Shown here: piece by piece, positions 1 to 47,267 of the stretch
How positions within the stretch are numbered: position 1 is the first letter of the stretch
Layout of the letters: each line of letters begins with the position of its first letter
Source of the DNA: an uncultured Verrucomicrobiota bacterium
Lineage (GTDB): Bacteria; Verrucomicrobiota; Verrucomicrobiia; Limisphaerales; UBA9464
Direction of reading: 5' to 3'
NCBI GenBank assembly: GCA_903907925.1
Contig: CAIVQB010000069.1
Coordinates: forward strand, 1 to 47,267
DNA: 47,267 nucleotides
Position numbers and translations under genes: made by a program
Notes under the pieces: generated by a model
What the model saw: the letters and a program-made list of their open reading frames with translations, nothing else
Told to the model about the DNA's origin: nothing
The model's database searches: none

Positions 1-2
1 AC

Positions 3-86
3 GCCCGCGTCGCCGCCGGCGTCCTGGACGACCCCCGCACCATGCTCAAGCGGATGAACCAACTCCTGGAACGCGTACTGGCGTAG
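3..86 (+). CDS. 3' end of an unidentified gene (partial)
   Basis: The first bases read as an open frame on the plus strand that enters from outside the window and stops at TAG 84-86. The visible 27 residues end in an amphipathic, leucine- and arginine-rich helix (MLKRMNQLLERVLA). Codon use matches the neighbouring high-GC genes. There is too little sequence to name a family. A repeat element and then the 3' end of a minus-strand gene follow, so this gene converges on the delta-60 protein gene. Confidence 0.5.
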   Translation, partial: ARVAAGVLDDPRTMLKRMNQLLERVLA

Positions 87-98
87 GTGGACGGGCGG

Positions 99-180
99 GT
101 TGAAGGGTTGAAACGATGAAGAGTTGAAGAGGGTATTGGGTTCGACTTCCCGGGGTGCCGCTTCTAGCTGGAGCGGCGCC
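99..180 (-). repeat. Dispersed intergenic element, copy 1 (hairpin plus 8-base units)
   Basis: Read on the minus strand, a 9-bp imperfect stem (arms near 155-163 and 172-180) is followed by four degenerate 8-base units: TCTTCAAC, TCTTCATC, GTTTCAAC, CCTTCAAC. A second copy at 4740-4820 is about 85% identical over the same length and a weaker third copy lies at 6838-6871. Copies 1 and 2 lie downstream of minus-strand genes, so they may serve as 3'-end or terminator-like structures, but there is no T-run. Confidence 0.7.
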
Positions 181-306
181 TCTGGTGGCTGCGTGGTGCG
201 GTTTCCGATCAATGTCTGAGTGTGTGAGATCCATCCGACCGGCTGGATGCCTCACGCGAAACAACCGCGGCGTAGTCAATCCAGCTCCACGGGTTCCCTC
301 ACCTCG

Positions 307-3300
307 CTACGGTTCAGCCGCCAGTCGATAAAACCGCCCACCGACTTCGACAGAAAGCGCGTACTCGGAATCCGAGATGACCGCCGCTGGATCCGACACG
401 GGCTGCCAAGTCTGAAGATCTATGGAGGATTCAAGGCGCAACACCAAGTTGGAATCCCGGATGAACTTCAGTCGCAACGGGCGATCACCCGAAACCAATC
501 TGGCTTGTAACGACGGAACAGTGGGTGCGGCCGCGCGAACAGTAACAGTTGCTTCACTCGACACACTTCCGGCGCCGTTACTAACGATCACCCGATATCG
601 CCCGGAATCCGAAGAAGAAGGGCTTGCGATCGTGAAAGCAGAATTCGTTGCAGTTAGAATGGCTATGTCGTCGCGATACCACTGAAAGAGAGTGGGACCA
701 CCCGATTGAAATGGCACCGAAAGGACCAGAGGCTCCCGGAATCCGAGATGGGTCTCCAACAACCTGTTGGAAAGTTCAACAAAAAGAACCGGTGGAAGAG
801 TGGCGGCGCGATTCTGGGGAAGAGTCCCCAGCCAAAACCGTCCCAAGGTCCAGATTGAAGGCCGATAGCCAGTGGATCGTGTGTCCCGGAAAGTGATCAA
901 CGCAACACAACTGCCGTCTCCCATTGGCACAATCGGACACGGACTGCTGATCACCTGCTCCGGTTGGATACCGGAGGTTCTCCACTGCACGGTTTCGGTC
1001 CCGTCTGCCTCCATTTGGACGAGCGAGCCAAGGATTCCCGGCTCCGATTCATAACCCACCAGGTAACGACCTTCCGAAAGAGGTGCAAAATCACGGATTG
1101 TCCCCCCTGTCGCCCCGCCTTCGGGATTGCTCAAATGGACTTTGAACCCGTTGTCGGCGTCACCGGTGGGACCCAGCGAGATCAATGGGCCCGCGATGCC
1201 GTCGAACGTGGAGATCGCACCGGCGACGAAGGTACGAAACGGATCCACTGGAACCACGGAATACAGGGTGTTGTTGGCTGTCTGGTCAGAAGGGAGGGGA
1301 GTTCCGTGGTATGCAAAATCCAAACTCCCACTCCTTGAAAAGCGGGCCAGGGAACGTCCCGAGAACATGGGTCCAGAAGCGGGCGAGACCTGCAATTGCC
1401 TGCCCGCGACCAGCAGACCTCCGGCTTCACCGGGCTGAACGGCGAGAATAGAAACGGGTGTCATCGACACGTCTTCCGCTGCGAAAGTTGGATCCCGTTT
1501 GCCACTGGCATCGAGGCGCCGAATCTTTCCAACCTGATCGAGTCCGGAGAGTGCCCCGCCAATGTAGACACCCTCTCCGTCCAACGCCATTGCGCTGATA
1601 CTTGAGTGGCTTAAATTGCCGCCAGAATCGGCCAGAAAACTATCACCGGGATCAAACTGTGAATCGACGGCGCCATTGGACTGAAGGCGAACGATCAGAT
1701 CCCGGGGAGCGCCGCCGGATCGGTTGAACACACCTGCCAAGAACATCCCTCCGTTCGGCAGAAACGTCGCGCAGGTCAGTTGTGTTCCATTCATTCCAAG
1801 CGGAGGCGACCAATCGGGATCGCGACTTCCGTCCGGCCGAAGCATCACCATCCCCGGGGTCAGAAAAGAATCATAGTTGGTGAAGTTCCCATAGACGAAG
1901 AGTCGACCGACCCTGCCATCCGCTCCGAATTGCCCGACCAGACCTGCGATGGGGGTCTCCTGGATGAGACTCGCCGGAATGCGTTCCAATCCTCCAAGGT
2001 GTGAGTTCGGAGCGCCGGCGATACTCCACGAAAACATTGGGTCATTCGCCCCTGAAGCCAAACCAACCACCACACTATCACTCCGTTCGCGTCCGAAGGA
2101 ATTCGAAATCTCGACCCAATAGACTCGGGCGACCTTAAGATTCGAGGGCTGGATTGCAAGTTCCGGCGAACCCGCACCGACGTATCCATCGCCATCCATC
2201 AGCAATTCCCCGTCGCGATACCATCTCCAACTCAATGGTGCGGTACCGATGCCTTCCGCGTGAAGTACTACGGGGGCCACCAAGTTCGTAGTAAACCCAC
2301 TTCTCGGCTGGACGATGAGTTGTGCCGGGTGGGAAATCGCACCCTGCGGCGGCACGATTCGGGTCAAAAATGGAGACCCGCTTCCATCAAATTGCGAAAA
2401 ACCGCCGCCGATCAAAATGCGTCCGTCGGGAAGTTCGATGAACTGTTGAGGGGCATCGTCTGGTCCGGTTCCTGGGTCGAACGCGGGATCCAGGTGCCCG
2501 TCGGGCGTCAGTAACACCACTCGTCGATGTTCCCCTCCGTTCCAATGGGTGAAAGATCCGCCGACCAAAATCCTGCCATCTGAAAGCTCCAGGCCGGTTG
2601 AAATCGAGCCATCCGGTCCGATGCCGGGATCAAATGTGGCATCCACGGTAAGATCCGGATGCAGGCGGGCGATGGAATTCCGCGGCACCCCAGCGACCTG
2701 TGAAAACGTCCCACCAATCAGAAACCGCCGGTCGTGCATGCGAAACAGAGTCGAAATATCGGGGAGTTTACCGACGGCGGCAGTGAGACTCGGGCCACTT
2801 CGGTTGGTTCCGGATCCGTCATACCAATAAAATGCTTTGCCATACGTCCGGCCAAGCTGTCCCCACAGCAAGCATTGCCCTTCACCATTCGACGCGAACC
2901 GCCGAACCAGCGCTTCCGGGGTTCCAACGACCATTCGATCATCGGTGATCAGCGTATCGGCCGCATCGAGCACTCCATCGGACAGGAGTCGTCCGAAAAG
3001 CAATCGATCAACTCCGTAGATCGGTGAATACGTGTTGCCGGCAACCCAGAGACCCGCATCCGGGCTTACTTCGATCTGATGGAGTCCATATCGCTGCCCA
3101 AACGGGTAGGTAACACTCACTCCGGATCGAAAGCTTGGATCCACCGACCCATCCGGATTCAAGCGGGCCAACGAATCAAACCCACTGGTACCGTTAATAA
3201 TGGAAAATCCACCTGCGGCGTATACTTGGATCCCTGAGACCACCAATTGCTCAAGTTCGAGAGATCCCGTGTTACCGAGATCGGTTGGCTCGGTGAGCGT

Positions 3301-4665
3301 TGTGAGTGTTGCAAAATGTTCGAATGATTCACCATCGGCTCCCGACCGCAACAGAGCACTAACCACGGTCGGCCTCGATCCAATCGTGGCGTTGGATCGA
3401 CTTCCTGGCACAATCAGCGCACCGTCCGCGAGATGTGCGAAAGTGCGGACGGGCTCCGATAGCGCTGGATCAATCTGCGCGCCACCGATCCAAGTTCCGT
3501 CGTTTTGGGTTCGGACAAGCCAGCGCGTCAGCAAGCCTCCGTTTGATTGAACGCCGTCTGAAGCCCATAGAATGGTTTCATCTGCGAGCGGAAGTGGCGG
3601 GCATCCGTCCGGCCGTCCGTTGAAGGAGAGGCGGGTCACTTTGCCATTTAAATCAATTTGAAACCCTGTCGAAACAGTCCCTCCACCTGGGGTGTAGACC
3701 TCAACCAATCCCTCAAGGAATCCGTGTGAGTCAAAAGCAAGACCCGTCGGGGCGTGCTCCAAGACAAAATAGCCCCCAGGTGAGAACCGGGGATACGCCA
3801 CGAATTTGCCATTTCGATCCAGGAGAATCAGGTTCGGATCGGTGGATGGCGAAAGGAAATACCCTGATAGCGCAATTCTCCCATCGGGAGCCACGGCAGC
3901 AGTCTTTATTTCGATCAGAAATTGGGCCAGCGAAACCTGGTAGTTCTCATCGAGCGACAAGTCCGCCCGCAGTCGAACCAGATTCGTCAGGGACAATCCA
4001 TTGAACCGATTGAATCCTCCCACCACTAGAACGCTCGCGTCCGGGGTGGGGACCAACTGGTTCAAAATTGCTCCATCGGGAATGTCCGGTTGGTAAGCGG
4101 GATCTCGCAGCCCATCCCCGGACAATAATTTCAACGCGTGTTTGCCGTTGGCCTCGGGACCCAGCGTCTCCAGCACCAAAACTCGACCGTCGGGCCGAAC
4201 CAGAAGTTGCCGGACGCTGCCCGTCGAGGCGATTCCCGCCGGGTATCCAACATCGCGGGAACCGTCGGCGTTCAAGCGGACAATGTGTTGGCCAGCCGGC
4301 GTTCCATTCCAACTACCAAAGTCGCCCCCGACCAAGGCCCGGCCGTCCGGAAGGACAACCACCGTCCGGATCAACCTATCGGGCCCGGTACCGACATCAA
4401 ACGTCGTATCGTTCGAGCCATCCGACCGTAGACGTGCAATCCCATGGGCCTTACGACCGTCCACCCGGGCAAAATCTCCCGCGATGATAACGCGTCCGTC
4501 CGAATAACGATCCATGGCGGTCACCAGGCCATCGGGCCCCTGGGTCGCCGTTAAAGCGCCCACCCGAAACGTCGGATCCACAATCGACGTGGCACCACGG
4601 GCGGCGGGGCAAATCATCGTCGCCAACGTCGCGAGAACCAGACTTAGCCAAAACGGGGAACGCAT
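307..4665 (-). CDS. Secreted delta-60-repeat (DUF5122) beta-propeller protein with Ig-like domains
   Basis: A large exported protein of about 1452 residues. The ATG at 4665 is preferred over an upstream TTG at 4713 because it directly precedes a clean signal peptide (MRSPFWLSLVLATLATMICP, cut near ARG-ATS), although the AAGGAG just before it is very close. Most of the protein is degenerate delta-60 repeats of the type DGRILVGGSF...RLxxDGxxDxxFDPG, roughly fifteen in number, predicted to form beta-propellers. Ig-like modules sit near residues 790-880 (WRWYRDGE) and 1310-1380 (FQWYRDD). The last ~65 residues form a short C-terminal module (LRLESSIDLQTWQPV ... FYRL) of a kind frequent in Verrucomicrobia secreted proteins. 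The ligand is unknown; a surface or extracellular binding role is an inference. Confidence 0.85.
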   Translation of the reverse strand: MRSPFWLSLVLATLATMICPAARGATSIVDPTFRVGALTATQGPDGLVTAMDRYSDGRVIIAGDFARVDGRKAHGIARLRSDGSNDTTFDVGTGPDRLIRTVVVLPDGRALVGGDFGSWNGTPAGQHIVRLNADGSRDVGYPAGIASTGSVRQLLVRPDGRVLVLETLGPEANGKHALKLLSGDGLRDPAYQPDIPDGAILNQLVPTPDASVLVVGGFNRFNGLSLTNLVRLRADLSLDENYQVSLAQFLIEIKTAAVAPDGRIALSGYFLSPSTDPNLILLDRNGKFVAYPRFSPGGYFVLEHAPTGLAFDSHGFLEGLVEVYTPGGGTVSTGFQIDLNGKVTRLSFNGRPDGCPPLPLADETILWASDGVQSNGGLLTRWLVRTQNDGTWIGGAQIDPALSEPVRTFAHLADGALIVPGSRSNATIGSRPTVVSALLRSGADGESFEHFATLTTLTEPTDLGNTGSLELEQLVVSGIQVYAAGGFSIINGTSGFDSLARLNPDGSVDPSFRSGVSVTYPFGQRYGLHQIEVSPDAGLWVAGNTYSPIYGVDRLLFGRLLSDGVLDAADTLITDDRMVVGTPEALVRRFASNGEGQCLLWGQLGRTYGKAFYWYDGSGTNRSGPSLTAAVGKLPDISTLFRMHDRRFLIGGTFSQVAGVPRNSIARLHPDLTVDATFDPGIGPDGSISTGLELSDGRILVGGSFTHWNGGEHRRVVLLTPDGHLDPAFDPGTGPDDAPQQFIELPDGRILIGGGFSQFDGSGSPFLTRIVPPQGAISHPAQLIVQPRSGFTTNLVAPVVLHAEGIGTAPLSWRWYRDGELLMDGDGYVGAGSPELAIQPSNLKVARVYWVEISNSFGRERSDSVVVGLASGANDPMFSWSIAGAPNSHLGGLERIPASLIQETPIAGLVGQFGADGRVGRLFVYGNFTNYDSFLTPGMVMLRPDGSRDPDWSPPLGMNGTQLTCATFLPNGGMFLAGVFNRSGGAPRDLIVRLQSNGAVDSQFDPGDSFLADSGGNLSHSSISAMALDGEGVYIGGALSGLDQVGKIRRLDASGKRDPTFAAEDVSMTPVSILAVQPGEAGGLLVAGRQLQVSPASGPMFSGRSLARFSRSGSLDFAYHGTPLPSDQTANNTLYSVVPVDPFRTFVAGAISTFDGIAGPLISLGPTGDADNGFKVHLSNPEGGATGGTIRDFAPLSEGRYLVGYESEPGILGSLVQMEADGTETVQWRTSGIQPEQVISSPCPIVPMGDGSCVALITFRDTRSTGYRPSIWTLGRFWLGTLPQNRAATLPPVLFVELSNRLLETHLGFREPLVLSVPFQSGGPTLFQWYRDDIAILTATNSAFTIASPSSSDSGRYRVIVSNGAGSVSSEATVTVRAAAPTVPSLQARLVSGDRPLRLKFIRDSNLVLRLESSIDLQTWQPVSDPAAVISDSEYALSVEVGGRFYRLAAEP

Positions 4666-4739
4666 ACTCCTTGGGTGGGGAGCAGCGTGCTCCTGGAGGA
4701 ATGGGGGAATCAAGCGGATCTCGATGGGTGCGCGGCGGA

Positions 4740-4820
4740 GTTGAAGGGTTGAAAAGATGAAGAGTTGAAGAGGGATTTCGGTTCGACTTCAGGGGTACCG
4801 CTTCGAGCGGGACCGGCACC
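4740..4820 (-). repeat. Dispersed intergenic element, copy 2
   Basis: Same element as at 99-180: on the minus strand a hairpin (GGTGCCG near 4820 pairing with CGGTACC near 4796, one G-T pair) followed by TCTTCAAC, TCTTCATC, TTTTCAAC, CCTTCAAC units. It fills the gap between the stop of the NHL protein gene and the start of the delta-60 protein gene. Confidence 0.7.
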
Positions 4821-4835
4821 TTTTGACGGCGCGGG

Positions 4836-5885
4836 TCAAATGCGCTCCAGTTTGAGGGGGTAGGTTTTTCCGGAGGCGTATTGGGCGACGTAGAGGCTGT
4901 CGTCGGGGCCGATCGTGAGGTCGTGGGGATGCAGGAAGATCTCCTCCTGGTGTTTCATTGGTTGAAGCCGATCGTCGGCTCCGTAGATCGGCGATGTCCC
5001 GGCGATGTTGGAGATGACGCGAAGATTGGCGTCCAGTACCGACAGGAATCCACGGCTGTTGCGGTCTGCGGGCCAGTTGTCGGCAAGGTGCGCGACGAAG
5101 TAGTGGCTCTTGTGCCGACGGATTTGACGTGGATTGCCACCGGGCAACGGAACACGGCCGAGCGCCTTTCCTTCGAGGTCGAGGCGCAGGAGGTATTGTT
5201 GATCGCTCATCGCGATGAGCAGTGACGGATTCGAAGTGGCGACATCGAGATCCACCATTCCGCCATGCGGCCCCCAATGCGTGATGCCACCCTCGTTTCC
5301 ACCAAAGATCTTCACAAAGGATCCGTCTGCTTTGTGGCGGGTGATGTAGTCGCGTCCGTAGCCGTCCAGAATGAAGAACCCACCTTCGGGAAGATGCAGC
5401 GTCCACGACGGACGATAGTCGTCTTCCCTGGCGTAGTTTCCGGTTTTCTCAGGCCAACCCCATTCACCGAGCAGCTCACCCGAGGGCGTCGCTTTGAAAA
5501 CCTTGTGGCGTTTCAAGTCGGTGAAATAGAGCACCTCCCGTCCGGCTTCCATCACCAGCGACAGGCCGTGCGCCCCCGGGTACTCGGTTCCCCATTTGTG
5601 AAGCAGACGGCCTTGGGAATTGTAGATGATGAAGTTGTTCTTCGGTTCGTCGGTCAGGAGAATGATGTTCCCGGCGCGGTCACAGACAATCCCGTGGCAG
5701 TTGTCGACCGGTGTCTTCTCGTCCAATTGGCCCCATCCCGGAACGACGCGGTAGCGGAATTCTCCCTGGCCGAGGATCGGTGAGATCGCCTGAGCACGGC
5801 CGACAAACGGAGCCGCGACGGCGGCCGCCGTTGCGCGACCGAGAAACGAACGGCGGGTCAGATTGCGCGGGCTTGTCGGTGGCAT
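4836..5885 (-). CDS. Tat-exported NHL-repeat / six-bladed beta-propeller protein
   Basis: 349 residues starting at ATG 5885. The N-terminus has a twin-arginine signal (LTRRSFLGRA, residues 9-18) followed by an alanine-rich hydrophobic stretch, so the protein is probably folded in the cytoplasm and exported by Tat. The rest shows NHL/peptidylglycine-lyase-like propeller repeats: CDRAGNIILLTDEP, NSQGRLLHKWGTEYPGAHGL, TPSGELLGEWGWP, HLPEGGFFILDGYGRDYI and PHDLTIGPDDSLYVAQYASG. In PVC bacteria such proteins are common but rarely characterised; an enzymatic role is not shown. It is 22 bases downstream of the hydrolase gene and probably co-transcribed with it. Confidence 0.85.
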   Translation of the reverse strand: MPPTSPRNLTRRSFLGRATAAAVAAPFVGRAQAISPILGQGEFRYRVVPGWGQLDEKTPVDNCHGIVCDRAGNIILLTDEPKNNFIIYNSQGRLLHKWGTEYPGAHGLSLVMEAGREVLYFTDLKRHKVFKATPSGELLGEWGWPEKTGNYAREDDYRPSWTLHLPEGGFFILDGYGRDYITRHKADGSFVKIFGGNEGGITHWGPHGGMVDLDVATSNPSLLIAMSDQQYLLRLDLEGKALGRVPLPGGNPRQIRRHKSHYFVAHLADNWPADRNSRGFLSVLDANLRVISNIAGTSPIYGADDRLQPMKHQEEIFLHPHDLTIGPDDSLYVAQYASGKTYPLKLERI

Positions 5886-5907
5886 GGAATGGGGACGGTG
5901 AAGATTT

Positions 5908-6747
5908 CTAGAGCGTTCGCTGCAACCAGGCGGAGGTCAGGTCGAGCACCCGTTGGCCAAAACCCAGATCGGGTTGAAACACTTTGAAGATGTGATCAGC
6001 GCCACCCAGAACCACGGCCTCGCGCGGGCGGCCGGGCGCGTGGTTCAACAGTTCAGCATCCCGGCGGGGCAGCAAATCCTCCGAACCCCGGATGGACAAA
6101 ACAGCACCGGGATATCGAGCGATGGATTGATCGAGATTAATTCCGCGGAAGCTTTCGTAGAATTCACGGTGGGTGATGATGGTCTTCCAGCCCGGCACCT
6201 CCTGACGCCCCACACCATCGCGGAGCGCGGCCTTGGCGTAGTCGGTATCGGCAAACGACTGAAACGCATCGCCGCTGGGACTGGACCACAACGCCATCGT
6301 GCGGAACCACTCGGGATGGCGCCCACCGATCTCAATCGCCGTCGAGGCCCCCAGGCTGAAACCCACCGCTCCGACCCGGTCCTTTTTCACGCCCGACTGG
6401 CGGAGCAGGAATCCATAGGCCGACGCGGCATCTTCAAGCCGGGTATTGAAGGTCGATTCGATGTTGGTCCGATTGCGGTCCCCTTCCCCGCGGAAATTGA
6501 TCCGCAAACTGGCGGCACCCTCCTTCGACAAACGTTCGGCCAGTTGTTTGAAAAGGAATCCGACCTCGTCCCGGTCCTGAGCAAAGCCGTGGAACAGCAG
6601 GACGGAACGGCCGTTCCAGGGTCCCTCCGGACGGTTCCAGGCACCGTTCAATTCCGGTGCGACCGTCACGGATTGATCGGCCGCGAAACCAGTCCACAAG
6701 GCGAACAGGATCCCCGCTCCGAGTCGTGTCAGCATGGCCAGTCGCAT
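5908..6747 (-). CDS. Exported alpha/beta-hydrolase (serine esterase/dienelactone hydrolase-like)
   Basis: 279 residues with a short hydrophobic N-terminus resembling a signal peptide (LTRLGAGILFALWTGFA). The alpha/beta-hydrolase core is clear: HGFAQDRDE after strand 3 (oxyanion-loop region, residues 53-61), the nucleophile elbow GFSLG with Ser131, Asp224 in GSEDLLP, and His252 in GGADHIF, giving a complete catalytic triad. Substrate is unknown; the compact size suits a carboxylesterase or acyl-peptide-type hydrolase. The start is ATG 6747 (alternative ATG at 6735, four residues in). It lies just upstream of the NHL propeller gene on the same strand. Confidence 0.85.
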   Translation of the reverse strand: MRLAMLTRLGAGILFALWTGFAADQSVTVAPELNGAWNRPEGPWNGRSVLLFHGFAQDRDEVGFLFKQLAERLSKEGAASLRINFRGEGDRNRTNIESTFNTRLEDAASAYGFLLRQSGVKKDRVGAVGFSLGASTAIEIGGRHPEWFRTMALWSSPSGDAFQSFADTDYAKAALRDGVGRQEVPGWKTIITHREFYESFRGINLDQSIARYPGAVLSIRGSEDLLPRRDAELLNHAPGRPREAVVLGGADHIFKVFQPDLGFGQRVLDLTSAWLQRTL

Positions 6748-7076
6748 GCCCTGCGTTATGCCCAGCCGGGCCTGAGGCCGCCAGAGTTATTCCCCCGCGG
6801 TGACCGCGAGTGGTGATGAGTCAGGTGATGAGTCGGAAGTTGAAATGATGAAGTGTTGGAGAGGGAGAGGGCGTGCGAACTGGCGGTGAAATCTGGGCCC
6901 GGTGGTTCGTTGGTTTTGACGATTCTGGCCGTCAGGATGACGGCGCTCCCAGTGGACTGGAGCCTGCCTCTTGCATAGGTGAACACCCGTCCATCGGTCC
7001 TTTTGCATTTTTCCTTTTAAATTTTTGCCCTTTTCCCTCTTTCGTTTGGACTTTGAACCCTACGTTTCTTGCGTCC
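6748..7076. other. Intergenic region between divergent genes
   Basis: 329 bases with no convincing gene. Contents: a near-palindrome CGCGGTGACCGCG near 6797-6809, a tandem pair of GGTGATGAGTC (6812-6822 and 6824-6834), a weak copy of the 8-base-unit element (6838-6871), and a pyrimidine-rich, unusually AT-rich tract at about 7000-7050 just before the YkgJ gene that may hold its promoter. The open frame running through the right part reads as non-coding until the ATG at 7077. Confidence 0.5.
6838..6871 (-). repeat. Dispersed intergenic element, partial copy 3
   Basis: On the minus strand it reads TCTCCAAC, ACTTCATC, ATTTCAAC, matching three successive 8-base units of the copies at 99-180 and 4740-4820, but the hairpin part is missing. 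Directly beside it is the tandem GGTGATGAGTC pair. Confidence 0.5.
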
Positions 7077-8330
7077 ATGAAACTGCCTTCAATCGACGCC
7101 CCCAGCGGTCAGAACTGGAGTTGTCATGGATGTTCGAATTGTTGCCGGGGCGGACTTCTCATCGTTCTCACCGCGGCGGATCGCCAACGGATTTTGGATC
7201 AAAAGTGGACGCTGGCGGAGGGTGTTAATCCCGCTTCGATGATCGAGCCCAACGGTTCGGGATTTCGTCTGGGACATCAACCCGACGGCGCCTGTGTCTT
7301 CCTTGATCCCGACGGACGCTGTCGGATCCATTCCCGATTTGGTGAGGCGGCAAAGCCCATGGCCTGTCGCATCTATCCATTGGTCTTTCATCCGGCTGGA
7401 AAGAAGGTTGCTGCCGGACTTCGTTTTGATTGTCCGTCAGCGGTGGCGAATCGGGGAACGCCACTTGCCGCGCAGACGGAATCGCTCCGTCCACTGGCGG
7501 CCCTGGCCCTCGAAGGAATGCCGGCCAACGTTCCACCGCCATCGGTGTTCACCGAACCGTCCGATGACTGGCCAAGCTTCCTGCGGTTCGTGCGGCGCCT
7601 GGAACGGATCATCACCAGCGACGAATTGAACCTCGGCCTGCGCTGGGTGGCCGGGCTTCGGTGGCTGGCGACGGTCGAGCGGGCACGGCTGGATCTTCTC
7701 CACGGACCCGAGGTCGAAGGCGTTCTGGATAACCTTCATCGAACGGCTGTCGTGTCGATCAAGAGCTCACCTACCGAAGTCCGTCCCGGTTGGACCGCTC
7801 GAATGATGCTGCGGCAGCAGGTTCTGGAACAGGCCCGCCGGACGACGGTCGAAGATCTGAGCCATCTCGGACGTTACCGCTGGTTCCTGGTGGTGGGAGC
7901 GGTCCGGTTTCTGTTGGGGTCCGGGAAAACCCCCGACTTCGGGTCCGGATTCACGCCGGTTCGATTTTCAGCGATTGAATCCATGTCGCCGCCGGACGCG
8001 GGCGACGCGGATCCGCTGTTGACGCGATATTTTCTGGTGAAACTCCAGAGCCTCGCGTTTTGCGGCGTGGGATATCACGGGTTGTCATTGCGGGACGGCT
8101 TCCGAAGCCTCGCATTGCAATACGCCGTGATCCTCTGGCTCAGCCGCTGGCATGCCGCCACCGCCGGTAGGACCCGCCCCAACACCATCGACATCGAGCA
8201 GGCCATCCAACGGGCCGATCACAACTGGAGCCACGGGCGGGCACCAGTCGATCGACTTCGACTGCTGGTTCAACGAGGAGATCTGGAGCGCCTTTGCATC
8301 GCCGGTGGCATTTCGACTCCCTCCAAGTAA
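7077..8330 (+). CDS. YkgJ-family cysteine-cluster protein (putative Fe/Zn-binding)
   Basis: 417 residues from ATG 7077; the frame is open further upstream to 6873, but those 68 residues lie in intergenic-type sequence. The N-terminus carries the YkgJ/PF03692 signature: CHGCSNCC (CxxCxxCC), then CRIH, then CRIYP with FDCPS, i.e. the eight-cysteine cluster thought to bind Fe or Zn. Some members modify flagellin lysines (FliB), but no flagellar gene is nearby, so only the family can be given. The C-terminal ~250 residues are helical and less conserved. No Shine-Dalgarno is evident. The DUF3500 gene follows 101 bases later on the same strand. Confidence 0.8.
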   Translation: MKLPSIDAPSGQNWSCHGCSNCCRGGLLIVLTAADRQRILDQKWTLAEGVNPASMIEPNGSGFRLGHQPDGACVFLDPDGRCRIHSRFGEAAKPMACRIYPLVFHPAGKKVAAGLRFDCPSAVANRGTPLAAQTESLRPLAALALEGMPANVPPPSVFTEPSDDWPSFLRFVRRLERIITSDELNLGLRWVAGLRWLATVERARLDLLHGPEVEGVLDNLHRTAVVSIKSSPTEVRPGWTARMMLRQQVLEQARRTTVEDLSHLGRYRWFLVVGAVRFLLGSGKTPDFGSGFTPVRFSAIESMSPPDAGDADPLLTRYFLVKLQSLAFCGVGYHGLSLRDGFRSLALQYAVILWLSRWHAATAGRTRPNTIDIEQAIQRADHNWSHGRAPVDRLRLLVQRGDLERLCIAGGISTPSK

Positions 8331-8431
8331 CCGGATTTCGATCTTCCCGGTCACTGCCGGAGCACCATTGATTTCTTGACGACCTCACTCTCCCGACCGG
8401 AACTGATCCAGTCCCATCGATCCACCCGCTT

Positions 8432-9511
8432 ATGAATCCGCGCACTCCCATCCACTTCACCACCGTTCTGTTCGTCGCCCTTTCCGCCAGCCCGCTGCTA
8501 TGGACGAGTGCCGTCGGAGCGGATGCGCAGGCGCATTACTACAAGACGACTCCCGCGGCACCCACTTCGGCGTCGACCGCCGCGGCAACCCTGGCGGCCC
8601 AGTCCTTCATCGAAAGCCTCGATGCCGGCACGCGGGCAAAACTGTTGTTCGCCTATGGCAACGAAGCTCAACGCGCCAACTGGTCGAACCTGCCGGTTAC
8701 CATGGTTCCGCGCGCCGGGGTTCGTCTGGGCGATCTCAACGCCGGGCAGAAGGAAAAACTGCTGGCGCTGCTGGCCGCAACGTTCAGTCCGATGGGTTAT
8801 CAAAAGATCCTCGAGATCGTGAACGGTGACGAGGCATTGAAGAATGCGCCCGGGAATCCGCCAAACCTTCTCTTCGGCAGCGACGAGTTCTTCGTCTCGA
8901 TTCTCGGAACACCCTCCGCCACCACGCCGTGGATGTTGCAGTTCGGCGGACACCATCTGGCCATCAACGTGACCTTGGGTGGATCAGACAGTGTCGCCAC
9001 CCCGAGCCTCACCGCCGCCCAGCCGGCGACCTATCAACTCGATGGAAAAACAATCCGGCCGTTGGGCAGGGAAAACGATAAAGCATTCGAATTGATCAAT
9101 GCATTGACCGAGGAACAACGGACCAGCGCGATCCTGGGCTCCAAGTTCCGGGATCTCGTTCTCGGACCCGGTCACGACGGCAAGAAGATCGCGCCCGAGG
9201 GCGTCAAGGTGTCGACCTTCACCGATTCACAGAAAAAGCTTCTGATGGAACTGACCGGCGAGTGGGTGGGAATCGTTCACGAATCCGCCGCTAGCGCCAA
9301 AATGGCCGAGATCAAGGCGAACCTCGCCGACACCTATTTCGCCTGGAGCGGTCCCACGACGCCCGGCAGTGCGGCCTATTTCCGGATTCAGGGACCAACC
9401 GTGGTGATCGAATACGCCCCGCAGAACCTCGGCGGCAATGCGGTCAACCACATCCACACGATCTACCGCGATCCGACCAACGACTACGGCAGCAAGTTCG
9501 GCGGCCGTTGA
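8432..9511 (+). CDS. Exported DUF3500 family protein
   Basis: 359 residues with an N-terminal signal peptide (hydrophobic residues ~9-30, cut near VGA-DAQ). The body matches DUF3500 proteins: helical LLFAYGNEAQRANWSNLP, the central LQFGGHHLAINVT, and the C-terminal HIHTIYRDPTNDYG. The His-rich segments (GGHH, NHIH) suggest a metal or ligand site, but no activity is established. DUF3500 proteins are often found beside small HupE-like or EF-hand proteins, as here, where the EF-hand gene begins 37 bases downstream and is probably co-transcribed. Confidence 0.85.
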   Translation: MNPRTPIHFTTVLFVALSASPLLWTSAVGADAQAHYYKTTPAAPTSASTAAATLAAQSFIESLDAGTRAKLLFAYGNEAQRANWSNLPVTMVPRAGVRLGDLNAGQKEKLLALLAATFSPMGYQKILEIVNGDEALKNAPGNPPNLLFGSDEFFVSILGTPSATTPWMLQFGGHHLAINVTLGGSDSVATPSLTAAQPATYQLDGKTIRPLGRENDKAFELINALTEEQRTSAILGSKFRDLVLGPGHDGKKIAPEGVKVSTFTDSQKKLLMELTGEWVGIVHESAASAKMAEIKANLADTYFAWSGPTTPGSAAYFRIQGPTVVIEYAPQNLGGNAVNHIHTIYRDPTNDYGSKFGGR

Positions 9512-9548
9512 GTGGAGGGTGTCGGTCCAATTGGGTCCACTGCCTCGT

Positions 9549-10220
9549 ATGCGCGCGATCCGTCGGGCCTCGTTGGCGTTGATCGCCGCCGCCGTCTTCC
9601 CGTGCACCGGGTTCGCACACCGAACCGATGAATACCTGCACGCGGCGTTCATCGGCATTCGATTGGATCATGTGGTGCTTCAACTGTCCCTGACACCCGG
9701 TACCGCCGTGGCCAAGGCCGTCCTGTCCGAAATGGATCCGGACGGAGACGGGCGGATTTCAACCTCCGAAGAGCGTGCCTATTCGGAACGGGTGTTGCGA
9801 CAAATTGAGCTGCGGTTCGATGGTGTCCCAATTCCCCTGGAGTTGCAGGAAACCCGTTTCCCCATTCTGGAGAATCTTCGGGAAGGCATGGGCATCATTG
9901 AACTCAAGGCACGAACCCCAACCAACCGGTTCGCACCCGGCCGGCACGAACTTCGGTTGAACAACACCCACACGGTCCACTCCACCGTGTATCTGGCCAA
10001 CGCCCTGCAACCCGAAACCTCGGAGATCGAGATCCTGGGCCAGGAACGCAACGAGCTTCAAAGCGAGCTTCGCATCCGTTTCGCAATAGTGGCATCACCT
10101 ATCCAGGTGCCGCTGGATGAAGGCGCCCGACACCCATCGCCGGATTGGATTTTCATTTCGAGTGCAGTGGCCTTGGGCGCCGTGATTCTACGCCTCATTT
10201 ACCGTTCCCCTGCGCGATAG
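9549..10220 (+). CDS. EF-hand-containing, membrane-anchored exported protein
   Basis: 223 residues from ATG 9549; a longer frame from 9438 overlaps the preceding gene and is not plausible. A signal peptide (residues 1-23) is followed by AHRTDEYLHA. A full EF-hand loop runs from Asp63 to Glu74 (DPDGDGRISTSE) with all Ca-coordinating positions present. A single transmembrane segment near the C-terminus (WIFISSAVALGAVILRLIY) would leave the protein periplasmic and anchored. The layout resembles the N-terminal soluble part of HupE/UreJ-like proteins without the multi-pass domain. It sits 37 bases after the DUF3500 gene, suggesting a shared function that is not known. Confidence 0.75.
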   Translation: MRAIRRASLALIAAAVFPCTGFAHRTDEYLHAAFIGIRLDHVVLQLSLTPGTAVAKAVLSEMDPDGDGRISTSEERAYSERVLRQIELRFDGVPIPLELQETRFPILENLREGMGIIELKARTPTNRFAPGRHELRLNNTHTVHSTVYLANALQPETSEIEILGQERNELQSELRIRFAIVASPIQVPLDEGARHPSPDWIFISSAVALGAVILRLIYRSPAR

Positions 10221-10490
10221 CGCGCTTCAGCGTCCCACCTTCCCACAATGGGTGTCCGGTTTGGGGCTTTCCAACTTCTGGCCGCCCCCACTCTCTTCCG
10301 GGAGCCACGAACCACCCGGTCAGGGCAATGGAACTTGACTTCCAGGAGGCGGGCGACAGCGTCGAATCCAATCGGAATTGACGCCACGGCATCCGGTTGC
10401 CGATACTTCCCAGTTCATCGGCATGGCGCCCTTTCCGGTCCGGAAGGGTGGGACAACACCAGTCCGAGACAGGTTGGATTTTTCCGTTTA

Positions 10491-11303
10491 ATGACCCTCA
10501 TGGCTACCGACTCTGAACATCGCAGTCAGTGCGCACTTTGCGGTGGCGCCCTGTCGAAGCGGTTCGATCTCACCGTACTTTACAAGTATGAGGTCGCTTA
10601 TCTCGAATGTGCCCAATGCCTCTCCCTGCAGACCGATTTCCCCCATTGGATCGGTGAAGCATACAGTCAGAATCTATCGAGCCTTGATACCGGTGCCGCC
10701 CAGCGGAATCTCCACAATTCGGCCGCCTGCTATGTCGTCGCGAAAATGTTCGGGCTCAACAATGCCGTCGACATTGGCGGTGGTGACGGTCTTCTGTGCC
10801 GACTGTTACGCGACCACCGGATCAACTGCTTCGTGACCGACAAGTATGCCAGACCGACCTACGCGCAAGGTTTTACGGAGCCGGATTTCACCACACCGGA
10901 CCTGGTGATCAGCTTTGAGGTTCTGGAACATTTTCAAAACCCGGGAACCGACCTGGAGGAGCTTTTCCGCCTCAAACCGAAGGTACTCCTGGTGAGTACT
11001 GCCATTTACAAGAAGCAGGACAAGGATTGGTGGTATTTGTCACCCGAAAGCGGCCAGCACCTGTTCTTCTACAGTCGAGAGGCCATCGAATTCATCGGCA
11101 GGAAATATGGGTACCAATTCGTAATCAGCAGCGGATACATACTTTTTGCCCGCCAGGGACTTCTCGGCTCTGTCAAGGCGGCGGTGTTGAAGGTGCTTTT
11201 GAATTGGCATGTTTGCCTCCGGTTGTTGAAGCCTTTGGTGGTTCTCCTGCCAACATCGGGCCACTGGAATGACCGGAATAACCTATTGAAGCAAAAGCGT
11301 TGA
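10491..11303 (+). CDS. SAM-dependent methyltransferase with N-terminal zinc-ribbon-like motif
   Basis: 270 residues from ATG 10491 (an ATG at 10500 is equally possible); the frame is open to 10248 but that part looks non-coding. The N-terminus has two CxxC pairs (CALCGG ... CAQC), as in sugar or lipid methyltransferases with a zinc-binding head. The class I core follows: motif I VDIGGGDGLL, then FVTDKY, the motif DLVISFEVLEHFQNP, and a C-terminal amphipathic region. Such enzymes often act in glycan or surface-polymer synthesis, but no such genes are near. The gene is visibly less GC-rich than its neighbours and is flanked by a 270-base gap, which suggests acquisition by transfer. It converges on ureG. 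Confidence 0.8.
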   Translation: MTLMATDSEHRSQCALCGGALSKRFDLTVLYKYEVAYLECAQCLSLQTDFPHWIGEAYSQNLSSLDTGAAQRNLHNSAACYVVAKMFGLNNAVDIGGGDGLLCRLLRDHRINCFVTDKYARPTYAQGFTEPDFTTPDLVISFEVLEHFQNPGTDLEELFRLKPKVLLVSTAIYKKQDKDWWYLSPESGQHLFFYSREAIEFIGRKYGYQFVISSGYILFARQGLLGSVKAAVLKVLLNWHVCLRLLKPLVVLLPTSGHWNDRNNLLKQKR

Positions 11304-11395
11304 TCCCTTCCGCCGTTTCACGGATTCAAGCATTCATTCGCCAGGAGCCCAGTTGTACTCCAGTCGTCCAAAATCCCGTCACGGTTCCGAAGGGG

Positions 11396-12169
11396 TTATT
11401 CTAACGTGATGTGCTGGTGGCCATGTTCGACACCGGAGGCATGCTGCCAGGCGTGAATGACATGATCCACGATAGCATCGACACCGACGCCGTGGCGGAC
11501 TTGGGCGAATAGAAACGGTCCACCGCCTCGCATTTTCTTGGAATCGCGGGCCATCACATCGAGATCGGCACCCACCGCCACTGCGAGGTCGGTCTTGTTG
11601 ATCACCAGGAGGTCGCTCTGAGTGATTCCGGGGCCGCCCTTGCGCGGGATCTTGTCACCGCCCGCCACGTCGATGACCTGGATCGTGTAGTCGGCCAGTT
11701 CACGGCTGAAACAGGCGGCGAGATTGTCGCCGCCCGACTCCAGCAGGAGCAGGTCGGGATGGAACTGGTGGTGTAGATCCTCCAGGGCCTGCAGATTGGC
11801 CGAGATGTCTTCGCGAATGGCGGCATGTGGACATCCGCCGGTTTCCACTGCGCGGATTCGTTCACTGACGAGCGCCTGATTTCGGACCAGAAACTCACCG
11901 TCTTCGCGGGTGAAAATGTCGTTGGTGACCGCGGCGACACTGACCCGGTTCTTTAGCTTCAGACACAACTGAAGCATCAGCGCGGTCTTGCCACTTCCCA
12001 CGGGGCCACCGACGCCGATGGTGAAGGCGCGTCGTTTGAAATCGCGGTCCAGCGGCAACTCGCGTTCGTCGAAATGCCCGGGATGATCCAAGTGCTCGTG
12101 AGTATGGCCATGATCGTTACCGTGATCATGACTGTGGGAATGGGAGTGGGAATGTGTGGGGGAGCCCAT
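11396..12169 (-). CDS. ureG: Urease accessory GTPase UreG with histidine-rich N-terminus
   Basis: 257 residues from ATG 12169; the frame is open further upstream into ureF but the family begins here. UreG is the SIMIBI GTPase that, with UreF and UreD, drives nickel insertion and lysine carbamylation in urease. Seen: P-loop GPVGSGKT (55-62), [14 protein letters not shown], the metal-binding CPH motif (113-115), ESGGDNL (144-150) and NKTDL (191-195). The first 32 residues contain 12 histidines in HS/HD/HE repeats. No ureE gene is present in the window, so this tail may take over nickel storage or delivery (inference). It is the last gene of the urea module, 34 bases after ureF. Confidence 0.95.
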
Positions 12170-12203
12170 GGTTGGAGTTGGAAAGTGGGTGACTCGAATG
12201 TGG

Positions 12204-12920
12204 TCAACTTTGGAACAACCGGGAATAAAGACGATCCTGCCCGCCCTGCCACAGATCGTGAAGTGGTTGGGTTTGGACAGCATCCTCGGGACCGAGCTCG
12301 GCGCAACTTTGCAGCACTGATTCGCCCTGTTCGGAAAGTTGGAATTGAAGCGACTGCGCTTCCATCGGGCCGAGGATTCCCAGGCGAACTCCGGCCGCCA
12401 GCAGGCCTCGAAGGTGGCCGAACAAAAACAATCGCTGGGATCGGCGGCGTTCCAGGCCAAGCACTCCAAGGATCGCCCCGAACCACGGACAGAAATGCCC
12501 CAGGGCGTCCGCCGGTCTTCCCTCGTTCAGGCGGCTCAGACGGGTTTCACCGAACGCACGGCGCGCGGCAGCCCACAGCGCCCGTCCCTGCAGCCGGCTG
12601 GCCCGATTGGCGACGTGGTTGGTGGTGAAGGCGTCGCACCAGGCGTCCAATTCATGGACTCGCCCGGGCTCGGCGTGGGCGGCCGTCACCCACGGCAAGG
12701 CCGCGTGTCCGGCCTGATCCAGGCTGGCGGTCAGATAGCCCATCCATTCAACCCGATTGCGAATCGCCCCATGTTGCCAGGCAGCCTCGACGCCGCCGGA
12801 ATGCGCGAATCCACCGGTAGGAAACGCCGAATCAATCCACTGCCACACCCACCAGTCCACCGCTTCAGTTCCAGATGGCCTCTCAATTCCGATCTCCAAC
12901 TCTTGAAACGCCTTGGTCAC
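12204..12920 (-). CDS. ureF: Urease accessory protein UreF
   Basis: 238 residues with a GTG start at 12920, three bases after the ureC stop. UreF forms the UreD-UreF-UreG activation complex and gates GTPase activity. The family signature is clear: [23 protein letters not shown] near the N-terminus (usual DSALPIGGFSHSYGLE), [24 protein letters not shown] in the middle, and the all-helical C-terminal half. Length is normal. The tight spacing to ureC and ureG shows co-transcription. Confidence 0.93.
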
Positions 12921-12923
12921 GGG

Positions 12924-14639
12924 TCAGAACAGATAATATCGCTGGGCCAATGGCAACACCTTGGCGGGCTCGCAGGTCAACAACACGCCGTCCGCCCGGA
13001 CTTCATAAGTCTCGGGATCCACGGTGATCTTCGGCATGGCGTTGTTCCATTTCAGATCCTTCTTGCCGATGGACCGGCAGCCCTTGACCGCCTCAATCTG
13101 CTTGGTCAGGCCGTACTTTGCCGCCACGCCCTGTTGCTGGCACAAGCGGCTCACGAAAGCGACCGAGGAAGTGCCGGTGGCGCGACCAAAGGCCCCGAAC
13201 ATGGGCCTCATCAACACTGGTTGGGGTGTGGGAATGCTGGCGTTGGGATCGCCCATTTGCGCCCAGGCAATGATCCCGCCCTTCACCACCATCTCCGGCT
13301 TGGCTCCGAAAAAGGCAGGACGCCAGAGGACAAGATCCGCGAGTTTCCCAACCTCAATCGAACCGATCACATGGGCCATCCCGTGCGCGAGCGCCGGATT
13401 GATGGTGTACTTCGACAGGTAACGTTTGATCCGGACGTTGTCGTTCGACCCCTTGTCCTCCGGCAATCGTCCGCGTTGACGCTTCATCTTGTCCGCCGTC
13501 TGCCAGGTGCGGGTGATGACTTCGCCGATGCGTCCCATCGCTTGGGAATCGGAGCTCATCATGCTGATGGCGCCGAGATCGTGCAGGATATCCTCCGCGG
13601 CGATCGTTTCGCCGCGAATCCGGCTTTCCGCGAACGCCACGTCCTCGGGAAGATTAGGGTCCAGATGATGACACACCATCAGCATGTCGAGGTGTTCATC
13701 GATGGTGTTGACGGTGAACGGGCGGGTCGGATTGGTGGAACTCGGCAAGACATTCGGTTCACCGCAGATGCGGATGATGTCGGGCGCGTGGCCTCCGCCG
13801 GCACCCTCGGAATGATAGGTATGAATGGTGCGCCCCTTGAAGGCGGCGATGGTGCCTTCGACGAAGGTGGATTCGTTCAGCGTATCGGTGTGGATGGTCA
13901 CCTGCACGTCGTGCCGATCGGCCATCGACAGGCAGCAATCGATTGCCGCCGGGGTGGTGCCCCAATCCTCGTGCAATTTGAGTCCGATGGCGCCGGCCTT
14001 GATCTGTTCCGGAAGCCCGGCTGGCAAAGCCGTGTTGCCCTTTCCGGTGAATCCGAAGTTCAACGGCAGGCTGTCAACCGCCTGCATCATCGCTTTGAAA
14101 TAAAACGGGGCCGGCGTGCAGGTCGTCGCGCAGGTTCCAACGGCAGGACCCGTTCCACCGCCCACCATGGTGGTCAAACCCGCGGCAATCGCCTCATGCG
14201 CCTGCTGCGGGCAGATGAAATGGATGTGAGTATCGAGACCGCCCGCGGTGACGATCAATCCTTCGCCGGCAATCACCTCGGTGGTGACGCCGATGATCAT
14301 GCCCCGCGTGACACCCGCCATGATGTCGGGGTTCCCCGCCTTGCCGATGGCAGCGATCCGGCCGTTCTTGATGCCGAGGTCCGCCTTGTAGATGCCGGTA
14401 TAATCCAGCACCAAGGCATTGGTGATAACGCAGTCGAGCGCGTCCTTTGCGCCGACGCCGGCCGCCTGGCCCATGCCTTCGCGAATCACCTTTCCGCCGC
14501 CGAATTTGCATTCGTCACCGTAGACCGTGAAGTCCTTTTCAATTTCCAGTTCCAGCGAGGTGTCGCCCAGCCGAATCCGGTCGCCCGTGGTCGGGCCGAA
14601 CATGTCGGCGTAGTGGGACCGCTTCATCGAATGCGCCAT
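12924..14639 (-). CDS. ureC: Urease subunit alpha (catalytic)
   Basis: 571 residues from ATG 14639, the usual UreC length and start ([20 protein letters not shown]). UreC holds the dinuclear nickel site that hydrolyses urea to ammonia and carbamate. All key residues are present: His138 and His140 (HIH), carbamylated Lys221 (GLKLHEDWG), His250, His276, Asp364, and the mobile-flap pair Cys323-His324 (MVCHH). These are a constant four residues beyond the Klebsiella numbering. The gene therefore encodes an apparently intact catalytic subunit, in contrast to the frameshift in the upstream ureAB. Confidence 0.97.
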
Positions 14640-14676
14640 AGAGGTATTGGGTTCGCGGAATTCGGTTGTAGCGCGA

Positions 14677-15428
14677 TCAGGTTGTTCCAAAGCCACGCTT
14701 CCGGGCGCGCGCCCCGACGGCCTTGCGTCCCGCAGCCGTCACCTTGCCACTGGCCAGATTGTTCCCGCCGCGAATGATCCGTTTTCCAGCGATCTCCACG
14801 AGGCGGACCGTCCGGGTTTCACCGGGTTCAAACCGCACCGCCGTTCCTGCCGGAATATCGAGCCGACGTCCGTAGGCGAGGGTCCGATCGAACTTGAGGC
14901 CGGGATTGGTCTCAACGAAATGGTAGTGGCTGCCCCCTGGATGGGGCGATCTCCCCGATTGCTCACTTGAAGCTCGATGGCCTTTCGCCCGGCGTTCATC
15001 TCAATCTCGCCGTCCTGAATGGTGCAGGTCCCGGGAACCGGCTCTACGGCGGTGGGACCGAAACGTGAAAGTTCGGGAATCGGCAGAAAGCTTCCGTGCA
15101 ACGCCAGGGCGAGGTTTCCGTTCTCGGAGGCGATCGGATGATGAACCGTCACCAGTTTCGATCCATCGGGAAAGGTCCCCTCCACCTGCACGTCGTGGAT
15201 CATTTCGGGAACGCCGGCCATGACCTGGTTCCGTCCGAGCAACTGGCGACCCATATTCATCAATTCGGCGACACTTCGGCCGTCGCGAATGAGCTCCAAA
15301 AGTACCGTCGCGATCAAGGCCACGGCCTCGGGATGGTTGAGCCGCAATCCACGCGCGAGCCGTTTTTGCGCGAGGAATCCGGCATTGTGCAGGACGAGCT
15401 TGTCGAGTTCCCGGGGTGAAAGGTGCAT
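14677..15428 (-). CDS. ureAB: Fused urease gamma-beta subunit (UreAB), interrupted by a one-base frameshift
   Basis: Residues 1-100 are a complete UreA ([11 protein letters not shown] ... [20 protein letters not shown]) joined to a UreB domain, as in other fused UreAB proteins. The beta domain is normal to NRGDRPIQ, then the frame breaks at a run of five G (14933-14937 on this strand) and, if read on, ends at 14739 in unrelated sequence. Adding one base restores [17 protein letters not shown], then [19 protein letters not shown] and a full C-terminus ending at 14677, leaving a normal 37-base gap to ureC. A homopolymer deletion in the assembly is the simplest cause; real inactivation would abolish urease assembly. 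Confidence 0.88.
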
Positions 15429-15504
15429 GGGGTCTTAGGAGTTCAAGAATTCAACAGAAGCGGACTCATATCAACCGTTGATGAAAGATTGCGTCACAGC
15501 TCAC

Positions 15505-15614
15505 CGGTAGGGCGAGGCTCCCGCCGAGCCCGGTGCGTGGTAGGAGATGGGACGCCACGCTGCGAGTTGGAATCCGTCCGTCCGCTTCGGCTCACCGGGA
15601 GGTTCGCCCTACCG
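15505..15614. repeat. REP-like long imperfect inverted repeat
   Basis: Two 26-base arms, 15505-15530 (CGGTAGGGCGAGGCTCCC...) and 15589-15614 (...TTCGCCCTACCG), are inverted copies with 22 of 26 positions matching. The centre holds a second small inverted repeat (GCGTGG ... CCACGC, near 15535-15560). The element lies in the gap between ureD and ureAB with no T-run and no coding potential. GGTAGGGCGAGGCTC-type palindromes are a type of intergenic hairpin I associate with Verrucomicrobia genomes; other copies could not be searched for. Confidence 0.7.
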
Positions 15615-15654
15615 GGGGAATCTACGGCATTGATTCGGCTTGATGTGGGCAGGT

Positions 15655-16488
15655 TTACCATTTCCGTTTCCATGGGTTGTCACCGAGGAGCCCGGTGAGT
15701 CCGTCCAGATGACGTTGAAGTTCCCGGCGGACTGATTCCACGGAGTCACCGGCGACACGCAGCAACGCTCCTCCCGTAATCCCACTGGCACTGGCAACGC
15801 ACGGCGCGGATTTCGCGACGGGTCGACGGCCGATGTCCTCCAAAAGCCCGGCGGACTGAGTGGCGAGGCCCGGTCCGATCATCAGAAGCATGGCGAGGCA
15901 ATTCCAGCGTCCCATGCGACCCGAGGAAACGAGGAGACCGGATTCCGAATCGAGCCGGACGGCGTCCACCACCCGGCGTTTTCCATCGACCCGGATTTCG
16001 TTGCGGCTTTCGTAACTTCGAAACGCCCAATGTTCGCCGCAGTCGGATCGGCCTGAGCTCAGCCAGTCCACCAGGACGAGATTGGCCGACCCGTTCAGAT
16101 CAAATTCCTGACGCTGGCTGTAGGAGGAATCCGCGAACGCTTGAAGCACCTCCGGAGCGAACACCAGGCAGCCGCCGTCCGCCACCGTCGCATGCGTCTG
16201 GTGTCCGCACGCACGTCGAGCGGGATTTCGATACACCTTGGTGGACGCCTGGGTTCCGACGAAGCAGGTGGCCCCTGCCCCGACTTCGAGGTCGAGGCGG
16301 GTCTCGTCCCCGGCGACCATACCGCCCCCGAAACTACTGACGCAGGCCCAAACACTCGGGCCGCGGGAAATCGGAGTGAGGAGCTTGAGGGGCTCAGTGG
16401 AAAAGGCAGAAACGACCGCGGATTGGCCCGCCACGCATTGAACCGTCAGCTCGGCGGAACCCCGGCGTGCGGCCACTCCACCGGACAT
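15655..16488 (-). CDS. ureD: Urease accessory protein UreD
   Basis: About 277 residues from ATG 16488 (an in-frame ATG at 16506 is possible). The first is favoured because its ATG overlaps the stop of the preceding gene as TGATG, a sign of translational coupling. UreD is the scaffold that binds apo-urease and recruits UreF-UreG. Seen: GSAELTVQ ... STEPLKLLTP, the central FVGTQASTKVYRN (usual TQASTKVYR), LVFAPEVLQAFADSSYSQRQEFDL and LVLVDWLSSGR. All are family landmarks. A 226-base gap with a REP-like repeat separates it from ureAB. Confidence 0.9.
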   Translation of the reverse strand: MSGGVAARRGSAELTVQCVAGQSAVVSAFSTEPLKLLTPISRGPSVWACVSSFGGGMVAGDETRLDLEVGAGATCFVGTQASTKVYRNPARRACGHQTHATVADGGCLVFAPEVLQAFADSSYSQRQEFDLNGSANLVLVDWLSSGRSDCGEHWAFRSYESRNEIRVDGKRRVVDAVRLDSESGLLVSSGRMGRWNCLAMLLMIGPGLATQSAGLLEDIGRRPVAKSAPCVASASGITGGALLRVAGDSVESVRRELQRHLDGLTGLLGDNPWKRKW

Positions 16489-16787
16489 CAACGGCCCAAG
16501 CCCCATAGCACTCCCGCGGAACACCCGACGATCAGTCCGAACGATTCCATCCAGCACTGACGGCGGCCCCGGACGATGAACCGGCCGGTTGCCCAGAGCG
16601 CGACACCCATTCCCAACAGGATCACGGCAAGGGTCGTCAGGTGATCCGGGCTTGTAACCCAATGCCCGAGGTTGGGACTCGCGAAATCGTGTCCGGGATG
16701 CGCTTGAAGCCGCGACGCCGGCATCATCGTCACCGTCAGGATTGCGATCCGGGCGGCGATTAAAGCGGGCGGGGACTTTCGCATCAT
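16488..16787 (-). CDS. Small membrane protein with HPGHD motif, between urtE and ureD
   Basis: 99 residues with an N-terminal signal or anchor, then AHPGHD at the mature N-terminus and two hydrophobic segments (TTLAVILLGMGVALWATGRF and FGLIVGCSAGVLWGL). The AHPGH start recalls HupE/UreJ nickel-permease proteins, but the rest is far too short for that family. Its ATG overlaps the urtE stop by four bases (ATGA, 16784-16787) and its stop overlaps the ureD start (TGATG), so it is translated in lockstep with the transporter and urease genes. A role in nickel or urea handling is inferred only from position and the histidine motif. Confidence 0.75.
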   Translation of the reverse strand: MMRKSPPALIAARIAILTVTMMPASRLQAHPGHDFASPNLGHWVTSPDHLTTLAVILLGMGVALWATGRFIVRGRRQCWMESFGLIVGCSAGVLWGLGR

Positions 16788-17479
16788 ACGGTCAAATGGC
16801 GTCGGACAATATCGTTGTTGAGATTCGCAATGGGTCCGCTGGCGACCACCGCGCCGCGATCCATGATATAGAAGAAGTCACCGATCGACAGGCAGAAATC
16901 GAGATATTGTTCGACCAGGAGGATGCTAATCTTTCCCTCGCTCTTGATCTTCAGCAGGGCGTCGCCGATGAGATCGATGATGTTCGGCTGAATGCCTTCC
17001 GTGGGTTCGTCGAGAATGAGGACCTTGGGATTGGTCAGGAGCGCGCGGGCGATGGCCAGCTGTTGCTGCTGGCCACCCGACAACACTCCGCCCTTTCGTT
17101 GGAGGAATTCCTTGAGGATGGGGAACAGTTCGAGAACGCGGTCCATCTGTTCGGCAGCGCGGGACCCATGCACCACGACACTAATCTTCAAATTCTCCCA
17201 GACCGTGAGGTGCGGGAAGATGTCACGTCCCTGCGGCACATAGCCAATGCCCCGACGGGCACGGGCATCGGGCGTGAGTGTCGTGACGTCTTCGCCGGCC
17301 AGGGTCACCTTGCCGACGTCGGTCTTCACCAACCCGACGATCGACTTCAAGGTGGTCGTTTTCCCGACGCCGTTCCGTCCCATCAGGCAGATGAGACTCT
17401 TCTCCGGAACATTCAGATCAACTCCGCGCAGGATCCGGGAGCCGTCGTAGGAAACGGCGATATTGGAAAGGGTCAGCAT
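16784..17479 (-). CDS. urtE: Urea ABC transporter ATP-binding protein UrtE
   Basis: 231 residues, the second ATPase of the UrtABCDE high-affinity urea importer (a branched-chain-amino-acid-type ABC system). Walker A is GRNGVGKT (34-41), the signature LSGGQ (133-137), Walker B LILDEPT (154-160) followed by EGIQPNI, which is typical of UrtE rather than LivF. It is 64 bases downstream of urtD and overlaps the next gene by four bases. Confidence 0.93.
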   Translation of the reverse strand: MLTLSNIAVSYDGSRILRGVDLNVPEKSLICLMGRNGVGKTTTLKSIVGLVKTDVGKVTLAGEDVTTLTPDARARRGIGYVPQGRDIFPHLTVWENLKISVVVHGSRAAEQMDRVLELFPILKEFLQRKGGVLSGGQQQQLAIARALLTNPKVLILDEPTEGIQPNIIDLIGDALLKIKSEGKISILLVEQYLDFCLSIGDFFYIMDRGAVVASGPIANLNNDIVRRHLTV

Positions 17480-17543
17480 GGCGGCGTGGGGCGACTCAAT
17501 GAAGGGATCCGGGTGGCAGTGGCCGATCCATGAGGGACGGGCT

Positions 17544-18314
17544 TCACGTCTTGTCCTTTTTCTTCCGGCCGAGATAGACCTCGATCACCCGTTCGTCGTT
17601 CTGAACCTGATCCACGCTGCCCTCGCAGAGAACGGTCCCTTGGTGAAGAACGGTCACCTTGCGACCCAATTGACGGACAAAGGCCATGTCATGTTCGATG
17701 ACCACGACGCTGTGTTTTCCCTCCAGGCTGAGGAGGAGTTCACCCGTCTTTGCGGTTTCCTCGTCGCTCATTCCGGCGGCGGGTTCATCGACGAGCAGGA
17801 GTTTGGGATCCTGGGCCAGGAGCATGCCGATCTCCAGCCATTGCTTTTGGCCGTGGCTTAAGGCACCGGCCTTCCAATTCGATTTCTCCGCGAGCCCCAC
17901 GGTGGTCAAAACGTTGTGGATCCGCTCGGTTTCGGAGGGTGTGATCCGGTGACACAACGCGGCAAACACACCGCGATCCCCCTTCAACGACAGCAGGATG
18001 TTTTGAAAAACGGAATGACCCACATAGACGGAGGGCGTCTGAAACTTCCGTGAGATCCCGAGACGGTTGATCTGGTACTCGTTCAGGCGGGTCAGGTCGG
18101 TGTTTTTCTCGTACTCCACCCGACCGGTGTCCGGTCGTGTCCGCCCAGTGATGATGTCCATCATCGTGCTTTTGCCGGCACCATTCGGACCGATGATGAT
18201 CCGGAGCTCGCCCACATCCATGTAGAAGTTGAGCGCCGAGATGGCCTTGAAACCATCGAACGTCTTGTTCACTCCCTCAAGAGTGAGGATGAATTCCTTA
18301 TGGAGTGGGTTCAT
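17544..18314 (-). CDS. urtD: Urea ABC transporter ATP-binding protein UrtD
   Basis: 256 residues. Walker A GPNGAGKST (42-50), the Q-loop region ISRKFQTPSVYVGHSVFQNI, signature LSHGQKQWLEIGM and Walker B LLLVDEPAAGMSDEET fit UrtD; the LSHGQKQWLEIGM form distinguishes it from LivG. It forms the heterodimeric ATPase with UrtE on the inner face of the membrane. It lies six bases after urtC. The C-terminal tail is lysine-rich. Confidence 0.93.
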   Translation of the reverse strand: MNPLHKEFILTLEGVNKTFDGFKAISALNFYMDVGELRIIIGPNGAGKSTMMDIITGRTRPDTGRVEYEKNTDLTRLNEYQINRLGISRKFQTPSVYVGHSVFQNILLSLKGDRGVFAALCHRITPSETERIHNVLTTVGLAEKSNWKAGALSHGQKQWLEIGMLLAQDPKLLLVDEPAAGMSDEETAKTGELLLSLEGKHSVVVIEHDMAFVRQLGRKVTVLHQGTVLCEGSVDQVQNDERVIEVYLGRKKKDKT

Positions 18315-18320
18315 CGTGGT

Positions 18321-19469
18321 TCAAAGACCGCCTTTTTCCGCCTCAACCTCGGCCACCGCGACTGGAGCGGGATCTTTCGAGGTCCGGTTCCATCGTTGAT
18401 ACAATCCGCGCAATTGTCCCGGAATACCGACCAGTCCGCGGGGCATGAACACGGTGACCAGGACGAACAAAACACCGAGGAAGATCAGCCAGAGATCCGG
18501 GTACGCCCGGGTGGCCCAACTCTTGAGGGCGTTGACTCCAAAAGCTCCGAGGATCGGGCCGATCAGGGTTCCGCGCCCCCCGACGGCGACCCACACCACC
18601 GCCTCAAGCGACTTTTCGGTCCCCATTTCACTGGGGTTGATGATGCCCACCTGCGGGACGTAAAGGACGCCACCGATGGATGCGATCAGGGAACACAGGA
18701 CAAAGACGAACAGCTTGTAGTGGGCGGCGGCGTATCCGCTGAACAGCACCCGGTTTTCGCTATCCCGAATGGCTTGTTGGATGAGGCCGAACTTGGTCCG
18801 ACTCAGCCAGCGACAGCCCATGAAAATCGCGACGAGAGTCACGGCCGTGACGATGTACAATCCGCGCTGAGTACCCGGAGTCCGCAAATTCTGGCCAAGG
18901 ATGAACTTAAAATCGGTAAACCCGTTGTTCCCGCCGAGCAGGAGGCTATTTCGGAAAAACAACAGGCAGGCTCCGTAGGTCAACGCCTGGGTCAGGATCG
19001 AAAAATAAACTCCCCGGATTCGGGAGCGGAACGCCAGAAATCCGAACACGGTCGCCAGCACTCCCGGAAGCAATGCGGCCATCAACAGGGCGAACGGAAA
19101 ACTGGAAAACGGCTGCCAGAACGGGGGCAGTTTGCTCCAGCCGAGGAAGACAAGAAAATCCGGAATCGGTTGATGATACTGGCCCAGATCCCCGATCATC
19201 CGCATCAGGTACATGCCCATCATGTAACCGCCGAGGCTGAAAAACAGCGCCTGCCCCAGGCTCAACAGTCCCGTGTAGCCCCAAAGCACATCGACGCTGA
19301 TCGCGAGAATCGCGTAGCAAAGGTACTTTCCATAGAGGTTGATGGTGAAGTCGCTGACGTGGAGCGCTTCCGGGAGCGGGAGCGCATTCAATGCCGGCAG
19401 CAGGACGATCAGGACGAAGGCCGCCGCGATCGTCAACCACGTCTCCAGACGCTTGGATTCAGGTCGCAT
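18321..19469 (-). CDS. urtC: Urea ABC transporter permease UrtC
   Basis: 382 residues from ATG 19469, four bases after the urtB stop; a GTG at 19511 would overlap urtB and is less likely. Multi-pass membrane protein with the LivM-type core, including VLWGYTGLLSLGQALFFSLGGYMMGMYLM and the C-terminal GGRGTLIGPILGAFGVN, which contacts the ATPases. The segment YHQPIPDFLVFLGWSKLPPFWQPF is typical of UrtC. It pairs with UrtB to form the transmembrane channel for urea. Confidence 0.93.
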   Translation of the reverse strand: MRPESKRLETWLTIAAAFVLIVLLPALNALPLPEALHVSDFTINLYGKYLCYAILAISVDVLWGYTGLLSLGQALFFSLGGYMMGMYLMRMIGDLGQYHQPIPDFLVFLGWSKLPPFWQPFSSFPFALLMAALLPGVLATVFGFLAFRSRIRGVYFSILTQALTYGACLLFFRNSLLLGGNNGFTDFKFILGQNLRTPGTQRGLYIVTAVTLVAIFMGCRWLSRTKFGLIQQAIRDSENRVLFSGYAAAHYKLFVFVLCSLIASIGGVLYVPQVGIINPSEMGTEKSLEAVVWVAVGGRGTLIGPILGAFGVNALKSWATRAYPDLWLIFLGVLFVLVTVFMPRGLVGIPGQLRGLYQRWNRTSKDPAPVAVAEVEAEKGGL

Positions 19470-19473
19470 GGGT

Positions 19474-21261
19474 TCAATCAAGGCTGCGGCTGCGGATTGA
19501 GAACAACCCACCCGGCCGCCACTGCAGGAAGAGGATGATGGAGATCAGGACGACGATTTTTCCCGTGACCGGTGATCCAGTCGTCTGCTGCAGGATCTGG
19601 TCGGCGGTGCCGATCCCGATGGCGGCGCAAACCGTTCCCACGATGCTTCCGACGCCACCCACCACGACAGTCATGAAACTGTCGACGATGTAGCTCTGGC
19701 CCAGGCTCGGTCCGACATTACCAATCTGCGACAGGAACGCCCCCGCCAGGCCGGCCAGACCCGACCCGAAGGCGAAGGTCAGAACGTTGACCCGATTGGT
19801 TCGGACGCCAATGCATGAGGCCATGTCGCGGTTCTGCATCACCGCGCGGATCAACAGGCCGAGGGAAGTTCGCGTGAGCAGCAGCCAGGTTCCGATGACG
19901 ATCAGCACGGCAAACCCGATGACGAACACGCGATTGTAGCCGAACGAGACATCATTGATGTCGAAGTGTCCGACCAGCCCAGTGGGGGATCCGACCTGAA
20001 CGTTGTTCGCGCCAAAAACCATGCGGAACAACTGCTGCATGACCAGCGACACGCCCCAGGTCGCGAGGAGCGACTCGAGCGGGCGCCGGTACAGAAACCG
20101 GATGACAAGCCGTTCGATCACCAGTCCCGCCAGCGCCGCCATCAAAAAACTCAGGGGAATGGCGAAGAGGAAATAGCTTTCGTAGAGGCTTCCAGTGGCA
20201 TTGAGGCCCGGGAGATGAAGTCCGAAGGCGATGGGTTTTCCGCCAAAACTGAACGGAAGCGTGATCGAAAAACCAAATCCGGTGCCGAAGAGATTCTGCA
20301 CCACATATGTTGTATAGGCGCCGATGGCGATCATTTCACCGTGGGCCATGTTGATGATGCCCATCAATCCGAAGGTGATGGCGAGGCCGAGGGCGACGAC
20401 CAACAGGATCGATCCGAGGCTGAGCCCGCGGAAGAACGTTCCCACCAAGTTCACATTGTTGATGTGGTTATCGATTCCGTGGATGGATTCCGCGAGCACC
20501 CGACGAATCTCGGGCGAAAGCCCCTCCCGGGCCGAAACCCGTTTGAGCAGGTCCAGACTTCCGATCGACCGCAGGCGGCCCAATTGTTCAATCGCCGCCT
20601 TCAGAACAGTTGGATCGGGATCACCCAACTGCAGCAGCGCGATGGATTCCAGGATGGCCTTTTTCACATCCGGATCGTTCTCCAGCGGGAGGCGTTCCTG
20701 AAGAATGACTATATTCAGCGGCTTCTGGGAATTCCCCAGCTTGAGAATCGCTGTTTTCCGGGCGTCAGGAAGCGGGTCGGCGAGCGCCATGGCATCGAGC
20801 GCCAACTGCAGCACCGTTCGAAGGGCCGCGTCGGTCTCCGCCGTAGTGATGTCCGTGGTGGCGAATCGGAGGGTTTTCCCCGAGGCGTCCGCCAGGAAGG
20901 CACCGGTGTCGATCCGGGCCGCACGGGATTTCCCATCGGCGTCAGTCTCGTCCTCAATCAATGCCGGGATGCGCACGCCGCCGTCGCCGGTGTAGAGAAG
21001 GATTCGATCCTTGGGCCAGGCGGACAGGATTTCGCGGACAACCTTGGAACCGGTCAAGGCCAGCTCACGGATCTCGCGCTTTTGATCGGCTTCCTCCGCC
21101 ACGATGGCGAGGGCCAGACGCTTTCGGATTACCGCCTCGGCCGCGGGTGGCTCGGCTGCGGTGGCGGCGAAGGAGGTCAGGCGGGTGAGTGTGATCGCCG
21201 CAAAAACCACAGCCACCCACAAGCCCAGGGAAGCGTTCAACCGGCGGGGGAGAAGGGACAT
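19474..21261 (-). CDS. urtB: Urea ABC transporter permease UrtB
   Basis: 595 residues from ATG 21261 (a start at 21318 lies inside an intercistronic hairpin and is rejected). A signal or first membrane segment is followed by a soluble ~230-residue domain (EEADQKREIRELALTGS ... REGLSPEIRRVLAESI), usual for UrtB, and then the LivH-type permease: LGLAITFGLMGIINMAHGEMIAIGAYTTYV, RPLESLLATWGVSLVMQQ, VRTNRVNVLTFAFGSGLAGLAGA and VVVGGVGSIVGTV. It partners UrtC. A 182-base gap with a strong hairpin separates it from urtA. Confidence 0.94.
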   Translation of the reverse strand: MSLLPRRLNASLGLWVAVVFAAITLTRLTSFAATAAEPPAAEAVIRKRLALAIVAEEADQKREIRELALTGSKVVREILSAWPKDRILLYTGDGGVRIPALIEDETDADGKSRAARIDTGAFLADASGKTLRFATTDITTAETDAALRTVLQLALDAMALADPLPDARKTAILKLGNSQKPLNIVILQERLPLENDPDVKKAILESIALLQLGDPDPTVLKAAIEQLGRLRSIGSLDLLKRVSAREGLSPEIRRVLAESIHGIDNHINNVNLVGTFFRGLSLGSILLVVALGLAITFGLMGIINMAHGEMIAIGAYTTYVVQNLFGTGFGFSITLPFSFGGKPIAFGLHLPGLNATGSLYESYFLFAIPLSFLMAALAGLVIERLVIRFLYRRPLESLLATWGVSLVMQQLFRMVFGANNVQVGSPTGLVGHFDINDVSFGYNRVFVIGFAVLIVIGTWLLLTRTSLGLLIRAVMQNRDMASCIGVRTNRVNVLTFAFGSGLAGLAGAFLSQIGNVGPSLGQSYIVDSFMTVVVGGVGSIVGTVCAAIGIGTADQILQQTTGSPVTGKIVVLISIILFLQWRPGGLFSIRSRSLD

Positions 21262-21290
21262 TGGGAAATCATTAACGACCGACAAGAGGT

Positions 21291-21326
21291 TCAGCGGAGT
21301 GGAGGCACACAACTCCACTCCGCTGA
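21291..21326. promoter_or_regulatory. Perfect 13-bp inverted repeat between urtA and urtB
   Basis: Arms TCAGCGGAGTGGA (21291-21303) and TCCACTCCGCTGA (21314-21326) are perfectly complementary around a 10-base loop. On the transcribed strand no T-run follows, so it is not a standard terminator. Placed directly after a binding-protein gene and before permease genes, it may protect the abundant urtA message or reduce readthrough, as with malE-malF type hairpins. Confidence 0.75.
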
Positions 21327-21443
21327 TTCAACCGTTGCTTCGAATGGACCACCGAAATCAACCAGGCCCGGTACCACGGTCAGGAGGGGCCGAAGACCCG
21401 CCGACCCGGCTCAACACCGGCACATCCACCCAAGCCTGTTGTA

Positions 21444-22730
21444 CTACTTTCCAGCGGCGAGCTTCTCGTCCAGACCCTTCAGAATGAACGGCTCACCGGC
21501 GACGTCCTTGAATTCCTTGAGGATCTTGAACTGGCCGTTGGCCTTGGTCTCGCCGATGTAGACGTTCTTCACCGTGTGGTGATTCGCCTGCATGGTGGTC
21601 TTGCCGGCCGGTCCCTTGAAAGAGATGGAACCCGATTCCAGGGCAGTGCGGACCGCATCCACACCGATGGTGCCGGCCTTCTCGACCGCCGCCTTCCAGA
21701 GGTAGACGCCGTCATAGGAGAGCACCATCGGGCTGTCGACGGCGCGCTTTTCCTTCACCACTCCGGGATAGGATTCGGTCTTCAACCACGCATCCCAGCG
21801 GCCAATGAAGCTCTTGTTTTCCGGGGTGTTGATCGACATGAAGTAAGTCCAGCAGCCGAGTTCACCGACGAGATCCTTGGTGGGGAGCGCGCGGAGTTCG
21901 TCCTCGGCGAGACTGAACGAAACCACCGGACAATCGGCGGCACTGAGGCCGGCGGCGGCGATTTCCTTGAACAACGGGACGTTCGAGTCGCCGTTGACGG
22001 TGTTCAACACGCAGGCGTCACCGCTGGCGGCGAACTGTTTGATCTCCGCCACGATCTGCTGGTAGTCGGTGTGGGAGAACGGCGTGTATTTACCCGCCGA
22101 GATCACCTTGCCGTCGGCGTCCTTGCGGAAGCCACCGCCGATGTTCTCGACCGGAATGCCGTGGAGCAGAAGGTACTTGTAGAGGATCAGATTGGTGGTC
22201 TGCGGATAGACGTAGTCCGTGCCGATCAGGTAGAATTTCTTCTTCCCCATCTTGAGCAGGTAATCCACCGCCGGCGTGGCCTGCTGGTTCACGGCTTCGG
22301 CGGTGTAGAAGATGTTCTTCGACAGCTCTTCACCCTCGTACTGGACGGGGTAGAAGAGGAGACCGTTGTCCTTTTCGAACACCGGGAGCACCGACTTGCG
22401 GCTGACCGAGGTCCAGCAGCCAAAGACGACAGCGACCTTGTCCTGTTCGAGCAACTGCTTCGCCTTCTCGGCGAACAGCGGCCAGTTCGAGGCACCGTCC
22501 ACGATCACCGGCTCGATGGTGTAGGTTTTGCCGTCGGCCTTGATGCCGCCGGCGGCGTTGATTTCGTCGAAAGCGAACAACAGCGTATCGCGAAGGGAGG
22601 TTTCGCTGATCGCCATGGTGCCGCTCAGGGAGTGCAGGATGCCCACTTTGACCGTTTCGGCAGTGGCCGTACCGAAGGCAATCATCGCCGCAGCGGCGGT
22701 GCCCAGGAGGTTGCAGGGACTGAATTTCAT
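21444..22730 (-). CDS. urtA: Urea ABC transporter substrate-binding protein UrtA
   Basis: 428 residues with a signal peptide (1-24, cut at ATA-ETVKV). The family start [17 protein letters not shown], then [44 protein letters not shown] and the C-terminal [22 protein letters not shown] are UrtA landmarks that separate it from Liv-type amino-acid binders. It binds urea in the periplasm and delivers it to UrtBC. It follows the porin gene and precedes the urtB hairpin. Confidence 0.96.
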
Positions 22731-22791
22731 AGGATGGAGTTCGAGGAAGAGACGGGTTCGGAGACTTCAGGTTGAGAACACGGACGCAGAC

Positions 22792-24058
22792 TCAGAAGAG
22801 GTACGACACACCGACGCCCAGGATGACGCGGTCCGCATGGGTTCCGAAGGCGCCGGGGAGCGACGAATGGTCGAACCGGACCTCGGGCTGGATCTTGACG
22901 TTGGGGACCGGCTTGATGTTGAGCGTGACGGCAATGCTGGCGAGGTCGTTGCCGGTGTTGGCCTTGAACGCGAGCGGATCTGCCGAGGCATCCACGCCGC
23001 GGGCGTCGCTCAGGAACTCACCACGTACCGCGAGACCGAACATGCTGTTGAAGCTGTACGACGCGAAACCGCCGGTGGACCACACCGGAGCCGTGCCGCC
23101 CGGGGTTTCGAACCAGAAATAATCCAGTTCCGTGCCGAGGTGGAATTTCTCGGTGACGCTCCATCCACCGAGCAGTGAAGCCACGTGGATCCCGCTGGAG
23201 GGACCGCCTTCGCGACCGGTCGAGCCGACGAAGCTCAGCCAGGTGGAGGAGGACGGCTTGATCCCGATCGCGCCCCATGAAGGTTTTGGCCTGGTTGTTG
23301 TCAACCGGACCTGCATACAGGCCGTTCTGAACCCGGGCCTTGACGTCCAGCCAATCAGTGAAGCTGTATCCAAGCTGAACGCCAGCGGCCGGGCCATTGC
23401 CGGTGTAGAACCACTGGTAGCCTTGGGAGAAGTTGTCGTTCGCGGCACCGCCGTCACCAGACTCGTAGTTCAGGAGGGAGATCAGTTCGCCGACCTTGAT
23501 GTTCAGGCCGGTTCCGACCGGGGCATTCAGTTCGACGTACGCTTCGCGAATGCTGCTGAATCCGACGATTCCGGATCCGGAATTCACAATGGGGGCGTCC
23601 TGACCGAACATCAGCGAAACGCGATAGCCGGCACTCCAATTGTCACCGCTGTGTTCAGCGGGAGGACTGGCGAGAGTGAGCTTGACCTTGTTCAGCGAGA
23701 AATTGCCGGACTTGCGGTTCCAGAGATAACCGGGCGAGACCTGGCCCGGCGGCGTGCTGGTATCATAGAAGTAGGATCCGGTGACGAAACCCTCGATCTT
23801 GGTCCCGGCGATGCGGGTCAAGAGAGGCGCGGAGGCCTTGGTGTCGTCGGGCAGGATTCCTTCGGCCTTGGCCACACTTTCCAGCGTGTCGAGGCGCTTC
23901 TTCAGTTCCTTGTTCTCCTGCTCCAGCTTGTCGAGCTTGGTTCCATCATCCGCCCTCAGTGCGAAGCCTGCCGTCTGAGTCAGGGCGACTCCGAGGGACA
24001 GACCGAGGCTGGCGAGCTGGCGGCGGTGTTTGGATTTCAGCGGTGTGAGTTGGTTCAT
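22792..24058 (-). CDS. Outer-membrane beta-barrel porin (BBP2/OmpL-like), interrupted by a one-base frameshift
   Basis: Starts at ATG 24058 with a signal peptide, then a short coiled coil (DKLEQENKELKKRLDTLE) and a beta-barrel of alternating aromatic and hydrophobic strands (VTGSYFYDTSTP, YQWFYTGNGPAAGVQLGYSF). The frame breaks after AKTFMG at a run of G (minus-strand 23276-23273); removing one G continues as AIGIKPSSSTWLSFVGSTG and runs to a proper outer-membrane end, GVGVSYLF, with the C-terminal Phe used for BAM recognition. Without the shift the product would be a truncated barrel ending near 23018. The gene leads the urea operon, so it is probably the outer-membrane entry route for urea (inference from position). 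Confidence 0.82.
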
Positions 24059-24090
24059 CGTACTGGGATGGTCGTTTTGATGTTGGGCCC

Positions 24091-24165
24091 GGCGATCCAC
24101 GGAATGCGGGGTTCGGATTCAAGGCTTGCGCCGAACCGACAACAGACCCGGCTCCAAGGATCGCC
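24091..24165 (-). promoter_or_regulatory. Nested inverted repeats in the urea-operon leader
   Basis: On the transcribed strand an outer pair, GGCGATCC (24165-24158) with GGATCGCC (24098-24091), encloses an inner pair, GGTTCGG (24137-24131) with CCGAACC (24116-24110). Both stems are perfect and nest correctly within the ~114-base leader expected from the sigma-54-type promoter. An alternative pairing of TTGGGC with GCCCAA extends the outer stem. No known riboswitch signature was recognised. Confidence 0.55.
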
Positions 24166-24182
24166 CAAGCCGCTCACCGCAA

Positions 24183-24198
24183 AGCATCGCGGTTGCCA
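24183..24198 (-). promoter_or_regulatory. Candidate sigma-54 (RpoN) promoter for the urea operon
   Basis: Minus-strand TGGCAACCGCGATGCT has the invariant GG and GC ten bases apart and matches the -24/-12 consensus TGGCAC-N5-TTGCT at most conserved positions. Transcription would start near 24172, leaving a ~114-base leader before the porin ATG at 24058. Sigma-54/NtrC control of urea transport and urease under nitrogen limitation is well known in other bacteria. Confidence 0.6.
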
Positions 24199-24229
24199 AG
24201 CGGGCGAATGCCCGGCGCAAACAAACCAC

Positions 24230-24260
24230 AATTCCATTTCTGATCCTGATGAATGGAATT
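24230..24260. promoter_or_regulatory. Inverted repeat upstream of the sigma-54-type promoter
   Basis: AATTCCATT (24230-24238) and AATGGAATT (24252-24260) are a perfect 9-bp inverted repeat with half-sites centred 22 bases apart, about two DNA turns. It is centred near -73 relative to the predicted start, a suitable place for a dimeric enhancer-binding activator. It does not match the classical NtrC site. Confidence 0.45.
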
Positions 24261-24610
24261 CACTTGTTGAGGATGGGGCTTGCAGCGAGCCCCCGTTCCT
24301 CGATCGACAGCGCCGAAAGCAACGGAATTGTTACGGACCGAATCTGTTCCGTAGTGAGTTCACGCCTCGGGCATCTCATTGAGGTTCTACAACCCGGAAC
24401 ACAGGATCTGTCGCATTTCAACCAGCGTGAGCGAGACGCGGCAGACCTTCGCCGGTTTCGACGGCACCGTTCAGGCGGAGTGACCGCAATTGGATCCGGT
24501 TCATTCTGTCGCACCCGAATCAATGCAGTTGAAGGAGAGCCATCGACTCAGTGCAAGGGAGACGAATCCTCGAAGCTCGGACAGGGGTCGAATCCAGAAG
24601 AGGAGATTCA

Positions 24611-24640
24611 GACGGAATGAACGAAATGGACGGAATCCGA
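24611..24640 (+). repeat. 25-base intergenic element, copy A (9-base units)
   Basis: Built of degenerate 9-base units ACGGAATGA, ACGAAATGG, ACGGAATCC. The reverse complement of 24741-24770 matches it at about 20 of 25 positions, so the two copies form a distant inverted pair about 100 bases apart. Confidence 0.5.
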
Positions 24641-24740
24641 ATCGTTCATTGGGACTCTGCGAGCGCGTCTGACAATTGGGAAAGGCGCACGAACGGCAGG
24701 CATTGTCACCGATTCCCGATGCCCCAACACCATCCGACTC

Positions 24741-24770
24741 CTTCAGTTCATTCTGTCCATTCCGTCTCCA
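24741..24770 (-). repeat. 25-base intergenic element, copy B (inverted)
   Basis: On the minus strand it reads GACGGAATGGACAGAATGAA..., about 80% identical to copy A. It lies just downstream of the TIM-barrel gene stop (24785), so it could act as a 3'-end structure for that gene. Confidence 0.5.
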
Positions 24771-24784
24771 TCAGTGAATCCGCC

Positions 24785-25762
24785 TCAGACGCCAAAGGTC
24801 GCGCGGACAAACTGTCGGCTCCGCGCGTGGTTGGCGATGGCGTCACGGGTCACCCGGGTTCCGTTTTCGAGCGCCAGTTCGACAGTGTAGAACTGCGGCA
24901 AACTGTGAGCCGCGGCGTAGGTGGCAATCGCGGCGTAATCAATGTCACCGGTGTCGAGATCCTCCCACCAGATCTTCGACCGGCTTTGTCGCAGGTGCCA
25001 GGAGACGATGCGATTCCCATACTGGCGAAGGCAGTCCTCAGGCGAAATCCCGCCGCGGAACACCCAATGAACATCGTAACAGAACCCCACATTGGTTCCC
25101 GGGCATTGGGTGAAATTGGAATGGAATTCCCGCGCGCCATTCCGGAGTTCCGGCGTGTGATGATGCAGACCGAGACGGATTCCCGCCGAGGCGAGATCGT
25201 CCCCGAGTTCGCGCAACGCCTCGGCCTGAATGGCGAGTTCGTGGTCGGTCTTGTCCCGGCCAATGGAGTCGGGGTTGAGATTGATGATGCCGAACCCGGC
25301 CTTCGCCGCTTCACGCGCCGCGCGGCCAATCCGTTCAACGGTCTCCGTCGCCTTGCCCAGAACATGAAGCGCACCGCCGGTGTACAAGCTCACCGGGTGG
25401 AGGCCGTTCTTCTTCAGACGTTCGGCCAGTTTCGCATTGTTCTCCGGGACCACGACATCGAGGGATCCCTCCGCGTAGTCATAGCCGGAATCCTTCAACG
25501 CGGCGAACACCTCATCGAGATGCTCGGTGAGCTTTCCCTTCGCGCGATCGTAGTACTGTCCCCACCCGTAGAGTTGGGATCCGACCATCGGCGGCGTCAG
25601 CTTCGGCGGGATCCAGACGTCCTTCTTGTCGGCTTTGGGAGCCGCATCTTTTTCGACGATGGTCGACGCCGCGGCCGGGGTTTCGGCCGCCGCCGCGTTC
25701 GCGCAGGATTTTCCCGTCAGAAGAACCGCACCAGCTTGGGCAAGAAAAGAGCGTCGGTCCAT
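24785..25762 (-). CDS. Tat-exported sugar phosphate isomerase/epimerase-like TIM-barrel protein
   Basis: About 325 residues from ATG 25762, chosen because it opens directly on the twin-arginine motif MDRRSFLAQ; the frame extends six residues further. After an Ala-rich linker the AP-endonuclease-2/xylose-isomerase-like barrel follows: GSQLYGWGQYYDRAKG, SGYDYAEGSLDVVVPENN, GIINLNPDSIGRDKT, LGLHHHTPELRNG, GFCYDVHWVFRGG, VSWHLRQSRSKIWWEDLDTGDIDY and YTVELALENG. The His, Asp and Glu residues at strand ends suit a metal site. Substrate is probably a sugar or inositol derivative, but that is only the family trend. It follows the pseudouridine synthase gene by 64 bases. Confidence 0.82.
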   Translation of the reverse strand: MDRRSFLAQAGAVLLTGKSCANAAAAETPAAASTIVEKDAAPKADKKDVWIPPKLTPPMVGSQLYGWGQYYDRAKGKLTEHLDEVFAALKDSGYDYAEGSLDVVVPENNAKLAERLKKNGLHPVSLYTGGALHVLGKATETVERIGRAAREAAKAGFGIINLNPDSIGRDKTDHELAIQAEALRELGDDLASAGIRLGLHHHTPELRNGAREFHSNFTQCPGTNVGFCYDVHWVFRGGISPEDCLRQYGNRIVSWHLRQSRSKIWWEDLDTGDIDYAAIATYAAAHSLPQFYTVELALENGTRVTRDAIANHARSRQFVRATFGV

Positions 25763-25826
25763 TGGCGAGGCTGGCTCCAACGGCGCGAGGCTGGCAAGTC
25801 CGCTCCGACGGACTTCCGACGGAACC

Positions 25827-26765
25827 TCAGACCCGCAACGCCATCAGCGCCTCGACAAAATCCGGAGGCAATGGAGCCTCGTAATCGCGCCAGGCTCCCG
25901 TCCGGGGATGTTCGAATCCCAACTTGCGGGCGTGCAACATCTGGCGCGGCGGATGGTAGCTGCTTTCGGATTCCAGCCGCGCGTTCTGGCGCACGCCATA
26001 GGTGGAATCCCCCACCAGCGGAAAACCGAGATGTTGAAAATGAACGCGGATCTGATGGGTTCGGCCGGTGTGAAGTACCGCTTCGGAATAGGCGGCACCC
26101 CGGAGGCGTTCGAGGAGGCGATAGCTCGTCCAGGCCGCCCTGCCCTTCCCCGGCGTGGTCACCGCCATCCGTTTCCGATGCGAGGGGTGCCGGGCGATGG
26201 CTTCCCGCATATCACCCAACGGCGGGTTCAGGTCCCCGCAGACAATGCAGTGATAGATCTTTTCCACCGTCCGGGCGGCGAACTGTTCCTGCAGGGCCCG
26301 GTGACACGCGTCGTTCTTCGCCACCACCAGGCATCCGCTGGTTTCCAAATCCAGACGGTGAACGATGCCGGGCCGTTCGACCCCACCGATCCCGCTGAGG
26401 CTGCCGCGGCAATGGTGCAACAGCGCGTTGACCAGTGTCCCGTCCGCGTGTCCGTGGGCCGGATGCACCACCACGTCGGGGGATTTGTTCAACACCAGGA
26501 AGTCTTCGTCCTCGAACAAAATATCGATGGGAATGTCCTGCGGCACGACCACCGACGGCGTGGGCTCGGGCCAGGCGATGTCCACCACCTCGCCCGCCTT
26601 CGGATGGTGGGAGGCCTTGGGCACCTTCCCGTTCACGCGAATGCAGCCCTCCGCGAGGAGCCGTTGCAACTCCGCGCGTGAAGTCGCGGGAAAACGGGCG
26701 TGCAGGAAGCGGTCGAACCGCTCGGCGGGCCGCGACTCGGTCACGGTAAAACTCTCGGCAGTCAT
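25827..26765 (-). CDS. RluA-family pseudouridine synthase (RluD-like)
   Basis: 312 residues. An N-terminal S4 RNA-binding domain (RFDRFLHARFPATSRAELQRLLAEGCIRVNG) precedes the RluA catalytic domain with VLNKSPDVVVHPAHGH, the catalytic HRLDLETSG (residues 136-144, nucleophile Asp139), the strand LHTGRTHQIRVHFQHLGFPLVGDSTYG and the C-terminal HARKLGFEHP. The domain order fits RluD, which modifies helix 69 of 23S rRNA, although RluC-type specificity cannot be excluded. It sits nine bases downstream of a small anchored-protein gene. Confidence 0.92.
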   Translation of the reverse strand: MTAESFTVTESRPAERFDRFLHARFPATSRAELQRLLAEGCIRVNGKVPKASHHPKAGEVVDIAWPEPTPSVVVPQDIPIDILFEDEDFLVLNKSPDVVVHPAHGHADGTLVNALLHHCRGSLSGIGGVERPGIVHRLDLETSGCLVVAKNDACHRALQEQFAARTVEKIYHCIVCGDLNPPLGDMREAIARHPSHRKRMAVTTPGKGRAAWTSYRLLERLRGAAYSEAVLHTGRTHQIRVHFQHLGFPLVGDSTYGVRQNARLESESSYHPPRQMLHARKLGFEHPRTGAWRDYEAPLPPDFVEALMALRV

Positions 26766-26774
26766 TGCGGGGAT

Positions 26775-27272
26775 CTACGGTGCCGGCTTGCGAAGGGGGC
26801 GCTTTTCCGGCGGAAGTTTTCCGTCGCGCGAAACGACGATGTTGGTCCCCGGCACCCATGGGATTTCGTGGCCGTCCAGGAACAGTGTCCGCGGCACCAT
26901 TTCAATCAGATGACCAAATGCATCCAGCGCGACAGTGCCGGGGAAAAAAGTCACATCGACAAACGGAATCGGGCCGTAGGGAAGTGCGTTGGTGTTGGGC
27001 GAATTGAAGACGCGCTGAAACGGATCGTTGGTGAAGCGGGCCGGCGCCATCTCACCCGGAAAGACGAGGGTCACTTCGCGATCACCGAGGATCCGGTGCT
27101 GCGCAATCCGCATCCAGGGCTGGCCGCTAGGGTCCTTGCCCTGGATCACCACCCACGGACCGCCGCGCTGCCTCACGGCTGTGCAGCCGCCGTAGCCGGT
27201 GATGTACAGGAACAGGGTCGCGATAAAAATCGCGATCAGATTGCGGACAGCTTTGGATCCTTCGTCGTTCAC
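26775..27272 (-). CDS. Small membrane-anchored protein of unknown function
   Basis: 165 residues with a GTG start at 27272. One hydrophobic segment (NLIAIFIATLFLYITGYGG, residues ~11-29) is followed by a Cys and a soluble domain rich in beta-type sequence (GGPWVVIQGKDPSGQPWMRI, LGDREVTLVFPGEM, LIEMVPRTLFLDGHEIPWVPGT). The Cys after a Gly-Gly could be a lipobox-like site, but the motif is not canonical. No family was recognised. It lies between a PanE-like gene (52 bases upstream) and the pseudouridine synthase gene (nine bases downstream), and is probably in that operon. Confidence 0.65.
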   Translation of the reverse strand: MNDEGSKAVRNLIAIFIATLFLYITGYGGCTAVRQRGGPWVVIQGKDPSGQPWMRIAQHRILGDREVTLVFPGEMAPARFTNDPFQRVFNSPNTNALPYGPIPFVDVTFFPGTVALDAFGHLIEMVPRTLFLDGHEIPWVPGTNIVVSRDGKLPPEKRPLRKPAP

Positions 27273-27324
27273 GGCGGCGGGAGATTAATCGGAGTTCAAG
27301 AATTCCGCGAGACCACGTTTCCCA

Positions 27325-28335
27325 TCAAACCTTGGGGGATGGCGCGAGCGGTGTCCCCATTCCGGGCCGCCGCTGGTCGAGGGCTTGAAGGATGCGGGAG
27401 AGGTTCACGATTCGTGGCAACCGGGCACCGGACGCAGTGGCCTGCCGCAGCGGTTCAAGGAACAGACTTTGCAGCTCCAACGGCGAACCCCGCTCGAAAT
27501 CGATCAGAGTCGATGCCCGATAGGAACCCATTCCCTCGGTGCGTTCGATCTCCGCATCCGCGTAACCGGATTCAATCGCCAAACCGAGCGAACGCGCTCC
27601 GGCAATCACTTCCAGCATCACCTCACGCACCGATTCTCGCCACCGGGGATCTCCCAACAATTGATCGGTGGCCAGACAGGAACCCGGAGGCCGGTTCGGA
27701 TCGAACTGACCGGAGACGACCGCGTCGTAGCCCGCGACCGCGGCGACGCCCAGGCCGTTGAATGCAATGTTCCAAACCAGCTTGAGCCAATGGGCCAGGG
27801 CCAGATCCTCGGCGACATCGGTGGGAATCGCCGCGCGCCGCAACTGCTCCGCCAACTGATGCGTCCGCGGCGTGGACCGCCTTTGGAACTCGCCCATCAG
27901 GATTCGGCCCCCGTTGATGTGCAAAACGATTCCGGGGGAAATCCGGTTCAACGAAACAAAGCACAACCCGCCGAGAATCCGGTCGGCCGGGAGAAACGCC
28001 GCCAATGCCTCCTCATTGCCGAGACCGTTTTGCAGCGTCAGCACCGCGGTGTCGGGTCCGGAAAGCGGAGCCACCCATTCCTGGAGACGATGGTTGGCGG
28101 TGGTTTTGAGGGCGACGATGACCAGGTCGCACCTTCCAATTTCATTTGGGGTCCGGGCCGCGACCGGATGCACCCGGAAGTTCTCAAGGGGATCCGCGCC
28201 CCGAATCTCGACCCCGTGACCGACGACCTGATCCCAATCCGAGCGCAGGAGGAAGTGAGTTTCATGACCGGCGCGGCACAAATGGGCGCCATAGTAGCTC
28301 CCGAGCGCGCCACAACCGACGATGCCAATCTTCAT
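27325..28335 (-). CDS. panE: 2-dehydropantoate 2-reductase family protein (PanE/ApbA-like)
   Basis: 336 residues from ATG 28335 (the frame extends to 28386, across the HU terminator region, so the inner start is preferred). The NADP-binding Rossmann start MKIGIVGCGALGSYYGAHLCRAGHETHFLLR is classical, followed by LVIVALKTT, LTLQNGLGNEEAL, the catalytic-helix lysine region LALAHWLKLVWNIAFNGLG, and a C-terminal ERGSPLELQSLF. This reductase makes pantoate for coenzyme A. Many PVC genomes have several paralogues acting on other 2-oxo acids, so the exact substrate is less certain than the fold. Confidence 0.85.
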   Translation of the reverse strand: MKIGIVGCGALGSYYGAHLCRAGHETHFLLRSDWDQVVGHGVEIRGADPLENFRVHPVAARTPNEIGRCDLVIVALKTTANHRLQEWVAPLSGPDTAVLTLQNGLGNEEALAAFLPADRILGGLCFVSLNRISPGIVLHINGGRILMGEFQRRSTPRTHQLAEQLRRAAIPTDVAEDLALAHWLKLVWNIAFNGLGVAAVAGYDAVVSGQFDPNRPPGSCLATDQLLGDPRWRESVREVMLEVIAGARSLGLAIESGYADAEIERTEGMGSYRASTLIDFERGSPLELQSLFLEPLRQATASGARLPRIVNLSRILQALDQRRPGMGTPLAPSPKV

Positions 28336-28371
28336 GGGGAAACGTGCGGACGACTGGATTCGGGGGGTGGA

Positions 28372-28411
28372 AAAGAAAAACGGCACCCTGCGGTACAGGA
28401 TGCCGTTTTCG
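28372..28411 (-). terminator. Rho-independent terminator of the HU gene
   Basis: On the minus strand AAAACGGCA ... TGCCGTTTT forms a strong stem with an inner CCTG/CAGG stem, followed by a T-rich tract (TTTTTCTTTT). It lies right after the HU stop codon (28426) and before the panE-like start, and so separates the two transcripts. Confidence 0.85.
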
Positions 28412-28425
28412 CTGGGAAAGCCGGA

Positions 28426-28713
28426 TTACTTGGCACCGAGGATCGCGTCCTTGGCGGCCTTGGCCACGCGGAACTTCACGACCTTCTTGGCGGGAATCTT
28501 GATTTCCTGGCCGGTGGCGGGATTGCGGCCGATACGGGCCTTGCGGTTGACGAGAACCAGCTTGCCGACACCGGGGAAGGTGAAGGTGTTTTTGGCGTTC
28601 TTGTAGGCGAGCTCCGCGAGGGTCTCGAGGACGGCGACGGCCTGCTTCTTCGAGATCTCAACCTTCTCGGCGAGGGCGGCGGCAATTTGCGACTTGGTGA
28701 GGGCTTTAGCCAT
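28426..28713 (-). CDS. HU-family DNA-binding protein
   Basis: 95 residues, the usual length of HU/IHF subunits. Seen: MAKALTKSQIAAALAEKVEISKKQAVAVLETLAELAY (helical dimerisation part), the beta-arm core TFPGVGKLVLVNRKARIGRNPATGQEIKIPAKKVVKFRVAK with the GRNP motif whose proline kinks DNA, and a short C-terminus. It bends and compacts chromosomal DNA. It is divergently transcribed from the kinase gene and ends in a strong terminator, so it is probably a single-gene, highly expressed unit. Confidence 0.96.
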   Translation of the reverse strand: MAKALTKSQIAAALAEKVEISKKQAVAVLETLAELAYKNAKNTFTFPGVGKLVLVNRKARIGRNPATGQEIKIPAKKVVKFRVAKAAKDAILGAK

Positions 28714-28756
28714 GGTTAGAGGAGTGTTTTTGTTGCTGTTGATCGGTCTGTTAACG

Positions 28757-28769
28757 GCCGAAATTCGGC
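28757..28769. promoter_or_regulatory. Perfect palindrome GCCGAAATTCGGC between divergent HU and kinase genes
   Basis: A 6+1+6 perfect inverted repeat in the 124-base gap between the HU and kinase starts. It lies 44 bases upstream of the HU ATG, where an operator for either promoter could sit. No regulator can be named from the site alone. Confidence 0.45.
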
Positions 28770-28837
28770 GTCATTTAAGCAACCGACTTCGCGGGGGCAA
28801 GGGAAATTCCCTGTAAACTGACGGGTGCGATGCCGTT

Positions 28838-29989
28838 TTGAGCCCTCCGCCGTGGCTTGACCGAGCCCCGGACGGTTCGCACTCTGGCCTTGTGTCCGGC
28901 CCCCTCACCATCCAAAGCGGTTTCAAATACGAGATCGTGCGCAAGATTTTTGAGGGCGGGATGGGCATCGTTTACGAGGCGCAACAACAGGGCGTCCAGG
29001 GCTTCTCAAAACGGGTGGCGATCAAAGTCATCCGGGACCGTTACGTGCGGCAGTCCGAGTTCATCCAGAATTTCATCGGCGAGGCCCGCCTGGTCTCCGA
29101 TCTGATCCACACCAACATCGTTCAGACCTACCACCTTGGCGAAGACCGCGGGAAGTGGTTCATCTGCATGGAACTGATCCGTGGCGTGAATCTGGACGAA
29201 CTGATGGTCCGGTTGAAATCGACCGGCCGGGTGCTCCCCACCGAGCTGGCGGTGTTCATCGTCAGCCGGATTGCCCGCGGCTTGGCCTATGCCCATTCCA
29301 AGTGTGATTCCGCCGGACATCTTCTGGGAATCGTCCACCGGGACATCAGCCCCAAGAACATCATGATCGCCTTCGAGGGCGACGTGAAGGTGACCGATTT
29401 CGGCATCGCCAAGGCCCGGGGATTCCTCACCGACAAGGAAGGCGAGGAAGTCGCTGGCAAGCCGGAGTACATGAGCCCGGAGCAGGCCGATTTCCGGATC
29501 ACCGACAAACGTTCGGATCTTTTTTCCGCCGGTGTGGTGCTGTCCCAACTGCTCACCGGAACCAATCTGTTCCGGGCCGACACCCCCGAGGCATCCCGGA
29601 ACCGGATCCTGACCACGCCCATCCCGGATTTTCAGGTGATCAATCCGGCGATCGAGCCGCGCCTGAACCAGATTCTGCAGCGGGCCCTGCACCGGGACCT
29701 CGCGTTGCGCTTTCAGACGGCCGACGAGTTTCTCTACGAACTCGAGCACTTCATCTACCATCGCGGCTACGGGCCCACCAACGAGACGATGGGGCGATTC
29801 CTGCGTCAGGTGTACGAACCCCAGCCTGCAGCCGCTGTCGGAACCCGGGTGGCCAAGAGCGGCACGACGAAATTACCGCCCCGTCCCTCGGGAACTTCCC
29901 AGACTTCCCGAACCACCCGCACCTCCAAGACCCACCGCGTCCCTGCCCGGACCAGCGTGATCGACCCCATCAAATCCCATTTGAAATGA
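28838..29989 (+). CDS. Cytosolic Ser/Thr protein kinase (Hanks type)
   Basis: 383 residues if the TTG at 28838 is used; an in-frame GTG at 28892 is possible and still leaves the whole kinase domain. Seen: glycine loop IFEGGMGIVYEA (37-48), Lys63 in AIKVI, HRDISPKN (167-174), DFGIAKARG (187-195) and an activation segment ending in KPEYMSPEQAD. No membrane segment is present. The last ~45 residues are rich in Thr, Ser, Arg and Pro and could be an autophosphorylation tail. It overlaps the start of the amidase gene by four bases (ATGA), so the two are translated together. Confidence 0.9.
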   Translation: MSPPPWLDRAPDGSHSGLVSGPLTIQSGFKYEIVRKIFEGGMGIVYEAQQQGVQGFSKRVAIKVIRDRYVRQSEFIQNFIGEARLVSDLIHTNIVQTYHLGEDRGKWFICMELIRGVNLDELMVRLKSTGRVLPTELAVFIVSRIARGLAYAHSKCDSAGHLLGIVHRDISPKNIMIAFEGDVKVTDFGIAKARGFLTDKEGEEVAGKPEYMSPEQADFRITDKRSDLFSAGVVLSQLLTGTNLFRADTPEASRNRILTTPIPDFQVINPAIEPRLNQILQRALHRDLALRFQTADEFLYELEHFIYHRGYGPTNETMGRFLRQVYEPQPAAAVGTRVAKSGTTKLPPRPSGTSQTSRTTRTSKTHRVPARTSVIDPIKSHLK

Positions 29990-30888
29990 GCCGACCCAAA
30001 TCTTCTAAGGCCCGCACGGTGACTCTGGGCTTGCTCCAGCACGCCTGTTCCGCCGACCCCGCTGAAAACCTGGCCACTACACTCGCCGCCGCCGATCGCG
30101 CGGCACGCGATGGCGCCCAAATCATCTGCACCCAGGAATTGTTCCGCTCGCAGTATTTTTGCCAGAGCGAGGAGCACCGTTTCTTTGACCTGGCCGAACC
30201 GATTCCCGGACCCAGCACCGTCGCCTTCCAAAAGCTGGCGAAGAAGCGGGGCGTGGTAATCGTTGCCTCGTTGTTCGAACGCCGCGCCGCCGGCCTGTAT
30301 CACAACACCGCCGTTGTCATCGATGCCGACGGTTCCCTCCTCGGGCTGTATCGAAAGATGCATATCCCGGACGATCCATTGTTCTACGAGAAGTTCTACT
30401 TCACGCCCGGAGATCTTGGATTCCGCGCCTGGGACACCCGATTCGGCCGGATCGGCGTCCTGATCTGTTGGGATCAATGGTACCCGGAGGCCGCCCGCCT
30501 GACCGCGATGCAGGGCGCCGAAATCCTGTTCTACCCGACGGCCATCGGCTGGCATCCGTCGGAAAAGACGGAATACGGCGTCAACCAACACCAAGCCTGG
30601 GAAACCATCCAGCGCTCGCACGCGGTTGCCAACGGTTGCTTCGTAGCCTCGGTCAATCGGATCGGTCTGGAACAACCCGTCGGCGGACCCGGCCTTGAAT
30701 TCTGGGGCCAGAGCTTTGTCGCTGGCACTTCCGGCCAACTCCTCGCCAAGGCATCCGTCGATCGCGCGGAAAACCTGCTGGTGCCGATCGACCTCGAAAA
30801 GGTCAATGTCACCCGCACTCACTGGCCCTTCCTTCGCGATCGCCGGATTGATGCCTATGGCGACCTGACGCGGCGTTTCATCGATTGA
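29986..30888 (+). CDS. aguB: Nitrilase-superfamily amidase, N-carbamoylputrescine amidase-like
   Basis: 300 residues. The catalytic triad of carbon-nitrogen hydrolases is present: Glu51 (ICTQELFRSQYFC), Lys124 (LYRKMHIPDD) and Cys161 (VLICWDQWYPEAAR). Motifs PDDPLFYEKFYFTPGD and GWHPSEKT are those of AguB, which converts N-carbamoylputrescine to putrescine. No agmatine deiminase gene is adjacent, so the pathway assignment rests on motif similarity. It is translationally coupled to the upstream kinase gene. Confidence 0.88.
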   Translation: MSRPKSSKARTVTLGLLQHACSADPAENLATTLAAADRAARDGAQIICTQELFRSQYFCQSEEHRFFDLAEPIPGPSTVAFQKLAKKRGVVIVASLFERRAAGLYHNTAVVIDADGSLLGLYRKMHIPDDPLFYEKFYFTPGDLGFRAWDTRFGRIGVLICWDQWYPEAARLTAMQGAEILFYPTAIGWHPSEKTEYGVNQHQAWETIQRSHAVANGCFVASVNRIGLEQPVGGPGLEFWGQSFVAGTSGQLLAKASVDRAENLLVPIDLEKVNVTRTHWPFLRDRRIDAYGDLTRRFID

Positions 30889-30957
30889 TCGCGGGCAAAC
30901 ATCCGCCAAACGCGGATTCAGGCTTTACCGGGCGGATCCGCGCCGCATAACAGGGAC

Positions 30958-31686
30958 ATGCATTCCCGGAGATCCGCGCCGCCGCAGTCGGGGTTCACCC
31001 TGATCGAACTCCTGGTCGTGATCGCCATCATCGCAATCCTCGCGGGAATGCTGCTGCCAGCCCTCGCGCGGGCCAAGTCCAAGGCGCTGACGATCAAATG
31101 CGTCGCCAACAACAAGCAGGCGATCCTCGCGTTTCACATGTACGCGGATGACAACCGCGATTCGTATCCCACCTGCACCGATTGGAATTCGGCCGGCGGC
31201 ACCAACGGGAGCTATGATCTGTTCACCGCGATGACCAATCGGCCGCTGTACAACTACCAGGGTTCACCTGAGATTTTCCATTGTCCGGCTGATCGCGGTG
31301 ACATTTTCTACGAACGCAACTTCGGAAAGAAATGCACCAACTGCTACGTGCAATACGGCACGAGTTACCTGATGGAATGGGCGGTCGACTTCGCCCGGAC
31401 CCGGCGCGTCACCGGTGATCGCAATGGCTCGGGCACCGCCGCCCAGTCGATCAAGGGATCCGAGATCGCCCTCAGCGCGTCGAACAAGATCATCCAGGGC
31501 GACTGGCCGTGGCATCCCAATCGCGGCTGGGACGATCGCAAAAGCCAATGGCACAACTACAAGGGCAAAAGCCTTTCGGTGGTGGCCTTTGGTGACGGCC
31601 ACGCCGAGGCCTACAAGTTTCCCACCATCATCGATACCGATCCGTTCTGGAGCAAAGCCCCGGATCCGGCGAACGCGTGGTGGTGA
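30958..31686 (+). CDS. Type II secretion-type pseudopilin (prepilin-like protein)
   Basis: 242 residues. A short basic leader ends at Gly12 and is followed by [20 protein letters not shown], the classic prepilin cleavage site and hydrophobic helix; cleavage and N-methylation would occur at Phe13. The body is that of Verrucomicrobia/Planctomycete pseudopilins ([28 protein letters not shown], then [14 protein letters not shown] near the end). Many paralogues are usual in these genomes, and their substrate is unclear. It precedes the large cytochrome-type gene on the same strand. Confidence 0.9.
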
Positions 31687-31766
31687 TGCCGGCGAATCCG
31701 ATCGAGTTCCATTCGAGCAGCACCATTGATCTCGGAGCGCGCGACAGTAGACTCCCGGCGGCTCTC

Positions 31767-34700
31767 ATGTTCCCACGCCGATTCATTCTTCTGCGCGCCG
31801 GACTCATCGGCGGATGGGTTGCACTCTGCGCCGCGATCACCTCTCCGACGTTACTCGCCGCGGAGTCGCCGGGCGCGGCCGTGGATTTCTCGGCGCAGAT
31901 CCGCCCGCTGCTGTCGGCGAAATGTTTTCAATGCCACGGCCCGGACGAGTCCGCCCGCAAGGCCCATCTCCGGCTCGACAGTTTTGAAGACGCCACTCGG
32001 GAGTTGAAAGGCCGCCACGCCATCGTCCCCGGCGACCCAAACTCCAGCGAACTCGTCCACCGCATCGGGATTCACGAAGGGGACGATCAGATGCCGCCGG
32101 CGGAGACGAAGAATCCGATCAAGCCCGACGAAGTGGCGCTGATCACCCGCTGGATCCGCCAGGGTGCCGCCTACACGCCGCATTGGGCGTGGTCGCCCCC
32201 CCGGCGCGCGCCGCTTCCGCCGGTTCAACGACGAACCTGGCCGCGCAACGGCATTGATCGCTTCATCCTGTCACGTCTCGAGGCGGTCGGCCTGGAGCCC
32301 GCACCCGCTGCGGATGCGCGGACCCTGGGACGCCGGGTGGCCCTCGACCTGACGGGACTTCCGCTTCCACCCGAGGAACTCGACCGGTTCGCCCGTGATC
32401 TTTCGCCGCGCGCCTACGAACACCTCGTCGATCGCCTCCTGGAGTCACCGCATTTCGGAGAGCGCTGGGCCCGCATCTGGCTGGATCTGGGGCGTTATGC
32501 CGATTCCGCAGGCTACGGCAGCGATCCGTTGCGCCCGAACATCTGGCCGTGGCGCGACTGGCTGATCGGTGCGCTCAACAGGAACGAACCCTTCGACAAG
32601 TTCACCCGCGACGTGATCGCCGGCGATCTGGTGGAACCTGCCGACGACGAACGCCGGTGGGCGACCGCATTCCACCGGAACACCATGACCAACACCGAGG
32701 GCGGCACCGAGGATGAGGAATGGCGCGTCGCAGCGGTCAAGGATCGGGCCAACGTCACCGCACAGGTCTGGATGGGACTGACCCTCGGTTGTGCCCAGTG
32801 TCATTCGCACAAATTCGATCCGATCACCCAGCGCGACTACTACTCGTTTTACGCCTTCTTCAACCAGACTGAGGACAACGATCAGCCGGACGAGCGGCCC
32901 ACCCTGCCCCTCTATTCGCCGACGGAAAAACGTCAGCGGTCCGAACTCAATTCACGGATCGAAACCCTCACGGCACGCTACCGCGGAACCAACGCCGCGT
33001 TCGACGCCGAATGGAGCGCGTGGGCCGATCAGGCGGCGCGGCCGATTGATTGGTTTCCGATCGTTCCCGAGACCGTAACTAGCAACGCCACCAATTCACC
33101 CGCGTTCACGATCAGCACCGACGGGACCGTTCAGGCCGCGGGCAATTCTCCGCTCCGGGACACGGACACCATTACCGCCCGCATCCCGCGCGGCGGCATC
33201 ACGGCTTTCCGAATCGAAACACTCCCGGATCCCGCTCAACCGGGAGGCGGTCCCGGCCGCCGCGAAACCAATGGCGCTTTCGCACTGCAAAACATTCATG
33301 TGGCCGCCCGTTCGGTGGTGGCCGATCGCGCTCCCGCCGTTCCAGCGCGGTTCGTCCGCGTTGAGATCGCCGGGCAGCCGGGGTCTCACCGCCGGGTGAT
33401 GCTGGCCGAAGTTCAAGTCTGGTCCGGCTCAACCAACGTGGCGTTGCGACGCCCCGCCCGTCAGTCCAGCACCGGCTATCTCGGTGACGCCGCCCGCGCA
33501 GTCGATGGCAACACCGAGGGAAACCTCGGACGCGCACAGTCGGTGAGCCACACCGGCGAAGAGGAAAATCCCTGGTGGGAAGTCGATCTGGAACGCGAAG
33601 TCGCGATTGATGAGGTCACCCTCTGGAACCGGACTGACGGAAGCTCCGAGGCCTTGGCCGGGGCACGGGTTCAACTGCTGTCGGCCGATCGCAAACCCGT
33701 TTGGAACACCACCCTCACGGAAGTTCCGAAGCCGGTGGCGCACCTGGGACCGCACACCTATACCTCGCTGGGACTTACCCACGCGACGGCAACGGCCGCG
33801 GCCGACGGATTCGCCGCGGAACAAGCCATCGCGGCGGATCACCGATCCGGCTGGGCACCCCCGCCGGGCGCGTCGGTGTCCTCCCTCGCTTTCGAACTCA
33901 AGGAACCTTTGCCCGGTGCCGGACCGGTCGAGTTGCGGTTGGATCTGCGACAAACTGTCGGCAATCAGCGGACCTTGGGCCGATTCCGCATCTGGGCGAC
34001 CCGGCAGGCACCGCCAGTCCGGCTTTGGCCCACCCGCATCCAGACTCTTTTGTCAGCGACGCCGGAACAACGGACCCCGGCCGAAGTCGCGGAGTCGAAG
34101 GAGTTCTACAAACCGCTCTCCACCACCCTGGGTCCAGTGGCGCGGGACATCGCCGCAACCCGTGCTGAACGCGAATCCATCCAAGGAACTCCCGTGCCGG
34201 TGATGCGGGAGAAGCCTGACGCCGACCGTCGGGTGACTCATGTGCTCTTCAAGGGCAACTACCTCGCACCGGGCGATACAGTGGAGCCGGCAACGCCGCG
34301 GGCCTTCCATCCCATGCCCACAAACGCTCCCTTGAATCGGCTGGGTCTGTCTGCCTGGTTGACGGCACCGAACAATCCGCTGACTGCCCGGGTCCAGGTC
34401 AACCGGACGTGGTCGGCCTTGATGGGCCGTGGATTGATGGAAACCGAGGAGGATTTCGGAACCCAGGGGACCCTGCCCACCCATCGGGATCTCCTCGACT
34501 GGCTGGCGGTGAGCTATCAGGCACCGGCAACGTCGTCGTCCGGTGATGGTTCAGTGGAAGCGCCGGCGCTGGGTTGGAACTTCAAACGCCTCGTCCGGTT
34601 GATCGTTTTGTCCGCGACCTATCGGCAATCGGCTGTCGCATCACCCGAGGGACTCGAGCGGGATTCGCGGAACCTTCTCTATGGCCGCGCGAACCGCCGC

Positions 34701-35318
34701 CGGCTCGATGCCGAGGGATTGCGAGATCAGGCCCTCGCCTTGAGCGGACTGTTGAGCCGCAAGATCGGTGGGCCCAGTGTCTACCCGGAACAGCCGGACG
34801 GTCTCTGGCGGGCCGCCTTTAACGGTGAACGGACCTGGAAAACGAGCGAAGGCGAAGATCGGTACCGCCGCGGCATCTATACCTTCTGGCGTCGGACCGT
34901 CCCCTATCCCGGGATGGCCGCCTTCGACGCGCCCAGTCGGGAATCCTGCACCTTCCGTCGGGTCCCCACCGACACCCCGCTCCAAGCCTTCGTGACCCTG
35001 AACGATCCGGTCTTTGTCGAATGTGCCCAAGCGCTGGGACGCCGTCTGGCAGCGGAATCCGGGACTCTTGAAGACCGGTTGTCGGCGGGCTATCAGTGGG
35101 TGACAGGCCATCCTCCGACATCAAACCAGCTCAAGTCCCTCCGCCACCTCTTTGAGACCGAACGCGTCCGGCAGCACGACCAGATACCTGCGGCGACCCG
35201 GTTGGCCACTGAGCCCCTGGGTCCATTGCCTTCGGGGTCGGATCCGGCTGATGCTGCGGCTTGGGCCTTGATTGGCAACGTGTTACTGAACTTGGATGCC
35301 GTCCTGACCCGGGGCTAG
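31767..35318 (+). CDS. Planctomycete cytochrome C / DUF1549 / F5-8 type C / DUF1553 protein
   Basis: 1183 residues from ATG 31767, chosen because a signal peptide follows (FILLRAGLIGGWVALCAAI); the frame extends 30 residues upstream. Domains in order: PSCyt1 with haem-binding CFQCH (53-57) and MPP, DUF1549 (NGIDRFILSRLEAVGLEPAP ... ) with a second CxxCH, CAQCH (342-346), in GCAQCHSHKFDPI, an F5/8 type C (discoidin) sugar-binding module at about 555-690 (NVALRRPARQSSTGYLGDAARAVDGNTEG), and DUF1553 from about 870 (NPLTARVQVNRTW ... ESCTFRRVPTDTPLQAF). Such proteins are typical of PVC bacteria and linked to polysaccharide use. Substrate unknown. Confidence 0.92.
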   Translation: MFPRRFILLRAGLIGGWVALCAAITSPTLLAAESPGAAVDFSAQIRPLLSAKCFQCHGPDESARKAHLRLDSFEDATRELKGRHAIVPGDPNSSELVHRIGIHEGDDQMPPAETKNPIKPDEVALITRWIRQGAAYTPHWAWSPPRRAPLPPVQRRTWPRNGIDRFILSRLEAVGLEPAPAADARTLGRRVALDLTGLPLPPEELDRFARDLSPRAYEHLVDRLLESPHFGERWARIWLDLGRYADSAGYGSDPLRPNIWPWRDWLIGALNRNEPFDKFTRDVIAGDLVEPADDERRWATAFHRNTMTNTEGGTEDEEWRVAAVKDRANVTAQVWMGLTLGCAQCHSHKFDPITQRDYYSFYAFFNQTEDNDQPDERPTLPLYSPTEKRQRSELNSRIETLTARYRGTNAAFDAEWSAWADQAARPIDWFPIVPETVTSNATNSPAFTISTDGTVQAAGNSPLRDTDTITARIPRGGITAFRIETLPDPAQPGGGPGRRETNGAFALQNIHVAARSVVADRAPAVPARFVRVEIAGQPGSHRRVMLAEVQVWSGSTNVALRRPARQSSTGYLGDAARAVDGNTEGNLGRAQSVSHTGEEENPWWEVDLEREVAIDEVTLWNRTDGSSEALAGARVQLLSADRKPVWNTTLTEVPKPVAHLGPHTYTSLGLTHATATAAADGFAAEQAIAADHRSGWAPPPGASVSSLAFELKEPLPGAGPVELRLDLRQTVGNQRTLGRFRIWATRQAPPVRLWPTRIQTLLSATPEQRTPAEVAESKEFYKPLSTTLGPVARDIAATRAERESIQGTPVPVMREKPDADRRVTHVLFKGNYLAPGDTVEPATPRAFHPMPTNAPLNRLGLSAWLTAPNNPLTARVQVNRTWSALMGRGLMETEEDFGTQGTLPTHRDLLDWLAVSYQAPATSSSGDGSVEAPALGWNFKRLVRLIVLSATYRQSAVASPEGLERDSRNLLYGRANRRRLDAEGLRDQALALSGLLSRKIGGPSVYPEQPDGLWRAAFNGERTWKTSEGEDRYRRGIYTFWRRTVPYPGMAAFDAPSRESCTFRRVPTDTPLQAFVTLNDPVFVECAQALGRRLAAESGTLEDRLSAGYQWVTGHPPTSNQLKSLRHLFETERVRQHDQIPAATRLATEPLGPLPSGSDPADAAAWALIGNVLLNLDAVLTRG

Positions 35319-35357
35319 ACTCGCCGATTCAACCCCCTGTCGTTGGGGAACTAGGGC

Positions 35358-35387
35358 TTGACGATCGGCCTCCAAGAAAGCTAGCTT
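35358..35387 (+). promoter_or_regulatory. Possible sigma-70-type promoter for the nusA operon
   Basis: TTGACG (35358-35363) followed after 18 bases by TAGCTT (35382-35387) is a moderate -35/-10 match in the only sizeable gap upstream of nusA. The -10 box is weak. If used, the terminator hairpin at 35432-35458 lies inside the nusA leader. Confidence 0.35.
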
Positions 35388-35431
35388 CCATCTCGTAAAC
35401 GTTTTACTGGCTGCATTTCGCCGCCACGCAA

Positions 35432-35458
35432 AAGTCGGTTTTTCAACCGGCTTTTTTG
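35432..35458 (+). terminator. Intrinsic terminator or attenuator just upstream of nusA
   Basis: AAGTCGGTT and AACCGGCTT form a 9-bp stem (one G-T pair) with a TTTC tetraloop, followed by a run of T (35452-35457). It is 114 bases after the preceding stop and 31 bases before the nusA ATG. It either ends the upstream transcript or attenuates nusA. Confidence 0.8.
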
Positions 35459-35489
35459 TTGCCCCGATTTGGGCAGGGACGCTGACGTT

Positions 35490-36773
35490 ATGAACGCTGA
35501 GTTTTTGGCTGTTTTGGAATATTGGGAGAAGGAGAAGGGCATCTCGAAAGAGATCCTTCTCGGAGCCGTTCAGGAAGCGCTTTTGGCTGCCGCCAAGAAG
35601 GCGGTGGGGCCGGCGCGCGATTTGCGCGTGGCCATCGATCCCAAGTCCGGCGACATCAAAGCCTGGGCCAAGCTGATGGTGGCCGACCGGGTCATTTCCA
35701 AGCACGATCAGATTTCCGTCTTTGATGCCCGTCGCGCCGGGCATGCCGCCGCAAAGATGGGCGATGAAGTCGACGTCGAAGTCACGCCCGCTGGTTTCGG
35801 CCGCATTGCTGCACAGTATGCCAAGCAGGCGTTGATGTCACAGGTCCGCAAGGCCGAGAAGGCCATGATCTATGACGAGTTCAAGGATCGGGTCGGCGAC
35901 ATTGTCAGCGGAACCGTCCGCCGCTTTGACCGTTCCGACGTGATTCTCGATCTCGGCAAGTTCGAGGCCATGATGCCGAATCGCGAACGGGTTCCGACCG
36001 AGGAATACCAAGTGGGCGAACGCATCCGTTGCTTCGTCAAAGCGGTCGAGCAGACGCCGCACGGTCCGGAAATCATCCTTTCCCGCGCCGACCCCAATTT
36101 TGTGCTGAAGTTGTTCCGGCTGGAAGTGGCCGAAGTCAACGACAGCACCATCGAAATCCGCGCGATCGCCCGTGAGCCCGGATTCCGCACCAAGATCGCG
36201 GTTTATTCCCGCGATTCGAAGGTGGATCCCGTCGGCGCCTGCGTCGGCCTGCGGGGTCAGCGGGTGAAGAATATCGTCCGCGAACTGAACAACGAGAAGG
36301 TGGACATCATCCCCTGGTCGTCGGACATCCGCACCTTCGTCGCGAAGGCGCTGGATCCGGCCCGGGTCAAATCGTTTCACGTCGACGAGGAACGCAAGCG
36401 CGTCCTGGTGCACACCACGCCCGACCAGCTTCCCCTGGCCGTCGGCAAACGCGGTCAGAATGCCCGTCTGGCATCGCGCCTGACCGGTTGGCAAATCGAC
36501 ATCGAGGCGGAGGCGGAGGTCAATGGATTCGAAGCCAAGGTGGATCATGCGGTCCACGAGCTCGCCGCCATTCCGGGCATTTCCGAGGAACATGCCCGCG
36601 TCCTGGTGAACATCGGATTTCACAGTATCGGGGATCTGCTGGAGGCCGAAGCGGCCGATCTGGCGGTCGTCCCTGAAATCGGAGAGGTGGCCGCCCCCCT
36701 CCTCATCGAAGCCGTCAAGGGCGAGATGGTCCGTCGGCAGGCGAGTGGAGCCAGCCCCACCCCGACAGCGTAG
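35490..36773 (+). CDS. nusA: Transcription termination/antitermination factor NusA
   Basis: 427 residues from ATG 35490 (MNAEFLAVLEYWEKEKGISKEILLGAVQEALLAAAKK, the usual NusA start). The order is N-terminal RNA-polymerase-binding domain, S1 domain (GDIVSGTVRRFDRSDVILDLGKFEAMMP), KH1 (VGACVGLRGQRVKNIVRELNNEKVDII) and KH2 (AVGKRGQNARLASRLTGWQIDI), then a helical acidic C-terminus with HhH-like repeats (IPGISEEHARVLVNIGFHSIGDLLEAEAADLAVVPEIGE). It regulates pausing and termination. No rimP precedes it, unlike in many bacteria. Confidence 0.97.
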   Translation: MNAEFLAVLEYWEKEKGISKEILLGAVQEALLAAAKKAVGPARDLRVAIDPKSGDIKAWAKLMVADRVISKHDQISVFDARRAGHAAAKMGDEVDVEVTPAGFGRIAAQYAKQALMSQVRKAEKAMIYDEFKDRVGDIVSGTVRRFDRSDVILDLGKFEAMMPNRERVPTEEYQVGERIRCFVKAVEQTPHGPEIILSRADPNFVLKLFRLEVAEVNDSTIEIRAIAREPGFRTKIAVYSRDSKVDPVGACVGLRGQRVKNIVRELNNEKVDIIPWSSDIRTFVAKALDPARVKSFHVDEERKRVLVHTTPDQLPLAVGKRGQNARLASRLTGWQIDIEAEAEVNGFEAKVDHAVHELAAIPGISEEHARVLVNIGFHSIGDLLEAEAADLAVVPEIGEVAAPLLIEAVKGEMVRRQASGASPTPTA

Positions 36774-36912
36774 GGCACTTCAGTTTGATTCGCCGGCCGG
36801 GCTTTGGCGTCGATGCAGGTCTGGCAGCGTCTGGCGGCTCGCCCACATGGGGTCGCGCAGGTCGGGAATTCGGTCCACGTCGGTCGTTGGTTGAAATTGC
36901 ACGAAAGAAGCT

Positions 36913-39477
36913 ATGCCCGTTCGTATCTACGAAATCGCCAAGGAATTGAACCTGGAGAGCAAAGTCGTGCTCATCAAGGCGAAGGAGCTGGGCATTGCCG
37001 CGGCCAAGGTGCCGTCCAGCTCGCTCGATAAGATTACCGCGGAGTACCTGCGTGATCAGTTGATCCCCTTCGCTCCGCCGGTCGCCCCGGTCGCCACGGA
37101 GCCCGAACAGCCGGTGTTGATCATCCCGGCACCGCGCCCGGTCGAACCCGAACCGGAACCGGAGCCCGAACCGGAACCCACGGCACCGACCGCGGAGGTT
37201 GTTTCCGCCCCGCCGCACGCGCCCGCGAGTGAATCCGCCGCTTCCGCGCCGCCGGCCACCACCCCTTCCGAACCTTCGAGCCCCGTCGCCGGGGTGCCGT
37301 CTTTCGAATCCACCGCCGATCTCCCGGGCCACGTCCAACCACCGGCACCGGCCGTTGCATCCGCAGGAGCGCCGACCGTTCCGCCGTCGGTTCCAGCACC
37401 GGCCGCCCACGCGCCCACCCCCGCGGCACCGACGGCTGCCGTTCCGCCGACTCCCGTCAAACCGCCCGAGCCGCCCAAGAGTCAGATCGGTCAGTTGGTG
37501 GGACGCATTGATCCGCGCAGTTTCGCCCGTCCGCCGGCGCGCAGCGATGACCGTCGCGACAACCGCGGTGGCGGACGTCCCGATGATCGTCGTGGGGGAA
37601 ATTTTGGCAACCGGCCCGGCCAGTCCCAGCCGGCCACTCCCGCCAAGCCCGCGCCTCCCAAGGTGCATGTCGCCGCCGACGCACCGATTTTAATCATGCG
37701 CCCGCCGATCGTGGTGCGCGAATTCGCAGAGAAGATCGGCCGCAAACCGTTTCAGGTGATCGCGGACCTCATGAGCATGGGTGTCTTCGCGACCGTAACC
37801 CAGACCATCGATACCGAGCACGCCATCAAGGTTTCGGCGAAGCACGGATTCCGGTTCGAAACCGAGAAGCGCGACAAGGCCGCCCACAGCGTCAACGTTC
37901 CCAAGGAACAAAAGGTCGAACTCGACCAGGACGACCGGCCCGAGACTCAGAAGCCGCGCCCCCCGGTCATCACGATCATGGGACACGTCGACCATGGCAA
38001 AACGTCCCTGCTGGACGTGGTCCGCAAGGCCAACGTGGTTGCCGGCGAGGCCGGTGGCATCACCCAGCACATCGGTGCCTACACCATCGCCTATCCGCAC
38101 CCGATTACCGGCGTCCTGCAGCAATTGACCTTTCTCGACACCCCGGGGCATGCCGCCTTCTCGGCCATGCGCGCCCGCGGTGCCAATGTGACGGACATCG
38201 TCGTTCTGGTGGTCGCGGCCAATGACGGCGTGATGCCGCAGACGCTGGAAGCCCTCTCGCACGCGCAGGCGGCGAAGGTCCCCATCATCGTTGCCGTCAA
38301 CAAATGTGACCATCCCGCGGCGAACCCGTTGCGGGTCCGTCAGCAGCTTCAGGAAAAAGGTCTTCTGCCCGACGATTGGGGCGGCGACACGCTGTACGTC
38401 GACTGTTCGGCGGTCACCAAGCAGGGCATCGACAAGCTGATCGATTCCATCCTGCTCCAGGCGGAGTTGCTCGAACTGAAGGCCAATCCCGACCGCAAGG
38501 CCAAGGGCAACGTCATCGAATCCGGCGTCGAACCCGGCGGTCCCGTGGCCACCGTGCTGGTGCGCAAGGGCACCCTGCGGGTCGGTGATGTCATCCTCTG
38601 CGGTGAACATTACGGCAAGGTGCGGGCGATGATGAACGAGGAGGGTTCGCGCCTGAAGGAAGCCACCCCGTCGGTCGCGGTCCGCGTCCTCGGACTCAAT
38701 GGCGTTCCCGATGCCGGTTCTGAATTCAGTTCCGTCGAAAACGAAAAGGCGGCCCGCGAACTCGCCTCCCAGCGGTTCATGGATCGAAAGAAAGCCGAAC
38801 TCGACGGCGTGCGCCCGAAGCGGCAGACGCTCGAAGACATCTTCGGCCAGATCAGCGACATGACCGCCAAGGTCCTGAAGGTGATCGTCAAGGCGGACAC
38901 CCAGGGCAGTGTCGAAGCCATTTGCGATGCGTTGAACCAGATCGACTCCAGCAAGGTTTCGATGGAGATCGTTCACAGTGCGGTCGGTGCCGTCAGCGCT
39001 GCCGACGTGCTCCTCGCCAGTTCCTCGGATGCGGTTATTCTAGGCTTCCACACCCGCGTGGACAGCAGCGCCGCGGAACAGGCCAAGCATGAGGGCGTTC
39101 AGATCAAGCTCTACGCCATCATCTACGAGCTCATCGATCACGTGAAGGAGGCCATGGCCGGCCTGCTCGATCCCCTGCTCAAGGAAGTGGTCATCGGCCA
39201 GGCCGAGGTCCGCAAGATCTTCAGCCTTTCCAAGGGCGGCAATGTCGCCGGTTGCGCCGTCACCAACGGCCGCATCGTTCGCGGCAAGATGCGCGTGCGC
39301 CGCAAGACGCATCTCATTTACGAGGGCCTTTCCCTCACGTTGAAGCGTTTCCAGGATGAGGTGAACGAGGTCCGGTCCGGAATGGAATGCGGCATCAAGC
39401 TCGATGGCTTCGACGATTTCCAGGAAGGGGATTTCATCGAGTGCTACACCACCGAAAAGGTGGCCCAAAAGCTCTGA
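36913..39477 (+). CDS. infB: Translation initiation factor IF-2
   Basis: 854 residues. IF2_N ([17 protein letters not shown]) is followed by a long Pro/Ala-rich linker (with an [10 protein letters not shown] run near 80) typical of GC-rich bacteria, then the GTPase: GHVDHGKT (357-364), DTPGH (409-413) and NKCD (463-466). Domains II-IV follow, ending [26 protein letters not shown]. It delivers initiator tRNA to the 30S subunit. A 139-base gap with no clear structure separates it from nusA; GAAAGAAG upstream of the ATG may be its ribosome-binding site. Confidence 0.98.
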
Positions 39478-39502
39478 GTCGCCCGCGCTCCACAGTCTTT
39501 CC

Positions 39503-39919
39503 ATGCAACCCAATCGTCGGACCGCCCGTGTCAGGGAACTGCTGAAACACGAGGTGGCGGAGTGCATCCGGCGCGAGCTGTCGATTGACGAAGTCGGCTT
39601 GCTGACGGTCAACGACGTCGGCCTCGCCAGTGATCTTCGATCCGCGACGGTCTTTGTCGGATTCGTCGGAACGCCGGATCAGAAGAAGCGCGCCAAGTCC
39701 CGCCTCGCCGATCACGCCCGCCGCATCCAGATGATCGTCGGCACCTCCATCCAGCTCAAATTCGTCCCCGAGCTGCGGTTTCAACTGGACGATTCCATCG
39801 AACAGGGACACCGCATTGTCGCCCTGCTGGAGGAACTGGACCGCCCGAAAACGGCCACTCCGACCCCGCCCGGGACATCCCCCACCCTTCCCGACAGCGA
39901 CGCCGCCGCGTCTCCATGA
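39503..39919 (+). CDS. rbfA: 30S ribosome-binding factor RbfA
   Basis: 138 residues from ATG 39503; the frame opens inside infB but RbfA similarity starts here: MQPNRRTARVRELLKHEVAECIRRELS, then TVNDVGLASDLRSATVFVGFVG and VPELRFQLDDSIEQGHRIVALLEEL. RbfA binds 16S rRNA during late small-subunit maturation. A Thr/Pro-rich tail of ~20 residues follows the conserved domain. Its stop overlaps the start of nrnA (ATGA), showing coupled translation. Confidence 0.93.
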   Translation: MQPNRRTARVRELLKHEVAECIRRELSIDEVGLLTVNDVGLASDLRSATVFVGFVGTPDQKKRAKSRLADHARRIQMIVGTSIQLKFVPELRFQLDDSIEQGHRIVALLEELDRPKTATPTPPGTSPTLPDSDAAASP

Positions 39920-40905
39920 AGCCCATTCCCAAGACGGTCGAACGCATCCTCGAAGCCCTCCGTGACGCCAAATCAATCTGCATCGTCGGCCACGTGCGGC
40001 CGGACGGGGATTGTGTCGGTTCCCAACTCGGACTCGCACTCGCACTCGAGGAAGAGGGGAAGGCGGTCACCGTTTGGAACGAGGATGTCGTCCCCGACAA
40101 GCTGCGGTTTCTCGATCCCGACCGCCGTTTTTCAAAGCCCGCGGAAGGTCGGAAATTCGACGTGGTCATCGCCACCGATTGCGCCAGTTTCGAACGCCTC
40201 GGCCGCGCCGGCGAACACATCGCCGCCCGTGGACTGTTGATCAACATCGATCATCACGCCTCGAACACCCGGTACGGTGACATCAATTGGGTCTCCCCGC
40301 GTGAACCGTCGAGCGGTGAATTGATTTACGATCTTTGCGCCTGGGCCGGTTGGAAGATCACCCAGCCGATGGCGGATTGCCTGTTCACCGCGGTCAGCAC
40401 CGACACCGGCAGTTTCCAATACGCGGTGACCACTCCGGAAACGCTTGAGACCGCCGCCCATCTGGTCGAACGCGGAGCGGATCTCGGAAAAATCTGTCAG
40501 GAGGTTTACCAGAGTTTTCCGCTGACCCGGGTCCGGCTGCTGCGGCACGTCTACAACAAGTTCCGCCTCACCCACGATTCGAAGACGGCTTATTTCTGGC
40601 TCAAGCGCGCCGACTACGCGCGCACCGGTGCCTCGACCGAGGAGAGCGAGGGATTGATCGATCACATCCGCGCCATCGAGGGCGTGGTGGTGGCAATCGT
40701 CTTCGAGGAGATCGAACCCGAATTCACCCGGATCAGCCTTCGCTCTAAGAACGACCGGGTCAACGTCAACGAAGTGGCCGCCCTGTTCGGAGGCGGAGGC
40801 CACAAGGCCGCCGCCGGAGCCCGCATCGCCGGACGTCCCCTCACCGTCCAGCGCCGCGTGCTGACCGCCATCAAACGCGCACTGGCCGGACGTTCCCTCA
40901 CCTGA
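39916..40905 (+). CDS. nrnA: DHH-family nanoRNase / pAp phosphatase NrnA
   Basis: 329 residues. GHVRPDGDCVGSQ (25-37), DCASFERLG, the DHH motif (Asp112-His113-His114) in INIDHHASNT and TDTGSF mark the metal-binding DHH domain; the DHHA1 domain ends in GGGGHKAAAGARI. NrnA degrades 2-5-nt RNAs and dephosphorylates pAp. The position between rbfA and truB is the normal one for this family in many bacteria. truB starts five bases downstream. Confidence 0.94.
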   Translation: MKPIPKTVERILEALRDAKSICIVGHVRPDGDCVGSQLGLALALEEEGKAVTVWNEDVVPDKLRFLDPDRRFSKPAEGRKFDVVIATDCASFERLGRAGEHIAARGLLINIDHHASNTRYGDINWVSPREPSSGELIYDLCAWAGWKITQPMADCLFTAVSTDTGSFQYAVTTPETLETAAHLVERGADLGKICQEVYQSFPLTRVRLLRHVYNKFRLTHDSKTAYFWLKRADYARTGASTEESEGLIDHIRAIEGVVVAIVFEEIEPEFTRISLRSKNDRVNVNEVAALFGGGGHKAAAGARIAGRPLTVQRRVLTAIKRALAGRSLT

Positions 40906-40910
40906 TTCGG

Positions 40911-41627
40911 ATGCGCGAATTCACACCACTCGACGGCGCCCTCCTGGTCGACAAGCCCCAGGAATGGACCTCCCACGACGTCGTCGCCAAGGTCCGGGGC
41001 CATTTCCGAATCGCCAAGGTGGGTCATTGCGGGACGCTGGATCCCATGGCCACCGGCCTGCTGGTCCTGGTGTTCGGACAGGCCACGCGCCTTTCCGAAA
41101 GCCTGATGGCGACCGACAAGGTCTACGAAGGCGTGATGCGACTCGGCGAATCGACCGATTCCCACGACGCCGACGGCGAGCTGACCGGGTCCATGCCCGT
41201 GCCGCCGTTGTCCCTCGAGGACCTTAATACCGCGGCCAGCCCCTTCGAGGGCGATCAGCACCAGATTCCGCCGATGGTCAGCGCCATCAAAATCGGCGGC
41301 GTTCCGCTCCACAAGCTGGCGCGAAAAGGTCAGGAAGTGGAACGCCAACCGCGGCTCATCCACGTTTATTCGTACCGATTCCACGAGTACGAGGAACCCT
41401 TCGCTTATTTCGAGATCGCCTGCACCAAGGGCACTTATATCCGGGTGCTGGCCCATGATCTGGGGAACAAACTCGGCTGCGGCGCTCACCTCACGCGCCT
41501 GCGCCGGTTGAGCAGCGGCCGCTTCAACGTGCAGCAGGCCCACACCCTGGACAAGATCCTCGCCTGGACTCCGGCGGAATTGGCCCGAGAAGTCATTCCC
41601 TACCTGAAGCTCAAACACGCCGCCTGA
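40911..41627 (+). CDS. truB: tRNA pseudouridine(55) synthase TruB
   Basis: 238 residues. Catalytic Asp44 is in GTLDPMATG; the N-terminal GALLVDKPQEWTSHDVV and the later PPMVSAIKIGGVPLHKLARKG and CTKGTYIRVLAHDLG are TruB motifs. It makes pseudouridine 55 in the T-loop of tRNAs. The start is ATG 40911. The PUA-like C-terminal extension found in longer homologues is absent. ribF follows three bases after the stop. Confidence 0.96.
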   Translation: MREFTPLDGALLVDKPQEWTSHDVVAKVRGHFRIAKVGHCGTLDPMATGLLVLVFGQATRLSESLMATDKVYEGVMRLGESTDSHDADGELTGSMPVPPLSLEDLNTAASPFEGDQHQIPPMVSAIKIGGVPLHKLARKGQEVERQPRLIHVYSYRFHEYEEPFAYFEIACTKGTYIRVLAHDLGNKLGCGAHLTRLRRLSSGRFNVQQAHTLDKILAWTPAELAREVIPYLKLKHAA

Positions 41628-41630
41628 GCC

Positions 41631-42554
41631 ATGGTCATCGTCCGTCACGCCCGGGACCTGCCGCGTCATCCGCACGGGGTATGCTTCGCCTTCGGAATGT
41701 TCGACGGCGTGCATCTGGGGCACCAGCATGTCATCCGTTCTGCCCTTCTTGACGCCGCCGCGCACGGAGCGCTCTCGGGGGCGGTTACCTTTGATCGGCA
41801 TCCGCTTTCGGTGATCCATCCGGAGCGCTCGCCGCTGCTTCTTCAGCCCCTCGCGGCCCGACTGCGGGCCTTTGAAGCCCTGGGGGTCGACACCACCCTG
41901 GTCATTCCATTCACGCCCGAGTTCTCGCAAATCACCGGCGAGGCCTTCATCGAACAGCTCGCCCGTGATGCCGGCCGCATCCGCAGCATCAGTGTCGGAA
42001 ATGGATTTCACTTTGGCCACGAACGGAGCGGTGATGTTCCGGTGCTCAAGATTCTCGGACACCGCCTCGGCTTCACCGCCAACGCCTGCGCACCGGTGTC
42101 CATCGGTGACAGCCGGGTGAGCAGCAGCCGGGTCCGAAAATGCCTCCGCGCCGGCCAGTTGAAGGAGGCCAGCGAATTGCTGGGCCGTCCGTACTCGGTG
42201 AGCGGCCGCGTCCAGCCGGGAGATCAACTGGGCCGCCGCATCGGAGTGCCGACGGCCAATCTGGATGTCCGCGGATTGGAACTGCCGCCCCATGGTGTTT
42301 ACGCGGTGCGGGTCACCCATCAGTCCCGTGTCCTTCCAGGCGTGCTCAATCTGGGGGTCCGCCCCACCGTCACCGCCGCCGGCCCCCTCCGATTCGAGGT
42401 CCATCTGCTCGATTTCACCGGTGAACTGTTGGGCGAGGAATTGGAAGTGCGGCTGGTCGCCCGGCTGCGCGAGGAACTCCGTTTTGCGAATTTGGAAGCG
42501 TTGACCGCCCAAATCCGAAGCGACATCGAAGCCGCGCGCACCCTCCTCGGTTAG
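41631..42554 (+). CDS. ribF: Bifunctional riboflavin kinase / FAD synthetase RibF
   Basis: 307 residues. N-terminal adenylyltransferase half: FGMFDGVHLGHQHV (21-34), VTFDRHPLSVI, FHFGHERSG and the SSSRVRKCL motif. C-terminal kinase half: RPYSVSGRVQPGDQLGRRIGVPTANLDV, then HGVYAVRV, GVLNLGVRPTV and FEVHLLDFTGELLGEELEV. It converts riboflavin to FMN and then FAD. It is the last gene of the nusA operon. Confidence 0.96.
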   Translation: MVIVRHARDLPRHPHGVCFAFGMFDGVHLGHQHVIRSALLDAAAHGALSGAVTFDRHPLSVIHPERSPLLLQPLAARLRAFEALGVDTTLVIPFTPEFSQITGEAFIEQLARDAGRIRSISVGNGFHFGHERSGDVPVLKILGHRLGFTANACAPVSIGDSRVSSSRVRKCLRAGQLKEASELLGRPYSVSGRVQPGDQLGRRIGVPTANLDVRGLELPPHGVYAVRVTHQSRVLPGVLNLGVRPTVTAAGPLRFEVHLLDFTGELLGEELEVRLVARLREELRFANLEALTAQIRSDIEAARTLLG

Positions 42555-42665
42555 CCGCCGAACAACGCCGACCCGATCGTTCTCAAGCGACGGAAGCGGC
42601 CCGCCGATCATTCTCTACTGGATTCAACGCCGGGAATGGGTGAATTCTCTTCTCGCAGCCCAGCT

Positions 42666-43367
42666 ATGCCCTCGCAATCGTATCTCCCAACGGACCTCGT
42701 CTCTCAGGTCGTATGGCTGAACTATTTCTCCGCCCGGCTTCCCTCGTATCAGGCCACGTTTGGGCTTTCGGCCACCAAGATTGACGACATCCAGATGGAT
42801 GCCCGCTACTTCGCCTGGATCGTCTCTACGACCTCCCAACTCAAGACCCTGACCGCCTCCTACGTCGCGGCGCGCAGCCAATATGGGTTCGGCCAGAAAG
42901 GCGCGAAGGATCCCTACCTCCCCGGTCTCACCTTTCACACCCCGCGCCCGCCCAGCGTGCCGCCTGGGATCTTCCGGCGGGTGCATCGCATCGTCACCGA
43001 CATCAAAAGCCACCCGTTGTATACCGAGTCGATCGGCAAAAACCTGGGAATCAGTGGGTCCAACGATCTGGTCGACCTCACGCTGGTCCGACCGGAGATT
43101 GTGGTCTATTGGAACAACAACCAGCCCGAGGTGTCGTGGAAGAAGTCCGACGGGTTCGACACCATCGAGGTGGAGGTGAATCGCGGCACCGGATGGATGC
43201 CGCTGTGCATTTCCACGGCTCCGGGAATCATCGACACCCAACCCTCGCCGTTGTCCGCCGTTTCCACCGCCTGGCAGTACCGCGCGAGTTATATCCTGGC
43301 CGGTGACCGGGTCGGCCAATGGTCGGAAGTGATCGCCGTGACGGTGAAGGCCCAGGTCGGAACCTGA
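42666..43367 (+). CDS. Conserved protein of unknown function with fibronectin-like C-terminal part
   Basis: 233 residues from ATG 42666 (the frame opens ten residues earlier). No signal peptide. The N-terminal half is helical with many Trp and Tyr (WLNYFSARLPSYQATFGLSATKIDDIQMDARYFAWI); the C-terminal half is beta-type and Fn3-like (PEVSWKKSDGFDTIEVEVNRGTGWMPL ... WQYRASYILAGDRVGQWSEVIAVTV). Related proteins of this form occur in Verrucomicrobia and Bacteroidetes but I know of no function. A long antisense frame (42624-43379) is a composition shadow. It converges with purK; the stops are eight bases apart. Confidence 0.75.
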   Translation: MPSQSYLPTDLVSQVVWLNYFSARLPSYQATFGLSATKIDDIQMDARYFAWIVSTTSQLKTLTASYVAARSQYGFGQKGAKDPYLPGLTFHTPRPPSVPPGIFRRVHRIVTDIKSHPLYTESIGKNLGISGSNDLVDLTLVRPEIVVYWNNNQPEVSWKKSDGFDTIEVEVNRGTGWMPLCISTAPGIIDTQPSPLSAVSTAWQYRASYILAGDRVGQWSEVIAVTVKAQVGT

Positions 43368-43375
43368 GCGGCGAA

Positions 43376-44539
43376 TCACCGCTTCGGAATCAAACGATCC
43401 CGCGCTGCGCGAACCCGTTGAGCCGCCTCTTCGGGTGTCCGGCCAGTGGCGGTCAGATGTCCCATTTTCCGCCCGACCCGGGCCTCTGTTTTTCCGTAGA
43501 GATGAAGCTTGATGGCCGGATCAGCGAGGGCCGCGCCCCAGTCCGGCCGCCCGCCCGCTGCCACCCAGATGTCGCCCAGGAGATTTGCCATGGCCGCCGG
43601 TCGCCGCAATTCCACCGAGCCGAGCGGGAGCCCGCAGACCGCCCTCAGTTGTTGCTCGAACTGACAGGTGACGCAGGCGTCCAGAGTGAGGTGTCCCGAG
43701 TTGTGGGTCCGTGGTGCCAGCTCATTGACCAGAAGGCGATGATCGCGAGTCAGGAACAATTCAACCGTGATCAGTCCGACGGCATCCAGTGATTCGAGAA
43801 TACCCCGAGTGATTCGAACCGCCTCGGCGGCGACAGTGGCCGGAATCCGGGCCGGCGCCAGGGTCACATCGAGAATCTGATGGCGATGCTCGTTCTCAAA
43901 AACCGGGAATGCCTCAAATGATCCATCGGCACCGCGGGCCGCAATCACGCTGATTTCCCGTTCGAAATCGACGAACGCCTCGAACACGCCTTCCGCGCCA
44001 CCCAATCCGGCAAAGGCTGCACCGAGATCTCCGCCCGGCGTCAGACGTTGCTGTCCCTTTCCATCGTAGCCAAAACTGGTAGTCTTCAGCATTGCGGGCA
44101 GCCCCAGGTCCCGCACCGCTGCGGTCAGGTCGTCGACGCTTTGAATCCGGCGGAACGGCGTCACCGGAAAACCATGGTCAGCCAGAAACGTTTTTTCCCG
44201 AAGCCGCTGCTGGGCCACGTGCAGCACCGAACCGGCGGGCCGAACCGGCACGACTTCAGCCGCCGCCTGACTGGTGGCGCTGGGAACATTCTCAAACTCG
44301 AAGGTCACCAAGTCGACGCCGCGGGCAAATTCCCGCACGGCGTCGAGATCCTCATACGCCCCCACCCGCTCCACATCGCCCACCTGCCCCGCCGGTGTAT
44401 CGCTATCGGGTGAAAAGATGTGAACGCGATATCCCAGCCGTCGGGCGGCAATGGTGAACATCCGACCCAGTTGACCGCTGCCCAGGACTCCTATGGTGGC
44501 ACCGGGTAAAATTGGATCGGTCGGCGATGAGGCGAACAT
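43376..44539 (-). CDS. purK: 5-(carboxyamino)imidazole ribonucleotide synthase PurK
   Basis: 387 residues from ATG 44539. ATP-grasp enzyme of purine synthesis that carboxylates AIR using ATP and bicarbonate. Seen: IGVLGSGQLGRMFTIAARRLGY, TFEFENVPS, the strand PAMLKTTSFGYDGKGQQ, FVDFEREISVIAARGADG, VELFLTRDHRLLVNELAPRTHNSGH and NLLGD. The C-terminal HLYGKTEARVGRKMGHLTATG completes the fold. purE is not adjacent. Confidence 0.96.
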   Translation of the reverse strand: MFASSPTDPILPGATIGVLGSGQLGRMFTIAARRLGYRVHIFSPDSDTPAGQVGDVERVGAYEDLDAVREFARGVDLVTFEFENVPSATSQAAAEVVPVRPAGSVLHVAQQRLREKTFLADHGFPVTPFRRIQSVDDLTAAVRDLGLPAMLKTTSFGYDGKGQQRLTPGGDLGAAFAGLGGAEGVFEAFVDFEREISVIAARGADGSFEAFPVFENEHRHQILDVTLAPARIPATVAAEAVRITRGILESLDAVGLITVELFLTRDHRLLVNELAPRTHNSGHLTLDACVTCQFEQQLRAVCGLPLGSVELRRPAAMANLLGDIWVAAGGRPDWGAALADPAIKLHLYGKTEARVGRKMGHLTATGRTPEEAAQRVRAARDRLIPKR

Positions 44540-44725
44540 GTGACGGCCTCAGACTAGCCGTGCGCGACATCGACCGAAAACTCAAAACGGCTCAAAGTCG
44601 ACCGCGGTTGACGGCGTCACACCGATCGATTCAAAACAACCGGGATGTTTTGATTGGTTCCTCGAATTGCCACCGCTAGTTTTCAACATCCCCCGCCCGA
44701 TTGGCGGTTGCCGTCGGTGAAACAG

Positions 44726-45802
44726 ATGAATGTTCGCAAGCTGTTCCTCTCTGCGCATCTCGTGGTCGGATTGTTGTCGGCCGTGATGCTGCTGGTTTCC
44801 AGTTCGACCGGCGGTGTGCTGGCCTTTGAAAAGGAACTCCACGTTGCGCTGAACCGAAAGCTCATGCGAGTGCCACCGCAGGGCGAGCGACTCGCGTTGG
44901 GCGCCCTGGTCGGGAAACTCGAACGTACCCGCCCGGAGGAATACGTCACGGCTCTCGCTCCCTCACCGGCCGGTGATGGAGCCACGCTCGTCACCCTGCG
45001 TCACCGTCAGTCGGACAAACGGAGCAGTTATTTTGTGGACCCTTTCACGGCCGAAATCCTGGGCCCTCAGGATTCCCGCAACACGTTCATGGAACAACTG
45101 CGCCAGTTTCACCGCACCCTGTGGCTCGGAGACGCCGGAAGGCTCGTCACGGCGTTGGGTGCCGGCTCGTTGATCGTCCTGTCGTTGACGGGCGTCGCCC
45201 TTTGGTGGCGCCAAAAACTTTTCAAACTCAACGGCTCTTCGTCGGGCCGCCGTCGCAACTTTGAAATCCACAATGTCCTCGGAATCTACGCATCTGTTTC
45301 CATGTTGATCTTCGCCCTCACCGGTCTCGGCGTTTACTGGGAGAGGGATGCAGGCCGGTGGGTGAACCGGTGGCTGGGCCGGACGGAAGCGGTCGCGGAC
45401 AAACCCGTTCCGCCCGCCCCGAATGCAGTTCCATTGAGCGTTGAGCAGGTTGAAACGATCGCGTTGCGGGCCGCGCCGGGCGCGAAGGTCATGTTCATCG
45501 ATGGAATTGGCGGGTTGCGAAGCCCTATCAAAGTGCGCCTGCGTTACACGGAAGACCGTTCCCCGACGCGGCAAACGGCGCTGGTGCTCGATCCCACGAC
45601 GGGGAATGTGCTGTTGTCCGAGGGGCCAACCTTCAAATTGTGGAATCAGCAACTCCACACCGGTGAAATCCTCGGCTGGCCCACCCGCATCCTTTCACTC
45701 CTTGCCGCGTTGTCGTTGCCCATCCTGGCCCTCACCGGACCACTCATCTGGTGGGGACGGACCCGAAGGAGGAATGCGGCAGCGCCAGTGGAGTCTCCTT
45801 GA
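44726..45802 (+). CDS. PepSY-associated transmembrane protein
   Basis: 358 residues from ATG 44726 (a TTG at 44654 would add a non-membrane leader). Four hydrophobic segments: near residues 9-34 (SAHLVVGLLSAVMLLVSSSTGGVLAFE), about 140-160 (LVTALGAGSLIVLSLTGVALWW), about 190-210 and about 325-350 (LLAALSLPILALTGPLIWW). The first helix HLVVGLL and HRTLWLG plus HNVLGIYAS motifs are typical of the PepSY-TM (DUF182/PiuB) family, linked to iron-siderophore reduction or uptake. No TonB receptor is next to it. Its stop overlaps the next frame. Confidence 0.85.
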   Translation: MNVRKLFLSAHLVVGLLSAVMLLVSSSTGGVLAFEKELHVALNRKLMRVPPQGERLALGALVGKLERTRPEEYVTALAPSPAGDGATLVTLRHRQSDKRSSYFVDPFTAEILGPQDSRNTFMEQLRQFHRTLWLGDAGRLVTALGAGSLIVLSLTGVALWWRQKLFKLNGSSSGRRRNFEIHNVLGIYASVSMLIFALTGLGVYWERDAGRWVNRWLGRTEAVADKPVPPAPNAVPLSVEQVETIALRAAPGAKVMFIDGIGGLRSPIKVRLRYTEDRSPTRQTALVLDPTTGNVLLSEGPTFKLWNQQLHTGEILGWPTRILSLLAALSLPILALTGPLIWWGRTRRRNAAAPVESP

Positions 45803-46056
45803 AACAATTCAATTCCATCTCGCCCATCGGCAGCGGCGACGCGAGCGCCGTGCCTGTCAAAACCATCGAATCGGCGGTCGATTTTTACACGACCGTTCTC
45901 GGGTTTTTGCTGATTTCGAAGGATCAAACGTCCGCAGTCCTCAAGCGTGACGAGGTTCAAATCCGGTTGATCGCCAAAGCCGATCACGATCCGGCGCAAG
46001 CGGGCGCATTCTACCTGGACGTCGTCGACCTCGAAGCCCTGCGCGATGAACATTAG
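45799..46056 (+). pseudogene. Truncated VOC/glyoxalase-family gene
   Basis: About 85 residues if the TTG at 45799, overlapping the PepSY stop, is used. The N-terminal VOC module is clear (AVPVKTIESAVDFYTTVLGFLLISKDQTSAVLKRDEVQIRLI ... AGAFYLDVVDLEALRDEH), but the frame stops at 46054 just where the second beta-alpha-beta unit should continue. No continuation is found in other frames in the next ~280 bases. So this is a 3'-truncated remnant rather than a normal ~120-130 residue protein. Confidence 0.65.
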
Positions 46057-46340
46057 GAACGGTGTCCAGATGTGCCCCAGACGATTGACCGCGACGTCAA
46101 AACCTTGACGGGCACGGCTCGATTTCGACTAAACGTCAGTAAGAATTTCACCAGGAGGGGCTCAGCCGGGCAAACCCATACCGCCCCTCATCGTCCTGAA
46201 CCCGGCACCCGCCCCTCAAGACCCGCTACAGAGTTCATCTTCCGAACCGCTTTGGGATGGATTTTCAGGAAAGTGCAATGGAACGTGCGGAGCGCTTGAT
46301 CGGCTCGGATCTATCGGATTTAATCTGGGTGGCTGACGCT

Positions 46341-47132
46341 CTAATTCAGTCGCACGCGGTAGTACCTGACCTTGTCGAGGCTCTGAGGGAGCGGAACCAC
46401 GGTGTCCGTGCCGGGTCCATCGCCGTTGACGGTCGTGATCTCCTGCCAGACATCACCAAAAGCATTGATCGTTTCGATGACGTAGGCGCGGCCTGCTTCT
46501 CCACGGAAGGCGATCGAGAAGGACTCCCCGTTGAAACCGATGAACGAGCACGGGGGAGTCAATCCGTTCGGCTTGAAGGTGACGGTCTGGCTGGCCTGCG
46601 CCGCTTCGAGGATGGCAGTGCCGGCCTGTTTGGCCACAACCACCACGGTGCCAGTACAGCATACGGCCAACTGATCATCCACGGAGATCGTCGCTGTCCC
46701 GCTGGCCACTGAGAAGGTCACCGACTGTCCGGAACTGGCACTAGCAACGAGGCGGATCGGGGTATTATCCGTGGTGCGGTCGGGAATCGGCGCGAAGGTC
46801 ACGGTTTGAGGCACCTTGGTCACATTGAACCGAACCGTCGCGGTAGCCTCGCGATAGAGGTCATTGCCCGCCTGGTGAGCGGTCACGGCGACGAGTCCCA
46901 CGCCGGACGGGAGCAGACTGAGGTTGCTCCCGTGAACCTCCGCAGGCCCGGTAACTGAAAACGTCACCGGGAGTTTGCTGCTCGTACTTGCGATCAACGG
47001 AATCGCCGAGGCGTTCCATTCGGTATCAGGCAACGCAGCAAAGGAAATCACCTGAGGTCCCTTCTCGAGTGGCGCAGTATAGAAATTCAGAGGCTTACTC
47101 AATGGATTATCAATACGCCCGCACTGACTCAT
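46341..47132 (-). CDS. MBG-repeat secreted-protein C-terminal part (5' end missing or truncated)
   Basis: 263 residues as an open frame from ATG 47132. Two MBG-type repeats are clear: PQVISFAALPDTEWNASAIPLIASTSS ... GVGLVAVTAHQAGNDLY and PQTVTFAPIPDRTTDNTPIRLVASASS ... TVVVVAKQAG. The C-terminal module (FSIAFRGEAGRAYVIETI ... VRYYRVRLN) resembles the end of the delta-60 protein at the left of the window. There is no signal peptide, and such repeats normally form the end of much larger exported proteins; an in-frame stop lies about 20 codons upstream. The gene therefore seems to be a broken 3' remnant, consistent with the composition change beyond ~47080. Confidence 0.7.
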   Translation of the reverse strand: MSQCGRIDNPLSKPLNFYTAPLEKGPQVISFAALPDTEWNASAIPLIASTSSKLPVTFSVTGPAEVHGSNLSLLPSGVGLVAVTAHQAGNDLYREATATVRFNVTKVPQTVTFAPIPDRTTDNTPIRLVASASSGQSVTFSVASGTATISVDDQLAVCCTGTVVVVAKQAGTAILEAAQASQTVTFKPNGLTPPCSFIGFNGESFSIAFRGEAGRAYVIETINAFGDVWQEITTVNGDGPGTDTVVPLPQSLDKVRYYRVRLN

Positions 47133-47246
47133 GCTGCGCGGCAGCTCAATCTCACCATTGATGAGATGGCAAGCTGGCTACCACAGGCTTTAGTGAAAGC
47201 CAATGCCGCTAGGATTGAGGGTCAGCACTTGGTCAATGTCGATTAA
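47091..47246 (+). other. Possible C-terminal fragment of an AT-richer plus-strand gene
   Basis: The plus-strand frame ending at TAA 47244-47246 reads QLNLTIDEMASWLPQALVKA followed by NAARIEGQHLVNVD, which looks protein-like, and GC content falls well below the rest of the window. The 5' boundary is unknown; the frame runs into the MBG gene's antisense strand, so the gene may be truncated at a junction near 47080. TAAGGA at the very end could be a ribosome-binding site for a gene beyond the window. No family was recognised. Confidence 0.3.
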
Positions 47247-47267
47247 GATTGGATATTCAGTTAAGGA

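Follow-up and report, generated by a model that had tools for sequence, protein, structure and literature searches.

Bifunctional urease gamma/beta proteins (NF009671, PRK13192) are known from the Helicobacter-type UreA fusion, which is represented in the PDB by the entries 1e9y, 6qsu and 3qga. The locus analyzed here shares this arrangement, with gamma and beta encoded in one gene that is followed by ureC, and the pieces of ureAB also match solved fused subunits. It departs from the NF009671 fusion in that the frame is broken at about beta position 34, whereas the other 34 genomes in which a UreB was found carry it unbroken. Recently inactivated urease genes occur in bacteria, and the present case resembles them in that one structural gene is disabled by a single change; it differs in that, besides a broken porin gene, no clear decay is seen elsewhere in the cluster. 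Single-base errors, many of them at homopolymers, have in turn been described for long-read assemblies (PMC8442456). The breaks reported below resemble such errors in that each shifts an otherwise conserved gene by one base and lies at or next to a G/C run, but at the ureB site the relatives compared have no homopolymer. Whether it is a draft error or a recent loss, the event would be an ordinary one.

The window, i.e., the whole stretch of DNA that was analyzed (47,267 nucleotides), corresponds to the entire contig C69 of a draft genome of 4,606,554 bases in 148 contigs, 96% complete. The best named matches of its ureA are found in metagenome assemblies, the first labelled "bacterium" and the following ones mostly Verrucomicrobia, so that the draft probably represents an uncultured bacterium of this phylum. 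A urea-use cluster is encoded on the minus strand from about 24.1 to 11.4 kb, in the order porin, urtA-B-C-D-E, ureD, fused ureAB, ureC, ureF and ureG (Table 1).

Table 1. Features of the urea-use cluster and of broken genes elsewhere in the draft (positions are those of the window unless another locus is named)
Feature	Position	Strand	Basis and remarks
ureG	11396-12169	minus	open frame; TIGR00101, 277.8 bits; start codon picked by us
ureF	12204-12920	minus	open frame; PF01730, E 4.7e-25
ureC, urease alpha subunit	12924-14639	minus	full-length open frame; NF009686 2-569 of 569, 1019.7 bits; alignment to solved ureases
Remaining UreB, 86 codons plus stop, in the second frame	14677-14937	minus	PF00699 35-98, E 8.7e-30; NF009671 146-229
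Tail of the ureA frame past the break, out of frame and closing at a stop	14739-14936	minus	translation
Five-base G run at the frame break	14933-14937	minus	sequence (CCCCC on plus, GGGGG on the coding minus strand); two PF00699 matches join at 14937
In-frame part of ureAB: entire gamma subunit and first third of beta, 163 aa	14940-15428	minus	PF00547, E 1.7e-46; PF00699 1-32; NF009671 1-143
ureD (ureH) reading frame	15655-16662	minus	PF01774, E 8.7e-50 in 15658-16560; start codon not fixed
urtE, urea ABC transporter ATPase	16784-17479	minus	TIGR03410, above cut-off
urtD, urea ABC transporter ATPase	17544-18314	minus	TIGR03411, above cut-off
urtC, permease	18321-19511	minus	TIGR03408, above cut-off
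urtB, permease	19474-21318	minus	TIGR03409, above cut-off
urtA, probable substrate-binding protein	21444-22730	minus	TIGR03407, 475.3 bits, below the cut-off of 492.75
OmpL-like beta-barrel porin beside urtA, broken	22792-24058	minus	break at ~23272 in GGGG; PF07642 (339 positions) matched in two frames, 2-172 and 179-324
HTTM-domain protein gene, broken	L188 (G000:C103) ~3116-5031		one-base break at ~4142 in GGGG; homology, Pfam
DUF1549/DUF1553 protein gene, broken	L174 (G000:C48) ~12140-14481		break at ~13654 in CCCCC; homology

The ureA frame runs from an ATG at 15428 to a stop at 14739-14741 (229 codons); residues 1-164 comprise urease gamma and the start of beta, and the final 65 are out of frame. 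A second frame, open from 14937 and in the -1 frame relative to the ureA start, encodes 86 UreB residues and ends at a stop at 14677-14679, 37 bases upstream of the ureC ATG at 14639. Correspondingly, the Urease_beta profile PF00699 is split into two matches one frame apart, positions 1-33 at 14937-15035 (E 7.4e-7) and 34-98 at 14743-14937 (E 3.8e-29), and such a two-piece, two-frame UreB match is well beyond chance. The two pieces together match NF009671 over positions 1-143 and 146-229 of 231, in the gamma-then-beta order of that fusion, with either piece alone below the cut-off of 243 bits; there is no single uninterrupted reading frame, as the frame shifts at 14937. The original prediction of a one-base frame break at 14933-14937, in a gamma-beta fusion otherwise intact and with the UreB remainder reaching a stop 37 bases ahead of ureC, is thus confirmed. 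As read, the product lacks two thirds of UreB. Family searches of the 4.6-Mb draft recovered this one UreB and one UreC, and no second copy of either. A backup urease that would make the break harmless was rejected on the basis of these searches, which covered a draft 96% complete, and a strain with this single UreB and single UreC would be urease-negative if the sequence is taken literally.

UreB was matched in 35 of the 96 genomes searched, this genome among them. In each of the other 34, a single match without frame change or internal stop spans profile positions 1 to 97 or 98, except in G089 (8-97). Among the other same-genus genomes, UreB is present in six of seven, the seventh being 54% complete. 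For a comparison of the site itself, the Gly-Ser-His motif was located in 90 of 110 related loci, which gave 86 distinct contexts; the 20 loci outside the pattern were left out. The residue ahead of Gly-Ser-His is Val in 80 contexts and Ile in the remaining six, and across the codons Gln-Val/Ile-Gly the longest G run is two in 64 contexts, three in 21 and four in one, with no run of at least five in any of the 86. Judged by these contexts, the five-G run is peculiar to this sequence and more likely a consequence of the base loss than its cause. An ancestral run of six Gs is unlikely, since it would give Gly where all 86 contexts have Val or Ile. On this point the original prediction did not hold: the missing base had been taken for one G of a G run, and relatives, which were expected to show whether six Gs are the normal state, do not carry them in any context compared.

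The sequence past the break shows no clear sign of decay. None of the 29 near-invariant positions in the UreB part past the break is changed, and the corresponding counts elsewhere (ureC 1/321, gamma part 1/76, ureF 0/48 and urtA 0/158) match those of other genomes, so that over the 13 pieces tested, near-invariant positions are conserved at roughly the relatives' rate. Odd residues just ahead of the break were considered as a trace of relaxed constraint and rejected: one of 76 near-invariant positions differs there, which is rank 15 of 43. Compared with the same-genus genome G007, the UreB part past the break has a dN of 0.093 and a dS of 1.27 (dN/dS ~0.07), and the two parts of the porin have dN values of 0.081 and 0.105 with dS values of 0.89 and 0.75; dS values above about 1 are rough, and some are saturated. 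Against seven relatives, the dN of the UreB part is 0.093-0.327, compared with 0.012-0.359 among the relatives themselves. In two genes, the top dN of this genome lies just above the relatives' range (ureG, 0.178 versus 0.150; urtD, 0.184 versus 0.164), and across the eight pieces tested dN is inside or barely over that range. As constraint is retained past the break, the break would be either recent or not real.

Three further frame breaks were found in the draft. In the porin gene beside urtA, the only further lesion near ureAB, reading frames of eight relatives cover both parts. The part of the HTTM gene past its break has open frames of 770-882 codons in six other genomes (29 searched, its own included), and one reading frame of G007 covers both parts. 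For the DUF1549/DUF1553 gene, one relative spans the break, with parts 37 and 45% identical. In addition, a hemW-like radical-SAM gene has an in-frame TAG at 17710-17712 of L192 (G000:C117), between aligned stretches and with one relative in the alignment; the part past the stop scores 190.5 bits against TIGR00539, below the cut-off of 205.4, and the TAG falls within its radical-SAM cysteine motif. All four frame breaks, including that in ureB, are located at four or five consecutive Gs or Cs; among 130,630 sampled positions, 4.6% show such a run within the surrounding 11 bases. This association was noted post hoc, and the break sites are located to within a few bases.

These counts come from a genome sample consisting of the window and 54 other stretches (916,409 bases); homology to related genomes covered 263,587 bases of this sample. 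With coding-filtered query genes, the homology scan returned six rows in this genome, corresponding to four sites (ureB, porin, HTTM and DUF1549/1553). Window rows at 17279 and 22764, which represent antisense matches or a gene junction, and a row at L176, an out-of-frame match, were rejected and are absent from that scan. The control covered 524,452 bases of relatives (G005, 172,890; G007, 173,478; G003 and others, 85,077; eight named loci, 93,007) and returned 14 frame changes, none of which was accepted as clean when judged by eye. Four were reciprocal matches to the genes broken in the window, eight were paralogue matches (26-32% identity) and two were rows at L036, both well supported (up to 66% identity) and at one place that contains a gap of 10 Ns. 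A looser homology scan gave one apparent break in G005 (L135, ~12070).

Depending on how these relatives' cases are counted, frame breaks amount to 4 in 263,587 covered bases here and 0 to 2 in 524,452 in relatives, with P from 0.013 to 0.10. With four against none, P is 0.013, or 0.037 if ureB, the lead, is excluded; counting either L135 or L036 gives 0.046 (0.11 without ureB), and counting both gives 0.10 (0.21 without ureB). The excess over relatives is thus suggestive and fragile, as it hinges on the counting of L135 and L036. The apparent one-base break of L135 (G005:C41), in a same-genus genome, is found near a CAT repeat and away from G/C runs. Two of the four breaks lie within the one 12.7-kb urea cluster; at the genome's own rate, the probability of a second break there is 0.096, and this clustering is not significant and tells little. 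Regarding in-frame stops, five were listed here, of which hemW alone was accepted, and eight in relatives (2, 1, 3 and 2), of which none was; on visual inspection, the others were discarded as being weak, antisense, located before a start codon or reciprocal.

A coding-potential scan of the 55 stretches (916,409 bases) produced 69 raw events. Judged by eye from the joins, three of them were intragenic (ureB, porin and HTTM), and the remaining ones appeared to be gene junctions or spurious. The scan detected 128 of 300 simulated deletions and missed the L174 break. With more sensitive settings (89 to 113 of 120 detected), 275,809 bases yielded between 56 and 149 raw events, too many to be assessed one by one. 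Applied to 370,730 bases of relatives, the coding-potential scan gave seven raw events, none of them read as intragenic (joins were inspected for six of the seven).

Assembly error and recent loss, the two alternatives originally proposed, are the ones that the evidence leaves to be weighed. We consider that the one-base break is probably a consensus error of the draft assembly, one among scattered single-base breaks at or beside G/C runs. Draft error is favored because one-base breaks at G/C runs occur in unrelated genes, probably in excess over relatives, without clear decay nearby; the number of such breaks moves the balance toward sequence error without settling it. The split at a single base, with the remaining urease genes open, also speaks for it, as does the unbroken UreB match in all 34 other genomes that have one. 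The organism would then have a working fused UreAB together with an ordinary urease and urea transporter, and the frame break would have been introduced by the assembly consensus; the draft would be of metagenome origin, and its reads would fail to uphold the break. Several points count against a draft error: in the relatives compared, the ureB site carries no run, which makes a plain run-length error an unnatural account of it; genuine indels likewise favor runs; and two of four breaks fall in the urea cluster, the pattern expected of selective loss. A genuine and very recent inactivation, in which the sampled population would have lost urease through a one-base deletion, and perhaps urea use generally, is possible, if somewhat doubtful. 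It takes the sequence as it stands, with its break and its single UreB and UreC, and would fit the second lesion at ~23272, the absence of a run in the 86 contexts of relatives and the slightly raised dN of ureG and urtD. The breaks of like kind in unrelated genes, the near-invariant positions kept in all 13 pieces at about the relatives' rate and the dN values of the eight pieces within or barely above range argue against it, and the P of 0.096 for clustering weakens the case for a cluster-wide selective loss. If the break is true, it would capture urease loss at its first step. The main lesson is one of caution, since the draft taken literally describes a lineage unable to hydrolyse urea, while its preserved sequence and the genomes of its same-genus relatives point to an ability to do so.

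Other explanations are much weaker. That the gene is an old pseudogene, as the broken frame alone might indicate, is very unlikely in view of the constraint that is intact on either side of the break and in ureC; its rejection in the original prediction is upheld by the unchanged UreB positions past the break and by the low dN/dS against one same-genus genome. A full UreAB could still arise if ribosomes were programmed to shift to the -1 frame at the G run, or if transcription slipped there; urease output would then be set by the frameshift. This would agree with a beta part in the -1 frame and with the apparent constraint on both parts. Programmed frameshifting follows a tandem slippery heptamer rule, and no such heptamer is formed by the in-frame codons CAG GGG GCA; for slippage, five bases make a short run. 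None of the 34 other UreB genomes has the arrangement, which led us to reject a conserved programmed frameshift; frameshifting of any sort is just as improbable as the old pseudogene. Least credible is a phase-variable (contingency) switch of urease through changes in run length: the break does sit at a G run, but contingency runs are usually longer than five, this run is just five, and a run of that length recurs in none of the relatives' contexts.

Apart from the broken genes, the cluster appears to encode an ordinary nickel urease accompanied by an ordinary urea ABC transporter. A full-length ureC with complete catalytic motifs is present together with ureD, ureF and ureG, as in nickel urease operons. 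The UreC motifs, which we take to be those for nickel binding and catalysis, are unaltered in alignments to two plant urease chains, in agreement with the earlier statement that the active-site residues are kept. The urtB product has 614 aa, with the best UrtB profile stretch at residues 377-611, and thus carries a long N-terminal extension. The N-terminus of UreG (11396-12169, minus strand) is His-rich; such a stretch is known from some nickel-binding UreG proteins.
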